Source: Bernardetiaceae bacterium
GTDB lineage: Bacteria; Bacteroidota; Bacteroidia; Cytophagales; Bernardetiaceae
Assembly (NCBI GenBank): GCA_020832465.1
Contig: JAFIER010000115.1
Coordinates: forward strand, 1-52,794
DNA length: 52,794 nt
Direction: 5' to 3'
The notes under the pieces are model-generated. The model was not told where the DNA came from. It worked only from the letters and a program-made list of their open reading frames with translations, and ran no database searches. The translations under genes were made by a program, and so were the position numbers. Shown piece after piece: positions 1 through 52,794 of the stretch; position 1 is the stretch's first letter, and every line of letters begins with the position of its first letter.

Positions 1-160
1 ATTGTAGCTATCAATCATGAAGAATTCAGCAATTGCTACCCAATATTTAATACTGTCTTGAGAAGTCCTTATTTATTAAGCAATTGATTATCAGTTTTTT
101 AATAAATAAATAAAAAATAAAACAGGGGTGCGGAAAGTCAGTTATCGCTTTTGTTTGTTC

Positions 161-194
161 AACCATCGGGAGGGTCTTCGACCACTGCCGAGGT
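161..194. repeat. 34-nt repeat, copy 1
   Basis: This stretch matches 52689-52722 in the same orientation with two mismatches. Both begin AACCATCGGGAGGGTCTTCG. It lies downstream of the minus-strand gene ending at 242. The rest of 1-241 holds no recognisable gene. Only two copies are visible, so this could be a fragment of a larger interspersed repeat. Confidence 0.6.
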
Positions 195-241
195 TAGCGA
201 GGAACAGACAGCACAGAAAAGGCTTCGCTGGAGCTTCGCCG

Positions 242-1060
242 CTACTCGAGGTCTAATTCAAAGAGCGAATCGGGGAGTTCTTTTTCTTCGATGCTGATGA
301 GACGAAGTACGTTATAAGCTTCTTGTCTTTGATGTTGCGAGTCTCGGCGGTGCAACTCCTTATAAATAGACTCGAGCGATACGTGAACTTCTAAAATTAT
401 ATCTTCAAAATGAGAAGAAAAATTTGTAAAATAAAAGCCTTCTTGCTCTACAGCATTTTTTATGGCATCTATAGCGGAATCAGAAGCTCCTCCTACAAAA
501 CCCGAAGCTACATAAAAAATAGGAGGATAGTGCTTAATTTTTATACCTTTCTCTTTGGCTACCCAGATATGAGAAAAACAATCCTCACAATCGAAAACTA
601 CACGGTAAAGTGAGGCGGCTTCGTTATTAGAGGTAGTCGTATCTGCTTGGATCAGGCTTACTTCTTTGATTTTGGGTTGTATTTTTTTTAGCCTCTTTTC
701 TTCAATAATTTTGATTTTAGGATTTTTTAGATAATTACTTATTTTCAAACTATCAAAATTAGCTGGTTCAGCAATTTTGTAGTATTTTTTTCTTTTCAAT
801 TCTATGTACTCGTAAAGCATGAACTCCTCTTCGTTGGGCATACCCGCATCAGCATAAGCCACTTTGACAATTATTTTATCGCCTTTGATATAGACTTTGT
901 AGGCTTCAAATATATCAGACATCCAGTCTTCGGGTACGTCTGAAACGCTTCGGAGCATATCACCTGCTTCGTAGGTGAGCACACCTTCGAAGGCTTTTTG
1001 GGCGATGAGAGGACTCGAGAATAAGAAAAGAAAAATAAAAATCATGCAATTTTGTTTCAT
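242..1060 (-). CDS. Secreted protein, GLPGLI-like, paralogue of next gene upstream
   Basis: A 272-residue protein with a clear signal peptide (hydrophobic residues 5-18, likely cleavage after LIAQ near residue 21). The mature start FEGVLTYEAGD resembles the F-G-x-I-x-Y opening of the Bacteroidota GLPGLI family, but I cannot see enough further motifs to assign it firmly. It has two cysteines in DCEDC (near 157-161). The C-terminus (IEEKELPDSLFELDLE) matches that of the 1074-1976 product (IEEKELPDELFEIKIAN), and both share W-V-A-K and PPxF stretches, so the two are tandem paralogues 13 bp apart in one operon. Probably periplasmic or outer-membrane associated. The function is not known. Confidence 0.8.
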   Translation of the reverse strand: MKQNCMIFIFLFLFSSPLIAQKAFEGVLTYEAGDMLRSVSDVPEDWMSDIFEAYKVYIKGDKIIVKVAYADAGMPNEEEFMLYEYIELKRKKYYKIAEPANFDSLKISNYLKNPKIKIIEEKRLKKIQPKIKEVSLIQADTTTSNNEAASLYRVVFDCEDCFSHIWVAKEKGIKIKHYPPIFYVASGFVGGASDSAIDAIKNAVEQEGFYFTNFSSHFEDIILEVHVSLESIYKELHRRDSQHQRQEAYNVLRLISIEEKELPDSLFELDLE

Positions 1061-1073
1061 AATTATATGGGGT

Positions 1074-1976
1074 TTAATTAGCTATTTTGATTTCGAAAAG
1101 TTCGTCAGGGAGTTCTTTTTCTTCGATATTGCGGAGGATATGTATTTCATACATTTCCGTATGAGGTCCTACTTGGGATTTATTCATTTTATGTGTTTCA
1201 GAGGTTTCACTATAGAGTATAAGCCCCTGAAAATAATCACTAAAATCATTGAAAACTCGGCTTTCTCTTGCTAAGTCTCTTAGACTTGGTATGTCTGCGC
1301 TGTAGCCATGATGAAAAGGAGGATAAACACTTGGATAGGGCAGACTATCGTCTTTAGCAACCCATACAAATTGCCAGTAGTGAGGGTACTCGTAATCGAT
1401 GCGGTAGCTTGTGGCTGCTCTTCCCTGTATTATGGTGCTATCTTCCAAAAGTGTAACTTTTTTTATAGCCTTACGATAATCCGAAAGAGGCATTTTTCGT
1501 TGAACATGCTCTGGGCTAATTTCTCCCTTATAATCTGCTGGGACTTTACCATATTCAAATCGATAGTACATATTACTATCTAAGTCTATGAATTCGTGTA
1601 AGCAATAAGTGAGTTTCTCTGGATTAAAGCCACCCTTATGGTAGCGATTCCAGAATGTTTTCTTACCTACTTCTTTTTCTCTCAACTCTTTATCTACTCG
1701 TATTCTGCGCCCTTTAAAATATAAGCGGTATGCAAAAATAAAATCATCGAGGTGCATATCAGTCCTACCACTGCCAGCATATCCTTTTTTTTCTTCTTTT
1801 GTCCTGACTAAGCGATAATTCGGGGTATAATCTATAATTCCTTCAAAAGCTTGCTCTTGTTTAGCTATTACTACAGTTTCGTCTAATGTAATCCCTTTAA
1901 AATCTTGGTCTTGCTGAGCTACTGATACCACCACCATACAAAAAAAGTAAAGAAAAGTGTAAATTAGAAATTTCAT
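1074..1976 (-). CDS. Secreted protein, GLPGLI-like, first gene of paralogous pair
   Basis: A 300-residue protein with an N-terminal signal peptide (MKFLIYTFLYFFCMVVVSVAQ, probable cleavage after VAQ). After a short linker the mature part has FEGIIDYTPNYRL, equivalent to FEGVLTYEAGD in the downstream paralogue. It lacks the DCEDC cysteine pair but keeps the WVAKD and PPFHHGY region and the shared C-terminal EEKELPDELFEI. It is followed after 13 bp by the 242-1060 gene, so the two are probably co-transcribed. Function unknown; the GLPGLI-like label rests only on size, export signal and the N-terminal F-G-x-I/L-x-Y motif. Confidence 0.8.
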   Translation of the reverse strand: MKFLIYTFLYFFCMVVVSVAQQDQDFKGITLDETVVIAKQEQAFEGIIDYTPNYRLVRTKEEKKGYAGSGRTDMHLDDFIFAYRLYFKGRRIRVDKELREKEVGKKTFWNRYHKGGFNPEKLTYCLHEFIDLDSNMYYRFEYGKVPADYKGEISPEHVQRKMPLSDYRKAIKKVTLLEDSTIIQGRAATSYRIDYEYPHYWQFVWVAKDDSLPYPSVYPPFHHGYSADIPSLRDLARESRVFNDFSDYFQGLILYSETSETHKMNKSQVGPHTEMYEIHILRNIEEKELPDELFEIKIAN

Positions 1977-2004
1977 AAGGATTGTGTTGTTTGGGCTAGA
2001 TTAC

Positions 2005-2049
2005 AAAAAGCAAGTATTTGATAAATTAAATATTCTATCAAATACTTGC
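2005..2049 (-). terminator. Rho-independent terminator after the 2062-2448 gene
   Basis: Perfect 14-bp arms (GCAAGTATTTGATA with its complement, 2010-2023 and 2036-2049), followed on the minus strand by a run of five T. It begins 13 bp past the stop codon of the small exported protein and separates it from the paralogue operon. Confidence 0.8.
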
Positions 2050-2061
2050 AAAAAAATATTT

Positions 2062-2448
2062 CTATAAAGTCCCTAATACGTATGCTTCCATATGAGCATA
2101 TATAGCTGGCGAAGCAGTTTGTCCAGTATCGCCGTCTATAACATCAATTACTTGCGTGCCATCAGCATTTGTTTTAACAATTTGGCGTACTGTACTACGC
2201 AGTACTCTACTATCAGGATCGCCCGCGCATTTTGTGGAAACGTAAAATCTTTTACTACCGTCTGGACCGATATGAGGATGTGCTTTTCTTTCCGAGCCTT
2301 TAATAACCACTTCTCTACACTTTACACCTTCAGGTGCAGCGATGTCAGTTACTCTCAAAGTTTCAGAATGCCCAGTTAATTCCACCAGACTAAAAGAAAA
2401 AAGCACAAATGCTATCGCTACAAAGGCAAATTTAAAGAGATTTTGCAT
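2062..2448 (-). CDS. Small exported protein, unknown function
   Basis: A 128-residue protein. Residues 6-25 form a hydrophobic segment (FAFVAIAFVLFSFSLVEL) that could be a signal peptide or an N-terminal anchor. The remainder is hydrophilic with two cysteines (CREV and KCAGD), which could form a disulfide, and a conserved-looking HPHIGPDG. I recognise no family. The gene is a single transcription unit: a promoter-like site lies about 120 bp upstream and a strong terminator directly downstream. Confidence 0.7.
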   Translation of the reverse strand: MQNLFKFAFVAIAFVLFSFSLVELTGHSETLRVTDIAAPEGVKCREVVIKGSERKAHPHIGPDGSKRFYVSTKCAGDPDSRVLRSTVRQIVKTNADGTQVIDVIDGDTGQTASPAIYAHMEAYVLGTL

Positions 2449-2566
2449 AATAACAAAAAATTTAGATATAAAAAAAATAAAAAAAGATTAATTCAAACAA
2501 ATGCCTTATAAAATCCTGTCCGTCCGCTACATTTATTTTTAAATGCTTTGTCTAAATTTTATGATG

Positions 2567-2598
2567 CAAATATAGGTAATTTAAAAACAAAAATCCAA
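2567..2598 (-). promoter_or_regulatory. Bacteroidota-type promoter for the 2062-2448 gene
   Basis: On the minus strand, TTG (2596-2598) is followed after 21 nt by TATATTTG (2567-2574), matching the family consensus TTG-N19-21-TAnnTTTG. An 18-bp A tract (T18 on the plus strand, 2602-2619) lies just upstream, where an UP-like element would be. The predicted leader is about 110 nt. Confidence 0.5.
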
Positions 2599-2601
2599 CT
2601 G

Positions 2602-2619
2602 TTTTTTTTTTTTTTTTTT
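2602..2619. repeat. Homopolymer T18 tract
   Basis: Eighteen consecutive T on the plus strand, the longest single-base run I noticed in the window, directly upstream of the promoter-like site at 2567-2598. Such a tract is prone to slippage and could vary in length between cells or assemblies. Confidence 0.9.
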
Positions 2620-2830
2620 AATGTTGTTTATCTTTTATATGCGTTTAAAGTCTTTAAATAAGGTTTTAGTTTTTTAGAGACGCGGATAGGTGTTTGAATC
2701 AAGTTTTTATTGGTATGTAATAAAACTGATAAAATATTTAATTTTTTGATTATGAAGGCTGTCTGTGGCTTATATAGGCAGAGAGGTAGGAATATTTTAC
2801 ACAAAAAAGATTAAGTTTTTAAAATGTAAA

Positions 2831-2917
2831 ATTAGCACTCACATTTCTTTGAGAAATGTGAGTGCTAATCCCATTTATCCATAGCGTGGGGTTTTCAAAT
2901 CCCACGTTATGGATAAA
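2831..2917. repeat. Two adjacent palindromes (element A core and arm)
   Basis: The first palindrome (2831-2869) has perfect 18-bp arms around TTG and contains the recurring core ACATTTCT-TTG-AGAAATGT. The second (2874-2917) has arms TTTATCCATA/TATGGATAAA and CGTGGG/CCCACG. The order core hairpin, then a CCATAGCGTGGGG-type hairpin, is that of element A without its terminal repeats. They lie between the 1033-residue gene (ending at 2964) and the small exported gene. Nothing else is recognised between 2620 and 2963. Confidence 0.75.
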
Positions 2918-2963
2918 GGTATATTTGTATAGTCATTTTTGTATAACCGACATTTTTGAGTTC

Positions 2964-5900
2964 TTAATCGCAAACAAATTTATATGTCCAGTCCGTACCT
3001 GCATCATTACCGATAATTTTAATCGTAATCCAAGTAGAATTTCTACAAATCTCAATCGGTATGCTTCCTCTTCCAGCTATTGGGACTCTGCTGTCGTAAA
3101 GTATTCTGCCACTTTCCCCACGTCCACAGTATATAATAAGTTGGTCAGGTAGTGTAAACATATCGTACTCTAGGCTAAACTTTACGTCTTGATATCGCAT
3201 ATTAAATTCACGTACAATGATTCCTTGCCCTCCTGCTTCTTGGGGTGGTGCATTGCAGGGTGCTGGTGCGGGTCTGTCATCTTTGAGCGGGATGGTTCGT
3301 TTCTGTTCATTTGCTGATAGCAAATCGCTTACTAAGATACGGTTTATAGTATTTCTGTTGTCTTGGTATCGAGGTCGGTGGCTTGCTTGAATAGATATTA
3401 GATCTTCGGGATTTAGTCCTCCTATGGTAAAATATCCATTTGCATTACTCATAACGGTATCTCTTCTTATTAGCTGTTCTGCTCTTGCTATAATAGCAAT
3501 ATTTCTGGTGCCGGGTATTGGTCTTCCCGTATTAAAGCTGGTATTTTTGAAGGTAAGCGGATTGCCGTCGGGTTCGAGGCATATAGTGCGTTCTTCTCTT
3601 TTAAGTTGCATAAAATCTGCCACGGAGATATTGTTATTATCAAATTCAGCTGGGATGTAGTATTGTTTTTGTGCGGCGAGTTGTACTTTTGCGATACTGT
3701 AGGCATTTTCATATTCTCCTTTTCCAATACCATTGACGTTAGTACGTGCTGTGGTTTGTTCGTTTTTGCCCTCAATATCAAAGTTAATAATTACGTTTGC
3801 ATTGGGTAGTGGCTCACCTGTTTTGCAGTCATTGACGTAAAAACGCAAGTTTTGTTTGATGGGTTTGAGGCGCAATAGGCGATTTAAATCTACATCACCA
3901 CTTATAGTTTCGATATCTTTTGCGGTAAGCGTATCAGCGATATATCCTTCTTTTCGCGCAATAATTTGCATATCTTCCGCACATTGCAATAGTGCACCTT
4001 GCACACGCCCATCGGCTTCGGTGCGTGCTTCGCTTCTTTCGTAGGCGTTTTCTGTGCGCTGATTAAACACAATCTGCGCATCGGGAAGTGGCTGGTTATC
4101 TTCAGCATCTACGACCTTAAAATCCATAGCAGTAGATATTGCATTAAGCGGTAGCACAAATACATGCAAGGAAGCAAGGGTATCAAAATCAAGAATTTGC
4201 ATACCTGTACTGTAGCAAGGCTGCTGGTTAGCCGCTACTTTGACCTGCTCGCCACTGCCCATGATAAGTTCGTATAGGTTGTAGGATAAACCTTCGAAAG
4301 TAGCTTCACTATTCTGGTTAATTACTTGCTCGAAGTTGCTATTTTTATAGCTTAGGGTAATAACTGTTTGGGGCTGTGCTTTTTCTGCGGGTTCGAGCTT
4401 GACAATGAGCGTTTTCGAAAAGGGTATAAAAAGTAAAAGAGGGAGCAGGAGTAGCAACAAACCACCGAAAAACCAAATAAGCCAAGGTTTTCGGTCTTTG
4501 AGCTGAAGCGTATAATTTATTTCATTTGGATTAAATGTAAATGCTTTTGTTACCGTATTTTTATTTTTTGATGCCTCCTGCCCTTGCATTAGATGCACTT
4601 TAGTCATAATCTTTTCACCCGCAGCGAATTTTGCATAAGGTATAACGACCGTGCCTTTGCTATCGGTAAGGTTATTGATTTTTCCTGATTGAAGTGCAAA
4701 CTCCATCAGTATATTAGTCATGGGTGCGCCCTTTTGGTCTAATAATAGGACAGTTACGGACTCGGGCACAGGGTCTTTAATCTGAAAAGTCCATTGATTA
4801 TGCCCTTCTGTAACGGTAAAAACTTGGCTATTTTCTAAGTGATTCCAATCACTTAATTCTACTTTACTGCCTATTTCAATATTGCCCTCAAGTTGAATAT
4901 GCCCTGCTGAGTCGCTATAAAAATCTTTGCGTACCTCTGCATAAGTGATCAAAATAGGATAGTCAGCTAATGATTGACGTTGTGCATCAATAATGCGAAT
5001 TTGAATATCAAAAGTAGGCGTTGCGGGCGTTTGTTGTTGTTGTTGTTGTTCTTCTTCTTCTGGTATTGGTATTGGTTCAGGTTCTTCTTGTGGTGGTATT
5101 GGAGTTTCTTCTGTTTGTATTTGTAAGACAAACTCATTGCCACTGCGTGCTATTTCAAAAGTTTTTTCGGGTTCTTCGCCCTCAATTGTGCGTATATTGA
5201 TTTGAGTACCGACTTGGAGCTGTGGACAAATAATGATGCCATTATCGCCAGTGTTGAGTGTTTGGGTTTTGCCTGCGTGCTCGAGCTCGAGTGCTATATT
5301 GGTTTGCAGTTCGTTGTGCTGATTGATGACTTTGATTTCAGCATCTGCAAAGCTCGGGATTTTGACGGTATAAATTTCAGACCCAGCATTGATTTGAATA
5401 AGCTGCTCGAAAAGCAAGTTTTCATTTTGAACTTTAAAGACTTTTACCTGTGCGCCAACAGTGCATTTTCCTAAATGTATGCGTCCTTGTGCGTCGCTTT
5501 TTAGGATTTGTGGTGGCATAGGGATTTTTTGTGCCTCGAGCTGATAGTTTAAAACCGAAACATTATCGCTATAGCGCAAATCTAAAATAACATTACGCAC
5601 TTCGGGTAGTGGGATGTTACGTGTGATATTATTCACTGTAGCGGGCAGTATCGAATCCATTGATTTACAGCCCCATTGTGTAAGAATGGGAATAAGTTTG
5701 CCCTCGGCAGTCTCGATGACTTTAATATCGCTTACCGATGAGACCATAAACATATCTTTATAAATATGCTTAAACTCGCGATGCTTACTGAGCTTATCGC
5801 TAATTCGGTCTTGCAAATCCAGCATTAAGGCTGCTATTTGAGGTTTCAAACTCTCATCGAGTTTATCAAAATCTATGGGCACTTCGGTGCGCACTTCGCC

Positions 5901-6065
5901 TTCGTAAGACCAACGGCTCGCTGTAGTAAATACATCAGGACGTGCAAAAAACATATACTCATCAGTATCAAGCACTGTTTTGAGTTTGTTATAAAGCTGT
6001 GTATAATTGCGTGGGTGCAATACAAATTTGATATTATCGGCAGAGTTTTCGGCAAGTAAGAACAT
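2964..6065 (-). CDS. Large one-pass membrane protein with repeated beta-sandwich domains
   Basis: A 1033-residue protein without a signal peptide. The N-terminal ~150 residues form an unrecognised domain (KDMFMVSSVSDIKVIE near 105-120, ILTQWGC near 130). They are followed by several Ig-like or carboxypeptidase-regulatory-like segments up to about 525, including an acidic and poly-Q linker near 335-350. One transmembrane segment (about 528-553, FFGGLLLLLLPLLLFIPF) splits the protein. The C-terminal half has at least three more CarboxypepD_reg-like repeats (NQPLPDAQIVF, GEPLPNANVIINF, GRPIPGTRNIAII) and a final domain with LPDQLIIYCGRGESG, ILYDSR and GTDWTYKFVC, which looks CUB-like. Either a cytoplasmic N-half or the reverse topology would be unusual for such folds. 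Probably a surface or envelope scaffold; function unknown. Confidence 0.8.
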   Translation of the reverse strand: MFLLAENSADNIKFVLHPRNYTQLYNKLKTVLDTDEYMFFARPDVFTTASRWSYEGEVRTEVPIDFDKLDESLKPQIAALMLDLQDRISDKLSKHREFKHIYKDMFMVSSVSDIKVIETAEGKLIPILTQWGCKSMDSILPATVNNITRNIPLPEVRNVILDLRYSDNVSVLNYQLEAQKIPMPPQILKSDAQGRIHLGKCTVGAQVKVFKVQNENLLFEQLIQINAGSEIYTVKIPSFADAEIKVINQHNELQTNIALELEHAGKTQTLNTGDNGIIICPQLQVGTQINIRTIEGEEPEKTFEIARSGNEFVLQIQTEETPIPPQEEPEPIPIPEEEEQQQQQQTPATPTFDIQIRIIDAQRQSLADYPILITYAEVRKDFYSDSAGHIQLEGNIEIGSKVELSDWNHLENSQVFTVTEGHNQWTFQIKDPVPESVTVLLLDQKGAPMTNILMEFALQSGKINNLTDSKGTVVIPYAKFAAGEKIMTKVHLMQGQEASKNKNTVTKAFTFNPNEINYTLQLKDRKPWLIWFFGGLLLLLLPLLLFIPFSKTLIVKLEPAEKAQPQTVITLSYKNSNFEQVINQNSEATFEGLSYNLYELIMGSGEQVKVAANQQPCYSTGMQILDFDTLASLHVFVLPLNAISTAMDFKVVDAEDNQPLPDAQIVFNQRTENAYERSEARTEADGRVQGALLQCAEDMQIIARKEGYIADTLTAKDIETISGDVDLNRLLRLKPIKQNLRFYVNDCKTGEPLPNANVIINFDIEGKNEQTTARTNVNGIGKGEYENAYSIAKVQLAAQKQYYIPAEFDNNNISVADFMQLKREERTICLEPDGNPLTFKNTSFNTGRPIPGTRNIAIIARAEQLIRRDTVMSNANGYFTIGGLNPEDLISIQASHRPRYQDNRNTINRILVSDLLSANEQKRTIPLKDDRPAPAPCNAPPQEAGGQGIIVREFNMRYQDVKFSLEYDMFTLPDQLIIYCGRGESGRILYDSRVPIAGRGSIPIEICRNSTWITIKIIGNDAGTDWTYKFVCD

Positions 6066-6106
6066 AGTATTGTATTAAGCCTTAAAAGTGAATGATAACC
6101 CAAACT

Positions 6107-6317
6107 ATACTACATAGACATTCGCCAGCCAGCAGTAACATGACTCAAAGAAAGGGTGTACGACAGCTTTGCTAAATTAGCTCCGAAATAACATGTCTGT
6201 CAGAAATGTTATTTCTATAACTTGCTAAGCCGATTTACCAACTTGAAGTACACCCCAAAGCAATGTTATTGCTAAGCCCATTTTTCCATAACGCTATGGA
6301 AAAATGTATAGTAGTAT
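6107..6317. repeat. Element A copy interrupted by element B
   Basis: The outer ends are ATACTACATAGACATT and AATGTATAGTAGTAT, the terminal inverted repeats of element A. The left part has CATTCGCCAGCC and the right part has the AAGCCCATTTTTCCATA hairpin. The middle is replaced by a 102-bp element B (6154-6255). Together with the hairpin at 6324-6354 it fills most of the 490-bp gap upstream of the PLP-enzyme gene. Confidence 0.7.
6154..6255. repeat. Element B, 102 bp, inserted in element A
   Basis: The ends are GGGTGTAC and GTACACCC, an 8-bp perfect inverted repeat. The centre is a hairpin with AACATGTCT/AGAAATGTT arms. The flanks CAAAGAAA (6146-6153) and CAAAGCAA (6256-6263) match at 7 of 8 positions, as expected for an aged 8-bp target duplication. 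Related ends (CAACTTGACGTACACC) occur at 11680-11703 and 19270-19293. Confidence 0.7.
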
Positions 6318-6323
6318 GAACCA

Positions 6324-6354
6324 AAACTAACATTTCTCTGAGAAATGTTAGTTT
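6324..6354. repeat. Stand-alone core palindrome
   Basis: Perfect 14-bp arms (AAACTAACATTTCT and its complement) around CTG. It is the same core hairpin found inside elements A and B, here without their ends, about 200 bp upstream of the start at 6557. Confidence 0.8.
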
Positions 6355-6556
6355 CATGGCTAATTGAGAAAAGCAAATTAAGAAATCTATGGCAAAAAAA
6401 ATAGTAAAATTTGATTTTTTTTAGCAGTATGTTTTTTTGAGACCAAAGCAAGTAAAAAATCTTTTGAAAAGCTACAAAAAAAAGCTATATTGCTCAATTC
6501 AATATACACACATATCTTTATTTTACCAAAGTATTACAAATATTACACAAAAAACA

Positions 6557-7825
6557 ATGAAAGACAACAATAACACAAACAAAGCACGCAAGTTTTCACC
6601 AGAAACTTTAATGATGTCTTATGGCTACAAGCCTTCCCTATCTGAGGGCGCAATTAAATGTCCTATTTTTCAGACTTCTACCTTTGTTTTTAAGAACGCA
6701 GAGGAGGGCAAAGCATTTTTTGAAGTGGCTTATGGGATTCGTGAGCAAAGAGAAGGTGAGGAGCTCGGGCTAATTTATAGCCGTTTGAATAACCCCGACC
6801 TTGAGATATTAGAGGATAGATTAGCGCTTTGGGACGAAGCAGAGGATTGTGCTATTTTTGAGAGTGGTATGTCTGCTATAAGTACGGTTATGTTTGAGTT
6901 TTTAAAACCCGGCGATTTACTTTTGCATAGCGCACCTCTTTACGGCGGTACGGGGCATTTTATCAAAGAGGTTTTGACTAAATTTGGTATAGAGAGTGTG
7001 GAGTTTATGCCACAGGATACAAAAGAAACGATTATTCAAAAAGTCAAAGATACTGGCAAGGCAGATAGATTAGGATTAGTACATATCGAGACTCCTGCCA
7101 ATCCGACGAATGATTTGATAGATTTGACAATGTGTCGTGAGATTGCCGATGCCTTTTCTACGCCAGAGAAGCATGTATATCTGGCCGTAGATAATACATA
7201 CTTAGGGCCGCTCTGGCAAAAACCCATTGAGTTTGGTGTTGATATCGTAATCTACTCAGCTACGAAGTATATTGGCGGTCATTCTGACGTGATTGCGGGG
7301 GCTTGTGTAGGTTCATTTGATGTGATTAAAAGGCTTAAAACGCTGCGTACCTTTTTGGGAAATATGGCGGGACCCTGGACGGGCTGGTTGCTTTTGCGTA
7401 GCTTAGAAACTTTACAAATTCGTATGGAAAAACAAACGGCTAATGCACAAAAAGTGGCTGCTTATCTCAATACACACCCTAAAGTAGAAAAGGTATATTA
7501 CTTAGGCTTGCTCAAAGAGGGCGATGCGCAATACGAAACTTATCGCAAGCAATGCCTGGCGCCAGGGGCGATGATCGCTTTTGATATTAAAGGTGGGGAA
7601 GCAGAAGCCTTTACCTTCTTGAATAATCTTAAAATTGCGCATCTGGCAGTAAGCCTTGGAAGCACGGAGTCGTTAGCAGAGCACCCCGCAAGCATGACGC
7701 ACTCTTCTATGAGCAAAACCGAAAAAGATATTTTAGGTATCGGAGATAATATGGTAAGGTTATCTATTGGTGTAGAAAATCCCGATGATTTGATTTGGGA
7801 TATCGAGCAAGCATTGAATTGCTAA
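6557..7825 (+). CDS. Cystathionine gamma-synthase-family PLP enzyme
   Basis: A 422-residue fold-type-I PLP enzyme of the Cys/Met metabolism (trans-sulfuration) family, cytoplasmic. Visible motifs are SRLNNPD (about 68-75), the cofactor-phosphate region ESGMSAIST (near 98), APLYGGTGH (near 124), the Asp pocket VDNTYLGP (about 212-218) and the PLP lysine in YSATKYIGGHSD (near 236). These cannot separate cystathionine gamma-synthase or -lyase from methionine gamma-lyase; the C-terminal SLGSTESLAEHPASMTHSSM is typical of all. The frame stays open to 6437, but the upstream stretch is AT-rich and not family-like, so I take the ATG at 6557 (MKDNNNTNKARK). It stands alone between intergenic palindromes. 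Confidence 0.9.
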   Translation: MKDNNNTNKARKFSPETLMMSYGYKPSLSEGAIKCPIFQTSTFVFKNAEEGKAFFEVAYGIREQREGEELGLIYSRLNNPDLEILEDRLALWDEAEDCAIFESGMSAISTVMFEFLKPGDLLLHSAPLYGGTGHFIKEVLTKFGIESVEFMPQDTKETIIQKVKDTGKADRLGLVHIETPANPTNDLIDLTMCREIADAFSTPEKHVYLAVDNTYLGPLWQKPIEFGVDIVIYSATKYIGGHSDVIAGACVGSFDVIKRLKTLRTFLGNMAGPWTGWLLLRSLETLQIRMEKQTANAQKVAAYLNTHPKVEKVYYLGLLKEGDAQYETYRKQCLAPGAMIAFDIKGGEAEAFTFLNNLKIAHLAVSLGSTESLAEHPASMTHSSMSKTEKDILGIGDNMVRLSIGVENPDDLIWDIEQALNC

Positions 7826-7845
7826 TACTTAATTTTTAAAATTTT

Positions 7846-7878
7846 AGCACTAACAGTTCTGCCAGAACTGTTAGTGCT
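7846..7878. terminator. Hairpin between the PLP enzyme and DUF4236 genes
   Basis: Perfect 15-bp arms (AGCACTAACAGTTCT and complement) around GCC, 20 bp after the stop at 7825. There is no clear T run afterwards, so it may act as a terminator or as an mRNA 3'-end stabiliser. It belongs to the AACAGTTCT core family. Confidence 0.55.
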
Positions 7879-7909
7879 ATACCTACATTCCAACAAAAAA
7901 AACTATGAT

Positions 7910-9079
7910 ATGGCACTAAATTTTAGAAAAAAAATAAAAATTATACCTGGTGTTCATCTTAATTTGAGCAAAGGTGGTGTAAGCGTTTCGGCAGGTGTGA
8001 AAGGGGCAAGCCTTACTTTTCGTAAAGATGGTACTTATGTAAATGCGGGACTTCCCGGTACGGGGATTTATTACCGCCAAAAGCTCAACTCGCCCTCCAA
8101 TACTTCTCAAAATGCACTTGTGAGCAAAAGCCAGCGCGCGCGCCGTGGTCAGCAGCAGATAACGCAGGCGGACTTATCAAGGCTTACATTTTGGCAAAGC
8201 GACGAGCTTTCGGGTCTAACCTCTTCGGGTTTTGAGGGTTTGCAACGTCTTATCTTAGCGGCGCATGAGCAGCGCAGCACATTGAAGGTAGCGTTTCAGC
8301 GTATCAAAAATGATTGGCATACTTCAGAGCGCAAACTTCAATCTAATTTTAATTTCCTTTACAAACTCATCGGTAGAAATCGCAAAAAAGAAATCAATAG
8401 TGATATAGAAAAGCAAAAGGCAAGTTTGCAACAGATTCAAGAACAGCTAAAAAACTCGAGGGTGCGCATAGAAGTTAATTTTGATAATGATTGGTTTGAG
8501 GCGTATCTGAATCTAGTCAGGGCATTTACCACAATGGTAAAAACTTCTAATATCTGGGATATTCTCGCACGTGAAGAGCAAATCTATTTCGCAGGATACG
8601 ACTCGGGTGAGAACGTGCTTCGCAAAATTGTAAAAGTAGGGCATGGCGCACAAGATGATATATTATGCGTCTATGGAAGTAAAGAGTTGCAGGCTTTGTA
8701 CTTAGAAAATGCAAACGGGGGAGATTTTTATTTTTATCCAAATTTTATTATTATACGCAAAACACCACAAGATTTTGCTGTTGTAAAGTATAGTGATGTG
8801 CGCATTTCAGCGCAAATTTTGCCTTTTGTAGAAACGCGCTACGAAGTACCTGATGGCGCAAAAATGATAAAAAATGTATGGCTTTACAGCAACAAAGACG
8901 GCTCGCCCGACCGCAGATACAAAAAAAATGTCGTGTTTCCTTGTTTATCTTACGGTCTGCTTGATATACAATCTGACTCCGGCATTAGCGAACGCTATTT
9001 GTTTACTAACGCCGACGCAGCACTTAATTTTGCTCAAGTTTTTCAGGCTTATCAATCCTTTATACCTACGGGTGATTAG
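7910..9079 (+). CDS. DUF4236 N-terminal domain protein with coiled coil
   Basis: A 389-residue protein. The first ~58 residues (FRKKIKIIPGVHLNLSKGG, then GASLTFRKDGTYVNAGLPGTGIYYR) are a clear DUF4236 domain, a small glycine-rich motif found at the N-terminus of many uncharacterised bacterial proteins. Residues ~80-205 are polar and largely helical (IEKQKASLQQIQEQLKNSR looks coiled-coil). The C-terminal ~180 residues include IWDILAREEQIYFAGYDSGENVLRKI and a beta-rich part. I chose the ATG at 7910 because the family starts with MxxxFRK; the open frame begins at 7874 within a hairpin. Function unknown, probably cytoplasmic. Confidence 0.85.
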   Translation: MALNFRKKIKIIPGVHLNLSKGGVSVSAGVKGASLTFRKDGTYVNAGLPGTGIYYRQKLNSPSNTSQNALVSKSQRARRGQQQITQADLSRLTFWQSDELSGLTSSGFEGLQRLILAAHEQRSTLKVAFQRIKNDWHTSERKLQSNFNFLYKLIGRNRKKEINSDIEKQKASLQQIQEQLKNSRVRIEVNFDNDWFEAYLNLVRAFTTMVKTSNIWDILAREEQIYFAGYDSGENVLRKIVKVGHGAQDDILCVYGSKELQALYLENANGGDFYFYPNFIIIRKTPQDFAVVKYSDVRISAQILPFVETRYEVPDGAKMIKNVWLYSNKDGSPDRRYKKNVVFPCLSYGLLDIQSDSGISERYLFTNADAALNFAQVFQAYQSFIPTGD

Positions 9080-9196
9080 CTTTTTTGTTAAATTTGTTTA
9101 ATTATTGTGTTTAACCACTTATTATACCTACTTTAACAAAACGAAATTATTGGGTTACACGAATAAATAGTAGCGTGAAGCCCCAGCTTGCTATTT

Positions 9197-9287
9197 GGTA
9201 GTGTATAACAAGTAATGCTTAGAACTAACAGTTCTTTGAGAACTGTTAGTTTTGAAAGACTTTGAGCATTACATCTTTAAGACTACC
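9197..9287. repeat. 91-bp palindromic mobile element, copy 1
   Basis: It starts GGTAGT and ends ACTACC, with a nested second inverted repeat (GTAATGCT/AGCATTAC) and a central hairpin AACTAACAGTTCT-TTG-AGAACTGTTAGTT. By eye it is identical over 91 bp to 39061-39151 and 46361-46451. This copy has no clear target duplication. It sits between the DUF4236 and carotenoid oxygenase genes. Confidence 0.9.
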
Positions 9288-9343
9288 TTGTCTATGATAT
9301 ACCCAAGCATTTTTTTATTTTATTTTGTTAATTTTTTGTATTT

Positions 9344-11488
9344 ATGCCTGACGAAAATGTAAATATGGCTTATCCTTTAGTATCTTCAACGCGCGATGCT
9401 TTAGACTTTACTTTTTACGTAAAAGAGGGTGCTATCCCAGATGATTGGCACGGCTATGTTTTTATCAATACGCCCAATGGTTCGGTAAACTCTGCCCTTC
9501 CTTATCCTCAGACTACTCCTGATGGTAAGCCTAATCAAGAATACGGTTCGCCTTTGCTGGGCGGGGCGGGTTATATTATGAAATTTGATTTGAATGAAAA
9601 AGGGGCGGTTCGTTTGCAATCTGATTTACTCCGTCCGCCTTCATTTTATGCTGATGAAGCTACCAAGTATGGTACGCATTGGCATAAAATTTTGGGTTTT
9701 AAGAATATGGGCATTGCGCGCCTTTCATTTGTTTTGGGTGCTGGCGAGCAGCTCGGCACTGCTGTAGTGCCTGTGCGTTTTAAGCCTGATAACGCACAGC
9801 GACTTTTAGCAACGGCTGATTTAGGTAGGGCGTATGAGTTTGATGCGGATAGTTTGAAAATTAGAGCCGCTATAGGTAGGCTCAAAGATTATGAAGCTGC
9901 AACGCCCCCGTCGGTAAAATGGCTTTTTAAATTGATTCAAGGCACGGCACACCCTACATTCGACCCCATTACGCAAGAACTTTTTACTGTAAACTATACA
10001 AAGTCTGTCAAAACATTACTTTATGCCTCGGGCATATTGCCACTTTTGCAACGCAAGCCCCGCCTTCTTGAACGCCTTCTTGAGCAGTCTATTGATGAAT
10101 GGGAGGGTGTAAAAGGAAGGAAGCTAGGCTTCGCTGCTTTTTTAGGATTTGTAGAACAACGTATAGCCAATAAAAAATCAAAATTTTGGAGTTTGATTCG
10201 CGGGCTTATAGATTGCTTTAAAAAAGAAAATAAACTCATTGACGAGGTGTATCTTTTGCGTTTTGATAACCACAGTGATTACAAACGCTGGCGTATCACG
10301 GACGAGGCAGGGCAGAACATCGCCATTACGCAATGCATGCACCAAACAAGCCTTAGCGAAGACTATATCGTGCTGATTGATGCGGCTTTCAAACTCTCCT
10401 TAGATGTTTTGATGAATAATCCGTTCCCTAGAAATACTAAAATTGATGCTTTTTTACGAAAGTACACCACCCTGCCACAAATCCCTTATACACCTGTGTA
10501 TATTATCAAACGCAGTGATTTGATTGCAGAGCGAGATACCGTAGTGGCTAAAAAAGTAGATTTAAAGCCCGAGTTTATTCATTTTACGGCTAATTATGCT
10601 AATCCCGAAGGTTTACTCACTCTTTATACCGCCTCGAATAGTGCGGCTTGCCTCGCAGAATGGGTAAGATTTTATGATGAACTTTTTCCCAATACTCCTA
10701 TAGTGGACGGCACAGCAGGCATTTTAGCTACAGGTTCAATGGACGTAAATCGGGTCGGTAAAATCGTTATAGATGTAGAGCAGGCAAGCATCAAAGAAGA
10801 AAATCTAATTCATAAAACTGGAGAGCCTGAAAAAGGTGAGGATATGGGTATGCACACTTGGCTCGCTGGTTTTTATACATTTAGAGGAATTATATCGGCT
10901 GATGCACCAGTGCGCGAAATCAAACAAATATACTGGCAGTTTGGTGGTTTGGAACGCCGAAGGCTGACCAAGTTTATTTTTGATTTGTATAAAGATTATG
11001 ACAATCGTATCGTACCGACCGAACTTGTCAAGCAATATAGCGAACAGGGTGTGCCGCTCCAGATTACAAGGTTAAATACTGAGACTATGCAACTCGAGGA
11101 CTACTATCAATTTCCAATTGACTATAACTTAGGCGCAATCCAGTTTGTACCCAAAAAAACGCCTACACCTGATGTCGAACCACAGATGGACGGCTATCTT
11201 TTTACAACCATGCTTATCCCTACAGGCGGTCAGGAGGATAATTATTTACGTGAAATATGGATTTTTGATGCTTGCGATTTAAAAAAGGGGGCTATTTGCA
11301 AACTGCAGCACCCCTCATTTAATTTTGGATTTACTTTGCATTCTTTATGGGTGGCTGATATTGATAAAATTTCTCAGAATCAGACAATTACTAAAGAGTA
11401 TGACGAACTTTTGGATAATGTAGAGCCTAAGTTTCAAAAGCACTTGAAAAATTTATTTCATTCGCATGTGTATCCTAAATACCAATAA
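9344..11488 (+). CDS. Carotenoid oxygenase (RPE65/CCD family)
   Basis: A 714-residue protein of the carotenoid cleavage oxygenase family, non-haem iron enzymes that split polyene double bonds. The N-terminal part has IPDDWHGYVFINTPNG and GSPLLGGAGYIMKFDL, equivalent to the family's G-x-G-M-I-H-x-x-x-F region. Candidate iron-binding histidines are in GTAHPTFDP (about 203), QCMHQTSLSEDYIVL (about 333), EFIHFTANYANPEG (about 413) and the C-terminal HSHVYPKY (about 705). At over 700 residues it is longer than the usual 450-550, with extra sequence near 225-300. No signal peptide. The substrate cannot be told; retinal or apocarotenoid formation is possible. Single-gene unit bounded by repeats. Confidence 0.85.
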   Translation: MPDENVNMAYPLVSSTRDALDFTFYVKEGAIPDDWHGYVFINTPNGSVNSALPYPQTTPDGKPNQEYGSPLLGGAGYIMKFDLNEKGAVRLQSDLLRPPSFYADEATKYGTHWHKILGFKNMGIARLSFVLGAGEQLGTAVVPVRFKPDNAQRLLATADLGRAYEFDADSLKIRAAIGRLKDYEAATPPSVKWLFKLIQGTAHPTFDPITQELFTVNYTKSVKTLLYASGILPLLQRKPRLLERLLEQSIDEWEGVKGRKLGFAAFLGFVEQRIANKKSKFWSLIRGLIDCFKKENKLIDEVYLLRFDNHSDYKRWRITDEAGQNIAITQCMHQTSLSEDYIVLIDAAFKLSLDVLMNNPFPRNTKIDAFLRKYTTLPQIPYTPVYIIKRSDLIAERDTVVAKKVDLKPEFIHFTANYANPEGLLTLYTASNSAACLAEWVRFYDELFPNTPIVDGTAGILATGSMDVNRVGKIVIDVEQASIKEENLIHKTGEPEKGEDMGMHTWLAGFYTFRGIISADAPVREIKQIYWQFGGLERRRLTKFIFDLYKDYDNRIVPTELVKQYSEQGVPLQITRLNTETMQLEDYYQFPIDYNLGAIQFVPKKTPTPDVEPQMDGYLFTTMLIPTGGQEDNYLREIWIFDACDLKKGAICKLQHPSFNFGFTLHSLWVADIDKISQNQTITKEYDELLDNVEPKFQKHLKNLFHSHVYPKYQ

Positions 11489-11526
11489 AGGACATAACAG
11501 TGCGCAGAGAAGCTAACACCAGTAGT

Positions 11527-11703
11527 AACATTTCTTTGAGAAATGTTATTTCTAAAAATTTGACATCTAATATCTTTAAGGCCTGTAGTACGAAGCTCCA
11601 GCTTCGTTATAAGACACTTCCAAAGCTGGAGCTCCGGGTTACAGCTTTAAAAACTGTGAAGGCTAAAATTATCTAAGTTGATTTACCAACTTGACGTACA
11701 CCC
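11527..11703. repeat. Core palindrome, inverted repeat and element B end
   Basis: 11527-11547 is AACATTTCT-TTG-AGAAATGTT. At 11594-11633, AGCTCCAGCTT and AAGCTGGAGCT form an 11-bp inverted repeat. At about 11670-11703, CTAAGTTGATTTACCAACTT and GACGTACACCC match the right end of element B. This is a mosaic of repeat fragments between a plus-strand gene end and the end of the minus-strand ABC ATPase gene. Confidence 0.6.
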
Positions 11704-11736
11704 TATGCAAATAGACTAACTGTTGGTTTTGAGTAT

Positions 11737-12426
11737 CTACATGAGCGTATCCGTAACGATATGCCCGTCAAAGAGGTTGAGCACTCTGTGGCTATAATTT
11801 GCATTGAGCATAGAGTGCGTAACCATAATAATGGTAGTGCCGCTTTCATTGAGCCTACTGAGCAAATGCATGACTTCTTGCCCATGCACGGAGTCGAGGT
11901 TTGCTGTAGGCTCATCGGCAAGCAATAGTGTAGGTTGGCTTATGACTGCCCTGCATACAGCTACTCTTTGCTGCTGACCTCCAGCGAGTTGGTGTGGGAA
12001 AAAGTTTTGTTTGTGTGAGATTCCCATTTGTTCCATGAGCAAATTAATGTGAATTTTTCGCTTTGCTTTTGGAATTTTTTTGTAAAGCAAGGGCAATTCG
12101 ATATTTTCATATACGGTAAGTTCGTCTATAAGATTAAAATTTTGAAAGACAAATCCGATATGGTCTCTTCTGATAGCAGTGCGCTGGCTTGTAGAGAGGT
12201 TATGTACCGCTTGATTTCTAAAATAAAGCTCGCCACTTGTAGGAATATCGAGCAATCCTATGATATTGAGTAATGTAGATTTGCCGCAGCCCGAAGGTCC
12301 TGTAATAGCGACAAATTCGCCTTTTTTGATTTTTAAATCTACTCCTTCTAAGGCTACGGTACTTACCTCTTCTGTAGCATAGTTTTTATGAATGCCACGC
12401 AACTCGAGGATAAAATCTGTATGCAA
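11737..12426 (-). CDS. ABC transporter ATP-binding protein, LolD/MacB type
   Basis: A 229-residue ATPase of the macrolide/lipoprotein-exporter class. It has Walker A GPSGCGKST (about 42-50), Q-loop VFQNFNLID (about 93-101), signature LAGGQQQRV (about 146-154), Walker B LLLADEPTANLD (about 166-177) and H-loop VTHS (near 201-204). It should couple ATP hydrolysis to an FtsX-like permease on the inner membrane. No such permease is encoded in this window, on either side, so the partner must be elsewhere. A 71-residue gene lies 33 bp upstream and is probably in the same transcript. Confidence 0.92.
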   Translation of the reverse strand: MHTDFILELRGIHKNYATEEVSTVALEGVDLKIKKGEFVAITGPSGCGKSTLLNIIGLLDIPTSGELYFRNQAVHNLSTSQRTAIRRDHIGFVFQNFNLIDELTVYENIELPLLYKKIPKAKRKIHINLLMEQMGISHKQNFFPHQLAGGQQQRVAVCRAVISQPTLLLADEPTANLDSVHGQEVMHLLSRLNESGTTIIMVTHSMLNANYSHRVLNLFDGHIVTDTLM

Positions 12427-12459
12427 ACTTATTTTATTTTTTAGGTTTAGTTTTTGGTT

Positions 12460-12675
12460 TTAGCTTTTTTTGTAGTCAGAAATTTTAATAGTTTCTCCCC
12501 ACATAAAAATAGACATACCCCCATCGGCTTTTTCAGCCGTTACTTCTACTTGAAGTCCATCTTTTTCTAAGGCAGCGGGCATATTTATGGGTCTCCATTC
12601 TTTGCCATCATCGCCGATAATACCGTAAAAACCAGTACCTAAATCTTGATACACTACTTTTCCTTTAATTTTCAT
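12460..12675 (-). CDS. Small conserved protein, unknown function
   Basis: A 71-residue protein starting MKIKGKVVYQDLGTGFYG. The pattern V-x-Y-x-D-L-x-x-G-F-x-G-I-x-G-D-D-G is shared by small uncharacterised bacterial and archaeal proteins. Hydrophilic, no export signal, predicted beta-rich. The frame is open to 12804, but the extra 43 residues are not family-like, so I place the start at 12675. It is 33 bp upstream of the ABC ATPase and on the same strand. Confidence 0.7.
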   Translation of the reverse strand: MKIKGKVVYQDLGTGFYGIIGDDGKEWRPINMPAALEKDGLQVEVTAEKADGGMSIFMWGETIKISDYKKS

Positions 12676-12852
12676 CTTGTTTTTGATTTGTGTTTGAATA
12701 AGTTTGGAAAACAAAACTTGGCTTATTAAATTGTAGTTCAATTTTAGCACTGTTACTACTAAAACTCTTACAACTTTACACCCCTTTGCGGGGATACTAA
12801 GCATTGAACCGGTTTAGAAAACAATGTTAAAACAAAATTTTACCTCTTATGT

Positions 12853-13037
12853 GTCCTTCAACCACCCCCAGCCCCTCCTAATCTTAGGAGGGGAGTTATG
12901 GCAAGCTCCCCTCCTTTTCAAGGAGGGGATTAAGGGGTGGTTGAAAAATGCTTTATAAAGAGATACAAGCAAATATACGCCTGCAACTATTGTAAAAGCT
13001 AATTTTTTGAGTTTTAAGAAATATTTTTAAACAGTCC
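12853..13037. repeat. Element D, copy 1 (~185 bp)
   Basis: The left part is a GC-rich palindrome cluster (CAACCACCCC, CCCCTCC, GGAGGGG, GGGGTGGTTG). The right part is AT-rich and ends AAATATTTTTAAACAGTCC. The reverse complement aligns with 30684-30834 over most of its length (ACTGTTTAAAAATATTTC, ATTAGCTTTTAC, TTTTTCAACCACCCCTTAAT). It fills most of the gap upstream of 13110. Confidence 0.75.
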
Positions 13038-13109
13038 TATTGGCAAAATAGAATAAGTGCGCCTCAAAAGCAAATAATTATACCGTTTTTTTTAATTTTT
13101 AATATTCCT

Positions 13110-13682
13110 ATGCAAGAATCTACACCCACATCACAAGATTATTATCAAAAGACTTGGCAGCAGCTTCGCCGTGCTACGGCTGACAAACGCCACCCTTTTC
13201 GTTATTTTACATTGGCATCTACTGATAGCTTGGGGCAGGCGCAGCAGCGTGTAGTAGCTTTGCGTAAAATTGATAACAGCCGTCGCCTTTGGATTTATAC
13301 AGATTATCGCACCCAAAAGATTGCTGATTTTAAACAAAACCCTCATGCTTCCTTGCTTTTTTTCCACCCTAAAAAATGGCTTCAGTTACGACTACAAGCG
13401 CGCGCACAGGTGCATTATCAAGATGAGGTAAGTCGCCAAATATGGAATGCACTGCCTGCGCATAGTCGCAAAGATTATACTACTGCCCAAGCACCAGCTA
13501 CACCCATGACACAAGATTTTGATGAGGTAGCCTACTTAGATACAGAGAATTATTTTTGTCGTTTATCTTTCGAGATAGAAACAATAGAACTTTTGCAAAT
13601 TCGCCGTGAGGGGCATCATCGTTTGCTTTTTTCAGACTTACAAAGCGAGCAGGAGGCTACTGCTGAATGGTTAATTCCTTGA
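13110..13682 (+). CDS. Pyridoxamine 5'-phosphate oxidase-family FMN-binding protein
   Basis: A 190-residue protein of the PNPOx-like split-barrel fold. Visible features are HPFRYFTLASTDSLGQAQQRVVALR (about 27-51, the FMN-phosphate region R-x-V-x-L-R), WIYTDYRTQKIADFKQNPHASLLFF (about 61-85) and QLRLQARAQV (about 91-100). It is shorter than classical PdxH (about 210-220), and the C-terminal substrate-binding R-x-H-R region is not evident, so it may be a related flavin reductase or oxidase rather than true pdxH. Cytoplasmic. Single gene, convergent with the DUF4293 gene. Confidence 0.8.
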   Translation: MQESTPTSQDYYQKTWQQLRRATADKRHPFRYFTLASTDSLGQAQQRVVALRKIDNSRRLWIYTDYRTQKIADFKQNPHASLLFFHPKKWLQLRLQARAQVHYQDEVSRQIWNALPAHSRKDYTTAQAPATPMTQDFDEVAYLDTENYFCRLSFEIETIELLQIRREGHHRLLFSDLQSEQEATAEWLIP

Positions 13683-13738
13683 AAATAAATAGTGGAAAAT
13701 TGTGTGCAAGAATCAGGGGTGGGGAAAAAATCAAATCA

Positions 13739-13770
13739 GAACTAACAGTTCGAACAGAACTGTTAGCTCT
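13739..13770. terminator. Hairpin between convergent genes
   Basis: Arms AGAACTAACAGTTC and GAACTGTTAGCTCT around GAACA (one mismatch), between the converging stops at 13682 and 13805. It belongs to the AACAGTTCT core family and probably ends both transcripts, although T runs are weak. Confidence 0.5.
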
Positions 13771-13804
13771 AAATTTGTGCAAGTACTGATGAATGTACTT
13801 AATC

Positions 13805-14275
13805 TTAGCGCAGGCGGTCTGCGCTTCTGACCATATTCTCATCTTTACGGATCAAATGTGCAGAAATTTGACTAAGCACAATCGCTACAACAGGCAACCA
13901 AAATCCAATAGCTGGTACACCGCTACCACTTGCAGCAAGCATATCAGGCATGACAAACTCCTCGATATAAATACAAATGGCTAAAAATATAGCGATAAAA
14001 AAGGAGTTGAGCATTGCCAGTCGCATTTGTAGCATGCGATTGGTGTATAGAAAAATTGCAGCAAAAGCAACAATGGCAGATATTCCAGCGATAATAGCTA
14101 AATAAACAGTCGTACTTTGCTCTACGGTTTCGCTTCCCTTGAGCATTGTAAGGTTAAAACTTGTAAGCACAAGATGCTGCCCGCCACCTGATTTTGTCCA
14201 TAGGGGCATAAAAATAACGGTAGCCATCAGGATAGTTACCAAAAGAAGCGTAATACTTTGAAGTCTTTGAATCAT
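13805..14275 (-). CDS. DUF4293-type four-helix membrane protein
   Basis: A 156-residue inner-membrane protein with four hydrophobic segments (about 8-26, 59-79, 86-105 and 121-142). The start MIQRLQSITLLLV followed by helices in this spacing is that of the DUF4293 family, which is widespread in Bacteroidota. A charged C-terminal tail (LIRKDENMVRSADRLR) suggests a cytoplasmic C-terminus. Function unknown. It is transcribed separately from lpdA, since a hairpin lies between them. Confidence 0.8.
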   Translation of the reverse strand: MIQRLQSITLLLVTILMATVIFMPLWTKSGGGQHLVLTSFNLTMLKGSETVEQSTTVYLAIIAGISAIVAFAAIFLYTNRMLQMRLAMLNSFFIAIFLAICIYIEEFVMPDMLAASGSGVPAIGFWLPVVAIVLSQISAHLIRKDENMVRSADRLR

Positions 14276-14335
14276 AAATCAAAAAATAATTGGTAATAAG
14301 TTCGGTATAAAAAAATAACTGCAATAGAATAGCAT

Positions 14336-14364
14336 AACTCACAGTTTTTCAAAAACTGTGAGTT
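14336..14364 (-). terminator. Hairpin downstream of lpdA
   Basis: AACTCACAGTTTTT and AAAACTGTGAGTT form a near-perfect stem-loop 167 bp beyond the lpdA stop and 60 bp before the DUF4293 start. It is a variant of the AACAGTT core hairpin. The distance makes terminator function only plausible. Confidence 0.4.
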
Positions 14365-14530
14365 GTGGCTACTCTTCGCTGTTGCTTGTGTCTCTCACGG
14401 TTGTCTGTAAGGACACAGACAAGAGCGTCAGGACATAGACAAGGGCGTAGGTTATTCTCTTCCGTGCTTGGTGTTCAAAGCAAACAGGGGAGAGGTTTAG
14501 ACCTGCACCTTTCTGTTTTTATTATATGCC

Positions 14531-15937
14531 CTACATGTGTACGGCACGATTATCAGTAGCGGCGAGGCAGGCCTCTTTGACGGCTTCCATGTAGGTAGGG
14601 TGTGCGTGGCTCATGCGTGCTACATCTTCGGCAGAGGCTCTAAATTCCATAGCCGTAACGCCTGTAGCAATCATATCTGCTGCTCTTGCGCCTATGATGT
14701 GCATACCCAAAATTTCGTCAGTTTGCTTATCGGCCAGTACTTTTACTAAGCCATCAATATCCATAGAAGCGCGCGCGCGCCCTAATGCACGGTAAGGGAA
14801 TGAACCCACTTTATACTCGCGTCCCTGTTCTTTGAGTTGCTCTTCGGTATATCCGACCCCAGCCACTTCTGGCCAAGTATAGAGTACGTTTGGAATAAGC
14901 AAATAGGGTATATGGGGTTTCTGACCAGCAATTTTTTCGGCTACAAAAGTGCCTTCATCTTCTGCTTTATGGGCAAGCATTGCACCTTTTACAACATCGC
15001 CAATGGCATAAATACCTTTGACGTTAGTTTCTAAGTTATCATCAACTTCTACCCTGCCTCTCTTGTCAGTCTCGATACCGACTTTATCTAATCCTAAGCC
15101 ATCAGTATAGGCATATCGTCCGACGGAGAGTAGGCAGTAGTCGCCTCTAAACTCTACATCATTTCCTTTTTTGTCCTTTGCACGTACTACCACTTCGTCG
15201 CCATCGGCTTCTGCGGCTTCTACTTTGTGTTGAAAATGAAACTTCATTTTGAGTTGTTTTTTCAATACACGTTCCATTTCTTTGCTCATAGTGCCGTCCA
15301 TGGTAGGTATGATTCTATCCAAATATTCTATGACGTGTACTTCTGAACCGAGGCGTGCATATACCGACCCTAATTCTAATCCTATAATTCCGCCACCAAT
15401 AATGATAAGTTTTTTTGGAATTTCGGAGAGTTCGAGTGCTTCAGTAGAGGTTATGAACCGCTTTTTATCGTAGGGAAAAAAGTCAAATACAGTAGGTTTT
15501 GAGCCCGTAGCAATAATCGTTTTATCTGTTTCGAGGCTTATCGTATCTCCTTCTTGTGGGGTTACTAAGATTTTGTTTTTACTCTCAAAAGAGCCTACAC
15601 CGTGATAGACATCAATTTTATTTTTTTTCATCAAAAACTCGATGCCGTCGCAGGTTTGCTTCACGACTCCTCGTTTTCTTTCAATCATTTGAGTAAAATC
15701 AACACCTAAATCTTTGATTTCGATGCCGTGAGTCTTGAAGTGCGCCTCTGCATTGTGATAATGCTCCGACGAATCTAATAATGCCTTTGAAGGAATGCAA
15801 CCTACATTGAGACAAGTGCCGCCCAGTGTGTTGTATTTTTCTATAATCGCTACTTTAAAGCCGAGCTGGGCTGCACGAATCGCTGCCACATAACCACCAG
15901 GACCAGAACCGATAACCGTAATATCGTATTTTTTCAT
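14531..15937 (-). CDS. lpdA: Dihydrolipoyl dehydrogenase (E3)
   Basis: A 468-residue flavoprotein disulfide reductase that reoxidises dihydrolipoamide of 2-oxoacid dehydrogenase complexes with NAD. It has the FAD dinucleotide motif VIGSGPGGYVAA (about 8-19), redox disulfide GGTCLNVGCIPSK (Cys42 and Cys47), the NAD motif IIGGGIIGLELGSV (near 180), the FAD contact GIYAIGDV (near 310) and the C-terminal catalytic HAHPTYMEAVKEA (His-Glu dyad near 447-452). Length is typical. No E1 or E2 genes lie nearby. Upstream DNA holds an element A copy rather than other genes. Confidence 0.97.
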   Translation of the reverse strand: MKKYDITVIGSGPGGYVAAIRAAQLGFKVAIIEKYNTLGGTCLNVGCIPSKALLDSSEHYHNAEAHFKTHGIEIKDLGVDFTQMIERKRGVVKQTCDGIEFLMKKNKIDVYHGVGSFESKNKILVTPQEGDTISLETDKTIIATGSKPTVFDFFPYDKKRFITSTEALELSEIPKKLIIIGGGIIGLELGSVYARLGSEVHVIEYLDRIIPTMDGTMSKEMERVLKKQLKMKFHFQHKVEAAEADGDEVVVRAKDKKGNDVEFRGDYCLLSVGRYAYTDGLGLDKVGIETDKRGRVEVDDNLETNVKGIYAIGDVVKGAMLAHKAEDEGTFVAEKIAGQKPHIPYLLIPNVLYTWPEVAGVGYTEEQLKEQGREYKVGSFPYRALGRARASMDIDGLVKVLADKQTDEILGMHIIGARAADMIATGVTAMEFRASAEDVARMSHAHPTYMEAVKEACLAATDNRAVHM

Positions 15938-15997
15938 GAAGAAATATTTTTATGAAGTGTGAAAATTTATCTTAATAGCATTTTTATACTTTACTTC

Positions 15998-16117
15998 ATA
16001 CTACTATACATTCGCTAGCCAGAAATAATATGGCTTTGAGATATGTTATTTCTAAGCCCGTTTTTCCATAGGGTTGGGTTTGCAAACCCCACCCTATGGA
16101 AAAATGTATAGTAGTAT
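15998..16117. repeat. Element A, intact 120-bp copy
   Basis: Perfect 15-bp terminal inverted repeats (ATACTACTATACATT at 15998-16012 and its complement at 16103-16117). Next inside the left end is CGCTAGCCAGAAATAA, then a degenerate core hairpin, then AAGCCCG and a second hairpin (TTTTCCATAGGG.TGGG/CCCACCCTATGGAAAA). This is the best reference copy in the window. There is no obvious target duplication. It lies in the gap upstream of lpdA. Confidence 0.85.
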
Positions 16118-16332
16118 AACGCTACTTACAAATAACGCAATTTTTTTTGATTTTTACCTAATAATTTGGTATAAATTCAACGCTAATTTAACAAATACTA
16201 CGGCGTGGCTATTACTTGCTTTTGCATAAATCATAATATTGGCTTTTTATTGTGCATAAAATTTGCTTTTTTGTATAAAATTTACGTTTTTTATGCCAAA
16301 GGTAAAGCTAAGCTCCAAACCCTAAACTGGCG

Positions 16333-16406
16333 GCGTACGTCAAAGTTGGTCAATAGCCTTAGGTAGTTTCAGAACTAAGCGTTTTAGTAGAACTGTGTTA
16401 GTTTTA
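16333..16406. repeat. Element B-related half copy
   Basis: It begins GCGTACGTCAAAGTTGGTCA, continues with TTAGGTAGTTTCAGAACTAA and ends in a degenerate hairpin (TTTTAGTAGAACTGTGTTAG). The same order is found at 28079-28150 and 28517-28587. The rest of 16118-16505 is AT-rich with nothing recognised. Confidence 0.55.
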
Positions 16407-16505
16407 AAACTGATGTATTGCTTTTAATGCAAATTAAATTTATGCAATTACATAATTCAAATCATAAATCAATTTATTACCATATCAGACACACAGGCGT
16501 AGGCA

Positions 16506-19187
16506 ATGATATGCCTATTTGATGCAAACACTATGCAATATACCACACTCAAACAGTATATGCCTTCACTTGAAAAAGTAGAGGCGTTGAAAGAAGAGAA
16601 GCTAAGGCTTGTAGATAGCGCATTTTTAGTTATCGTATGGTCTTACTTTGTATTAAGTTTGTTTATTTCGCTGTTTAAGGAGGTTTGGAAGCCTGATTTT
16701 CTTTGGGCTGCCTTGCCTATGTTGCTTAGTTTTTATTTGGGCAAGCGTTATTTATTGCGTTGGCAATGGCGGTATTTTATCAGTATTTTGCTTGCTGGTT
16801 TTACTATTTTGTTTTTGATACAGCTTAAAGGGGCTTTTTATGGTCATTTTGTGCTTTTTATTAGCCTTACGGCATTGGTTTTTTATGAAAATAGACGTTT
16901 GCTATTTGTATATGCTTTCTTAGCTGGTTCTTACAATGTTATTTGTTACTTGCTTATCGGAATTTGGGGCTATGAAAATGTGCGGTTTTACTTTTTAGAT
17001 AGCAATAATTTTGGCTTAGATTTAGCCATTTTCGGTACCTTGCTGGGGCTTACACAGCTTATACTTTGTGTTGTATATGCAGATAAATTACAAAAACAGA
17101 CCTTAGAAAACATCAAAACTACGCTTTATTTAGACGAGCAGCTTCACTTAGATGCAAATATTTCTTTTGCAGATGCGCTATCCAAAGGAGAGTTAGACGT
17201 GGCTTATGAACCTGTAGAAAATGATGTTATAGGGCATGCGCTTCTTGTATTGCGCAGCAAAATGCAAGATTTAATTAGGCAGGAGCACGAAAATCAGTGG
17301 CGCAGCGAAGGCATTGCAAAAGTAAGTCGTATTTTGATAGAAGAGGAGCGTCTTCAAAACCTTGCTGATGCTGTTTTGCGGTTTTCTGTAAATTATATAG
17401 AAGCACAACAAGGCATTTTATTTTTGACAGAAAAACATCGTAATGGACAAGAACCGCTGCTTCGCCTGGCTTCTGAATATGCTTGTATGGGCAAAGTGCC
17501 AGAGCAAGTTAGGGCGGGCGAAGGAGTAGTGGGCGAGGTTCTTGTTTCTGGTGAGCAGATTTATATAGATAAAGTACCTGATTCTTATGCAAATATTAGC
17601 TCTGGTTTAGGTGTGGGCAGACCGAGAGGGATTTTTTTACTGCCGCTCAAGCATAAGGGCGATGTTGTTGGTGTTTTGGAAATAGCTTCATTTAAAGAAA
17701 TCAATAAAGAGGCGCAATTTTTTTTACAAGAAGTGGGGCAGCGCATAGCAGCGACAATTTCTACAGTGCGTGCACGCGAGCTCAATGAAAGTTTATTGCG
17801 AGAAAGCAAAATCTCTACGGAAGCCTTGCAAGCACAAGAAGAGGAAATGCGACAAAATTTGGAAGAGTTACAGACTACACAAGAGGAGCTCAGTAGGCAG
17901 TTTGTAGAGGTAGAAAAAGCTAAAAAAGAAGCAGAAGCAGCAAAACTTATGGTAGAGCAACAGCTCCTTGCTATTGATAGCATTGCTGCGCTTGTTATTT
18001 TTGATATTGATGGTTATATTATTGATTTTAACTCTAAGTTTGAACAAATTTTTGGCTATAGTCGGGACGAACTTATCGGTGCATCGCACGCAAAACTTCT
18101 GTCAGTAAGTTATGCCAAATCTAAAGAGTATCTTGAATTTAAGCGCAATTTGATAAAAAAGAAGCATTACGAAGGTGATACTATAAGGATAAATAAGCAG
18201 GGCGAGGAGTTGCACTTGCGAACGGGTTATCATGCCATTACCGACAAACAAGGTAAAATAGAGCGTATTTTGAGCTTGAGTTATGATGTGAGTGAGCTTT
18301 ATAAACAGCAAGCGGAGATGAAGGACTTATTAGAAAGACTCCGAATAAAGCAGGCGAGTTTTGAAGAGTTTAATCAAGTTTTAGATAAATCATTGATTAT
18401 CATAGATTTAAATAGCAATGGTACTGTGCGTTATATCAATCAGCAGTTTTCGGAGGCTACGGGCTATGCCCCCGAGGAGGCTGTGGGTAAGCCTCATAGT
18501 TTTTATGTGCCTGAGGATAGTCGCAGTCAGAGTGCATTTACAGACCTTTGGGCAAATCTTCATAAAGGTGTTTTTTTGGCACGAGATGCTAAACGAGTCA
18601 AGAAAAATGGAGAAATTATTTGGCTTTATGCCCTTTATGTTCCTATGCGCAATGAAGTAGGTGAGATGGAATTTATTCGATGCCTTTGTACTGATGTTAC
18701 GAAGCTACGTGAGGAATCCAAAATGCTCAAAGAAACTTTAGCACAGCAAGAAAAACTTAGTGAGCAGTTTGTAGAAAAAGAAAAGGAGGTTGAATCTGCC
18801 TATCGCACCTTAGAAAACTTATTGCTTAGTCTTAAAGGTGTGGTCTTTAAGGTGCGCAATGATGAGAAAGGTTCGGTTGAGCTTGTAACACAGGGGGTTG
18901 AAAGTCTTAGTGGATACAAACCAGAGGTTTTTCAAAGCGGTAAGCTTAGCTGGCATGAGATTGTTCACGAAGCGGAGCGTAAAACATCTTATCGCAAAGA
19001 TCGCGAGCGACTTATCGCAGCGGCGCAGCCCAATGTAGGGCAAGAAATTTTTTATCGTATTGTCGCTAAGGATAAATCTGTAAAGAAGGTCAGGGAGTTT
19101 GTAAAACCGCTTTATAATGAAGCAGGGCAACTCACACATTTTGAAGGTTTTATTACCGAAATTGAAAATAAATCTACAGAAATTTAA
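16506..19187 (+). CDS. Membrane sensor with GAF and three PAS domains, no output domain
   Basis: An 893-residue protein. Five or six membrane helices span about 35-205, followed by a HAMP-like linker and helix (about 230-290), a GAF domain (about 290-425, with QQGILFL and GEGVVGEVLVSGEQIYIDKVP), a coiled coil (about 425-490, EEEMRQNLEELQTTQEEL), PAS1 (about 490-610, IIDFNSKFEQIFGYSRDEL), PAS2 (about 625-740, INQQFSEATGYAPEEAVG), a second coiled coil, and PAS3 (about 780-890, VESLSGYKPEVF). It ends right after PAS3 with no histidine kinase, GGDEF or methyl-acceptor domain, so it probably signals through a partner. An alternative ATG is at 16533. No response regulator is adjacent. Confidence 0.85.
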   Translation: MICLFDANTMQYTTLKQYMPSLEKVEALKEEKLRLVDSAFLVIVWSYFVLSLFISLFKEVWKPDFLWAALPMLLSFYLGKRYLLRWQWRYFISILLAGFTILFLIQLKGAFYGHFVLFISLTALVFYENRRLLFVYAFLAGSYNVICYLLIGIWGYENVRFYFLDSNNFGLDLAIFGTLLGLTQLILCVVYADKLQKQTLENIKTTLYLDEQLHLDANISFADALSKGELDVAYEPVENDVIGHALLVLRSKMQDLIRQEHENQWRSEGIAKVSRILIEEERLQNLADAVLRFSVNYIEAQQGILFLTEKHRNGQEPLLRLASEYACMGKVPEQVRAGEGVVGEVLVSGEQIYIDKVPDSYANISSGLGVGRPRGIFLLPLKHKGDVVGVLEIASFKEINKEAQFFLQEVGQRIAATISTVRARELNESLLRESKISTEALQAQEEEMRQNLEELQTTQEELSRQFVEVEKAKKEAEAAKLMVEQQLLAIDSIAALVIFDIDGYIIDFNSKFEQIFGYSRDELIGASHAKLLSVSYAKSKEYLEFKRNLIKKKHYEGDTIRINKQGEELHLRTGYHAITDKQGKIERILSLSYDVSELYKQQAEMKDLLERLRIKQASFEEFNQVLDKSLIIIDLNSNGTVRYINQQFSEATGYAPEEAVGKPHSFYVPEDSRSQSAFTDLWANLHKGVFLARDAKRVKKNGEIIWLYALYVPMRNEVGEMEFIRCLCTDVTKLREESKMLKETLAQQEKLSEQFVEKEKEVESAYRTLENLLLSLKGVVFKVRNDEKGSVELVTQGVESLSGYKPEVFQSGKLSWHEIVHEAERKTSYRKDRERLIAAAQPNVGQEIFYRIVAKDKSVKKVREFVKPLYNEAGQLTHFEGFITEIENKSTEI

Positions 19188-19223
19188 AACTATCATTAGA
19201 TTTATGCCGTTTGTAATTTATTA

Positions 19224-19256
19224 AGAACTTATAGTTTTCGCAAAACTGTTAGTTCT
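19224..19256 (+). terminator. Hairpin after the sensor gene
   Basis: AGAACTTATAGTTTT and AAAACTGTTAGTTCT pair with one or two mismatches around CGC, 36 bp after the stop. It is joined to an element B right end (AGCTAAGTCAATTTAACAAC, then TTGACATACACC) up to 19293, so the hairpin is the core of a B-type copy. Confidence 0.5.
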
Positions 19257-19342
19257 GAAATTAGCTAAGTCAATTTAACAACTTGACATACACCTATTAG
19301 TAGGTTCAAACTCATAATACTCAAAACAATACTGCTACGCTT

Positions 19343-19454
19343 CATATTTCTATACAAGCCAGAATTTATATGGCTTTAAGCCATGTTGTTTTTAAGCCTT
19401 TTTTTTAACATGAGGTTTGCAAAACTACACGAAAAAAAATGTATAGAAAGTATG
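19343..19454. repeat. Degenerate element A copy
   Basis: The ends CATATTTCTATACA and TGTATAGAAAGTATG are imperfect inverted repeats. The interior keeps AAGCCAGAATTTATATGGCTTT and the AAGCC spacer before the second hairpin. It directly abuts the element C copy at 19463. Confidence 0.6.
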
Positions 19455-19462
19455 GTTACATT

Positions 19463-19576
19463 GGGTGCAATTCAAAACTACGTGGTTTGTGTTTGGTCAG
19501 GACACCAAACACGGCGGCGAGAGTAGTTATTTTAAGACAGTAGCTTATGCTCCTGCGTAAAGTATGAATTGCACCC
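19463..19576. repeat. Element C, copy 1 (114 bp)
   Basis: It starts GGGTGCAATTC and ends GAATTGCACCC, an 11-bp perfect inverted repeat. The interior has AAAACTACG, TTTGTGTTTGGT, CAAACACGGCG and AAGACAGTAGCTTATGCT. The flanks GTTACATT (left) and GTTACACC (right) match at six of eight positions. It closely resembles 33073-33182. The remaining 176 bp up to 19752 are AT-rich with nothing recognised. Confidence 0.8.
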
Positions 19577-19752
19577 GTTACACCTAATATTTGCACATTT
19601 AATTATTTTATGCTATAATTTTTTACATCGTATGATAATTCCTATTTTAATTTTTTCGTATTTGCTCTTTATATTGTTCAAAACGATTAGCTTTTTGTTC
19701 TAAAAAGTACCTTACCAAACTTTTCATATCATAAGCACACACTAAAAATAAT

Positions 19753-20604
19753 ATGTCTTCTTCTCCTTCTATTTCTATTTTGGGCTGTGGCTGGCTCGGC
19801 ACTCGTATTCTACCTTTTTTGCAAAAGGCTGGTTATCAAGTAAAAGCAAGCACAACTACACCCACAAAGTTAGATACTTTGCGCAAAATCGGTGCTACGC
19901 CTTACCTATTGGGTGTAACCCCCCCATTTGAACCGCAAGATGCTGATTTGAGCTTTTTTAATACTGATTATATCATTATTGCTATTCCTCCACAGACCCG
20001 AAGGGCTGAAGACATAGAACAGAAGCGTGCTTATGTAGAGCAGATGGCTTATTTAAGGACTTATTTACTCAAAAATTATCGTCCCGCACCTAAGGTTATT
20101 ATGATTAGCTCGACCTCCGTCTATCCTAACACGAATGGTATTGTAAGGGAGTCTGATGTGGTTAAGATAGAAGATGCTGAAAATCATATTATTTTAGAAG
20201 CTGAAAATGTACTTTTTGAGAGTCATTTGTCCACTACGATATTGCGTTGTGGCGGGCTTATGGGAGATAGCCGTATTCCTGGTAAGTATTTTGCTGGAAA
20301 AACTAATCTTACTACGGGGCATATTCCAGTAAATTTTATTCACTATGACGACGTGGCGGGCATTATACTTAGCGTGCTGGAGCAGGATAGATGGAATGAA
20401 ATCTATAATGTAGTCGCCCCCTCTCATCCTAAAAGACGTGAAATTTATCTATCTAATGCCAAAAAATTTGGTTTTGAAGCACCTACATTTGATATGAGTG
20501 GTCAAACGCCTTATAAAATAGTCAGTGCTGACAAACTTATCAAACAACTTGATTATCAATTTGCATATCCAGACCCCTTAGAATTTCCTTACACGACAAT
20601 CTAA
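19753..20604 (+). CDS. NAD(P)-binding SDR-family epimerase-like protein
   Basis: A 283-residue cytoplasmic protein with an N-terminal Rossmann motif ILGCGWLGTRIL (about 9-20, G-x-G-x-x-G). The sequence ISSTSVYPNTNG (about 118-129) matches the S-S-T-S-V-Y-G/P segment of atypical SDR proteins such as E. coli YeeZ. RCGGLMGDSRIPG (about 170-182) and INFIHYDDVAGII-like VNFIHYDDVAGII (about 196-208) are the later family landmarks. The usual YxxxK pair is not obvious, as in other atypical SDRs. Substrate unknown; a nucleotide-sugar or small-molecule dehydrogenase or epimerase role is likely. Confidence 0.8.
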   Translation: MSSSPSISILGCGWLGTRILPFLQKAGYQVKASTTTPTKLDTLRKIGATPYLLGVTPPFEPQDADLSFFNTDYIIIAIPPQTRRAEDIEQKRAYVEQMAYLRTYLLKNYRPAPKVIMISSTSVYPNTNGIVRESDVVKIEDAENHIILEAENVLFESHLSTTILRCGGLMGDSRIPGKYFAGKTNLTTGHIPVNFIHYDDVAGIILSVLEQDRWNEIYNVVAPSHPKRREIYLSNAKKFGFEAPTFDMSGQTPYKIVSADKLIKQLDYQFAYPDPLEFPYTTI

Positions 20605-20632
20605 AAAAGGTCTTTGATAGGAATATGACAAT

Positions 20633-20706
20633 GTGTACGTCAAGTTGCCGGAAACAACATTTCTTTGAGCAATATTATTTCTGGCTAGCGAATGTTTAGT
20701 AGTATG
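20633..20706. repeat. Fragments of elements B and A
   Basis: GTGTACGTCAAGTTG (20633-20647) is an element B end. AACATTTCTTTGAGCAATATT, then ATTTCTGGCTAGCGAATG and TAGTAGTATG (20653-20706), is one half of element A in reverse orientation. It looks like the product of recombination or partial deletion between two repeats. Confidence 0.6.
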
Positions 20707-20828
20707 TGCCTTTATATAAAACTTTTACAAGTTGTAAGGCGTTTAATATCTTGAAAATAAAAAGTAGAGCTAAGCAGTTTTTATAGAACTCTTAGTTTTA
20801 TATTTAGCATACAACCCCAAATTTTGTC

Positions 20829-21173
20829 ATGAATATACTCGGTCCTTTGGAAATGATATTGATTTTTACAGCTTTTGTGGGTTCTCTTTTGTTTATGGCT
20901 TGGTTTTCTAGAAGGATTTTTTCCATGTTAGTGGGTAGCAAGCAGGAGCGTAAGCTAAAAGAAGCTGAAATTATGGCACTCAGAGAAGACAATCGGGAAC
21001 TCAAAGAGCGGGTTGAAAATTTAGAAGCGATACTCACAGCAGTAGATACCGAACTTTTTGAAGGTTTGCTCAAACTCAATCAAAGCAGTCCTATTGAGCG
21101 TGAATCCAATGAAAGAGTAAAGTTCAAAGTGGCGCGCGCTCAAAAAGCTATTCGCAAGTATAACAAAAACTAA
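20829..21173 (+). CDS. Small membrane protein with coiled coil
   Basis: A 114-residue protein. Residues 6-30 form one transmembrane helix (LEMILIFTAFVGSLLFMAWF). Residues 40-75 are a charged coiled coil (ERKLKEAEIMALREDNRELKERVENLEAIL split over two heptad blocks). The tail is basic. The helix plus ENxELxxRxxNLE pattern recalls PspB-like phage-shock proteins, but size and context do not prove this. It converges on the ybbR gene end, 27 bp away. Confidence 0.65.
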   Translation: MNILGPLEMILIFTAFVGSLLFMAWFSRRIFSMLVGSKQERKLKEAEIMALREDNRELKERVENLEAILTAVDTELFEGLLKLNQSSPIERESNERVKFKVARAQKAIRKYNKN

Positions 21174-21200
21174 GCGTTTTGCTTCGCCAGCACCTTGCTA

Positions 21201-22214
21201 CTATTGTCTTCGAGACCTTCTACTTGGCGGTTTTTCTTTAAATTTGATTTTTAGCATAGGTGGCAATACTTGATAATCTTTAATGTAAGGGGGAATATTA
21301 GTTATGAGCGGTACGACCATAGAGTCGGAGCTATTCATCAAATCAAAATTGATAATAGCCTTTATGCCTGTATTTGCCAGCAACTCTTCTTTATGGCTTT
21401 CTTGGATATAATAGTCTAAAATAACTTTTTGCTCATCAATATAAGCCATTGAATCGCTTGGAAAGTTTATCTGTTCTATGAATATGCGCTGTGTGCGCTT
21501 TGTATAAAGAGCGACTTGAAAAGATACATTGATTTGATTAGGGTTTACGCTTATAAACCCATTTGCGTCATCAAAACTGACTTTAATTTTTTGATTAAAA
21601 TCTTGCTTTATACGCTCTTTGCTTATTTGTAGTGGCAGTGTGTCGTTCAATTTTTGGATATAAGTAGAGGGTCCGTAAAAAGTAACTGAATCCACATTTT
21701 TTTGAACTGCTGATATGCGTCGGTAGTCTTTTTCTAAGTCTATAAGGTTGGTATCTACGACTACTTGGACTTTTTTATAGATAAGGCTATCGTAGTTAAA
21801 ATAAAGCGAATCTTCTAAAAACCCATTTAAGCGCACATCACGCAATCCCATAGCTATATCTTCGCGAAGCGCACGGGTTGGCATTACTTTAGTTTCGATA
21901 GGATTTTTTAAAGTAAGAGCAAGTGGTTTGATTCCGATGCCAAAAGTTTTTTGTAAAAGACTCCAGCCCGTTCCTGATACGCTTACAGAAATGTAGGCTG
22001 GTGGAGGGTCTAAGGCTACAACTTGAGAGTCTTGCATCAGTATTTGTAGTGGATAGCGTATTTTAGTATTATAACCATCACTATTTAATGCGTTGAATAT
22101 CCACACAATACTGGATATAAAAATACAAAGCAAAATAATACTCCAATCCCACTTTCTAATATTGGCAAGCAAAGAAAGTAGATTTTGCAACAGAATTTTT
22201 AAGATTTTACGCAT
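21201..22214 (-). CDS. YbbR/CdaR-like domain protein
   Basis: A 337-residue membrane-anchored protein. After a basic N-terminus, one transmembrane helix (about 25-42, WSIILLCIFISSIVWIFNAL) is followed by about 290 periplasmic residues with YbbR-type beta repeats (PAYISVSVSGTGWSLLQ near 75-91, VDSVTFYGPSTYIQKLN near 178-194). In Firmicutes YbbR (CdaR) regulates the c-di-AMP cyclase; in Bacteroidota the family sits in this conserved operon and its role is unclear. It is the last gene after ytxH-like, DUF1573 and yajC. A terminator hairpin lies between yajC and this gene. Confidence 0.85.
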   Translation of the reverse strand: MRKILKILLQNLLSLLANIRKWDWSIILLCIFISSIVWIFNALNSDGYNTKIRYPLQILMQDSQVVALDPPPAYISVSVSGTGWSLLQKTFGIGIKPLALTLKNPIETKVMPTRALREDIAMGLRDVRLNGFLEDSLYFNYDSLIYKKVQVVVDTNLIDLEKDYRRISAVQKNVDSVTFYGPSTYIQKLNDTLPLQISKERIKQDFNQKIKVSFDDANGFISVNPNQINVSFQVALYTKRTQRIFIEQINFPSDSMAYIDEQKVILDYYIQESHKEELLANTGIKAIINFDLMNSSDSMVVPLITNIPPYIKDYQVLPPMLKIKFKEKPPSRRSRRQ

Positions 22215-22262
22215 AGCAATTAGAGAAGATAAATCTTTGATGAATGGGAATCAATCATGCAA

Positions 22263-22302
22263 AAAGACCTTAATAGACTTTGTGCAGCTATTAAGGTCTT
22301 TT
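22263..22302 (-). terminator. Rho-independent terminator after yajC
   Basis: The stem AAGACCTTAATAG/CTATTAAGGTCTT is perfect over 13 bp and is followed on the minus strand by TTTTTG. It lies in the 103-bp gap between yajC and the YbbR-like gene, so transcription into the latter is probably reduced or the gene has its own start. Confidence 0.8.
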
Positions 22303-22317
22303 GTTTCAATGTATTAC

Positions 22318-22662
22318 TTAAGCCTCAACTTGCTTATCTTCTTTTTTGTCTTTTGCCTTAGGGTCTGGAGAGGAGAACTCATAAGACACAAAATTGCGAT
22401 TGACTTTGATGCGCACTCCCCTATCTACTTCAAGAGTAATGACATCTTCTTTGAGGTCTATGATTTCTCCGTGTACGCCACCTACGGTTACGACTCTATC
22501 GCCTTTGCGTAAGGCTTCAATAAATTTTTGTTGTTCTTTTTGCTTTTTTTGTTGCGGACGAATCATAAAGAAATAGAGCACTAAGAACATGCCACCAAAC
22601 AGAATAATAGTCATAGGGTCAAAACCTCCGCCATCTGCTTGTAAAAGAATGAGATAGTTCAT
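22318..22662 (-). CDS. yajC: Preprotein translocase subunit YajC
   Basis: A 114-residue inner-membrane protein associated with the SecDF-YajC complex. A transmembrane helix (about 17-36, TIILFGGMFLVLYFFMI) is followed by the diagnostic RPQQKKQKEQQKF (about 37-49), then RKGDRVVTVGGVHGEI and DVITLEVDRGVRIKVNRN. The tail is charged. It is downstream of DUF1573 and ytxH-like genes in the order typical of Bacteroidota. Confidence 0.95.
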   Translation of the reverse strand: MNYLILLQADGGGFDPMTIILFGGMFLVLYFFMIRPQQKKQKEQQKFIEALRKGDRVVTVGGVHGEIIDLKEDVITLEVDRGVRIKVNRNFVSYEFSSPDPKAKDKKEDKQVEA

Positions 22663-22723
22663 AAAAATTGAATCTATTGTTTTGAAATTAAATTTGTTTA
22701 TTTATAGTCTTTGTTCTTTTCGC

Positions 22724-23260
22724 CTATTGACGATAAGGACCTTTAGATAGCTCGTCTTTTACCACTTCTCCTTTAAGCACAAAAGTTTGTGAGCCGCCTT
22801 CTATATTCGCATTAACTGTTACGGTTTTGCGTTGCGTACCGACTTTACCTTTGCTATCAAATTTGACACTGACTTCACCCTGCTCACCCGGCATTACTGG
22901 ATCTTTAGAATAGGCAGGTACAGTACAGCCACAAGTAGTATGCGTATTGGTAATGGTAAGTGGTGCTTCGCCCGTGTTTGTAAATTTGAATACATGGCTT
23001 ACACTTTCACCTTCTTTGATTTTGCCAAATTCAAATTCTTTTTCTTCTATTTCCATAATAGCTAGAGCAGGAGTATTTGAGTTAGCAGATTCAGCTTCTG
23101 TGGCTGGCTGCGAAACAGCTTCTACGGGATTTTCGGTACTTAATCCCTCAGCAGCATTGACTTCTACTTCTTTTTTTTCATTGCTTTCGGACCCCGAGTC
23201 GCAAGCTACAAAAATTGTTGCACAAGCGAAAGCAGCCATGATTTTTACGTATTTATTCAT
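22724..23260 (-). CDS. DUF1573 lipoprotein
   Basis: A 178-residue lipoprotein. The lipobox FVAC gives acylated Cys20. A low-complexity acidic linker (about 22-65) leads to the DUF1573 beta-sandwich: FEFGKIKEGESVSHVFKFTNTG (about 75-96, split here at the end of the first strand pair), then PLTITNTHTTCGCTVP with the conserved TxCGC motif (near 110) and PGEQGEVSVKFDS. Likely periplasmic and outer-membrane anchored. Part of the ytxH-DUF1573-yajC-ybbR run; the family's function is not established. Confidence 0.88.
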   Translation of the reverse strand: MNKYVKIMAAFACATIFVACDSGSESNEKKEVEVNAAEGLSTENPVEAVSQPATEAESANSNTPALAIMEIEEKEFEFGKIKEGESVSHVFKFTNTGEAPLTITNTHTTCGCTVPAYSKDPVMPGEQGEVSVKFDSKGKVGTQRKTVTVNANIEGGSQTFVLKGEVVKDELSKGPYRQ

Positions 23261-23299
23261 ATCGTTTAAAATTTTTAGGTTTACAATGGGAATAAAAAA

Positions 23300-23605
23300 T
23301 TAAGATTTCTTTTTGTTTTGCAATTCTGCAATCATTCCTTCTAAATCGCTGAGCAAATGCTCTGTTTTAGATTGTACATCAGAGATAAGCCGCTGCCCCT
23401 CTTCTTGGGCAGAACTAACGGGCAACTCCTTAGTTTCGACCAGCTCATCAATGATTTCTTTGAGGCGGTCGCGAGTTTTGTATAGTTGATAATTAAGACG
23501 GTCTCGAGTATTTTGTCCCTTATCGGGCGCAAAAAGAATTCCAAAAAATGTACCAGCGAGTGCACCACCTAAAAGTGCTGCCATAATGGAAAAACTCCCT
23601 CTCAT
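23300..23605 (-). CDS. YtxH-like small membrane protein
   Basis: A 101-residue protein. The glycine-rich helix MAALLGGALAGTFFGILFAPDKG (about 8-30, split by G-x-x-x-G spacing) with the L-F-A-P-x-x-G ending is the YtxH signature. The rest is a charged amphipathic coiled-coil (TRDRLKEIIDELVETKELP). These proteins are linked to stress in Firmicutes; the role here is unknown. It is the first gene of the operon leading to yajC. Confidence 0.8.
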   Translation of the reverse strand: MRGSFSIMAALLGGALAGTFFGILFAPDKGQNTRDRLNYQLYKTRDRLKEIIDELVETKELPVSSAQEEGQRLISDVQSKTEHLLSDLEGMIAELQNKKKS

Positions 23606-23784
23606 TAGAAAAAAGTGTTTTAGATGTGTGATTTTGACATTTCAAATGATAAGCTATGCAAATAAAAGCATATTATTTAATTTTGTCAAGAAAAATAAGA
23701 AAACTCTGCTTATATAGCCTTAACGTAAAATCAATGCTTATTGTTTGAAAACAAAAAAGCGGTATTTATACGTATTGATAGTCA

Positions 23785-23820
23785 AGCTTTGACAAAGTTA
23801 TTTTAAACTTTGTCAAAGCT
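23785..23820 (-). terminator. Hairpin after the subtilase gene
   Basis: Perfect 15-bp arms (AGCTTTGACAAAGTT and complement) with a 6-nt loop, 9 bp beyond the stop of the subtilase gene. There is no long U run after it on the minus strand, so termination or 3'-end protection are both possible. Confidence 0.6.
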
Positions 23821-23828
23821 AAAAAAAA

Positions 23829-26750
23829 TTACTCTTTAATCATAGGCTTGTTCACAACAAACTCGCTGTTTTGTAGCCTAATAAAATAAAGACCATTGGG
23901 TATGGCATGAAGCTCTATCTGCATTTGCTCGTTATTCCAAGCATTAGGATTTGCGGCTCTGCTCCATACAATTTGCCCTAAGCTATTGACAACAGAAACC
24001 TGAGTTTCTGTGCGGCTAAACTCTTGTGGTACACGTAAAGAAAAATTACCTGTATGCGGATTAGGGAATACATTCACGGCTGCTGCAAGCTCTCGCTCTT
24101 GTATTGTAGCATTAATTTCTTCACCACTATAAATTTCGTAAGCATTTAAGGCTTCATCAGCGGCATTTTGTAAATCCCTAAGTGAGTTGCCTACAACAAT
24201 GGCAAAAGTAACTGTTTTGCGCTCGTTGCGTGTAAGCGGAATGCGCTCTGCCAAAACGTGAGCTACATCTGTAGGATTACCATCTACAGCCATTGTTTCG
24301 TTATTAAAACGTCCGATAAGGGCATCAAATTTTTCACTATCCGTAAAACCATTACTCAAACCAAATGGAGTGCCAGAGAATGAAGCATCAAAAGCAAAGG
24401 CTGTATGTAAGGCGTTGTTATTGCCCAGCAAACGCAAACCTGCATAAGTATCTTCGCTATCAGTATAGGCATAGCCGAGCTTGCGCACAGCGTCCCAGCC
24501 TAAGCGATTTTCATCAAACTGTGGAATATCCCAATCGGCTAAAAGCCCCGCATGAAAATTGGAAAGTGAGCCACTGCCACGATTCCAAAACTCATATTCT
24601 ACGATAATAAACTGGTCATTAGATTGCGACATTCTCGTAATAATACGCTGTCTTATCTCGACGTTGTTACGGCGATTACCAGCATCTACATCTGTAAATG
24701 TAGCTTCTAAAATGCGGTACGGAACGCCATCGTTTGTAATATCACGCATAGCACGCACGGAGCGAAAATCTTGACGAAACTCGTTGTTTTCTCCTGGGGC
24801 TGCACTGATAACTTTATCAGCACTATTGCCTGCCATAAGCCCTATACCTGATAGAATATTCTGACCATTAAAAATCAAACCTACACCCTGCGTACCTTGT
24901 GCGTGAACACCAATAGTGCCTGCGTTATCTATAGAAGTTGTGATTTGATTTTCATCTATAATTGTAAAGTCTGGATTTACAATAAGCGTTACAAAAGTCT
25001 GTCCGTTATAGCCTTCTTGCTCAAAGTCGAGGCGCAAGGTAATAGAACGATTGCGACCAGAAAAGCTATCTGAAATTTTGAAACGAAAACGCTCTGAAGG
25101 TGTAACCCTTGCATCTTCGTCTAAAACGCCTACTGAAATTTGTGCATTTTGAAATTCAATACCCGCATCGCGCGTAGAAATTTTAGCTACTAAGTTCGCA
25201 TCTGAACGCCACAAACGGTTTTCAAGCGTAACTTCCATCTCGACAACATCGCCTGTAAATACAGTATTGATTTTATCGCCTACAATAAAGGTTCTATCTA
25301 TCAAGTAAATAGAAGGCGGTGTTTCGCTTACTGCACGGAAGGCGTTTAAACGTCCACCACCAATTTGTCCTCTAAAATTAGGATTGAGGTCTGTAATATT
25401 ATCAGCCGTTGCTTTGAGCTGCTCCAACACTTTGAGTGGGTGGAGCTCTGGAAAGCGGCTACGCACTAAGCCCGCAGCGCCCGCTACGATAGGCGATGCA
25501 AAAGAAGTACCTTGAGTAGATCCGTACATATTACCAGCACTATGCTCGAGCGTATAAATAGCGCTACCAGGTGCCATAATATCTACGTAAGAGCCGTAAT
25601 TAGAAAAGCCAGATACGACATCATTGCGTGTAGTGGCACCTACGCCCATAACGCCACGCAAAGCCGCTGGATAAGAAAGTGCGTTAGTGGCTTCGTTACC
25701 TGCTGCTGCAATAAAAAGCGCACCTAAATCATTAGTTACATAATTAGCAATATTTTGCATCGCAGGGTCGAAACGGTAGCCGCCCCAAGAACCATTGATA
25801 ACTTGTGCACCCATTTCCGCTACGTAAAGCACACCCGAGTAGGTGTCTATGACTGCGCGAGCATTAGGCTGGTTATCAGGTGAGTGCTTAGTAGAAAGTA
25901 TTTTACAATTGAAGCCTACGCCTGCAATGCCTATACCGTTATCTGGTGTAGCCGACGAGCAACCGCCCACGCCAATACCATGGTCTATGCCAGGTGTGGG
26001 CAGCTGTGGGTCGTTGTTTTGGCTTCTGCCATCTGGACCCGCAAAATCCCAACCCATGAAATTATCTACATACCCATCGCCGTCGTCATCGATGCCGTTG
26101 ATAGGGTCGTTATAGTTATAAGCAAACTGACCCTCAAAATCAGGGTGGTTAAAATCGTGACCACTATCTACTATACCTATGATAATAGATGTATCGCCCT
26201 TAGTAATGCCCCAGGCATCAAAAGCCTTAATGGTTTCTAAATAGTACTGATTGCGCAACCTATCATCATCAGGAACGTAAGAAGCTAGTTTATAAATAAT
26301 AGAGGGCTGGACATATTCAAACATACCTGTTGCCATCAAATTATTGATGACCATTTGCATATCTACATTGGTATCTATATCAACTCCATACATGAGCGAT
26401 AAGTCCACGGAGGGTTTAACTTTTTGTGCTCTTTTATTAAAATTTGTAAGATTGAAGTAATGCGAGGGTACTTGGGTTTGATACTTACCCGCAGCTTGCA
26501 TCCATTGCGCGGTATTAAACACATCTGCATCTTTAAACTCAGGCTTGAGCTTGAGAATAAGTTTGCCAGGAAGGCAGTCTCCATTGCGTATAACTTCGCT
26601 AAAATCCATATCGTCCTCTACACTTACGCTAGTAGAGGCATGCTTTGCATATTTTTTGTGTTGAGCTTGCACTTCTTGTATTGAAAAGGCTAAGCATAGG
26701 GTTGCCAAAAGGCAAACACCTAAGTAGAAACATTTTGTCATGTTGTTCAT
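23829..26750 (-). CDS. Secreted subtilisin-like (S8) protease with T9SS sorting domain
   Basis: A 973-residue exported protease. The signal peptide is MNNMTKCFYLGVCLLATLCL (start at 26750; the frame extends to 26780). A ~140-residue propeptide precedes the S8 domain: catalytic Asp in IIGIVDSGHDFNHP (near 197), His in IDHGIGVGG (near 256), oxyanion Asn in NGSWGG and Ser in GTSFASPIVAGAAG (near 415). The His motif departs from the usual HGTHVAG. Central beta domains follow. Residues ~895-973 (NVFPNPHTGNFSLRV, VVNSLGQIV, GLYFIRL) are a type-A T9SS C-terminal signal, so the protease should cross the outer membrane and be surface-bound or released. Confidence 0.93.
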   Translation of the reverse strand: MNNMTKCFYLGVCLLATLCLAFSIQEVQAQHKKYAKHASTSVSVEDDMDFSEVIRNGDCLPGKLILKLKPEFKDADVFNTAQWMQAAGKYQTQVPSHYFNLTNFNKRAQKVKPSVDLSLMYGVDIDTNVDMQMVINNLMATGMFEYVQPSIIYKLASYVPDDDRLRNQYYLETIKAFDAWGITKGDTSIIIGIVDSGHDFNHPDFEGQFAYNYNDPINGIDDDGDGYVDNFMGWDFAGPDGRSQNNDPQLPTPGIDHGIGVGGCSSATPDNGIGIAGVGFNCKILSTKHSPDNQPNARAVIDTYSGVLYVAEMGAQVINGSWGGYRFDPAMQNIANYVTNDLGALFIAAAGNEATNALSYPAALRGVMGVGATTRNDVVSGFSNYGSYVDIMAPGSAIYTLEHSAGNMYGSTQGTSFASPIVAGAAGLVRSRFPELHPLKVLEQLKATADNITDLNPNFRGQIGGGRLNAFRAVSETPPSIYLIDRTFIVGDKINTVFTGDVVEMEVTLENRLWRSDANLVAKISTRDAGIEFQNAQISVGVLDEDARVTPSERFRFKISDSFSGRNRSITLRLDFEQEGYNGQTFVTLIVNPDFTIIDENQITTSIDNAGTIGVHAQGTQGVGLIFNGQNILSGIGLMAGNSADKVISAAPGENNEFRQDFRSVRAMRDITNDGVPYRILEATFTDVDAGNRRNNVEIRQRIITRMSQSNDQFIIVEYEFWNRGSGSLSNFHAGLLADWDIPQFDENRLGWDAVRKLGYAYTDSEDTYAGLRLLGNNNALHTAFAFDASFSGTPFGLSNGFTDSEKFDALIGRFNNETMAVDGNPTDVAHVLAERIPLTRNERKTVTFAIVVGNSLRDLQNAADEALNAYEIYSGEEINATIQERELAAAVNVFPNPHTGNFSLRVPQEFSRTETQVSVVNSLGQIVWSRAANPNAWNNEQMQIELHAIPNGLYFIRLQNSEFVVNKPMIKE

Positions 26751-26901
26751 AATTATTGTATTGATAAAAGCTAAAAGCAAAGTTTAAGTACAAAAACACT
26801 TGCTTACTACTTAAACAGAATTAACAACAACTCTGTTCAAACAGCATATACAAACATAATAAAATTTTGTTAAAAGCCCTAATAATAAGATTTTTTTAAC
26901 A

Positions 26902-27044
26902 AAAAAGTCGATATAGAAGGTATCCTCTATATCGACTTTTTCATACGCATTACTCTACGTTTTTGCATCTCTTCAAACTCTCATACACATTGCTTGATTT
27001 TATCAAAATAATATTTCTGTCAGAAATGTTATTTTGATAAAATC
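26902..27044. terminator. Terminator hairpin and long palindrome
   Basis: 26902-26941 is a perfect 16-bp stem (AAAAAGTCGATATAGA/TCTATATCGACTTTTT) with U runs in both directions. It can end transcripts from the 27223-27615 gene. 26996-27044 is a 49-bp near-perfect palindrome (GATTTTATCAAAATAA arms enclosing ATTTCTGTCAGAAAT), a core-hairpin relative. Nothing else is recognised in 26751-27222. Confidence 0.7.
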
Positions 27045-27222
27045 TATGGAAATAATCCGAAAAACGTATCACCATTAGACAGTTTTTCGGCATATTTATT
27101 TATCCATATTTTGACTATGATCAATACTGGGTAAGTATAGCAGTAGTCTCAACTTATGGGTAATCAATTAAGTGTTTAATCAGGTCGCAATTTACAATGT
27201 TATAGGAGAAATCAGATGCGCA

Positions 27223-27615
27223 TCAATCCACTTTTAAGTTTTGTATGGCTGCATAAAATAGCATATCGCATACGTCCCAATTTTCCATAGGTGTACCGTA
27301 AGAGGCAGACCACTCATCCTCACTTTTTTCCATCATTGCCTTTTTTTCGGCATCAGAAAGCCCTGCCAAACGAGTTTCTACATAAAACTCCATTTGAATG
27401 GGATTCCAATCATCAACACTTTGCCCAAAAACAGCCTTAAAATCAGATTTCTTTTTTGCTATCCACTCTTTTTTACCAGCCTCATCTAAGTCATCTATAC
27501 GCGGTGCCTCCAAATCTAATTGGGCGGAAGCATCTGAAAAAATAAAAGCCAAAGCCATCAAAATCAAACTAGCAGATAGGCATTGTCTTATACAAATAAT
27601 AGCAATTCTTTTCAT
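27223..27615 (-). CDS. Small secreted protein with internal repeat
   Basis: A 130-residue protein with a signal peptide (ALAFIFSDASAQ, cleavage near residue 32). The mature part holds two similar ~25-residue units: FKAVFGQSVDDWNPIQMEFY (about 58-77) and ASYGTPMENWDVCDMLFYAA (about 104-123), each with aromatic/Gly, D/E-x-W and a terminal F-Y. I do not recognise the family. A -7-like TACTTTTG lies on the minus strand at 27683-27690, but no matching -33 box. Confidence 0.65.
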   Translation of the reverse strand: MKRIAIICIRQCLSASLILMALAFIFSDASAQLDLEAPRIDDLDEAGKKEWIAKKKSDFKAVFGQSVDDWNPIQMEFYVETRLAGLSDAEKKAMMEKSEDEWSASYGTPMENWDVCDMLFYAAIQNLKVD

Positions 27616-28702
27616 TGTCTGTAGGGAATAGGATTAAAAACTAATAATACAGGTTATTCAAAACCTCTAATTGGATTACAACAAAAGTAGTGCATTTTTA
27701 TGCACATGCGAAAATATTTTTTGTTTTTTTGTTTGTAAATCCCAACTTTAGCAAAGTTTGAAATTTTGACAAGGTTGAAAAAACAAATACTAAAACAAAA
27801 AACTACAGAATAAATCAACACATACAAAAAAAAAATACCATTTTGAAGTGTTTATTATTATCGATATTCATACAATGCGGACATTATCTGATGCGCTTTC
27901 TGTGCGAGCAACAAGCAACGCCCTTGTATGCCATTTATACGTTTTGTCACTCCTATTGGTTGGCTTATTTTACGATTTTTGAAAAAATAAAAATCGCAAA
28001 AATATCATTATGGTACATCTATATAGATATATAAAATCCAGACCTGTTTTTTTGACTTGGATAGGAGTTGATACACACGGGCGTACTTCAGATTGCTAAA
28101 TCAACTTAGGTAGTTTCAGAACTAACCCACTTTTTCGAAAACTCTTAGCTCTCGATGCTTTGTAAATAATAGAAATAATATTTCTCAAAAAAATATTATT
28201 TGTAGGCCACTTCATTCACTAAGTTCACTTGATAGTTCATAGGCTACAGCCCAAAATATAAGGCAAGCAGACTTAGAAATGGCACAACAAAAAGAGTTAG
28301 CTATAGCCCCCTTAGCCTTTGTATATAGCCATAGTGTCAGGATTCCAAGCTGGGCGAGATAGGATATACCTACTTCTTTTTTGCTGTAAAAATAAAAATT
28401 GGAATACCTACTTACATCAAAAAAGATAATTTTGAAAACTATAAATTTGATTTATCAAAACAAATGACGTAATTTAACATACTTCTATACATTGACTTTG
28501 CTGCCCGAAAGGAGTGGGGGGACGTCAAGTTAGTCAATTGGCTTAAATTATTTCAGAACTCAAAGTTTTTCGAAAACTGTGAGTTCTTGATAATTAGCAA
28601 ATTATAGTAATAACATTTCTCCAAGAAATGTTATTACTTATTTCAGCGTTTTTATTATTTTAAGCTTGGGTGCCCGAATATTCAACATCAAAAAAATACA
28701 TT
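27616..28702. other. 1.1-kb gap with repeat fragments, no supported gene
   Basis: It contains element B-type half copies at 28079-28150 and 28517-28587 (TTCAGAACT then a TTTTTCGAAAACT hairpin), an AT hairpin near 28173-28203, and a perfect core palindrome at 28606-28638 (15-bp arms around CCA). A 63-codon frame at 27843-28034 has atypical composition and I do not call it. 28215-28375 (GGCTACAGCCC through TAGCTATAGCCCCC) is more GC-rich but not recognised. Confidence 0.6.
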
Positions 28703-30655
28703 ATGTATTTAGATACACTTGACTGGTGGGTTATTGCCATTTTTTTAGTCATCATTTTATACTTAGGACTCCACTACCGCAAAGAAGCGGGTAAAGATGT
28801 AGAATCATTTTTTTTAGGGGGGCGCAAGCTCACTTGGTGGCTTGCTGGTACTTCTATGGTAGCGACAACTTTTGCAGCTGATACGCCTTTGCTCATTACT
28901 GAGCTTGTCGCTCAATATGGCATTAGTGGTAATTGGCTTTGGTGGAATGGACTTATCGGTGGTATGCTCGCCGCCTTTCTTTTTGCCAAACTTTGGCGAC
29001 GCTCAGGCGTAGTAACTGATATCGAACTCATAGAATTGCGCTATGCAGGCAAACCGGCGGCGATTTTGCGTGGCTTTAGAGCCATTTATTTGGGCGTATT
29101 TTTTAATGCCATTATTATTGCTTGGGTAAATCTGGCTTTAGCTACAATTTTGGAAGCCTTTTTCGAACTCACGCCTACCGAATCTTTTCTTTATACTGCC
29201 TTAGCCATGCTTTTTGTAGTGGTGTATTCAGGTCTTTCAGGCTTGAAAGGCGTAGCTGTTACGGATTTTTTGCAGTTTATTATTGCTATGAGCGGTTGCG
29301 CTGCGCTGGCTTATTTAGTGCTCGATGCCGATATTATCGGTGGTGTGAGCGGTTTGCAAGCCCAACTCCCCGCGGATAAACTAAACTTTTTCCCGCAAAT
29401 TGAAAATGCTATAAATCCTCTGACGGGCGCAGGCGAAATACTCACCATTAGCTTGGCTTCCTTTGTGGCTTTTGTAGCTTTGCAATGGTGGGCAAGTTGG
29501 TATCCAGGGGCAGAGCCGGGCGGTGGCGGTTATATCGCACAGCGCATGATGTCCACAAAAGATGAGAACCACGCCATAAAAGCTACGCTGCTTTTCCAAA
29601 TTGCGCACTACGGGCTCAGACCTTGGATTTGGATTGTAGTTGCTTTAGCTGCAATCACGCTTTATGACTTCGATACAGCCCTCAACAAATCGCCTTACCG
29701 GGAAGCAGTAGCGCAATGGGTACAAAAAACGGCTATAAAGAGTCAAGATTTTGCTAAAGATAGTGTACACTTTGCCGCTGCTATCACAAAGAAATCGCAA
29801 GCGCAGCAACAACAACTCTGGTCGCTCTATCAGGACATTCACGGAAGTGAAAATACGGAGGTGAAAAAGGCATTGCAATACAAACAAAACCCTCGCTTTG
29901 GATATGTATTTGCGATGCGCGATTTTTTGCCTACGGGGCTTAAAGGCTTGTTACTCGTTGCTTTTTTTGCAGCGTATATGAGCACGGTTTCGACCCAGCT
30001 CAACTGGGGCTCGAGCTATATAATCAATGATTTTTATCAGCGTTTTGTGCGCCCCAAAGCCTCGAGTAAGCATTTGGTACTTGCCTCTCGCATGGCAGTG
30101 CTTTTGCTTATGCTTATTTCGCTTTTCGTAACCTCACAAATAGATTCGCTCACGCAAGCTTTCGAGTTTTTGATAGAATGCAGCGTAGGATTAGGGGCAG
30201 TACTTATTTTGCGTTGGTATTGGTGGCGTATCAATGCTTGGAGTGAGATTGTGGCTACGCTTGCGCCTATTTTGGGCTACGTAGTAGCAAAGCAATTTCT
30301 GCATTTAGATTTTCCTTATTCGTTATTTTTTACATTGAGTGTCTCGAGTGTGGCTTGGATAGCGGCAACTTTCCTCACACCACCTACAGATGCGCAAACG
30401 CTTGAGCATTTCTACCTCAAAATCAAACCCGAAGGGGCATGGCAGCCCGTGCGTAAAGCATTGAATTTGCCAAAGCAAACTTCAAAAATGCCATTATTGC
30501 TCGGCAATTGGTTGCTCGGAATTGTGCTTGGTTATGCCTTTCTTTTTGGGTTGGGTTACGCACTTTTTGCAGAATGGCAGGCAGCTTTATGGTGCTTATT
30601 AGCCATTGTTATAGCTGTTGTTTGGCTTAGTTTTAATCAAAAAAAGGCAAGTTAA
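28703..30655 (+). CDS. Sodium:solute symporter (SSS) family transporter
   Basis: A 650-residue inner-membrane transporter with about 13-15 hydrophobic helices. The N-terminal signature (ESFFLGGRKLTWWLAGTSMV near 33-52, followed by ATTFAADTP) and the GLSGLKGVAVTDFLQF segment (about 178-193) are diagnostic of the SSS family. A soluble insert of about 90 residues between helices (about 330-410, rich in Q, K and A) is larger than usual. The substrate is not evident. Start chosen at 28703 (MYLDTLDWWVI), which begins at the first helix; the frame extends to 28670. Single-gene unit. Confidence 0.9.
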   Translation: MYLDTLDWWVIAIFLVIILYLGLHYRKEAGKDVESFFLGGRKLTWWLAGTSMVATTFAADTPLLITELVAQYGISGNWLWWNGLIGGMLAAFLFAKLWRRSGVVTDIELIELRYAGKPAAILRGFRAIYLGVFFNAIIIAWVNLALATILEAFFELTPTESFLYTALAMLFVVVYSGLSGLKGVAVTDFLQFIIAMSGCAALAYLVLDADIIGGVSGLQAQLPADKLNFFPQIENAINPLTGAGEILTISLASFVAFVALQWWASWYPGAEPGGGGYIAQRMMSTKDENHAIKATLLFQIAHYGLRPWIWIVVALAAITLYDFDTALNKSPYREAVAQWVQKTAIKSQDFAKDSVHFAAAITKKSQAQQQQLWSLYQDIHGSENTEVKKALQYKQNPRFGYVFAMRDFLPTGLKGLLLVAFFAAYMSTVSTQLNWGSSYIINDFYQRFVRPKASSKHLVLASRMAVLLLMLISLFVTSQIDSLTQAFEFLIECSVGLGAVLILRWYWWRINAWSEIVATLAPILGYVVAKQFLHLDFPYSLFFTLSVSSVAWIAATFLTPPTDAQTLEHFYLKIKPEGAWQPVRKALNLPKQTSKMPLLLGNWLLGIVLGYAFLFGLGYALFAEWQAALWCLLAIVIAVVWLSFNQKKAS

Positions 30656-30683
30656 GTGTGTGCTCAAGAGGGAGTAAGCTACG

Positions 30684-30834
30684 AGGCTGTTTAAAAATAT
30701 TTCTTAAAACGCAATGAAATTAGCTTTTACGATAGCTACAGGTGTACATTTACTTGTGTGCTTTTGTAAGGTATTTTTCAACCACCCCTTAATCTCCTCC
30801 TAAAATTAGGAGCGGAGTACTAAGGGGCGGTTTA
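30684..30834. repeat. Element D, copy 2 (reverse orientation)
   Basis: It starts GGCTGTTTAAAAATATTTC, continues ATTAGCTTTTAC and ends in TTTTTCAACCACCCCTTAAT plus a shortened CTCCTCC/GGAGCGGAG hairpin. It matches the reverse complement of 12853-13037 with roughly one mismatch in five. It lies just upstream of the NRDE gene, as copy 1 lies just upstream of the PNPOx-like gene. Confidence 0.75.
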
Positions 30835-30901
30835 GGACTATTGTGAGCGCGCCAAAACTGTCAAACAACCAAAATTATTTACAATTTAAAACACAAAAAA
30901 G

Positions 30902-31645
30902 ATGTGCTTAATTGCTTTTCAATGGAAAAAACACACTCAGTACAAATTGATTTTAATAGCCAATCGCGATGAGTTTTATAATCGCCCGACGCAACCCGCG
31001 CACTTTTGGGCATCTCCACCTGATTTGCTTGCTGGAAAGGATTTAGAAGCGGGAGGAACTTGGATGGGCGTGAGCAAAAAAGGAAAATTTGCTGCACTTA
31101 CGAACTACCGCGATTTAGAAAATATCAAAGAAAATGCCCCTTCAAGAGGGCATCTTGTATTAGATTATTTTCGGACATCAGAGCGTGCAACTGCTTATTT
31201 ATCGCAAATAGCAACAAAGGCAGAGGCTTATAACGGATTTAATTTGTTGCTATTAGAAGCAGATGAGTTGTATTATTTTTCGAATTATCAAAATCAAATA
31301 CAAAACCTACAGCCTGGTTTGTATGGCTTGAGCAATCACTTACTCGATAGCGACTGGTACAAAGTTCGGAAAGCTAAACAAGGGCTTGAGGCTATTACTC
31401 AAAACCCTTATTTTGATAAAAACGAGCTATTTAAACTTTTCAAAGATAGAAGCCAGCCAGAAGATAAGCAGGTGCAACAAACAGGCTTACCTTTAGAGAA
31501 AGAGAAAATGCTCTCCTCTATGTGCATTGTAAGCCCTGATTATGGAACTTGCTCATCGAGCCTGTTGCTGATAGATTATGAAGATAATATGTATTACGAA
31601 GAGCGGCAGCATCTCAAAAAGCAGATAGCAAGTTTTGTGTTTTAG
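30902..31645 (+). CDS. TANGO2/NRDE family protein
   Basis: A 247-residue cytoplasmic protein. The opening MCLIAFQW and the segment LILIANRDEFYNRPT carry the family's name motif N-R-D-E (residues about 20-23), followed by LAGKDLEAGGTWMGVSKKGKFAALTNYR (about 45-72, split by the conserved GGTWxG). The C-terminal SSMCIVSPDYGTCSSSLLLID fits the family. TANGO2 homologues are linked to haem or lipid handling in eukaryotes; the bacterial role is uncertain. The N-terminal Cys2 could be a catalytic nucleophile as in NTN hydrolases. It converges on the peptidoglycan-binding gene, with adjacent stops at 31645/31646. Confidence 0.9.
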   Translation: MCLIAFQWKKHTQYKLILIANRDEFYNRPTQPAHFWASPPDLLAGKDLEAGGTWMGVSKKGKFAALTNYRDLENIKENAPSRGHLVLDYFRTSERATAYLSQIATKAEAYNGFNLLLLEADELYYFSNYQNQIQNLQPGLYGLSNHLLDSDWYKVRKAKQGLEAITQNPYFDKNELFKLFKDRSQPEDKQVQQTGLPLEKEKMLSSMCIVSPDYGTCSSSLLLIDYEDNMYYEERQHLKKQIASFVF

Positions 31646-32680
31646 CTAACTCATTAAATGTCCATACTCGGCAATAAAAATTTTGAGGGCGGTTTTGATA
31701 GCATTTTTAAGTGTAAATTTATCTTCTTCTATTGATTTGTGATTGTGAATACCATGGCTATTGTCTGCTTGGGCTTGTAAGGCTGCGGAGGCTTGTGCAC
31801 TGGCCTCAGATTTACCTTTTTCGAGTTTGACGTGAAGCACTTCGGTCTTTGAGATAATCCATTTATAACTCTCACGCTGCCCTCGATAAATTGCAACTTC
31901 TGCTACACCATTCACAATTTCAGCTTTAATTTGCGTACTCATACGCAGGTTGGATTGGTTATTAAAAACCCTAAATATTTTCAAATCAAATGTATCGCTA
32001 TTGCGCCGTGTGGCTGTGTAGCCAAAATAAACACCTTTGCGCGTAACGCCACTTTTGAAATAATTAGGGCTATCCGTGATATAAAAAAGGTATAAATCTT
32101 CTCCCTCGGGTTTGAGCCAAGATTGGCTATAGACAAGATGTTTGAGTTCGTTAATTTCGGATACGGAAGGGGAGTTGCCATACACGGCTAAAATTGCTCT
32201 TTTGCGGAAAGCACCTAAAGCTGCTGCACTTGCGCCATTGCGCTGTAGTTGCTGATAGTGTGTTTGTGCTTCTTTAAGTGAGTTAAATTCTTTTGCTTCG
32301 ACGGCTTTAGTTTCCTCTTCGCTTATGCTTTCCTCTTGTGTATTTAAGCCCTCGTCAAAATCTTCGTCTTCGGCTTCGGGGATTAAATCAGGCTCTTCGA
32401 TGTCTTCTCCATTATGATTGGGCTGAATTTGATAAGGAAGGGGGCTGCCTCTTCTGTTTGCACGTCGCATGCGCCTTCTCATGCGCTTGAGTGTAACTTT
32501 TGTTTGCCTATCGACAATACCATCGGCAGTAATTTCCTTATTGGTTTGAAAATCTATGACGGCTTCTTTGAGCGCATCAGTAAAAACGCCATCAGTGGGC
32601 AATGTATAGCCCAGTTCATTGAGCATTTTTTGTAGGCGCATCACACTGCGCCCTTTTGTTCCTACGGATAATGCTGACAT
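31646..32680 (-). CDS. Peptidoglycan-binding-domain protein without signal peptide
   Basis: A 344-residue protein. Residues 5-65 are a PG_binding_1 domain (GTKGRSVMRLQKMLNELGY, then TDGVFTDALKEAVIDFQ and ADGIVDRQT). An Arg-rich stretch (LKRMRRRMRRANRRG) and an acidic linker (about 90-130) follow, then an unrecognised C-terminal region (LYLFYITDSPNYFKSGVTRK, GYTATRRNSDTFDLK) and an Ala/Gln-rich helix. There is no signal peptide, so if it contacts cell wall it must leave by another route or act after lysis, as some phage-tail or injection-system parts do. It shares its 3' end with the NRDE gene. Confidence 0.75.
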   Translation of the reverse strand: MSALSVGTKGRSVMRLQKMLNELGYTLPTDGVFTDALKEAVIDFQTNKEITADGIVDRQTKVTLKRMRRRMRRANRRGSPLPYQIQPNHNGEDIEEPDLIPEAEDEDFDEGLNTQEESISEEETKAVEAKEFNSLKEAQTHYQQLQRNGASAAALGAFRKRAILAVYGNSPSVSEINELKHLVYSQSWLKPEGEDLYLFYITDSPNYFKSGVTRKGVYFGYTATRRNSDTFDLKIFRVFNNQSNLRMSTQIKAEIVNGVAEVAIYRGQRESYKWIISKTEVLHVKLEKGKSEASAQASAALQAQADNSHGIHNHKSIEEDKFTLKNAIKTALKIFIAEYGHLMS

Positions 32681-32731
32681 ATTCCTTGTTTTTTAGTGTT
32701 TGCATTTGATTTGAAAGTTTCTAATATACAT

Positions 32732-32780
32732 AAAAAAACAGAAATAACATTTCTCTAAGAAATGTTATTTCTGTTTTTTT
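32732..32780 (-). terminator. Terminator for the tRNA-Phe pair, made from the core palindrome
   Basis: Perfect 23-bp arms around CTA: seven A, then CAGAAATAACATTTCT, loop, complement and seven T. It serves both strands; on the minus strand it lies 64 bp after the second tRNA. The inner part is the same AACATTTCT/AGAAATGTT core as in elements A and B, showing that the palindrome can act as a terminator. Confidence 0.85.
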
Positions 32781-32843
32781 TAATAACGGAGAATAAAAAA
32801 ACTCCAATACTTGTAGGGTTTACAAATATGGAGTTTTGCTTTG

Positions 32844-32916
32844 TGGTGATGGGCAGATTCGAACTGCCGACACACGGATTTTCAGTCCGATGCTCTACCA
32901 ACTGAGCTACATCACC
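32844..32916 (-). tRNA. tRNA-Phe (GAA), distal copy
   Basis: 73 nt. Acceptor GGTGATG/CATCACC with discriminator A, D arm GCTC-AGTTGGTA-GAGC, anticodon stem-loop with loop CTGAAAA (anticodon GAA), T arm GGCAG-TTCGAAT-CTGCC. No encoded CCA. Identical to the copy at 32981-33053, 64 bp upstream. Confidence 0.97.
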
Positions 32917-32980
32917 GCAATAGGGTTTTGATAATTAGGTTGTAAGTTTTAAAGCAATACAATTTTTGATGTTGTATTTG

Positions 32981-33053
32981 TGGTGATGGGCAGATTCGAA
33001 CTGCCGACACACGGATTTTCAGTCCGATGCTCTACCAACTGAGCTACATCACC
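32981..33053 (-). tRNA. tRNA-Phe (GAA), promoter-proximal copy
   Basis: 73 nt, identical in sequence to 32844-32916: same cloverleaf, anticodon GAA. The two form a short tandem unit transcribed on the minus strand. Upstream is an element C insertion and then a promoter at 33225-33256. Confidence 0.97.
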
Positions 33054-33072
33054 ATTGGTATCATTCATTAGG

Positions 33073-33182
33073 AGTGCATTTCAAAACTACGCAGTTTGTG
33101 TTTGGTGGGGACAGCAAACACGGCGATAGTAGTTGTTTTAAGACAGTAGCTTATGCTACTGCGTAAATTACGAATTGCACCC
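33073..33182. repeat. Element C, copy 2, with 9-bp target duplication
   Basis: 110 bp, ends AGTGCATTTC and GAATTGCACCC, interior as in 19463-19576. It is flanked on both sides by TTCATTAGG (33064-33072 and 33183-33191), an exact 9-bp direct repeat expected from transposition. It lies between the promoter and the tRNA-Phe pair. Confidence 0.9.
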
Positions 33183-33224
33183 TTCATTAGGGTTTGGAAA
33201 GGGCTACTTTCCTTTATTGTGTTA

Positions 33225-33256
33225 CAAAGGTATAGGCTTTTTTTGAAATTGCCAAA
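33225..33256 (-). promoter_or_regulatory. Promoter of the tRNA-Phe unit
   Basis: On the minus strand TTTG (33253-33256) is followed after 20 nt by TACCTTTG (33225-33232), a full match to the Bacteroidota consensus TTTG-N19-21-TAnnTTTG. The first tRNA base is about 170 nt downstream, and the intervening DNA is mostly the element C insertion. Confidence 0.75.
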
Positions 33257-33328
33257 CTTATTGCCAAAAAAATTAAGTAAAAAAAGAAGATTTTCGTTTT
33301 ATAAACTGAAAATCAAAGGTTTATTTTT

Positions 33329-33757
33329 TTATTTTGTAGGCTTAGAAAAAAATAATTCAGCTTCTTGCCTGCTTTCATACCCATAAAGAGAGCTTGTTAG
33401 GCTAAGCGAACTTATAGATTTGAAGATAACTTGTATCATAAGCCTTTGTATTTTGTTTTTGGGCTGTACCACAATAATAGTAATATCTGGTAATGCTTTA
33501 TTTGCCTTTCTGACATAGGAAGTAATAAGCCATGCCCTACCCTTAGAAGAGCTATAGCGCAACTGACTTGTATCAATAATGAGTTTTTTGACTTTATGCG
33601 CAACGGCTAAATTTAGAAATTGTAGCCACATATTTTTATAAAATTCAAACTCCATTTTGCCTATTAGCTCCAAAAGGCAAATATCATGTTCCGTAGATTT
33701 TGAGACTCGATAAGTAGCCGCCCCCTCTTCTCGGAATTGAATTGTTTGGTATTGCAT
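33329..33757 (-). CDS. STAS-like protein, third of three tandem paralogues
   Basis: A 142-residue soluble protein. It shares with its two upstream neighbours the pattern G-K-M-E-F-E-F-Y-K-x-M-W (about 34-45), K-K-L-I-I-D-T-S-x-L-x-Y-S (about 57-69) and K-G-R-A-W-x-I-T-S-Y-V (about 71-81), then PKNKIQRLMIQVIFKS. The beta-alpha plan around LIIDTS resembles SpoIIAA/STAS-like Bacteroidota proteins with an EEYKxxW...LLVDTRxF motif; this is inference from pattern only. No membrane segment. 76 bp downstream of the next copy. Confidence 0.75.
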   Translation of the reverse strand: MQYQTIQFREEGAATYRVSKSTEHDICLLELIGKMEFEFYKNMWLQFLNLAVAHKVKKLIIDTSQLRYSSSKGRAWLITSYVRKANKALPDITIIVVQPKNKIQRLMIQVIFKSISSLSLTSSLYGYESRQEAELFFSKPTK

Positions 33758-33833
33758 TTTTATGAGGCATTAGGATAGTATAAATTATAAAAAAGTGTAA
33801 ATGCTTGATTATTAGTAGTGTTTAAGTCATTAC

Positions 33834-34295
33834 TTATTCCCTGTCGCTTGTGGGATTTTGTATAAAAAAGTCTTCTGCTTCTTCGCGCGTACCTACTGTA
33901 TATAGTTCGATGCTTAGATTGAGCGAGCGGGCGGATTTGAGCAATACTTGTATCATCATATCTTGAATGCGACTTCTTGATTTGACAACTACAGCTCTTA
34001 GTCCAGGTAGTGCTTTGTGCACTCTGCTTACATAAGAGGTTATGAACCAGGCTCTTGCCTTAGGTGCGCTGTAGGTGAGTAGGCTTGTGTCTATGATTAG
34101 ATTTCTGCTGTTTTCTTTTTTAGAAATCTCGAGCATGTGTATCCACATTTTTTTATAAAACTCAAACTCCATTTTGCCTATGAGTTCTAATAACCATAAG
34201 TCTTCTATCCCTTCTGCTTTTGAGATGCGATAAGTAGCCTCGCGCTCGGTCTGCTCCTGCACGATTTTATATACGATTGTCGTTGTAGTAGTCAT
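33834..34295 (-). CDS. STAS-like protein, second tandem paralogue
   Basis: A 153-residue protein very close to the 33329-33757 product: ELIGKMEFEFYKKMW (about 33-47), NLIIDTSLLTYSAPKARAWF (about 60-79), ITSYVSRVHKALPG and KSRSRIQDMMIQVLLKSARS. It differs in a longer N-terminus with Thr-rich start and a longer C-terminal tail. By analogy to STAS domains it may bind a partner in a signalling or polarity pathway; no direct evidence. Gaps of 76 and 246 bp to the neighbours mean that co-transcription is possible but not certain. Confidence 0.75.
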   Translation of the reverse strand: MTTTTTIVYKIVQEQTEREATYRISKAEGIEDLWLLELIGKMEFEFYKKMWIHMLEISKKENSRNLIIDTSLLTYSAPKARAWFITSYVSRVHKALPGLRAVVVKSRSRIQDMMIQVLLKSARSLNLSIELYTVGTREEAEDFFIQNPTSDRE

Positions 34296-34449
34296 ACAAG
34301 TAGTGTGTTTATTTAGTTTGTTGTTATTGGATTTTTTTATTGGTTATCAAAACTAACAATTCGGTCAAGACTATTAGTTCCATTATTATTGATTATCAAG
34401 CGTTTGAACAACAACCTTGTTTAATAAAGTATTGTTTTGCTAAAAAAAA

Positions 34450-34527
34450 GTTTCTTTAAGAAATGTCGTTTCTAAGGTTATTTTTCTATAGTGTAAGATT
34501 GCCAACCCCAGGCTATGTAAAAATGTA
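34450..34527. repeat. Partial element A
   Basis: A core-like hairpin (TTTCTTTAAGAAATG), AAGGTTATTTTTCTATAG, and the right end AAAAATGTATAGTGGT. The left terminal repeat is missing. It separates the first from the second STAS-like gene. Confidence 0.55.
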
Positions 34528-34541
34528 TAGTGGTCTAATTG

Positions 34542-34970
34542 CTAATACAAAAACAGTTTTTCAGCCTCGTTTCTTGTTTTTTTTATATGAATTTTGACAT
34601 TAATGCCTAATGCTTGCACACCTTTTACAGCTGCATTTGTAATAATGGCTTGCATTTTATTTTGCGATTTTACTAAAACAACTTCGGGCGTTCCGAGTGT
34701 TTGATACACTTGTTTTGCATAAAAAGCTACAAACCAAGCTCTACCTTTCGCAGGGCTATGTATAAGTTTTGTTGTATCTATGATAAGTTTGTATGCCTTT
34801 TTTTGCTCAAAAAAATTGAGTAGTTCTTGCCATATTTTTTTATAAAACTCAAAATCTTGAATTTTTCCTTGCAATACAAAAATACCTACCTGATATTTTT
34901 CTGAAAAAAAGGTTTGTACATGGTAGTTGTCAGTGCACTCTTCTTTTATAAGCTCATAAGATAAATCCAT
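34542..34970 (-). CDS. STAS-like protein, first and most divergent paralogue
   Basis: A 142-residue protein with the shared plan FVLQGKIQDFEFYKKIW (about 31-47), YKLIIDTTKLIHSPAKGRAW (about 59-78) and FYAKQVYQTLGTPEVVLVKS, but more diverged than the other two from each other. MQAIITNAAVKGVQALGINV corresponds to MIQVIFKSISSLSL in the other copies. It is separated from the second copy by a partial element A. Order and divergence suggest an older duplication followed by a more recent one. Confidence 0.75.
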   Translation of the reverse strand: MDLSYELIKEECTDNYHVQTFFSEKYQVGIFVLQGKIQDFEFYKKIWQELLNFFEQKKAYKLIIDTTKLIHSPAKGRAWFVAFYAKQVYQTLGTPEVVLVKSQNKMQAIITNAAVKGVQALGINVKIHIKKTRNEAEKLFLY

Positions 34971-35049
34971 TGAGTATTGCTTATTTTTCTTGTGTTTTTA
35001 GTAAAAAATTAGTGTTAGTATTTTTTTATCTTTGGTTTTCAAAATTTTG

Positions 35050-35931
35050 CTATTGAATATTGACAAGTTTAAGGTTGTGCTTATCCCAAAGTATGAGCTT
35101 TGTACCCTCATTTTCAATTTTGACAATCAAAAGGTTGTGTTTTTGCCCTATGGACATTCTGTGCCCTTTGGCGGGCGTTTTAGGATTTATACCAAATTTA
35201 TCACACTCTGGTACGACAAGTCCTATGGCGTGTGTATCTATATCAGGTGGTACAGCGCCGTCGAGTAGGCTCTGTCTTAGCTCATTGATGAGCGTGGGGT
35301 TTGTATAAGTGTTTGTTTCTACGTCGTAAATATCAGCGATATTAGCTTTAGATAATTCTTTGACTTTTTCTCTTAGTTTTTTAGATACTTCCGCTCTTAC
35401 GTCTTCAAGTCGGTATCTTATAAGTGCTCTTGCGCCCCTGACTTCTTTGATTTGATTTCCAATTTCGTCGATACTTTCTTGTTCTGCAAAATATGCAATA
35501 TGATAGAGGTATAGGTTATCCAAGTGCCTTATTTGCTCTGTAAGCTCGGCGTTTCTAGCCTCTAAGGCAGCTACTGAACTACTATCTATGGGCTGTCCTT
35601 TGAGTTTAGCAAACTCTTCGCGCATAGTAGAGGGTAGTATTTTTGGTTTTTCGAGTCCGAGGCTATCCCATACCATATCTACAGAGTCTCGGCGTTGCTC
35701 TTTAGTTTTGGGTGGTGGTGGTGGTTCTTCTTCTGTTTCATCATCGAAGTAACTCTCTTCTGCTACGCCTTCTTGTGTGAGCGAATCTTGTTCGTTTTGT
35801 TGTTTTTTCTGTTTTTTAGTTTTTACTAATCCAAATTGTGCTTCTGCTTCGTGTGTAAATCCCACGAAGCAGCAAGCTATACCTACAATAAGTATCACTT
35901 TAAAACCTAAGTTTGTGATTATTTTTTGCAT
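35050..35931 (-). CDS. Exported protein, unknown, coupled to the upstream gene
   Basis: A 293-residue protein with signal peptide (VILIVGIACCFVGFTHEAEAQ, cleavage near residue 32; ACC is not a clear lipobox position). Residues 35-85 are low-complexity (KTKKQKKQQ, EEEPPPPPKTKEQ). The rest is helical and charged (ALEARNAELTEQIRHLDNLY; RLEDVRAEVSKKLREKVKEL), ending in a beta-rich part (NLLIVKIENEGTKLILWDKH). Probably periplasmic. It starts 1 bp after the stop of the 35933-37246 gene, so the two are translationally and transcriptionally linked. I do not recognise the family. Confidence 0.75.
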   Translation of the reverse strand: MQKIITNLGFKVILIVGIACCFVGFTHEAEAQFGLVKTKKQKKQQNEQDSLTQEGVAEESYFDDETEEEPPPPPKTKEQRRDSVDMVWDSLGLEKPKILPSTMREEFAKLKGQPIDSSSVAALEARNAELTEQIRHLDNLYLYHIAYFAEQESIDEIGNQIKEVRGARALIRYRLEDVRAEVSKKLREKVKELSKANIADIYDVETNTYTNPTLINELRQSLLDGAVPPDIDTHAIGLVVPECDKFGINPKTPAKGHRMSIGQKHNLLIVKIENEGTKLILWDKHNLKLVNIQ

Positions 35932-35932
35932 T

Positions 35933-37246
35933 TTATTCGTATTTAGATTCGAGTACGGAACAAAATTCTTTAAATATTTCGTCTCCGAAGTTCCAGTTAT
36001 ATCGTCTTAGATAGTCTCTTTTTACGACGGCTAAGGCATCATTATAGCTTGGTGCTTCATCAATTTTGCGAATTGCATCATTAAATTCATCAGCATCACC
36101 GCCAAAAAGCTCATCTATAAAAAGGAATTTTTTATCCATTGGTATCAATACTTTGAGGCTTTCTCTTGCTTCAAAGCTTGGCTCTTCTTTAAAAAGAGGT
36201 GTAATAGGCTGCTCTTCTAAGTCGTTAGCAGTGTCTTTCCAAGTATTTTGAGCAAAGTGTTCTTTTGTAGCTTCTTCTTCTTTTCGGTCTTGAAAAGGAT
36301 TATATGCAACTTCTTGCTCTTCTTCGTCTTCTTGATATTGAAGCGTATTATTATCTTGAAAGTTTGTATATTCCTCAGTAGTTTGCGTTTGTTTATCTGC
36401 ACTTTCAGACTGTATTGCATCGGGGAGTTGTGGTTCCCAGTCGGGTTCTACTTTCGAGGTTGTATTTTCAACTTCTTTTTTTGTATCGTTTTCTTGTTCG
36501 TATTGTTCTTGCTTATATCGTTGTTGCAAGTTTTTCTCGGCAGGGATTTGGGGTTCTGTCTCTGCTGGGAGTTTGGGTTTTCGGGGTGGTGGTGCATTTT
36601 GGCTTTCGTCGGAGAATGTAACAAGCCCTTGCACTCTTAGTGGTGCAACTTCGTTTAGCTGCCTTAGAATAGTTTTGGGGTCATCGTATTCTACATTTTC
36701 CTCTATAGCAGCAGCGGCAATATCTATGGCTGTGCTAATTTGTATATATCCCGCTTCTGCCTGCCTGCTCATTCTTTCTATGATGCGGTCGAGGAGTTTA
36801 CGGTGTATGCGTACATACTTAAAAGCGGGGTTTATATCCTTTTCTATATGTGCCCTTGTGCCGAATTTTTGTAATTCTTGCTCGTAATAAATATAGGGTG
36901 CGAGGAGGAGCTTAATTGTATCCGCAGTAGCCTCTATAACTAATGGTTCATAAAAAGTTCTTCTGACACTAATATGCCTTGAAAGCGTATTCATGAGTTG
37001 AGTCATAGCTTCCTTTACATCAGCCGCTTTATAATCAAAAAATGGACTTTCTATGGCTTCTGTTTCTTCGTTCCACCTTTCAAAGAGTAGTTTGATAACC
37101 AAATAATTGACTTGCTCTACGCCACAAAAGCTTTTGAGTTGTGCACCTTTTATTGTATTGTGCTTCTCGAAAAAAGCATCGCAGGCATTTTGCGCGAATA
37201 GCTCGGCATAATCTGTTACGGCGGATTGATTGAGTTTGCTTGCCAT
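35933..37246 (-). CDS. Low-complexity cytoplasmic protein with conserved ends
   Basis: A 437-residue protein. Residues 1-205 are helical (AELFAQNACDAFFEKHNTIK; FDYKAADVKEAMTQLMNTL). Residues 210-355 are Gln/Glu/Pro-rich and probably disordered. The C-terminal 70 residues (KFLFIDELFGGDADEFNDAI, YNDALAVVKRDYLRRYNW, EIFKEFCSVLESKY) match a short helical module common at the C-terminus of uncharacterised Bacteroidota proteins. No export signal or membrane segment, although its partner gene 1 bp downstream is exported. Function unknown. Confidence 0.75.
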   Translation of the reverse strand: MASKLNQSAVTDYAELFAQNACDAFFEKHNTIKGAQLKSFCGVEQVNYLVIKLLFERWNEETEAIESPFFDYKAADVKEAMTQLMNTLSRHISVRRTFYEPLVIEATADTIKLLLAPYIYYEQELQKFGTRAHIEKDINPAFKYVRIHRKLLDRIIERMSRQAEAGYIQISTAIDIAAAAIEENVEYDDPKTILRQLNEVAPLRVQGLVTFSDESQNAPPPRKPKLPAETEPQIPAEKNLQQRYKQEQYEQENDTKKEVENTTSKVEPDWEPQLPDAIQSESADKQTQTTEEYTNFQDNNTLQYQEDEEEQEVAYNPFQDRKEEEATKEHFAQNTWKDTANDLEEQPITPLFKEEPSFEARESLKVLIPMDKKFLFIDELFGGDADEFNDAIRKIDEAPSYNDALAVVKRDYLRRYNWNFGDEIFKEFCSVLESKYE

Positions 37247-37471
37247 AAATAAACAGTAATTTTAGATTGTAAATATTGTTGTTACGTAAATTTATACAAA
37301 GGATAGTGGTGCTTTAATTGAGCTTGCTCCCTTTGCATAACTTGAAGACATACTAAGGCTATCAAATTACAAATAAAATTTAACAAAACAAGCATTTATA
37401 GCTAAAAAAATATTTTTTTGATTTGAGTTGAAAAATCAAAATTGCTTTTAGGCACAGATGCAGTAAGTTTT

Positions 37472-37512
37472 GTAAAAAAAAAGTCTTAGAATAATGTTTA
37501 TTCCAAGACTTT
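37472..37512 (-). terminator. Rho-independent terminator after cas6
   Basis: The stem AAGTCTTAGAATAA/TTATTCCAAGACTT (one mismatch), followed on the minus strand by nine T, about 100 bp past the cas6 stop. It isolates cas6 from the 437-residue gene. The rest of 37247-37612 is AT-rich with nothing recognised. Confidence 0.85.
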
Positions 37513-37612
37513 CTTACTTGTAATACCATCTCTAAACAAACGTTTGAGAAATGATTCTATTGTTTGCATACGCATTTTTTTATCAATTTAGAAATGCTAT
37601 GGAATGTCGTAT

Positions 37613-38617
37613 TTAATTACCCGCTTGTCCGTTACCGCTTTCTGAGCCATTTGTGAGCGCACGCCCACTGCCTGTTCTTGCTTCTTGTGCTGTAATGACT
37701 TGCTTTTGAGGTATTTGTTCTTTTTGCTCTTGCTTATTTTCTTTTTGCGTCATTGTTTTTTCAAAAGCATCGAGCCTATCTTCGACTTGCTTCATGCGAT
37801 TATTTACGGTTTTCTCTTCTTGTGTTTGCTGTTGTTGAAAACCTGTATATACCTCGGTGCGCTGTGTAGGGTCGCTATGTGCAAGATCTAACATACCAAA
37901 GCCTTGTGCTGTAAACTCACCCAAGCCATTTTTGAAAATAAACTGCTGGACTTTAGGGTGCGCATAAAGTATAAAAGGAAATGTATAACCGCGCACTTCT
38001 TGCGCTTGCTTGTTATGCTTTACTTCATAAATACGTGCAAATTTTTTGTCTTCTTGTTGGACACGCTCTAAGTATCTCCTATCAGGGATCAGTTGAAACT
38101 TATAGAAGGAAGAAATGTCTTCTGGCGTATAAAAACCAGAGCGTTCCATGCGATTCATGGTAGATTCATAAAGCAAGTCCGAAAACTTGTCAATATTTGG
38201 CATAATAAACTCTTTGGGATCGCGACGCAAATGTAAGCCTGCAATCACCATAGGGGATATGCATATAAACTTATTTACCTCTTGCAAATCAGGCATTTTT
38301 TCCATTTCTACAGATTCAGGCTCGAGCTCTAGGTCGCCCAAACGAACTGCATCTTGTGAAAAGATTTTCATTAAAAGAAAATCTATCATTTTTTTGTTAT
38401 GACAAGAAAATACAAGTGTTACGCGACGAGAACAAAAGTGTAAACCCTTACGGCTCACCCTTGTCTGACCTTTTAAGCCCGAAAAATTGTATAAACCTGA
38501 CTCCCCCACCTCAGAGTTAGCGACTAAACTATCGATATACTCAGAAAAAATCTGTTGGTGATAAAAGGGAAGTACTGCCCCGCGATTTCTCAATACAAAA
38601 ATTACTCTTACTCTCAC
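37613..38617 (-). CDS. cas6: Stand-alone Cas6-like CRISPR RNA endonuclease with C-terminal tail
   Basis: A 334-residue protein; residues 1-250 are Cas6-like (two RAMP/ferredoxin-like folds). Visible landmarks are MRVRVIFVLRN with LPFYHQQ (His20), GLKGQ (47-51), RKGLHFCSRRVTLVFS (56-71), the FICISPMVI strand (117-125), ESTMNRMERSGFY (151-163), RGYTFPFILYA (209-219) and the glycine loop GLGEFTAQGFGMLDL (231-245). Cas6 cleaves hairpin repeats in pre-crRNA. His20 and Lys49 are candidate active-site residues; I cannot confirm the full catalytic set. Residues 250-334 are an added Q/K/E-rich tail ending NGSESGNGQAGN, absent from usual ~240-residue Cas6. No other cas gene and no CRISPR array is in the window. 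Confidence 0.85.
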   Translation of the reverse strand: MRVRVIFVLRNRGAVLPFYHQQIFSEYIDSLVANSEVGESGLYNFSGLKGQTRVSRKGLHFCSRRVTLVFSCHNKKMIDFLLMKIFSQDAVRLGDLELEPESVEMEKMPDLQEVNKFICISPMVIAGLHLRRDPKEFIMPNIDKFSDLLYESTMNRMERSGFYTPEDISSFYKFQLIPDRRYLERVQQEDKKFARIYEVKHNKQAQEVRGYTFPFILYAHPKVQQFIFKNGLGEFTAQGFGMLDLAHSDPTQRTEVYTGFQQQQTQEEKTVNNRMKQVEDRLDAFEKTMTQKENKQEQKEQIPQKQVITAQEARTGSGRALTNGSESGNGQAGN

Positions 38618-38961
38618 AATTAATTCGTTTTTACGGTCGTTGGATAATATTTTATAGCGAATTTTACTTGTCCCCCAACTCTAAAAAGAATGCCTATGCT
38701 AACACAAGCTTTTACAACACTGCAAAAATTAAACTGCTATATATGGTTCTGATCTGATAGTCTAAATGCAATTAGTTATTAAAATTTTTATTCTTGGGGC
38801 TTTAAGTATCTTACACATAAAACGTTGTGTAGTCTTTTTTGTTCGCAAATTATGCTTCAAATATACAAAATATTTGGAAATAGTTATGAAAATATCTAAA
38901 TATTTAGATAAATAGGGTTTTTAAAGCGATTAACAGCTAACAGCCTTTTATAGCGCAGGCT

Positions 38962-39182
38962 ATACTACTAAACATTCGTTAGCCAGAAATAACATTTCTC
39001 TGCGAAATGTTATTTCTAAGCCCACATTTTTGCATAGGGTGGGGTTTGCAAACCCTACGCGGTAGTGTATAACAAGTAATGCTTAGAACTAACAGTTCTT
39101 TGAGAACTGTTAGTTTTGAAAGACTTTGAGCATTACATCTTTAAGACTACCCCCTACGCTATGCAAAAATGTACAGTAGTAT
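38962..39182. repeat. Element A interrupted by the 91-bp element
   Basis: Terminal repeats ATACTACTAAACATT (38962-38976) and AATGTACAGTAGTAT (39168-39182). The core hairpin AACATTTCT-CTG-CGAAATGTT and the start of the second hairpin (TTTTTGCATAGGGTGGGG) are followed by the insertion at 39061-39151. Without the insert and one target copy it would be 122 bp, the size of the intact copy at 15998. Confidence 0.88.
39061..39151. repeat. 91-bp palindromic mobile element, copy 2, nested
   Basis: By eye identical to 9197-9287 and 46361-46451. It is flanked by exact 8-bp direct repeats CCCTACGC (39053-39060 and 39152-39159) derived from the host element A, which proves insertion into it. Confidence 0.93.
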
Positions 39183-39213
39183 GATCGTAGCATAATCAAA
39201 TACAAAAATAAGC

Positions 39214-39250
39214 AAAAGGTAGAGACAATCTACACTGCCTCTACCTTTTT
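39214..39250 (-). terminator. Terminator after the outer-membrane barrel gene
   Basis: Stem AAAAGGTAGAG/CTCTACCTTTT with a 15-nt loop; T-rich on both sides, better on the plus strand. It lies about 115 bp beyond the stop at 39367. Confidence 0.6.
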
Positions 39251-39270
39251 TGTATTTTTTATAAGACTAC

Positions 39271-39319
39271 TAAGCTCATTTTCCATAGCGTGGGGGCCAC
39301 GCTATGGAAAATGAGCTTA
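39271..39319. repeat. Perfect 23-bp-arm palindrome (element A second hairpin)
   Basis: TAAGCTCATTTTCCATAGCG starts the left arm; 23-bp arms are perfect around GGG. It corresponds to the second hairpin of element A standing alone, followed by a half core (AAATAACATTTCTTTGAG). Upstream, 38618-38961 holds AT-rich DNA with no recognised gene. Confidence 0.75.
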
Positions 39320-39366
39320 GAAATAACATTTCTTTGAGTCAATATTTAGCCATATACTACCGTGGC

Positions 39367-40209
39367 CTACCAAATTTTCTTAGTATAGCGAGGTGAAAAT
39401 CCAAAGCCAATAACAAGCCCAGCTTGGAAGCCATAGTTTACGACCTGAGGAGAGAATGTTTCAGTTGTAAATACTATTTCTTCGTCGCCTTCTTCGTTCA
39501 TGACTACATTAGGAATTTGTCTATCACGGGATTTATAAATCGAACCAAAACCCATGAATGCCCCAGCTTCAAAGCCGAGCCAAAACTCATCACCTACGAG
39601 AAGCATATACGAAAAATTGATTTGCGCACCAAAATTAGGCAAAGCGTGCTCATTGAGTTGGTTTACTTCTCTTGTGCTTTTAGCTATAGGAGTCATAAGG
39701 CGCTCTACGACTGCGCCCGCATCTTGATTCTCATCACCTGCCCCTGCATCTATAGCGTCATCGATAGTAGGCTCTGGTACTACAATATTAGCTACAATAG
39801 CATTAGCCCTTATAGGTACGCTAATAACAGGACCTAAGTTCATCGCAAAGCGATTGATTTTATTAGGTGTAAAATTGAAGGAAATTTGTGGGGAAAAGCT
39901 AATATAATCAAAGTTACTGGTGTAACGCTGAAAAGTATTAGGACGCTGCACATATCCCATTTGAGAGTAGAGTAAGTCCGCACGGAATGCTACAATTTTA
40001 CCTACTTGGTAGTTGAAAAACATGCCAGCGTGCATGCCTATCTTTAAATTTTGGTATGCTACCGCATCTGCCCCCATCATACCCGTGAGGTTCATACCGG
40101 CTTTTATGCCACCAATCCCACGAGAATCAATAGAATAATCGCGCTGTGCATAAGACTGAGCTACAAAAATGCAACTTACAAATATAAATAGTACAATTCT
40201 TTTTATCAT
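39367..40209 (-). CDS. Outer-membrane beta-barrel protein (PorT-like family)
   Basis: A 280-residue exported protein. Signal peptide MIKRIVLFIFVSCIFVAQSY with cleavage after AQ (near 22). The mature part begins with GIGGIKAGMNLTGM (about 31-44) and continues with alternating amphipathic strands (AFRADLLYSQMGYVQ, YISFSPQISFNFTP, FAMNLGPVISVPIR, VNYGFQAGLVIGFGF), ending in an aromatic strand. This is the OMP_b-brl_2 (PorT-type) pattern. A loop near 145-185 is acidic. True PorT function in T9SS is not shown; many paralogues exist. Single-gene unit. Confidence 0.82.
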   Translation of the reverse strand: MIKRIVLFIFVSCIFVAQSYAQRDYSIDSRGIGGIKAGMNLTGMMGADAVAYQNLKIGMHAGMFFNYQVGKIVAFRADLLYSQMGYVQRPNTFQRYTSNFDYISFSPQISFNFTPNKINRFAMNLGPVISVPIRANAIVANIVVPEPTIDDAIDAGAGDENQDAGAVVERLMTPIAKSTREVNQLNEHALPNFGAQINFSYMLLVGDEFWLGFEAGAFMGFGSIYKSRDRQIPNVVMNEEGDEEIVFTTETFSPQVVNYGFQAGLVIGFGFSPRYTKKIW

Positions 40210-40492
40210 AATAGCGATATGCTTTAGGTTTATTTTAAGGCAATTTAATCAAAAAATTTCTAACTACAAAACGAATCCCCCCAAAATATATTGTGATACT
40301 ATAAAAAAGATTAGACAAGAGTACGCTTGACTCCAAACACTAAGGCAGGTGCAATCGCTAATGCTGAAATATAGCTACAAATATTGGCTTCAAATCGGCT
40401 TTATGCTGTATTTGAATAAACTCATAGCAGAGAAGTTGCTGTTTAAAACAAGAAAATAATGGTTAATCTGTGCAATCCTAAATATTTTTTGC

Positions 40493-40500
40493 TATTTTTG
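40493..40500 (+). promoter_or_regulatory. Possible -7 box for ruvB
   Basis: TATTTTTG matches TAnnTTTG and lies 20 bp before the ruvB ATG, giving a very short leader. I see no good -33 TTG at the right spacing. Nothing else is recognised in the gap 40210-40520. Confidence 0.35.
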
Positions 40501-40520
40501 AAAAAAGAACACAAAATAAA

Positions 40521-41546
40521 ATGAGAAAAGAATACCTCGACCCCGAGCATAAAAGCATTGCACCCGCCGAGCAAGAAATCGAAAAAGCTTTGAGACCCTT
40601 AGCTTTTTCTGATTTCCAAGGCCAAGAAAAAATTATGGCTAACCTGCAAGTATTTGTATCGGCAGCACTCGCCAGAGAAGAACCGCTCGACCACGTACTG
40701 CTACACGGACCGCCAGGATTAGGAAAAACTACACTCTCTTTTATTATTGCACAAGAGTTGCACGCACAAATCAAAACAACATCAGGGCCCGTGCTTGATA
40801 AACCCAGTGATTTGGCTGGCCTGCTTACAAATTTAGAAGAGGGGGACGTGCTTTTTATAGACGAGATACACCGACTCAACCCCGTCGTAGAGGAGTACCT
40901 CTACTCCGCTATGGAGGATTATAAAATCGATATTATGCTGGACTCCGGTCCGAGTGCACGCTCCGTACAGCTTTCGCTCAATCCATTTACACTTATTGGT
41001 GCTACGACTCGTTCCGGACTGCTCACCTCGCCTTTGCGCGCCCGTTTTGGAATCAATGCAAGGCTTGAGTACTATGATGCCGAACTTTTGAGCGGTATTG
41101 TCAAACGATCCGCTACTATACTACATACACCCATAGATGACGACGCCGCTTTTGAGCTGGCGAGGCGCAGCAGAGGTACGCCACGTATTGCAAATAACTT
41201 ACTGCGACGAACCAGAGACTTTGCACAAGTAAAAGGAGACGGACGAATTACACTTGCTATTGCTGATATGGCATTGCAAGCCTTAGAAGTAGATCAAAAT
41301 GGACTTGATGAAATGGATAACCGAATTTTATCTACTATTATAGATAAATTTAAAGGCGGACCCGTAGGGCTTACTACCATTGCTACTGCTTGTGGCGAAG
41401 AGGCGGAAACCATTGAAGAGGTCTATGAACCATTTTTGATAAAAGAGGGATACCTCAAACGCACACCAAGAGGGCGAGAGGCGACCTCATTAGCATACGA
41501 ACATCTCAAGAGAGAAGAGCCCCCACAACTTTCGGGTTTATTTTAA
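40521..41546 (+). CDS. ruvB: Holliday junction branch migration ATPase RuvB
   Basis: A 341-residue AAA+ motor that works with RuvA to migrate Holliday junctions. It has an N-terminal [14 protein letters not shown], Walker [11 protein letters not shown] (62-71), Walker [11 protein letters not shown] (about 110-119), sensor/arginine-finger region [19 protein letters not shown] (about 154-172), and the winged-helix C-terminus with [10 protein letters not shown] and [17 protein letters not shown]. Length typical. ruvA is not adjacent. The gene is followed by an element A copy. Confidence 0.97.
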
Positions 41547-41597
41547 AATCGCAAAACCTTGAGAGCTTTAGATGCGTAAATAGCAAAGTGAAAAATC

Positions 41598-41724
41598 ATA
41601 CTAAATAGACATTCGCTAGCCAGAAATAAAATTTCTCAAAGCAATGTTATTTCTAAGCCCATTTTATTTTTCTATAGCGTGGGATTTGCAAACCACACGC
41701 TATAGAAAAAAATGTATTGTGGTG
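41598..41724. repeat. Element A copy
   Basis: Left end ATACTAAATAGACATT then CGCTAGCCAGAAATAA, core hairpin with a mutated arm (AAATTTCTCAAAGCAATGTT), AAGCCCATT, second hairpin TTTCTATAGCGTGGG/CACACGCTATAGAAA, right end AATGTATTGTGGT. Lies between ruvB and the lipoprotein gene. Confidence 0.75.
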
Positions 41725-41776
41725 AAAAATAAAAAATCATATATCAAATAACTCATTTTTTTAAACCGTAGAAATT

Positions 41777-42334
41777 ATGTCAAGACATAACAAACTCATA
41801 CAATTTGCCATAGCCTTTTTATGTAGCTCTTTTTTGCTGACTGCTTGCACAGGAGGTAGTGATAGTGAGAAAACAAACTCCACGACTAATACAGACCCTA
41901 TGCTCATCGGAAAATGGGAGGTTACTAACATTAGTGTCGTCGAAAATACGCTAAAAGATGTCTTCGACGAAGAGGAAAATATGCCTGAAAGTATTAGCAC
42001 CGAGGAGTTAGCTTTTATGCACTTTCGTGAAGATGGCAAAGTAGAGTTGAACTTTAAGAGCGAAGAGTACGAAAAGCAAGTAACAAATTATAGCGTTGAG
42101 GCTGGTAGGTTAATCAAGTTTGGTGCAAATAGTGAGAAAGAATCAAAGTCAATGCTTGAGAGTTTGTTAGAAAATGCTGTAGCTAATGCGTTTGATGGAG
42201 TCAATACTTATGAAATTCTTGAATTAGATAAAAATGAACTCAAGCTACGGCAGAAAATTATATTTAGAAACCCTCTCGAGCGCAATTCGCAAGAGCTGGC
42301 GCGTATCGTCATAGAGCTAAATCTTAGCCGTTAA
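41777..42334 (+). CDS. Lipocalin-like lipoprotein
   Basis: A 185-residue lipoprotein with a type II signal (lipobox LLTAC, acylated Cys24). The mature part has LIGKWEVTNISVVEN (about 43-57), the G-x-W strand typical of lipocalin-like Bacteroidota domains, followed by LAFMHFREDGKVELNF and ELDKNELKLRQKI. Likely an outer-membrane-anchored small beta-barrel that binds an unknown ligand. The next gene is 121 bp downstream. Confidence 0.75.
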   Translation: MSRHNKLIQFAIAFLCSSFLLTACTGGSDSEKTNSTTNTDPMLIGKWEVTNISVVENTLKDVFDEEENMPESISTEELAFMHFREDGKVELNFKSEEYEKQVTNYSVEAGRLIKFGANSEKESKSMLESLLENAVANAFDGVNTYEILELDKNELKLRQKIIFRNPLERNSQELARIVIELNLSR

Positions 42335-42455
42335 AACCTTAGGTATAACTCAAATCTACGCATATAGCGATGAAGTAACCTAAAAATAACATTGCCCAAA
42401 GCTATGTCATTGCTGAACGGCACTATCATTTTTAAGTATTAGAAATATTTATACG

Positions 42456-42668
42456 ATGACTAAAATACGTCTTGAAGTAAGCCTCGAAGAGGCCAATCTT
42501 ATTTTTAAAGCACTTGGAAAAGAGCCTTTTGCAGATGTCTATGAGCTTATCGGTAAGCTCAACGAACAAGCTAATGCACAGCTCCAAGCCCAGCAACAAC
42601 AGCGCAAACAAGATAGCAAACAGCTATCGCCTAATCATTTTCCCAAAACGCCTAAATCTTCATCATAA
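42456..42668 (+). CDS. Small protein coupled to the baseplate gene
   Basis: A 70-residue protein: an N-terminal strand-helix unit (IRLEVSLEEANLIFKALGKE, PFADVYELIGKLNEQ) with a Q-rich tail. The EANLIxKALGxxPF-x-x-V-x-E-L-I pattern occurs in small uncharacterised bacterial and phage proteins. Its stop TAA overlaps the ATG of the next gene by one base (TAATG at 42666-42670), a sign of translational coupling, so it probably works with or regulates the baseplate protein. Confidence 0.75.
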   Translation: MTKIRLEVSLEEANLIFKALGKEPFADVYELIGKLNEQANAQLQAQQQQRKQDSKQLSPNHFPKTPKSSS

Positions 42669-45550
42669 TGCAAGAGCCTTCGTTTATACAAAGCACGCCA
42701 GAAGAGGAAGAAATAAGCCTCAATTTTCGCCAACTCTATGAAGAAGGATTGCGTGAAGCGCAACATTTTTCAGGTGAAAATTGGACTGATTATAACATAC
42801 ACGATCCAGGAGTTACCATACTCGAGCAGCTATGTTATGCGCTTACTGAAATGGCATACAGAGCAAAGTTTGAAGTAGCTGATTTTCTCACAGATCCAAA
42901 AACACAAAAAATAAATCCGCAGAGACAAAGTCTTTATACCGCTGACGAAATTTTTGTCTCTAATGCACTTACTATTGAAGATTATAGAAAACTTATTTTC
43001 GATCGTGTATTCGAGGTCTTAAATGTGTGGATTGAGCCTGTTATACAAGAAGGGCACACTTTGCAAGGCTTGTATAAAGTCTATTTGCACCTCAACGAAC
43101 TCGTAGATACGCCAGAACAAAAACAGCAAGTCAAAGAACGAGTACGGAAAGTTTATGCAGCACATCGAAATCTTTGCGAAGATATCCAAGAAATTATTAT
43201 CCTTGAGCCTTTTAAAGTACGATTGCAAGGAGATATCTACCTTAATGAAAATTATGACCCCGAAGAAGTCTTGGCAGAAGTCTTTTTTAGAGTCAATAAG
43301 CACCTTGCACCCGAAATCCGATTTTATGCCCTTGAAGAAATGAAAAAAGAAGGTGCATCACTCGAGCAAATCTTTTCAGGGCCTGCCTTAAAGCACGGAT
43401 TTATCAAAAGTGAAGAACTCGAAGAGAGACCGAGAAATATACTCATATCAGATATTACGCGCATTATTATGGACGTAAAAGGAGTAGGAAGTGTCCAAAA
43501 CCTCACATTCTATGCAAAAGGAAAAGTGCACGCCGAACAAATGCCTATAAGTATCAATACTATTCCTATGTTGGATACAGAGCCTGATACAAGGGGAAGG
43601 CACGCCATGCATATACACCGAAATAACATTACTTTTAAAGTTGATAACGCCACCATACAAGCTGATTTTAATGCACTAAGAACAGCTTCACGCCGAATTT
43701 ATAGGCTTACTCATGGCGAAATAGAACTCCCAAAAGGACAAAAAAGAGACTTCAAAAACTATTATTCTATTCAAGAAGATTTTCCACTCAACTACGGCAT
43801 CAGTAGCCAAGGATTATCGCACAAAGCCTCGCCACAGCGAAAAGCCCAAGCTAAGCAACTCAAAGCCTATTTGATGTTCTTTGAACAACTCATGACAAAC
43901 TACCTCGCACAGCTCGAAGGAGTAAGAGAACTCTACTCCGTCAGCACAAAACTCAATAAAACCTATTTCTACCAACCATTAGATACTGTACCTAATAGCG
44001 AAGAACTTTTTGCAAAATCTGACGTAACAGAAGTCTCTTTACTAAGCAAAAACGGAACAATTCCGCATCATTATAAAAAAGGACTCGCACCCGTAAACAC
44101 ACAATACGATGACTATGCAGACAGAAGAAACAGGTTTCTTAACTACCTGCTCGCTATCTATGGAGAATCTTTTGCCCAATATTCTATCTCAAAGTTTAAC
44201 AAATATTTCGACCAAGACGACTACCAACACGCACTTATCGCTAATAAAATCCGATTTCTTAATCATATCACGCAAATTAGTAAAAATAGGGCAAAGGCTT
44301 TTGATTATACCGAAACAATTGATAACCCTCTTAATGTCTCGGGCTTAGAACTCAAAATCTGTATCCTCTTAGAGCTCGGATTGCTCAATCGTGAACGAAG
44401 CGCTCCTATTACACACCTCAACGAATCCCTTTTAGATGCTTTCGAAAACCGTGCAATGCGCCTTATCGGAAACTATATCGTCGACCCCGTCGTCGGAATT
44501 ATTCGCAATGAAAATATTAATAATGCCTACATTGAAAATAATTTTGAATATGTAGATGAAGACGAACAACATGAGTTTTCTGATAAACAAATTGATGCAC
44601 TCCTGCGCAAAACCCTACCCTTCCGAATGGAAACCATAGACGAGTATTATTTGCGCAAAGGCATAGATATGGAATACTATAAAATAGGACAAGACCCTGA
44701 TAATAAAGACCTTTACTATGCCGTTTATAAAGCAGAGGAAGATTCTGCTTGGCGCAAAATAGGTGAGTTTGCCAACCGTGCCGAGGCTGTAATGGGAATC
44801 AAAGAGCTTGTAGAGTTTGTCCGCGAACTCAACGTGCGTAGCGAAGGCGTACACGTGTTAGAACACTTTCTTTTAAGACCTAATTTTGAAGAAAATCGCT
44901 TTAATTTTGAAGTCTGCAACCGAAAAGGAGAGCGACAGCTTATACCCAAAGAAGCCATGACATTCGAAGCGCGCAACGCACTTTTGCAACAAATCAAACA
45001 AGGACTTGCAAAAAACGAAAATTATAGCATCAACGAAACCTTAGACTTCAAATACCGATTGCTTTTTACTTATGAAGCACAGCAACTTTTTGGACTTAAA
45101 GAGTTTGCTACAGAAGCAGAAGCATTAAAGGAAATTGCCAATCTTACAGATTATTTTACCATTACAGAAGAACAAGCCTTCCAAACCGCACACGAAGGCA
45201 TTAGGCTTCTTGTCAGAATCGATGAGAAAACTACAGTCCCAGAGCAGTTTTTTTCTTTTCAAATGAGTTTTGTCTTTCCAACCTGGACAGCCCGTTTTCA
45301 CGACCGTGAGTTCAGGCTTCTCGTCAAAGAAACACTCGCAAGAAATACGCCCGCACACCTCCAATCGCATTGCTATTGGCTCAAACCTGATGATATGCGC
45401 CGATTTGAATCTGCATTTTTTAAATGGCTACACGAAAAAACACTAACAAAACCCAACTTAAATCGTTTATACAAATTACAAAATCGTTTACTCAAGTTTT
45501 TGTTAGAATACGAACAGAAGGATTATCAAAATCCAGCCGTCATTAGATAA
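42668..45550 (+). CDS. Contractile injection system baseplate-like protein (gp6/J family)
   Basis: A 960-residue protein without signal peptide. Residues 35-65 (GENWTDYNIHDPGVTILEQL, then CYALTEMAYRAKFEV) carry the W-T-D-x-N-x-x-D-P-G-V-T-x-L-E motif of baseplate wedge proteins in extracellular contractile injection systems and related phage-tail-like particles. DVKGVGSVQNLTFYAKG (about 265-281) fits the J-like core. The C-terminal half (LEHFLLRPNFEENRFNFEVC near 730-749; SFQMSFVFPTWTARFHDREF near 857-876) is Bacteroidota-type. No sheath, tube, spike or AAA+ gene is nearby, so it is either an isolated component with the rest elsewhere or a repurposed relic. Confidence 0.82.
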   Translation: MQEPSFIQSTPEEEEISLNFRQLYEEGLREAQHFSGENWTDYNIHDPGVTILEQLCYALTEMAYRAKFEVADFLTDPKTQKINPQRQSLYTADEIFVSNALTIEDYRKLIFDRVFEVLNVWIEPVIQEGHTLQGLYKVYLHLNELVDTPEQKQQVKERVRKVYAAHRNLCEDIQEIIILEPFKVRLQGDIYLNENYDPEEVLAEVFFRVNKHLAPEIRFYALEEMKKEGASLEQIFSGPALKHGFIKSEELEERPRNILISDITRIIMDVKGVGSVQNLTFYAKGKVHAEQMPISINTIPMLDTEPDTRGRHAMHIHRNNITFKVDNATIQADFNALRTASRRIYRLTHGEIELPKGQKRDFKNYYSIQEDFPLNYGISSQGLSHKASPQRKAQAKQLKAYLMFFEQLMTNYLAQLEGVRELYSVSTKLNKTYFYQPLDTVPNSEELFAKSDVTEVSLLSKNGTIPHHYKKGLAPVNTQYDDYADRRNRFLNYLLAIYGESFAQYSISKFNKYFDQDDYQHALIANKIRFLNHITQISKNRAKAFDYTETIDNPLNVSGLELKICILLELGLLNRERSAPITHLNESLLDAFENRAMRLIGNYIVDPVVGIIRNENINNAYIENNFEYVDEDEQHEFSDKQIDALLRKTLPFRMETIDEYYLRKGIDMEYYKIGQDPDNKDLYYAVYKAEEDSAWRKIGEFANRAEAVMGIKELVEFVRELNVRSEGVHVLEHFLLRPNFEENRFNFEVCNRKGERQLIPKEAMTFEARNALLQQIKQGLAKNENYSINETLDFKYRLLFTYEAQQLFGLKEFATEAEALKEIANLTDYFTITEEQAFQTAHEGIRLLVRIDEKTTVPEQFFSFQMSFVFPTWTARFHDREFRLLVKETLARNTPAHLQSHCYWLKPDDMRRFESAFFKWLHEKTLTKPNLNRLYKLQNRLLKFLLEYEQKDYQNPAVIR

Positions 45551-45563
45551 TGCAAAAATGGCC

Positions 45564-45623
45564 TTAGAAATAACATGTCTCAAAGAAATCTTATTTCTGG
45601 TTAGCGAATGCCTATGTAGTGTG
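45564..45623. repeat. Half of element A (reverse orientation)
   Basis: GGCCTTAGAAATAACATGTC, AAAGAAATCTTATTTCTGG and TTAGCGAATGCCTATGTAGT reproduce the core and one end of element A in reverse. The second hairpin is absent. Confidence 0.55.
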
Positions 45624-45682
45624 AGATAATACTAAAATTGCAAAATTTCTAATACGGACGCAACACTGCGTCTTGAAGCCTA

Positions 45683-45777
45683 AATTAAAACAAAAACTAA
45701 CTACGCTCGCCGTGTTTGGTGTCTTCACCAAACACAAACCGCGTAGTTTTGAATTGCACCCAATTAAAACAAAAACT
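45683..45777. repeat. Truncated element C between 16-bp direct repeats
   Basis: 45699-45761 is 63 bp of element C in reverse, ending GAATTGCACCC and containing GTGTTTGGTG/CACCAAACAC. It is bounded by exact copies of AATTAAAACAAAAACT (45683-45698 and 45762-45777). The second direct repeat ends 11 bp before the nuoB ATG, so the insertion lies in the nuoB leader. Confidence 0.8.
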
Positions 45778-45788
45778 CAGCAAAGCTT

Positions 45789-46346
45789 ATGTTTCCAACA
45801 GACGGAAAAACAGGCGAAAACGCCGTACGCATTCACAAATTAGAAGATTTACTCAACTGGGCGCGCCTCTCTTCGCTTTGGCCCCTAAGTTTTGGTTTGG
45901 CTTGCTGTGCAATTGAAATGATGGCAACTTATGCCTCTTCTTATGATTTAGACCGATTTGGGGTACTTCCACGTGCCTCACCACGCCAAAGTGATGTTAT
46001 GATTGTGGCAGGAACAGTTACCTTCAAAATGGCGGATAGAATCAGAAGATTGTACGAACAAATGGCCGAACCTCGTTATGTAATATCTATGGGGAGCTGC
46101 TCAAATTGTGGCGGTCCGTATTGGGAGCATGGATACCACGTCGTAAAAGGTGTAGATAGAATTATACCCGTAGATATTTACGTGCCAGGCTGCCCCCCAC
46201 GACCCGAAGCACTTATAGGAGGAATTTTTCAGTTGCAAGAAAAAATTGCGAACCCTAAAAATATAGCACCCGTAGCCATCGAACAATTACTTGCCAAAAA
46301 CACAGCACAAAGTTTTCCTGATAAAGATTCCGCTACACAATCATAA
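45789..46346 (+). CDS. nuoB: NADH-quinone oxidoreductase subunit B
   Basis: A 185-residue complex I subunit carrying the last cluster (N2) before quinone. The [4Fe-4S] ligands are Cys39-Cys40 ([10 protein letters not shown]), Cys104 (MGSCSNCGG) and Cys135 (VPGCPPRPE). Length is typical. It is isolated from other nuo genes, which usually form one operon starting nuoA-nuoB: upstream is the baseplate gene and downstream, convergent, is dnaA. The leader carries a truncated element C. The sequence looks intact and functional. Confidence 0.95.
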
Positions 46347-46360
46347 ATATTAAACCGAGA

Positions 46361-46451
46361 GGTAGTGTATAACAAGTAATGCTTAGAACTAACAGTTCTT
46401 TGAGAACTGTTAGTTTTGAAAGACTTTGAGCATTACATCTTTAAGACTACC
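46361..46451. repeat. 91-bp palindromic mobile element, copy 3
   Basis: By eye identical to 9197-9287 and 39061-39151. It is flanked by exact 8-bp direct repeats AACCGAGA (46353-46360 and 46452-46459). It occupies the space between the convergent nuoB and dnaA genes, 14 bp after the nuoB stop. Confidence 0.93.
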
Positions 46452-46477
46452 AACCGAGAAAAGGCAACTCGATTGGG

Positions 46478-47953
46478 CTAATAAAGCGTGCGAATTTTTT
46501 CTAAAAGATCTTCTAAAATGTATTTGTATTGTGCGTCTTGCTCTGCTTTTTGTGGAATGGCACGGCAGGCGTGAATGACTGTAGTGTGGTCTCTTTTTCC
46601 AAAGAACCAACCAATGGCTTTGAGCGGAAACTCTGTAAATTGATTGGCGAGGTACATCGCAAATTGGCGTGCGTCAGCAATGGGTTTTTTACGCGATTTA
46701 GACTGTAGCTCTTCTGTTGTTACATTAAAATAACCAATAATTAGGTCTTCAATTTCTTTGAGCGATAGCGAAGGAGCTTCGTCTGATACAATACCGCCAA
46801 GCGTTTGCTGTGCAAGGCTTACAGTAAGCACCTCGTTTAGTAGCTGCGATTTAGCGAGTAGGGAAATGACAATACCCTCAATTTCTCTGACATTAGTTGT
46901 AATCTTGCGCGCTAAAAAATCAATAACCTCCTCTGAAAAAAGTCCATCTTCTTGCTCGAGCTTAGCGCGAATAATTTGCACTCGGGTTTGATAGCCTGGC
47001 ACTTGTATATCCGTAGTTAGACCCCACTTAAACCTCGATAGTAGGCGGTCTTGCAATCCGCGCAACTCGTTCGGCGCGCGGTCGCTTGTCATGATAATTT
47101 GCTTTTGAGATTGATGCAAATTATTGAAAATATGAAAAAAGTTTTCCTGTGTTTTTTCTTTTCCTACAAAAAACTGAATGTCATCGATAATCAATACATC
47201 TAAGGCAAAATAAGATTTTTGAAACTCTTGAATCATATTTTGTCTTGTCGCATTGACATAATCCGTAGTAAACTGCTCGGCAGAAATATAAAGCACACGC
47301 TTAGAAGGCAGGTTTTTGATAATAGAGTTGCCAATAGCTTGTGCTAAATGCGTTTTGCCTAAGCCCACACCACCATAGCAGATAAGTGGATTAAAAGAAT
47401 TTTTACCAGGATTCCCCGCGATGCGATGCCCAGCGGAGCGGGCAAGGCGATTACAATCCCCTTCGATAAAATTATCAAAAGTATATTTAGGCGAGAGATT
47501 GCTTTGAAAAGGCTTCTCTGTTTTACGTGCTACCGTAGGCAAATAAGTAGAATTTGCGGGCTTATTCAGCGGCGTGGGATTAGGCACGGGCTGCTTATTG
47601 GGCTGATGCAAAAGGCTGCCTTGTTGCTTATTAGCATGGACAATACTTTTTTGATAAGGATTTTGGTTAGCAGCTGTATTGACTACCGAGTACTCAAGCT
47701 GACCATCTTGACCAATTTCTTGGCGAATGGCCTGTCTCAAAATTTCGACATAATGCTCCTCAAGCCATTCGTAATAAAAGCGCGTAGGCACTTGAATGGT
47801 GAGCACACTATTTCGTAGCCGAATTGCACGAATAGGCAAAAACCATGTATTAAAGCTCTGCTCAGGCAGAGTTTGTTTAATGGTTTTCAGACAGTTAGCC
47901 CATACGCTTTGGCAGTCCATATTGTCGTTGCTATGAGAGTGGTTCGGTTGCAA
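46478..47953 (-). CDS. dnaA: Chromosomal replication initiator DnaA
   Basis: A 491-residue initiator. Domain I covers about 12-95 (CQSVWANCLKTIKQTLPEQS FNTWF pattern), then a Gln/Pro/Asn-rich domain II (about 105-165). The AAA+ domain has Walker A GGVGLGKTH (about 198-206), Walker B LIIDDIQFF (about 263-271) and LSRFKWGL. Domain IV holds the DnaA-box helix-turn-helix GKRDHTTVIHACRAI (about 458-472). The start may be ATG 47953 or, as in close relatives, MDCQSVW at 47920. Genes usually beside dnaA (dnaN, recF) are not here. Confidence 0.97.
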   Translation of the reverse strand: MQPNHSHSNDNMDCQSVWANCLKTIKQTLPEQSFNTWFLPIRAIRLRNSVLTIQVPTRFYYEWLEEHYVEILRQAIRQEIGQDGQLEYSVVNTAANQNPYQKSIVHANKQQGSLLHQPNKQPVPNPTPLNKPANSTYLPTVARKTEKPFQSNLSPKYTFDNFIEGDCNRLARSAGHRIAGNPGKNSFNPLICYGGVGLGKTHLAQAIGNSIIKNLPSKRVLYISAEQFTTDYVNATRQNMIQEFQKSYFALDVLIIDDIQFFVGKEKTQENFFHIFNNLHQSQKQIIMTSDRAPNELRGLQDRLLSRFKWGLTTDIQVPGYQTRVQIIRAKLEQEDGLFSEEVIDFLARKITTNVREIEGIVISLLAKSQLLNEVLTVSLAQQTLGGIVSDEAPSLSLKEIEDLIIGYFNVTTEELQSKSRKKPIADARQFAMYLANQFTEFPLKAIGWFFGKRDHTTVIHACRAIPQKAEQDAQYKYILEDLLEKIRTLY

Positions 47954-48802
47954 TATAATAACAATGCTAAATTGATACGTAAAAAACAGTTGAGTAGCCT
48001 ATTTTGCAAAGACCTTTGAGGCGCATGCCTCTCCCCTCTTTTTTGGGGATTGCAAAGGTGCAAAAAAAACAGCATAAAAAAAAGCCGTTTTTATCTACTT
48101 TATCTGATTCTAAAAAAAGCAAAGGTTATAGCTAAAATATCCGCTAATACCTTAATGTCCGTAGGTTAGCTCATGCTTAAATCTTTTTTTTAAGCGAACT
48201 TTGCGTAAATGTTACATTTGAACTATTCTTATAAACAATGCCTATAAAAAAAATAGCAAACTCCAATTTTAAGCAAAACAAGCCTTTCTGTTTAGATTTC
48301 AATGACTTGGCAAACACACTGCCAAATCATATCTTCTAATTATGCAAAAAACTAATTATAGTGAATCATGCACTAAGGACTTCTACAAAAATACGAAAAA
48401 AAAACAATAGTCAAAAGTATCGTTTTACTTCTTTTCAATCTTTTTTTTAAAACGTAAAAAAAAAGTTTTTAGTGCAAAAAAACCGCTTTTGTTTTGAAAT
48501 TAGGCACTTTTTTCTGAAAAAAAAGTTTTTTAAATTTTTCTGAACAAAATTGTAAAAAACAAGAATTTTTATACTTGGTTTAAAAAATAAATTTGAAAAT
48601 CAAAGCATTTGCATAGCACAATTTAGGATAGTGTAAATACGTGAATTAGCTTTGTATCAAATTGACAAAAAGACTGAAAAATTAGAGATTTGGGGCTTCT
48701 AAAAACGTTTTTTGACTGTTTTACCTTGTTTTTATTTATAGGACAAAAACAAGATTTCTAAATGATTATTGCAGCCAAAAAAGACTTATTTGAGTGGCAG
48801 TG
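47954..48802. other. 850-bp AT-rich gap upstream of dnaA
   Basis: No gene is supported. 48000-48075 has small GC-rich hairpins (GAGGCGCATGCCTC and CCCCTCTTTTTTGGGG). From 48180 to 48780 it is strongly A/T-rich with many A and T runs of 5-9. I find no exact DnaA box; TTATAAACA near 48230 is two changes from TTATCCACA. It could be an origin, a long dnaA leader or simply a spacer. Confidence 0.5.
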
Positions 48803-49861
48803 TTAAATATCTATTTCATAAACTTCTTGCGGCACAAACTCTATTTCACCATTATCTTGTAAAAGGCGGATAGTGGGTTCGTAGTTTGAGCATAGCAAGA
48901 GCGAGCGAGTGAGTTCGCGTATCGCTTTTTGCCTCAGTGGGACTACATCTGGGTGAAAAGGACTTTTTCCACCACGTACAAGTGCTTTAGAGGCTTCGAG
49001 AAAGGCTTTGCCGTAGTTGTAATAAATGCCAGCGTGTTCGCCAGTGCGCAATAGCATAATATCGAAGAGCTCGCGCACTTTATCAACATCGTATTTATGC
49101 GCTTGATAGTTGGCTTCTGCTAATCCTTTAAATATCGGGTTTCTATCTATACCCGCTTTGTAGAGGTCGTATAGCAAGGGAGCTGCACCTATCACAAAGG
49201 GTAGGCTTTTCCAAAAATCTTCTTCGAATAGCTCACGAGCACAGGTTTCGCAGCATCTTACAGTCTCGAATTTTTTCTTTTTGTTGTTTTTGTAAAGATA
49301 AAAAGCAGTGTCATAATAGGTACTCACACGCCCAAAATAGCGACATTTAGGGCATATTTTGTAGTCGCTCGTATTGGAGGCTACGTGCCCATGTTGATTA
49401 AAAAAAACATAGCAATAAGGACAGTAAGTCATAGCCGTCTTGGGCTTGCCAGTGAGGTCGACTATCGAAGAGCAACGTGGGCAGGTTTGGCTATGAAAGT
49501 GATTGCTTTTATTTTCAAGCGCAAGCTGCTTGCGCCGCCGGTCTGTTTGCCATTTTGTATAGCGTTGGTCCACCAAACTCTTGACTTCAAAAGCCGTATC
49601 ATCAGGAATTTGAATGACAAAACTTGTCGTATTAGGAAAAATATTCTCTGCAATAGCACGGCTTGTCGCTATAGCAGGGTAGAGCGTGATAGCAAGCTGC
49701 CCCTCTTCGCGCGAAATTTTATGAATATTTTCAAAATGCAGTATAGCCTCTTCTAATTTTAAACCTTCGCTCATCACAATTCCTTTTTTATGAAAACGAC
49801 TGCGAGGTTTGCCATCGAGATTGAGGTAGTAAAATGAAAATTCAAAATAAGCAAAAGCCAT
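48803..49861 (-). CDS. Zinc-ribbon protein with four CxxC pairs, unknown function
   Basis: A 352-residue cytoplasmic protein. Residues ~130-215 hold four cysteine pairs (CPRC, CPYC, CPKC, CETC preceded by another Cys), enough for two zinc ribbons. Before this is an N-terminal ~120-residue part (FEFSFYYLNLDGKPRSRFHKKG) ending in a basic helix (KWQTDRRRKQLALENK). After it comes a helical region with a TPR-like look (IYYNYGKAFLEASKALVRGG; LRQKAIRELTRSLLLCSNYEP). No export signal. I do not recognise a family. It stands between the PorE-like gene and the dnaA upstream gap; 137 bp separate it from the PorE-like stop. Confidence 0.75.
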   Translation of the reverse strand: MAFAYFEFSFYYLNLDGKPRSRFHKKGIVMSEGLKLEEAILHFENIHKISREEGQLAITLYPAIATSRAIAENIFPNTTSFVIQIPDDTAFEVKSLVDQRYTKWQTDRRRKQLALENKSNHFHSQTCPRCSSIVDLTGKPKTAMTYCPYCYVFFNQHGHVASNTSDYKICPKCRYFGRVSTYYDTAFYLYKNNKKKKFETVRCCETCARELFEEDFWKSLPFVIGAAPLLYDLYKAGIDRNPIFKGLAEANYQAHKYDVDKVRELFDIMLLRTGEHAGIYYNYGKAFLEASKALVRGGKSPFHPDVVPLRQKAIRELTRSLLLCSNYEPTIRLLQDNGEIEFVPQEVYEIDI

Positions 49862-49998
49862 AGTAAAGTCAGTTTAGCAAAGCATTGAAACTTCAAAAAC
49901 AAGCAGTGAGCCATAGAAAGGAAAATTTTATGACCTTTTTACGACAAGAAACAAAGCAATTTACAACAAAAAGACATAAAAGACAAATAAATAACCCC

Positions 49999-52617
49999 TT
50001 ATTTTGATAAAGAAAATTCTACCCTGCGGTTGAGCGCGCGCCCCGCCTCGGTTTGATTGTCTGAAATAGGTTGCGATTTGCCAAAGCCCTGCGCTTCGAT
50101 GCGCTCGGCAGCTATGCCCATCAAAATTAAATGATTTCTGACCGCCTCGGCTCTGTTTTGAGAAAGTTTAAGGTTATAAGCAGCATTGCCTTTGTCGTCG
50201 GTATGACCCTCAATCCGCACCGACAGCTCGGGGTAGGATTTAAGCAAATCCACCAAGCGGCGTAACTCCGGAAAAGAAATCCGCTGTAGCGTATAGCTAT
50301 CAAAATCAAAGAAAATATTATTCAAACGAATTTTACTGGACTTCGCCACAGCATCGGATACGCTCAAAAGTTTGATGTCATTTTTAGCTGAAGCATCAGA
50401 CTTTTCTTTTGTGTTTAGGTGAGAAGCTATGGCAATCTTTCCTTTGCCTTCTGCATAAATGCCGTAATGCTTCCCACGGGGGAGGGCGAGCTCGAAATTG
50501 CCATCAAGGCTCATTGTGCTGCCTTCTCGCTGACCACTTTCCAAGTCTTCCCATACAATATTACCCGAAATAGCATGGCCATTATCGTCCGTAATTTTGC
50601 CTTTGATACTCACAAGTGCCTCCGGACGAAAACGCTCGGGCATCACGAAGCGATAAAGGTCATAACTCCCATAGCCCTCTGGGCGGTCTTTGAGCACTAA
50701 ATAGGCAAACTCGCCCGAAGCATCGAGATAAAAACCGTCATCATCGGGTGAGTTGATGCTTTTTCCTAAATTTACGGGCGCAGACCAGCTCGTCCAATCC
50801 TTATCGCTGAGGCGTTTGCTCATAAAAACATCTGCTCCGCCGAGGTTGTAGTGCCCGTCAGAAATAAAATACAATGTTTTGCCATCGGGGTGCAAAAACG
50901 GCATGCTCTCGGCAAAATCAGTATTCAAAACCTCGCCCATGTGTTGCGGCTCGCCCCAGCCCGCCCCTTCCTTCTCTACGACATACAAATCTTGCTTAAA
51001 CGCCTCCCTGCCGTGAAAATATAAATACTCAGGGTGGCCTTTTGGCAAATGCGTACTGTCGGCACGGGGGCGGTCTGATACGAAAAAAGCTACTTTTCCA
51101 TCAGCTGAAAAAGAGAGGCTCGATTCGTAATGTACTGTATTGATAGGTGTAGGAAAGGGGCGAATACGAGACCAATTAAATGCCCCTTTGCGCTCCACAA
51201 AATAGACATCTCCATTGCCCAATTCTTTGGCGTGCGCGCGCATTTCTACTTGATAGTCGGGCATCTCGGAGTAGTTACCGAAAATGACTAAGGTATTGCC
51301 ATCAGCACTAATGCTTTGTGGCACTTCGTGGGTTTGGGTATTGATAGGTAATGGGCGTGCGGCTTCAAAATTTTTACCTTGCTTTTCCGAAACCATAATA
51401 TCCTGCCCTGTGGCTAAGTTGGTGCGGCAGAAGTAAAGGTGTTCATTATCGGCAACGGGGTGCGTTTCTGATAGCGGGCTATTGACGGTAGCCCCCAAAT
51501 TTTCTAACTTCAAATCATCTTGTGGGGCTTTTAGAAGGGCGATAATTTTATTAAAGTCCTCGAGCTTTTTGGGAAACAAATCGCGGTAAGCGGCATAAAT
51601 TTGTAGGGCTTCATCGGCTTGTCCATTTTTAAGAAAAAAACCCGCTTTTCGCTGCAAAGCTACAAAGGCTATATCAAGCGGAGCGATACGGCTGATGAAA
51701 TCGTCATAAAGGGTTTCATATTTCGGTTGGTAGCCTTTGTCGTGGAGGTTGAGATGGCAGTAAAGTTCTAAGATAGAAACATTGTTTTTTTGAGCGATTT
51801 GTAATAGTTTTTTATAGCTTTCACTCTCTTGATACTTTGCGCTTTTCCATTGATAATCTGCACCGTAAAATTGAGGTAGGATATGCTCGAGTTCTTTTTC
51901 GGTAAAAGACTCGATAATGCAATCGCAATGCGTTTCGTACAAATAGCCGCTTCCTGTGCCATTCACACGCAATCCTTGAAGGCTAATAAATTGCGAGAGC
52001 AAACTTTTGCGGGCGTTGCGCATCTGCCCTACAGTGCGACTCTTATCATAAAAATCAATATGCTTACTCATTTGTCGGATTAAGGCATTGCGCAAAGCGA
52101 GTGTAGTATCGGCATAAGCGATTTCATTATAAGGTTCGATATTAGATAGGCGGCGGTAGTCGATGTTATAGGGGGCTTTGAGTAAAATATCGGCAGAAGT
52201 TTGTGCAATACCTTCGGGGAGGTTAAGCACATCTTTTCCATTAGTAACACCGACGGCGATAAGGCGTTCGCGCTCGGGGGCGGAAAGTTGGGCGTAGGTG
52301 CTGCTCGCTTTTTGTGCTTGTTGGTAGGCACGCTCCAGCTTTTCCAACTCTGGCGAAAAGTTACGCAATTTGAGTTCGTGCGGTTTCCAAGCAGATTTTA
52401 TTTGCAATATTTGATTGAGCAGCGTTTTAGCATATCCATATTGTGTAGCTACGGAGGGCTTCTCCAAGTCGAGAAGGCTATGAAAGGCACGCTCTGCTTC
52501 GGTGAGTTTATGGTTTTGTAGAAGCTGAAAAGCCTCTTTTTCTGTTTGTGCAAATGCAGAAATTGCTGATGCAAAGCACAAAAATACGATTATCAATATT
52601 TTCGGAGGGGTGTACAT
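49999..52617 (-). CDS. OmpA-family protein with PD40 propeller, PorE-like architecture
   Basis: An 872-residue exported protein. Signal peptide at 1-23 (cleavage after AFA, before QTEK). An N-terminal helical/TPR-like part covers about 25-360, then WD40-like PD40 repeats (about 375-665; ENLGATVNSPLSETHPVADN, SFSADGKVAFFVSDRPRAD, PFLHPDGKTLYFISDGHYN), a carboxypeptidase-regulatory-like domain (about 675-750, KGKITDDNGHAISG) and a C-terminal OmpA domain (about 765-872, FFDFDSYTL, IEGHTDDKGNAAYNLKLSQN, RALNRRVEF) that binds peptidoglycan. This order is that of PorE, a T9SS-associated periplasmic anchor, but similar paralogues exist in Bacteroidota, so the PorE role is unproven. Confidence 0.87.
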   Translation of the reverse strand: MYTPPKILIIVFLCFASAISAFAQTEKEAFQLLQNHKLTEAERAFHSLLDLEKPSVATQYGYAKTLLNQILQIKSAWKPHELKLRNFSPELEKLERAYQQAQKASSTYAQLSAPERERLIAVGVTNGKDVLNLPEGIAQTSADILLKAPYNIDYRRLSNIEPYNEIAYADTTLALRNALIRQMSKHIDFYDKSRTVGQMRNARKSLLSQFISLQGLRVNGTGSGYLYETHCDCIIESFTEKELEHILPQFYGADYQWKSAKYQESESYKKLLQIAQKNNVSILELYCHLNLHDKGYQPKYETLYDDFISRIAPLDIAFVALQRKAGFFLKNGQADEALQIYAAYRDLFPKKLEDFNKIIALLKAPQDDLKLENLGATVNSPLSETHPVADNEHLYFCRTNLATGQDIMVSEKQGKNFEAARPLPINTQTHEVPQSISADGNTLVIFGNYSEMPDYQVEMRAHAKELGNGDVYFVERKGAFNWSRIRPFPTPINTVHYESSLSFSADGKVAFFVSDRPRADSTHLPKGHPEYLYFHGREAFKQDLYVVEKEGAGWGEPQHMGEVLNTDFAESMPFLHPDGKTLYFISDGHYNLGGADVFMSKRLSDKDWTSWSAPVNLGKSINSPDDDGFYLDASGEFAYLVLKDRPEGYGSYDLYRFVMPERFRPEALVSIKGKITDDNGHAISGNIVWEDLESGQREGSTMSLDGNFELALPRGKHYGIYAEGKGKIAIASHLNTKEKSDASAKNDIKLLSVSDAVAKSSKIRLNNIFFDFDSYTLQRISFPELRRLVDLLKSYPELSVRIEGHTDDKGNAAYNLKLSQNRAEAVRNHLILMGIAAERIEAQGFGKSQPISDNQTEAGRALNRRVEFSLSK

Positions 52618-52688
52618 AAAATTGGGGTTAGTGCTTAGGACTTCTATTGTGCAAAATAAATAAAAAAAATCGGATACACAATTTCTCT

Positions 52689-52794
52689 AACCATCGGGAG
52701 GGTCTTCGACTACTACCGAGGTATGCCCTCAAAGACGGTCTTAAGACCTCTTTGACGGCTGTTGCAACAAACCAACAGGAGAGGAGTTTTCAAT
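52689..52794. repeat. 34-nt repeat copy 2 plus palindrome
   Basis: 52689-52722 repeats 161-194 with two mismatches. Just after it AAAGACGGTCTTAAGACCTC contains the perfect 12-bp palindrome GGTCTTAAGACC. It lies upstream of the PorE-like gene and runs to the end of the window, so its full extent cannot be seen. Confidence 0.55.

Follow-up and report, generated by a model that had tools for sequence, protein, structure and literature searches.

A Cas6-family protein of a Bernardetiaceae bacterium belongs to an inherited Bacteroidia family that probably works outside CRISPR

The closest known kind of protein to the one studied here is represented by the non-catalytic Pyrococcus paralogs PfuCas6nc (3UFC) and PH0350 (3QJJ, 3QJL, 3QJP), which gave its best sequence and structure matches and which likewise combine the Cas6 fold with the loss of the catalytic residues. 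Differently from our protein, to which they are about 21% identical, both are archaeal and come from hosts that presumably carry CRISPR; to our knowledge, no link with ychF has been described for either. The PDB title of 3QJJ is that of a RAMP protein binding different RNA substrates. In PMC3652601, 3UFC was termed non-catalytic, the catalysis of PfuCas6 was ascribed to Tyr31, His46 and Lys52, and SsoCas6 (Sso1437), which is likewise a Cas6 without the catalytic His, was reported to cut nevertheless, its crRNA recognition and chaperone-like activity being stressed. According to PMC3727216, Cas6 active sites differ among subfamilies and no catalytic residue is universal. Solo Cas4, as described in PMC5704561, is also a Cas-family gene found outside CRISPR-cas loci; however, it belongs to an endonuclease family that is carried on mobile elements too, whereas no relative of our family turned up when viral contigs were scanned. 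In the literature searched, which was mostly open access with preprints outside its scope, no account of this Cas6-like family was found, including under YchF with Cas6 and under Cas6 with Cytophagales.

The window, that is, the whole stretch of 52,794 nucleotides analysed, encodes one member of this family, with the following features:

37613..38617, minus strand: Cas6-family gene, member of a ychF-linked Cas6-like family, 334 aa, GTG start (from the open reading frame, profiles and orthologs)
37886..37927, minus strand: glycine-rich loop, residues 231-244 (GLGEFTAQGFGMLD), from the alignment of 115 proteins

The GTG start was accepted because the orthologs open with the same MRVR/MRIR motif. 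The product scored 63.9 bits with TIGR01877 (cut-off 58.65) and 63.3 bits with PF01881 (cut-off 23), and matched the PADLOC Cas6b profile (E 3e-26) and the sequence of PDB entry 3ufc (E 3e-8). TIGR01877 was also matched by all 27 members of set A1 at E <= 0.001. Membership of PF10040 was considered and dropped, for a search of the host genome gave no match to that profile, and the gene was assigned to PF01881. The AlphaFold2 model had a mean pLDDT of 85 and a tandem ferredoxin-like RAMP fold as in Cas6. It aligned with solved Cas6 structures over 214-227 residues, with Z scores of 25.2 for 3ufc, 25.0 for 5yi6, 25.0 for 3qjj and 24.4 for 3i4h in a second comparison over the 1000 chains ranked highest by Foldseek, whose own top ranks were 3qjj, 3ufc and 5yi6. 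The C-terminal glycine loop of Cas6 was present, and G231, G233, G239 and G241 were invariant in 115/115 family members. The product of 37613-38617 is therefore almost certainly a genuine member of the Cas6 family. The preliminary description had read a Cas6 plan and a glycine loop from the sequence; the former was borne out by TIGR01877 and PF01881 above their cut-offs, Cas6b, 3ufc and the predicted fold, the latter proved to be residues 231-244, and the profile search that it had named as a possible refutation did return Cas6. The profiles TIGR01877 and PF01881, the double RAMP fold and the glycine loop are common to the catalytic Cas6 and Cas6b proteins (PfuCas6, 3I4H; the type I-B Cas6 on contig C175 of the same genome), from which the window protein differs in having no Tyr31/His46/Lys52, no adjoining array or cas operon, and the inheritance of a core gene.

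We consider this gene to represent, in the window, an ancient Bacteroidia family of Cas6 fold that has descended vertically, works outside CRISPR, binds RNA and is perhaps linked to translation, with a probability of roughly 0.6. As an inherited core gene of many Bacteroidota, without the usual cutting residues and often placed beside a translation gene, it probably handles the cell's own RNA and does not serve CRISPR immunity.

The distribution of the family was determined at several taxonomic depths. With the protein as query, matches were obtained in all 11 genomes of the GTDB family of the host. In the order sample, searched with the C-terminal 251 residues, 183 of 390 genomes matched and 176 were kept after removal of 7 weak matches (E 1.8e-5 to 7e-4). 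A single-sequence scan of genome contigs found no relative, whereas an alignment-based scan of GTDB found them, 397 of 408 pattern-matching stretches encoding one; named relatives include Bernardetia, Thermoflexibacter, Fulvivirga, Belliella, Algoriphagus and Sporocytophaga. The 41 matches among 395 genomes sampled class-wide consisted of 9 from the same order, 18 from other orders at 176-253 bits with the family profile, with which no CRISPR-type Cas6 exceeded 82.5 bits, and 14 weak ones. In the phylum sample 46/296 genomes matched, and scores above 82 bits were found only in 8 genomes of the same order. One of the other-order matches (L171, G604:C40:1720-2472) had two in-frame stops and no open reading frame; either the copy is broken or the assembly is wrong there. 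In the trees, the family was separated from CRISPR Cas6 with moderate support, 0.79 for 64 versus 6 sequences (FastTree) and 0.57 with 4 CRISPR sequences.

The lineages were then compared over 147 of the 149 Cas1-positive genomes of the order, those of families f6 and f16 being left out. The gene was present in every such genome of f19 (30/30), f1 (7/7), f15 (7/7), f22 (6/6), f20 (5/5), f4 (4/4) and f8 (4/4), in most of f18 (8/9), f14 (10/12) and f3 (7/9), and in none of f10 (0/36) and f12 (0/18). The presence of the Cas6-like gene thus tracks lineage, not Cas1.

YchF is a ribosome-associated ATPase, and its gene lay directly upstream of the cas6-like gene in 66 of 80 named loci, which were the best 80 of the 397 relatives and are not independent, several genera recurring among them. 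In these loci ychF usually follows a PUR-like (DUF3276) gene and an AI-2E-type transporter, the three genes being named from their sequences. Among 31 loci chosen across families, the pair was found in 10/20 loci outside f1, the family of the window species, and in 0/11 within it. Outside the order, ychF was directly upstream in 5/16 intact loci, from families f43, f60, f81 and f96. The only ychF of the host genome, supported as such by PF06071, is on contig C154 and has no adjoining cas6. Around the window copy, no conserved operon was found and, the gene itself aside, no neighbouring open reading frame matched near the f1 relatives. The pairing can be dispensed with, for the gene is parted from ychF throughout f1, the window species included. 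The distances of the Cas6-like protein and YchF were correlated (r 0.83, n=77; r 0.77, n=71 when limited to the order and cleared of duplicates), none of 999 permutations equalled the correlation in either set, and the Cas6-like protein diverged about 2.3 times faster than YchF; this correlation fits vertical descent.

Where ychF and the cas6-like gene are about 100 nt apart, an alignment judged by eye showed, in many of the loci (L089-L153), a promoter-like TACTTTTG directly 3' of the ychF stop, which makes co-transcription doubtful, and many of the same gaps carried a conserved A/T-rich leader ahead of the GTG start. That the linkage has no functional meaning and a core RNA-binding protein merely keeps its ancestral position has a chance only a little short of even, as the promoter-like TACTTTTG and the retention of the gene in f1 after the loss of the linkage fit it, whereas the pair was kept at low protein identity in five families beyond the near relatives of the order sample, four of them outside the order. 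A link of the family to translation is put forward only as a tentative suggestion.

The residues of the Cas6 active site were located by aligning 115 ychF-family proteins with 4 CRISPR-linked Cas6 and a PfuCas6 fragment, which placed two further features:

38465..38560, minus strand: residues 20-51, covering the first hairpin and the beginning of helix 1, the region of PfuCas6 Tyr31/His46/Lys52, with the triad missing and invariant H20, S46 and K49 instead
38033..38047, minus strand: basic patch KKFAR, residues 191-195, with K191 and R195 in 115/115 and K192 in 112/115 members

Across the 115 family members, the equivalent of Tyr31 was present in none, that of His46 in none (a gap column in all) and that of Lys52 in 6, and the window protein had none of the three. 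In the 4 CRISPR-linked Cas6, Tyr and His were found in 4/4 and Lys in 3/4, with Arg once. The structural and residue check suggested by the preliminary description thus returned the fold of Cas6 but not its PfuCas6 triad, in the manner of PfuCas6nc and PH0350, and the family protein is probably not a nuclease of the Pfu type. Loss of the triad is no proof of inactivity, because SsoCas6 cuts without its His (PMC3652601); SsoCas6 acts on crRNA in a CRISPR-bearing archaeon and keeps Lys51, whose counterpart is unconserved in the window family. The family has invariant residues of its own: H20, S46, K191, R195, Y211, D179 and Y182 were found in 115/115 members, as was K49, where the CRISPR-linked set has M, Q or Y. 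R4 and R209 were present in 99/99 members within the order and R2 in 113/115 overall.

It is unlikely that the protein cuts cellular RNA as a CRISPR-independent endoribonuclease whose active site has moved, for example to H20, S46 and K49 or to the 191-195 patch. The invariance of H20, S46, K49, K191, R195 and Y211 would suit such a site, as would the variation of active sites among Cas6 subfamilies (PMC3727216); but the H20 position corresponds to His22 of PfuCas6, which is outside the triad, and is Tyr in 2/4 CRISPR-linked Cas6.

The CRISPR systems of the host genome were surveyed. Contig C175 (G000:C175, locus L013) carried an array, a WYL gene, a type I-B cas6-cas8b-cas7b-cas5b-cas3b operon and, behind cas3, an AbiEi gene. 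The 30-nt repeat of this array occurred in 42 copies in three arrays, on contigs C61, C175 and C240. A PF01881 search of the assembly gave exactly two Cas6 genes, the window gene and the I-B cas6, whose product carries the canonical residues; only the latter stands beside a CRISPR array or cas operon. Despite the I-B operon and the three arrays, no Cas1 was found in the host assembly. On contig C72 (L186:736-12226) lay a III-A Csm operon that includes a gene for a CARF-PDDEXK protein; no cas6 was found among its scanned genes. Between its csm4 and csm5 were a 752-aa gene matching defence profiles of NsnB/AriA/GajA type and a 371-aa gene for which PADLOC gave no match. On contig C25, a Cmr1 gene had an adjoining Cas10 match.

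Carriers of the gene were also compared with other genomes of the order for their CRISPR content. Cas1 was matched in 90/176 carriers versus 59/214 non-carriers (odds ratio 2.7, p 2e-6), a comparison that ignores relatedness while the lineages differ strongly, and was missing in 86/176 carriers. Of these 86, 80 were tested for Cas3 (TIGR01587) and Cas10 (PF22335). TIGR01587 responded in 80/80 genomes, which was attributed to generic helicases, so that only matches above the cut-off were counted. Cas3 was then found in G000, the host, and G312, and Cas10 in G000, G004, G113 and G318; 75/80 had none of Cas1, Cas3 and Cas10, the three markers that the count covers. A simple array finder run on 188 locus sequences (2.09 Mb) returned only the I-B array of L013 and one odd repeat. 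The latter, a short repeat in three copies (L055:4545-4757; L079 is the same locus), lay near an orphan cas6 of a Bernardetiaceae MAG. These results suggested that the main role of the family is very likely independent of CRISPR.

With arrays and cas operons elsewhere in the host genome, a trans role is possible in this strain. That the protein processes pre-crRNA in trans for those arrays or type III complexes is nevertheless rather improbable: three arrays of one repeat, a III-A operon without a cas6 seen in it, a Cas10 match beside Cmr1, the commoner Cas1 in carriers and the activity of His-less SsoCas6 (PMC3652601) speak for it, while the I-B operon has a second, canonical Cas6, Cas3 and Cas10 are missing in 75/80 tested Cas1-negative carriers, and the gene is present in 0/54 Cas1-positive genomes of f10 and f12, tracking lineage. 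The preliminary description had allowed that the gene might serve arrays elsewhere and proposed searching the genome for them. Arrays and the I-B and III-A operons were indeed found, and the III-A operon keeps that idea alive, but it is weakened by the I-B operon's own canonical cas6 and the 75/80 result. The same description had named a complete cas operon with its own cas6, together with decay of the window gene, as grounds for abandoning it; the I-B interference operon supplied the former, whereas the family dN/dS spoke against the latter.

The surroundings of the window gene were as the preliminary description had stated. No CRISPR-like array was found in the 52,794-nt window and no cas gene among the five scanned genes flanking the Cas6-like gene, so that the absence of a nearby array and the CRISPR-unrelated neighbours were both confirmed, and its claim of an own terminator agreed with a hairpin behind the gene:

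37477..37515, minus strand: terminator-like hairpin and T run 3' of the Cas6-like gene, -18.1 kcal/mol, z -5.5

Over 119 close pairs of relatives (protein identity above 85%, dS 0.05-1.5), which are phylogenetically non-independent and to which the window sequence does not belong, dN/dS had a median of 0.043 and a highest value of 0.066; the median indicated strong purifying selection and a family that is not decaying. That the gene is a stray or decaying cas6 left over from a lost CRISPR locus, as the missing array and cas genes nearby might suggest, is hardly credible against this dN/dS, the 11/11 family genomes and the deep synteny with ychF, and decay was rejected for the family on dN/dS and distribution.

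The window protein differs from its relatives at the C-terminus:

37616..37870, minus strand: species-specific C-terminal tail, residues 250-334, with a predicted helix up to about residue 300 and predicted disorder beyond it

The Q/K-rich tail of 85 residues in the preliminary description was accurate (85 aa, Q+K = 26%). The stretch after D244 measured 90 residues in the window protein, compared to 51 in the next longest and a median of 24 among the 115. The tail was absent from all 114 aligned relatives, and a species-specific tail cannot explain the family. The tail had been taken as a pointer to a binding partner or a new role; a new role is likely, but the tail is not the clue to it. It is probably a recent species-specific extension, predicted to be largely helical, and may serve self-association. 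The real clue is the tail-less core, an ancient inherited gene retained without CRISPR.

A family of palindromic hairpins, TAACA[T/G]TTCT-N4-AGAA[A/C]TGTTA, in which stem changes preserve pairing, was observed in the same genome:

2839, 6189, 6328, 7851, 9226, 11526, 13743, 20655, 27009, 28176, 28611, 32745, 38990, 39090, 41627, 45571 and 46390: the 17 hairpin copies in the window

All 17 copies were intergenic, though called open reading frames fill 80% of the window, and two lay upstream of the Cas6-like gene. About 890 copies were counted in the host genome, versus 0-4 in each of ten other genomes of the family. A link of the hairpins to the Cas6-like protein is speculation.

If the family indeed works outside CRISPR, as we prefer, its Cas6 cleft would bind a specific cellular RNA through basic and aromatic residues peculiar to the family, R2, R4, K49, K191, K192, R195, R209 and Y211. 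The protein would then act as an RNA-binding, chaperone or sequestering factor, not as a cutter of pre-crRNA, and the link with ychF suggests that its site of action might be translation or ribosome-linked RNA metabolism. In a bolder version, which we regard as doubtful, this core protein of Bacteroidia would cooperate with YchF as a translation-linked RNA chaperone or maturase, being either a Cas protein turned to housekeeping or the descendant of a pre-CRISPR ancestor, the tailed window lineage perhaps also targeting the roughly 890 hairpins.

Automatic annotation by TIGR01877 would give members of this family, of which a single GTDB scan showed 397 coding stretches, the name CRISPR-associated endoribonuclease Cas6 across hundreds of species, and counts of orphan cas genes would be inflated in this way. 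If our reading is true, these bacteria possess a protein of Cas6 fold that has a standing role in the cell, and Cas6-like RNA recognition outside immunity and the direction of Cas6 evolution would become testable.

What the first reader, a model, noticed from the sequence alone, without database searches (positions are those of the whole stretch)
42456..45550. Isolated injection-system baseplate protein with a coupled 70-residue partner
The W-T-D-Y-N-I-H-D-P-G-V-T motif places the 960-residue protein with baseplate wedges of extracellular contractile injection systems, but sheath, tube, spike, AAA+ and cap genes are absent from 52 kb. The upstream small gene overlaps by one base. Either the system is encoded in scattered pieces or the protein has been reused alone.
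Basis: partly seen in the sequence, partly recalled or inferred. Interest (0 to 1): 0.6.

Follow-up and report, generated by a model that had tools for sequence, protein, structure and literature searches.

The report
Scattered injection-machine gene and small partner
The protein is a true baseplate part of a phage-tail-like injection machine whose other genes lie elsewhere in the same bacterial genome, and the 70-residue gene in front of it belongs to an undescribed protein family that travels with these machines.

Summary
Confirmed and resolved. The 960-residue protein (42668-45550) is a full-length Cis12/Alg12-type baseplate wedge (All3315 E 2.8e-81, Alg12 1.9e-65). It is the only copy in its genome and it is not repurposed. 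The rest of the machine is there, single copy, on other contigs: cap, sheath, two tubes, plug, LysM adaptor, VgrG spike, gp25, Alg11 wedge and a fibre-like gene on C17; tape measure on C185; AAA+ ATPase on C61. Dispersal is not only an assembly artefact: it recurs in relatives, including a one-contig 9 Mb genome with its tape-measure gene millions of bases away. It was already reported for Amoebophilaceae endosymbionts (PMC6232779). The 70-residue gene is real and is the newer part: no Pfam, NCBIfam, PHROG or PDB match. Of 45 genomes with clear copies, 44 have an Alg12 homologue and the other has a sheath. All 20 full-length window-type wedges have it in the genome, 16 immediately upstream. 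In intact clusters it sits between fibre and wedge, or between VgrG and gp25. Best guess: a helical-hairpin assembly factor for the wedge-fibre unit.

The parts
42456..42668 (+). 70-aa small eCIS-associated protein (undescribed family): helical hairpin with a variable, probably disordered C-terminal tail
   Evidence: AF2 of the single sequence gives helices 10-20 and 26-56, mean pLDDT 75.5
42668..45550 (+). 960-aa baseplate wedge protein, Cis12/Alg12/Afp12 type
   Evidence: phmmer against PDB: All3315 2.8e-81, Alg12 1.9e-65, SalCis12 1.3e-53, Afp12 6.6e-20, Pvc12 2.3e-18; profile covers N-terminus, middle and C-terminus; TIGR02243 E 1.5e-4 at residues 20-65, below its cut-off
42666..42670 (+). 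TAATG stop/start overlap of the two genes (possible translational coupling)
   Evidence: Sequence printed; small distances or overlaps between the two genes in relatives

Best explanation
The pair is one piece of a complete but dispersed extracellular-type contractile injection system. The 960-aa protein is the Alg12-type wedge, which together with the Alg11-type wedge encoded on contig C17 would form the six-fold iris around the spike and carry the tail fibres on its gp7-like outer half. Shown: its family, its single copy, the presence of the other components on C17, C185 and C61, and gene trees that agree with the sheath's. Inferred: that the products assemble into one machine. The 70-aa protein belongs to a conserved eCIS-associated family. 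Inferred, about 45%: it is a small helical-hairpin assembly factor or chaperone for the wedge-fibre unit, made in step with the wedge through the overlapping stop/start.
For: Wedge identity. Single copy. The other parts, each found at one locus: sheath PF04984, gp25, cap Pvc16_N (19), tape measure CIS_TMP 4.3e-67, AAA+ 54% identical to the ATPase in L033, which lies downstream of an Alg12 homologue there. C17 gene order and domains: CIS_tube/LysM, Phage_base_V spike, Baseplate_J wedge, DUF5908 plug matching Algo6. Sheath closest to the sheath of the SalCIS entries, E 2.3e-177. An intact relative cluster (G142) reads GH18-cap-p356-sheath-tube1-tube2-LysM-VgrG-PAAR-gp25-Alg11-fibre-small-Alg12-tape measure-AAA+ (54), so the window holds a displaced piece of its 3' end. 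Alg12 and sheath trees agree over 35 genomes, distance correlation 0.89. The eCIS genes have a GC content like the rest of the contigs. Small gene: 44 of 45 genomes with it have Alg12, and the remaining one, 79% complete, has a sheath; 20 of 20 window-type wedges have it. It lies between fibre and Alg12 in G013, G142, G452 and G542, follows Alg11-fibre in G181, and its weak phage relatives lie near tail-fibre or tailspike genes.
Against: No protein data; assembly of the products is inferred. No PAAR gene was seen on the contigs read and PAAR was not searched genome-wide. The assembly has 289 contigs, so the distances between the own loci are unknown. The correlation of wedge and sheath trees is also expected from shared ancestry alone. 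For the small protein, many eCIS with fibre and Alg12 lack it (G180, G187, G350), and in others it sits between VgrG and gp25, so the link to fibre or wedge is not exclusive. AF2 of the wedge failed for want of an alignment (pLDDT 31.8).
Confidence: 0.85

Rival explanations
1. The wedge protein has been reused alone for another function, with no injection system in the cell.
For: No other eCIS gene within 52 kb.
Against: All other core components tested except PAAR are in the genome in single copy, no second Alg12 exists to serve them, and its tree agrees with that of the sheath.
Confidence: 0.03
2. The separation is an artefact of metagenome binning or mis-assembly; in the real chromosome the pair adjoins the C17 cluster.
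For: 289 contigs; contig coverage could not be checked.
Against: The pair lies inside a 52.8-kb contig with housekeeping genes on both sides, and the C17 cluster also ends inside its contig. G002 (same family) has the same arrangement on large contigs and G005 has the wedge about 9.6 kb from the sheath. One-contig or near-closed genomes show dispersal too (G013, G045, G181, G123, G218).
Confidence: 0.06
3. The 70-aa protein is a structural baseplate subunit (a stable small adaptor bound to wedge, spike or gp25) rather than an assembly factor.
For: Conserved through reduced genomes (14 of 14 family f21 genomes that have Alg12, 0.7-1.9 Mb); gene slot VgrG-small-gp25 in G285, G054, G105, G326 and G740.
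Against: No match to any chain of solved CIS structures, though those species may lack it; not required in many related eCIS.
Confidence: 0.35
4. The 70-aa protein is a regulator or unrelated small protein that rides along by chance.
For: Occurs as an orphan between housekeeping genes in G067, G092, G169, G177, G045 and G135.
Against: Every one of the 45 genomes with a clear copy has an eCIS wedge or sheath, while nearly all genomes without an Alg12 hit lack it; recurrent in-operon positions across several families of the phylum.
Confidence: 0.12

Closest known systems
Alg12 of AlgoCIS (Algoriphagus machipongonensis, PDB 7aeb/7aef; PMC8894135)
   Same: Wedge protein; shared N-terminal core with the WTDYN.HDPG motif, middle region and C-terminal segment
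   Different: The variable outer region diverges; AlgoCIS was studied as one gene cluster; no PDB chain matches the 70-aa protein
All3315 / Cis12 of the Anabaena thylakoid-anchored CIS (PDB 7b5h; PMC8894136)
   Same: Best sequence match, E 2.8e-81
   Different: [quoted passage not shown] the window protein is 960 aa; clustered genes
SalCIS (SalCis12, SalCis16b, PDB 9rce, 9r9h, 9r9n)
   Same: Closest solved sheath, and strong wedge matches
   Different: No paper found in the library; gene layout not compared
T6SS-iv / phage-like translocation structure of Amoebophilaceae (Amoebophilus, Cardinium; PMC6232779, PMC8831229)
   Same: Genes dispersed: three blocks in Amoebophilus, up to six in Cardinium; unnamed reduced genomes of the same order (f21) carry the same wedge and small protein, mostly unlinked
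   Different: Described in obligate intracellular symbionts with small genomes; here the genome is 4.6 Mb. Mode of action here is unknown

Membership tests
Cis12/Alg12/Afp12 baseplate wedge | Sequence homology to solved Cis12 proteins over N-terminal core and middle region | tested here: met
Cis12/Alg12/Afp12 baseplate wedge | WTDYN.HDPG motif near the N-terminus | tested here: met
   aligned to All3315 and Algo12
Cis12/Alg12/Afp12 baseplate wedge | gp6-like plus gp7-like fold | tested here: inconclusive
   AF2 with two sequences failed; the sequence alignment covers both halves in part
Extracellular contractile injection system | Sheath, tube, spike, gp25, both wedges, tape measure, AAA+ and cap in one genome | tested here: met
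Extracellular contractile injection system | PAAR tip protein | tested here: inconclusive
   None between VgrG and gp25 on C17, unlike G013 and G142; not searched genome-wide
Extracellular contractile injection system | Genes linked in one operon (survey criterion: genes within 12 kb, at least ten core genes, PMC8213781) | tested here: not met
   The parts lie on four contigs, though C17 alone carries most of them; linkage is a survey criterion, not part of the machine's definition
Extracellular contractile injection system | Particles released and firing outside the cell | not testable with these tools
   Needs microscopy
T6SS-iv of Amoebophilaceae | Cell-attached firing from arrays | not testable with these tools
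   Needs cryo-tomography
T6SS-iv of Amoebophilaceae | Gene dispersal into several blocks | tested here: met
   PMC6232779

The most novel reading that the evidence does not exclude
The 70-aa gene founds a new family of contractile-injection-system components, distantly shared with phages, that is needed to build or attach the wedge-fibre unit. Its lineage keeps it even when its genes are scattered and its genome is reduced.
Probability: 0.45. Interest if true: 0.6.

Novelty: new variant of a known kind. Interest (0 to 1): 0.43.

Why it matters
At least one large eCIS survey calls a system only when many core genes are linked within 12 kb (PMC8213781), so strongly dispersed systems in this order could be under-counted. 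Dispersal was described in intracellular symbionts; finding it in 3-9 Mb relatives shows that an operon is not needed to keep such a gene set and that genome reduction alone does not explain it. The small family gives a concrete unknown component to test, with a strong association with eCIS genomes.

Tried and rejected
A scan of genome contigs with the single protein gave one relative. Viral-contig scans with the wedge and small-protein alignments confirmed nothing, and the 26-row alignment was too divergent for a pattern scan. AF2 of the wedge with only two usable sequences failed, so no fold search was run. The weak second sheath-family hit at C110 lies in a 952-aa ORF that looks like an outer-membrane receptor by sequence; rejected. 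I considered that the 70-aa gene replaces PAAR in the VgrG-gp25 slot, because G054, G105, G285 and G326 show no PAAR there; rejected as a rule because G013 and G142 have both. Promoter and terminator scan near the pair: promoters at chance level (8 found, 8.6 expected), terminators not interpretable. An earlier count gave 45 of 46 for the co-occurrence count; the recount is 44 of 45.

Full report
Observation. Both ORFs are present as described: 42456-42668 (70 aa) and 42668-45550 (960 aa), + strand, sharing the base A of TAATG. They sit inside contig C186, which is the whole window, between ruvB plus a 185-aa ORF and the NADH-dehydrogenase 20-kDa subunit and dnaA genes. The small ORF is conserved over many genera, so it is a gene.

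Identity of the 960-aa protein. Pfam and PHROGs give nothing significant; NCBIfam TIGR02243 (baseplate assembly) matches residues 20-65 below its cut-off. Against PDB sequences it matches Cis12 wedges: All3315 2.8e-81, Alg12 1.9e-65 and 3.7e-65, SalCis12 1.3e-53, Afp12 6.6e-20, Pvc12 2.3e-18. A six-sequence profile raises All3315 to 9.2e-139 and Alg12 to 1.6e-124 and aligns the N-terminus, the middle and the C-terminal 870-956 region.

Where is the rest? It is in the same genome (4.6 Mb, 289 contigs, 99.3% complete, 1.45% contamination). C17 carries, in order on its minus strand: GH18-domain membrane protein, cap (Pvc16_N), a 356-aa protein weakly like SalCis16b cap, sheath, two tubes, the plug (DUF5908, matches Algo6), a CIS_tube/LysM adaptor, a VgrG-type spike, gp25, an Alg11-type wedge and a fibre-like protein; then housekeeping genes. 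C185 carries the tape measure and C61 the AAA+ ATPase. Each component was found at a single locus, and the only Alg12 is the one in the window. No PAAR was seen between VgrG and gp25; it was not searched genome-wide.

Ancestral layout and dispersal. G142 has everything collinear: GH18-cap-p356-sheath-tube1-tube2-LysM-VgrG-PAAR-gp25-Alg11-fibre-small-Alg12-tape measure-AAA+. The window pair corresponds to a displaced piece of that 3' end. Other genomes show other breaks: G013 (one contig, 9 Mb) has its cluster at 1.09-1.10 Mb and its tape measure at 6.88 Mb, with a single sheath and a single Alg12; G005 has the wedge about 9.6 kb from the sheath; G002 has sheath, wedge and tape measure on three contigs; the small-genome family f21 has parts hundreds of kb apart on single contigs. 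Alg12 and sheath trees agree across 35 genomes, with distance correlation 0.89, permutation p 2e-4; this is expected for parts inherited together but shared ancestry alone would also give it. The literature already reports three blocks in Amoebophilus and up to six in Cardinium (PMC6232779).

The small protein. No curated family or solved chain matches it. A profile search over 390 genomes of the order gives 45 clear genomes (E 1.5e-6 or better) and two marginal ones. Of the 45, 44 have an Alg12 homologue and the other, G169 (79% complete), has a sheath. All 20 full-length window-type wedges (over 900 bits) have it in the genome, 16 directly upstream of the wedge. All 14 f21 genomes with Alg12 keep it, nearly always unlinked. 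It is not universal: 99 genomes have Alg12-type hits, and intact clusters in G180, G187 and G350 lack it. Positions: fibre-small-Alg12 in G013, G142, G452 and G542; Alg11-fibre-small in G181; VgrG-small-gp25 in G285, G054, G105, G326 and G740; orphan in G067, G092, G169, G177, G045 and G135. Across the wider phylum it is rare, 3 other genomes of 395, all in eCIS clusters. Weak phage relatives (E 5e-4 and worse) lie near tail-fibre or tailspike genes. AF2 of the single sequence gives a helical hairpin, helices 10-20 and 26-56, mean pLDDT 75.5.

Mechanism. In AlgoCIS, Alg11-Alg12 heterodimers form the wedge ring and the gp7-like half of Alg12 interacts with tail fibres (PMC8894135). By homology the window protein does the same with the C17-encoded Alg11 and fibre-like proteins. 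The stop/start overlap suggests, but does not show, that the small protein is made in step with the wedge. Its recurring place between fibre and wedge and its phage neighbourhoods favour a role in building or attaching that unit (about 45%); a permanent small baseplate subunit is the main rival (35%).

Verdict. A new variant of a known kind: a dispersed eCIS outside reduced-genome symbionts, plus an undescribed small component. The wedge itself is an ordinary member of its family.

Noticed in passing
G000:C61 2232-3268 (L058 2232-3268): CRISPR-like array: 16 repeats of GTTTCAATTCTCAAATAGTTCGATTTAAAG at about 66-bp spacing, about 3.6 kb from the AAA+ gene of the injection system.
   Followed up: partly
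window 37613-38617: Cas6-type gene (PF01881, E 5e-17); no other cas gene turned up among the window proteins that were scanned.
   Followed up: no
L037 16504-18393 (C17 42794-44683); also L061, L049, L135, L163: GH18-domain protein with a hydrophobic C-terminus beside the eCIS genes, next to the cap in several genomes; possible accessory for crossing the envelope or anchoring.
   Followed up: partly
L061, L043/L049, L131, L134 (G013, G054, G062, G132): A recurring module beside the eCIS: a protein of about 1000-1070 aa with a P-loop motif (labelled nSTAND here from its sequence), often with a 350-375-aa and a 440-484-aa protein.
   Followed up: no
G191:C4 539484-541023: Sheath homologue read in two overlapping frames: frameshift or sequencing error.
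   Followed up: no
window 32844-33053: Two tRNA genes on the minus strand with identical Rfam scores, 137 bp apart start to start.
   Followed up: no
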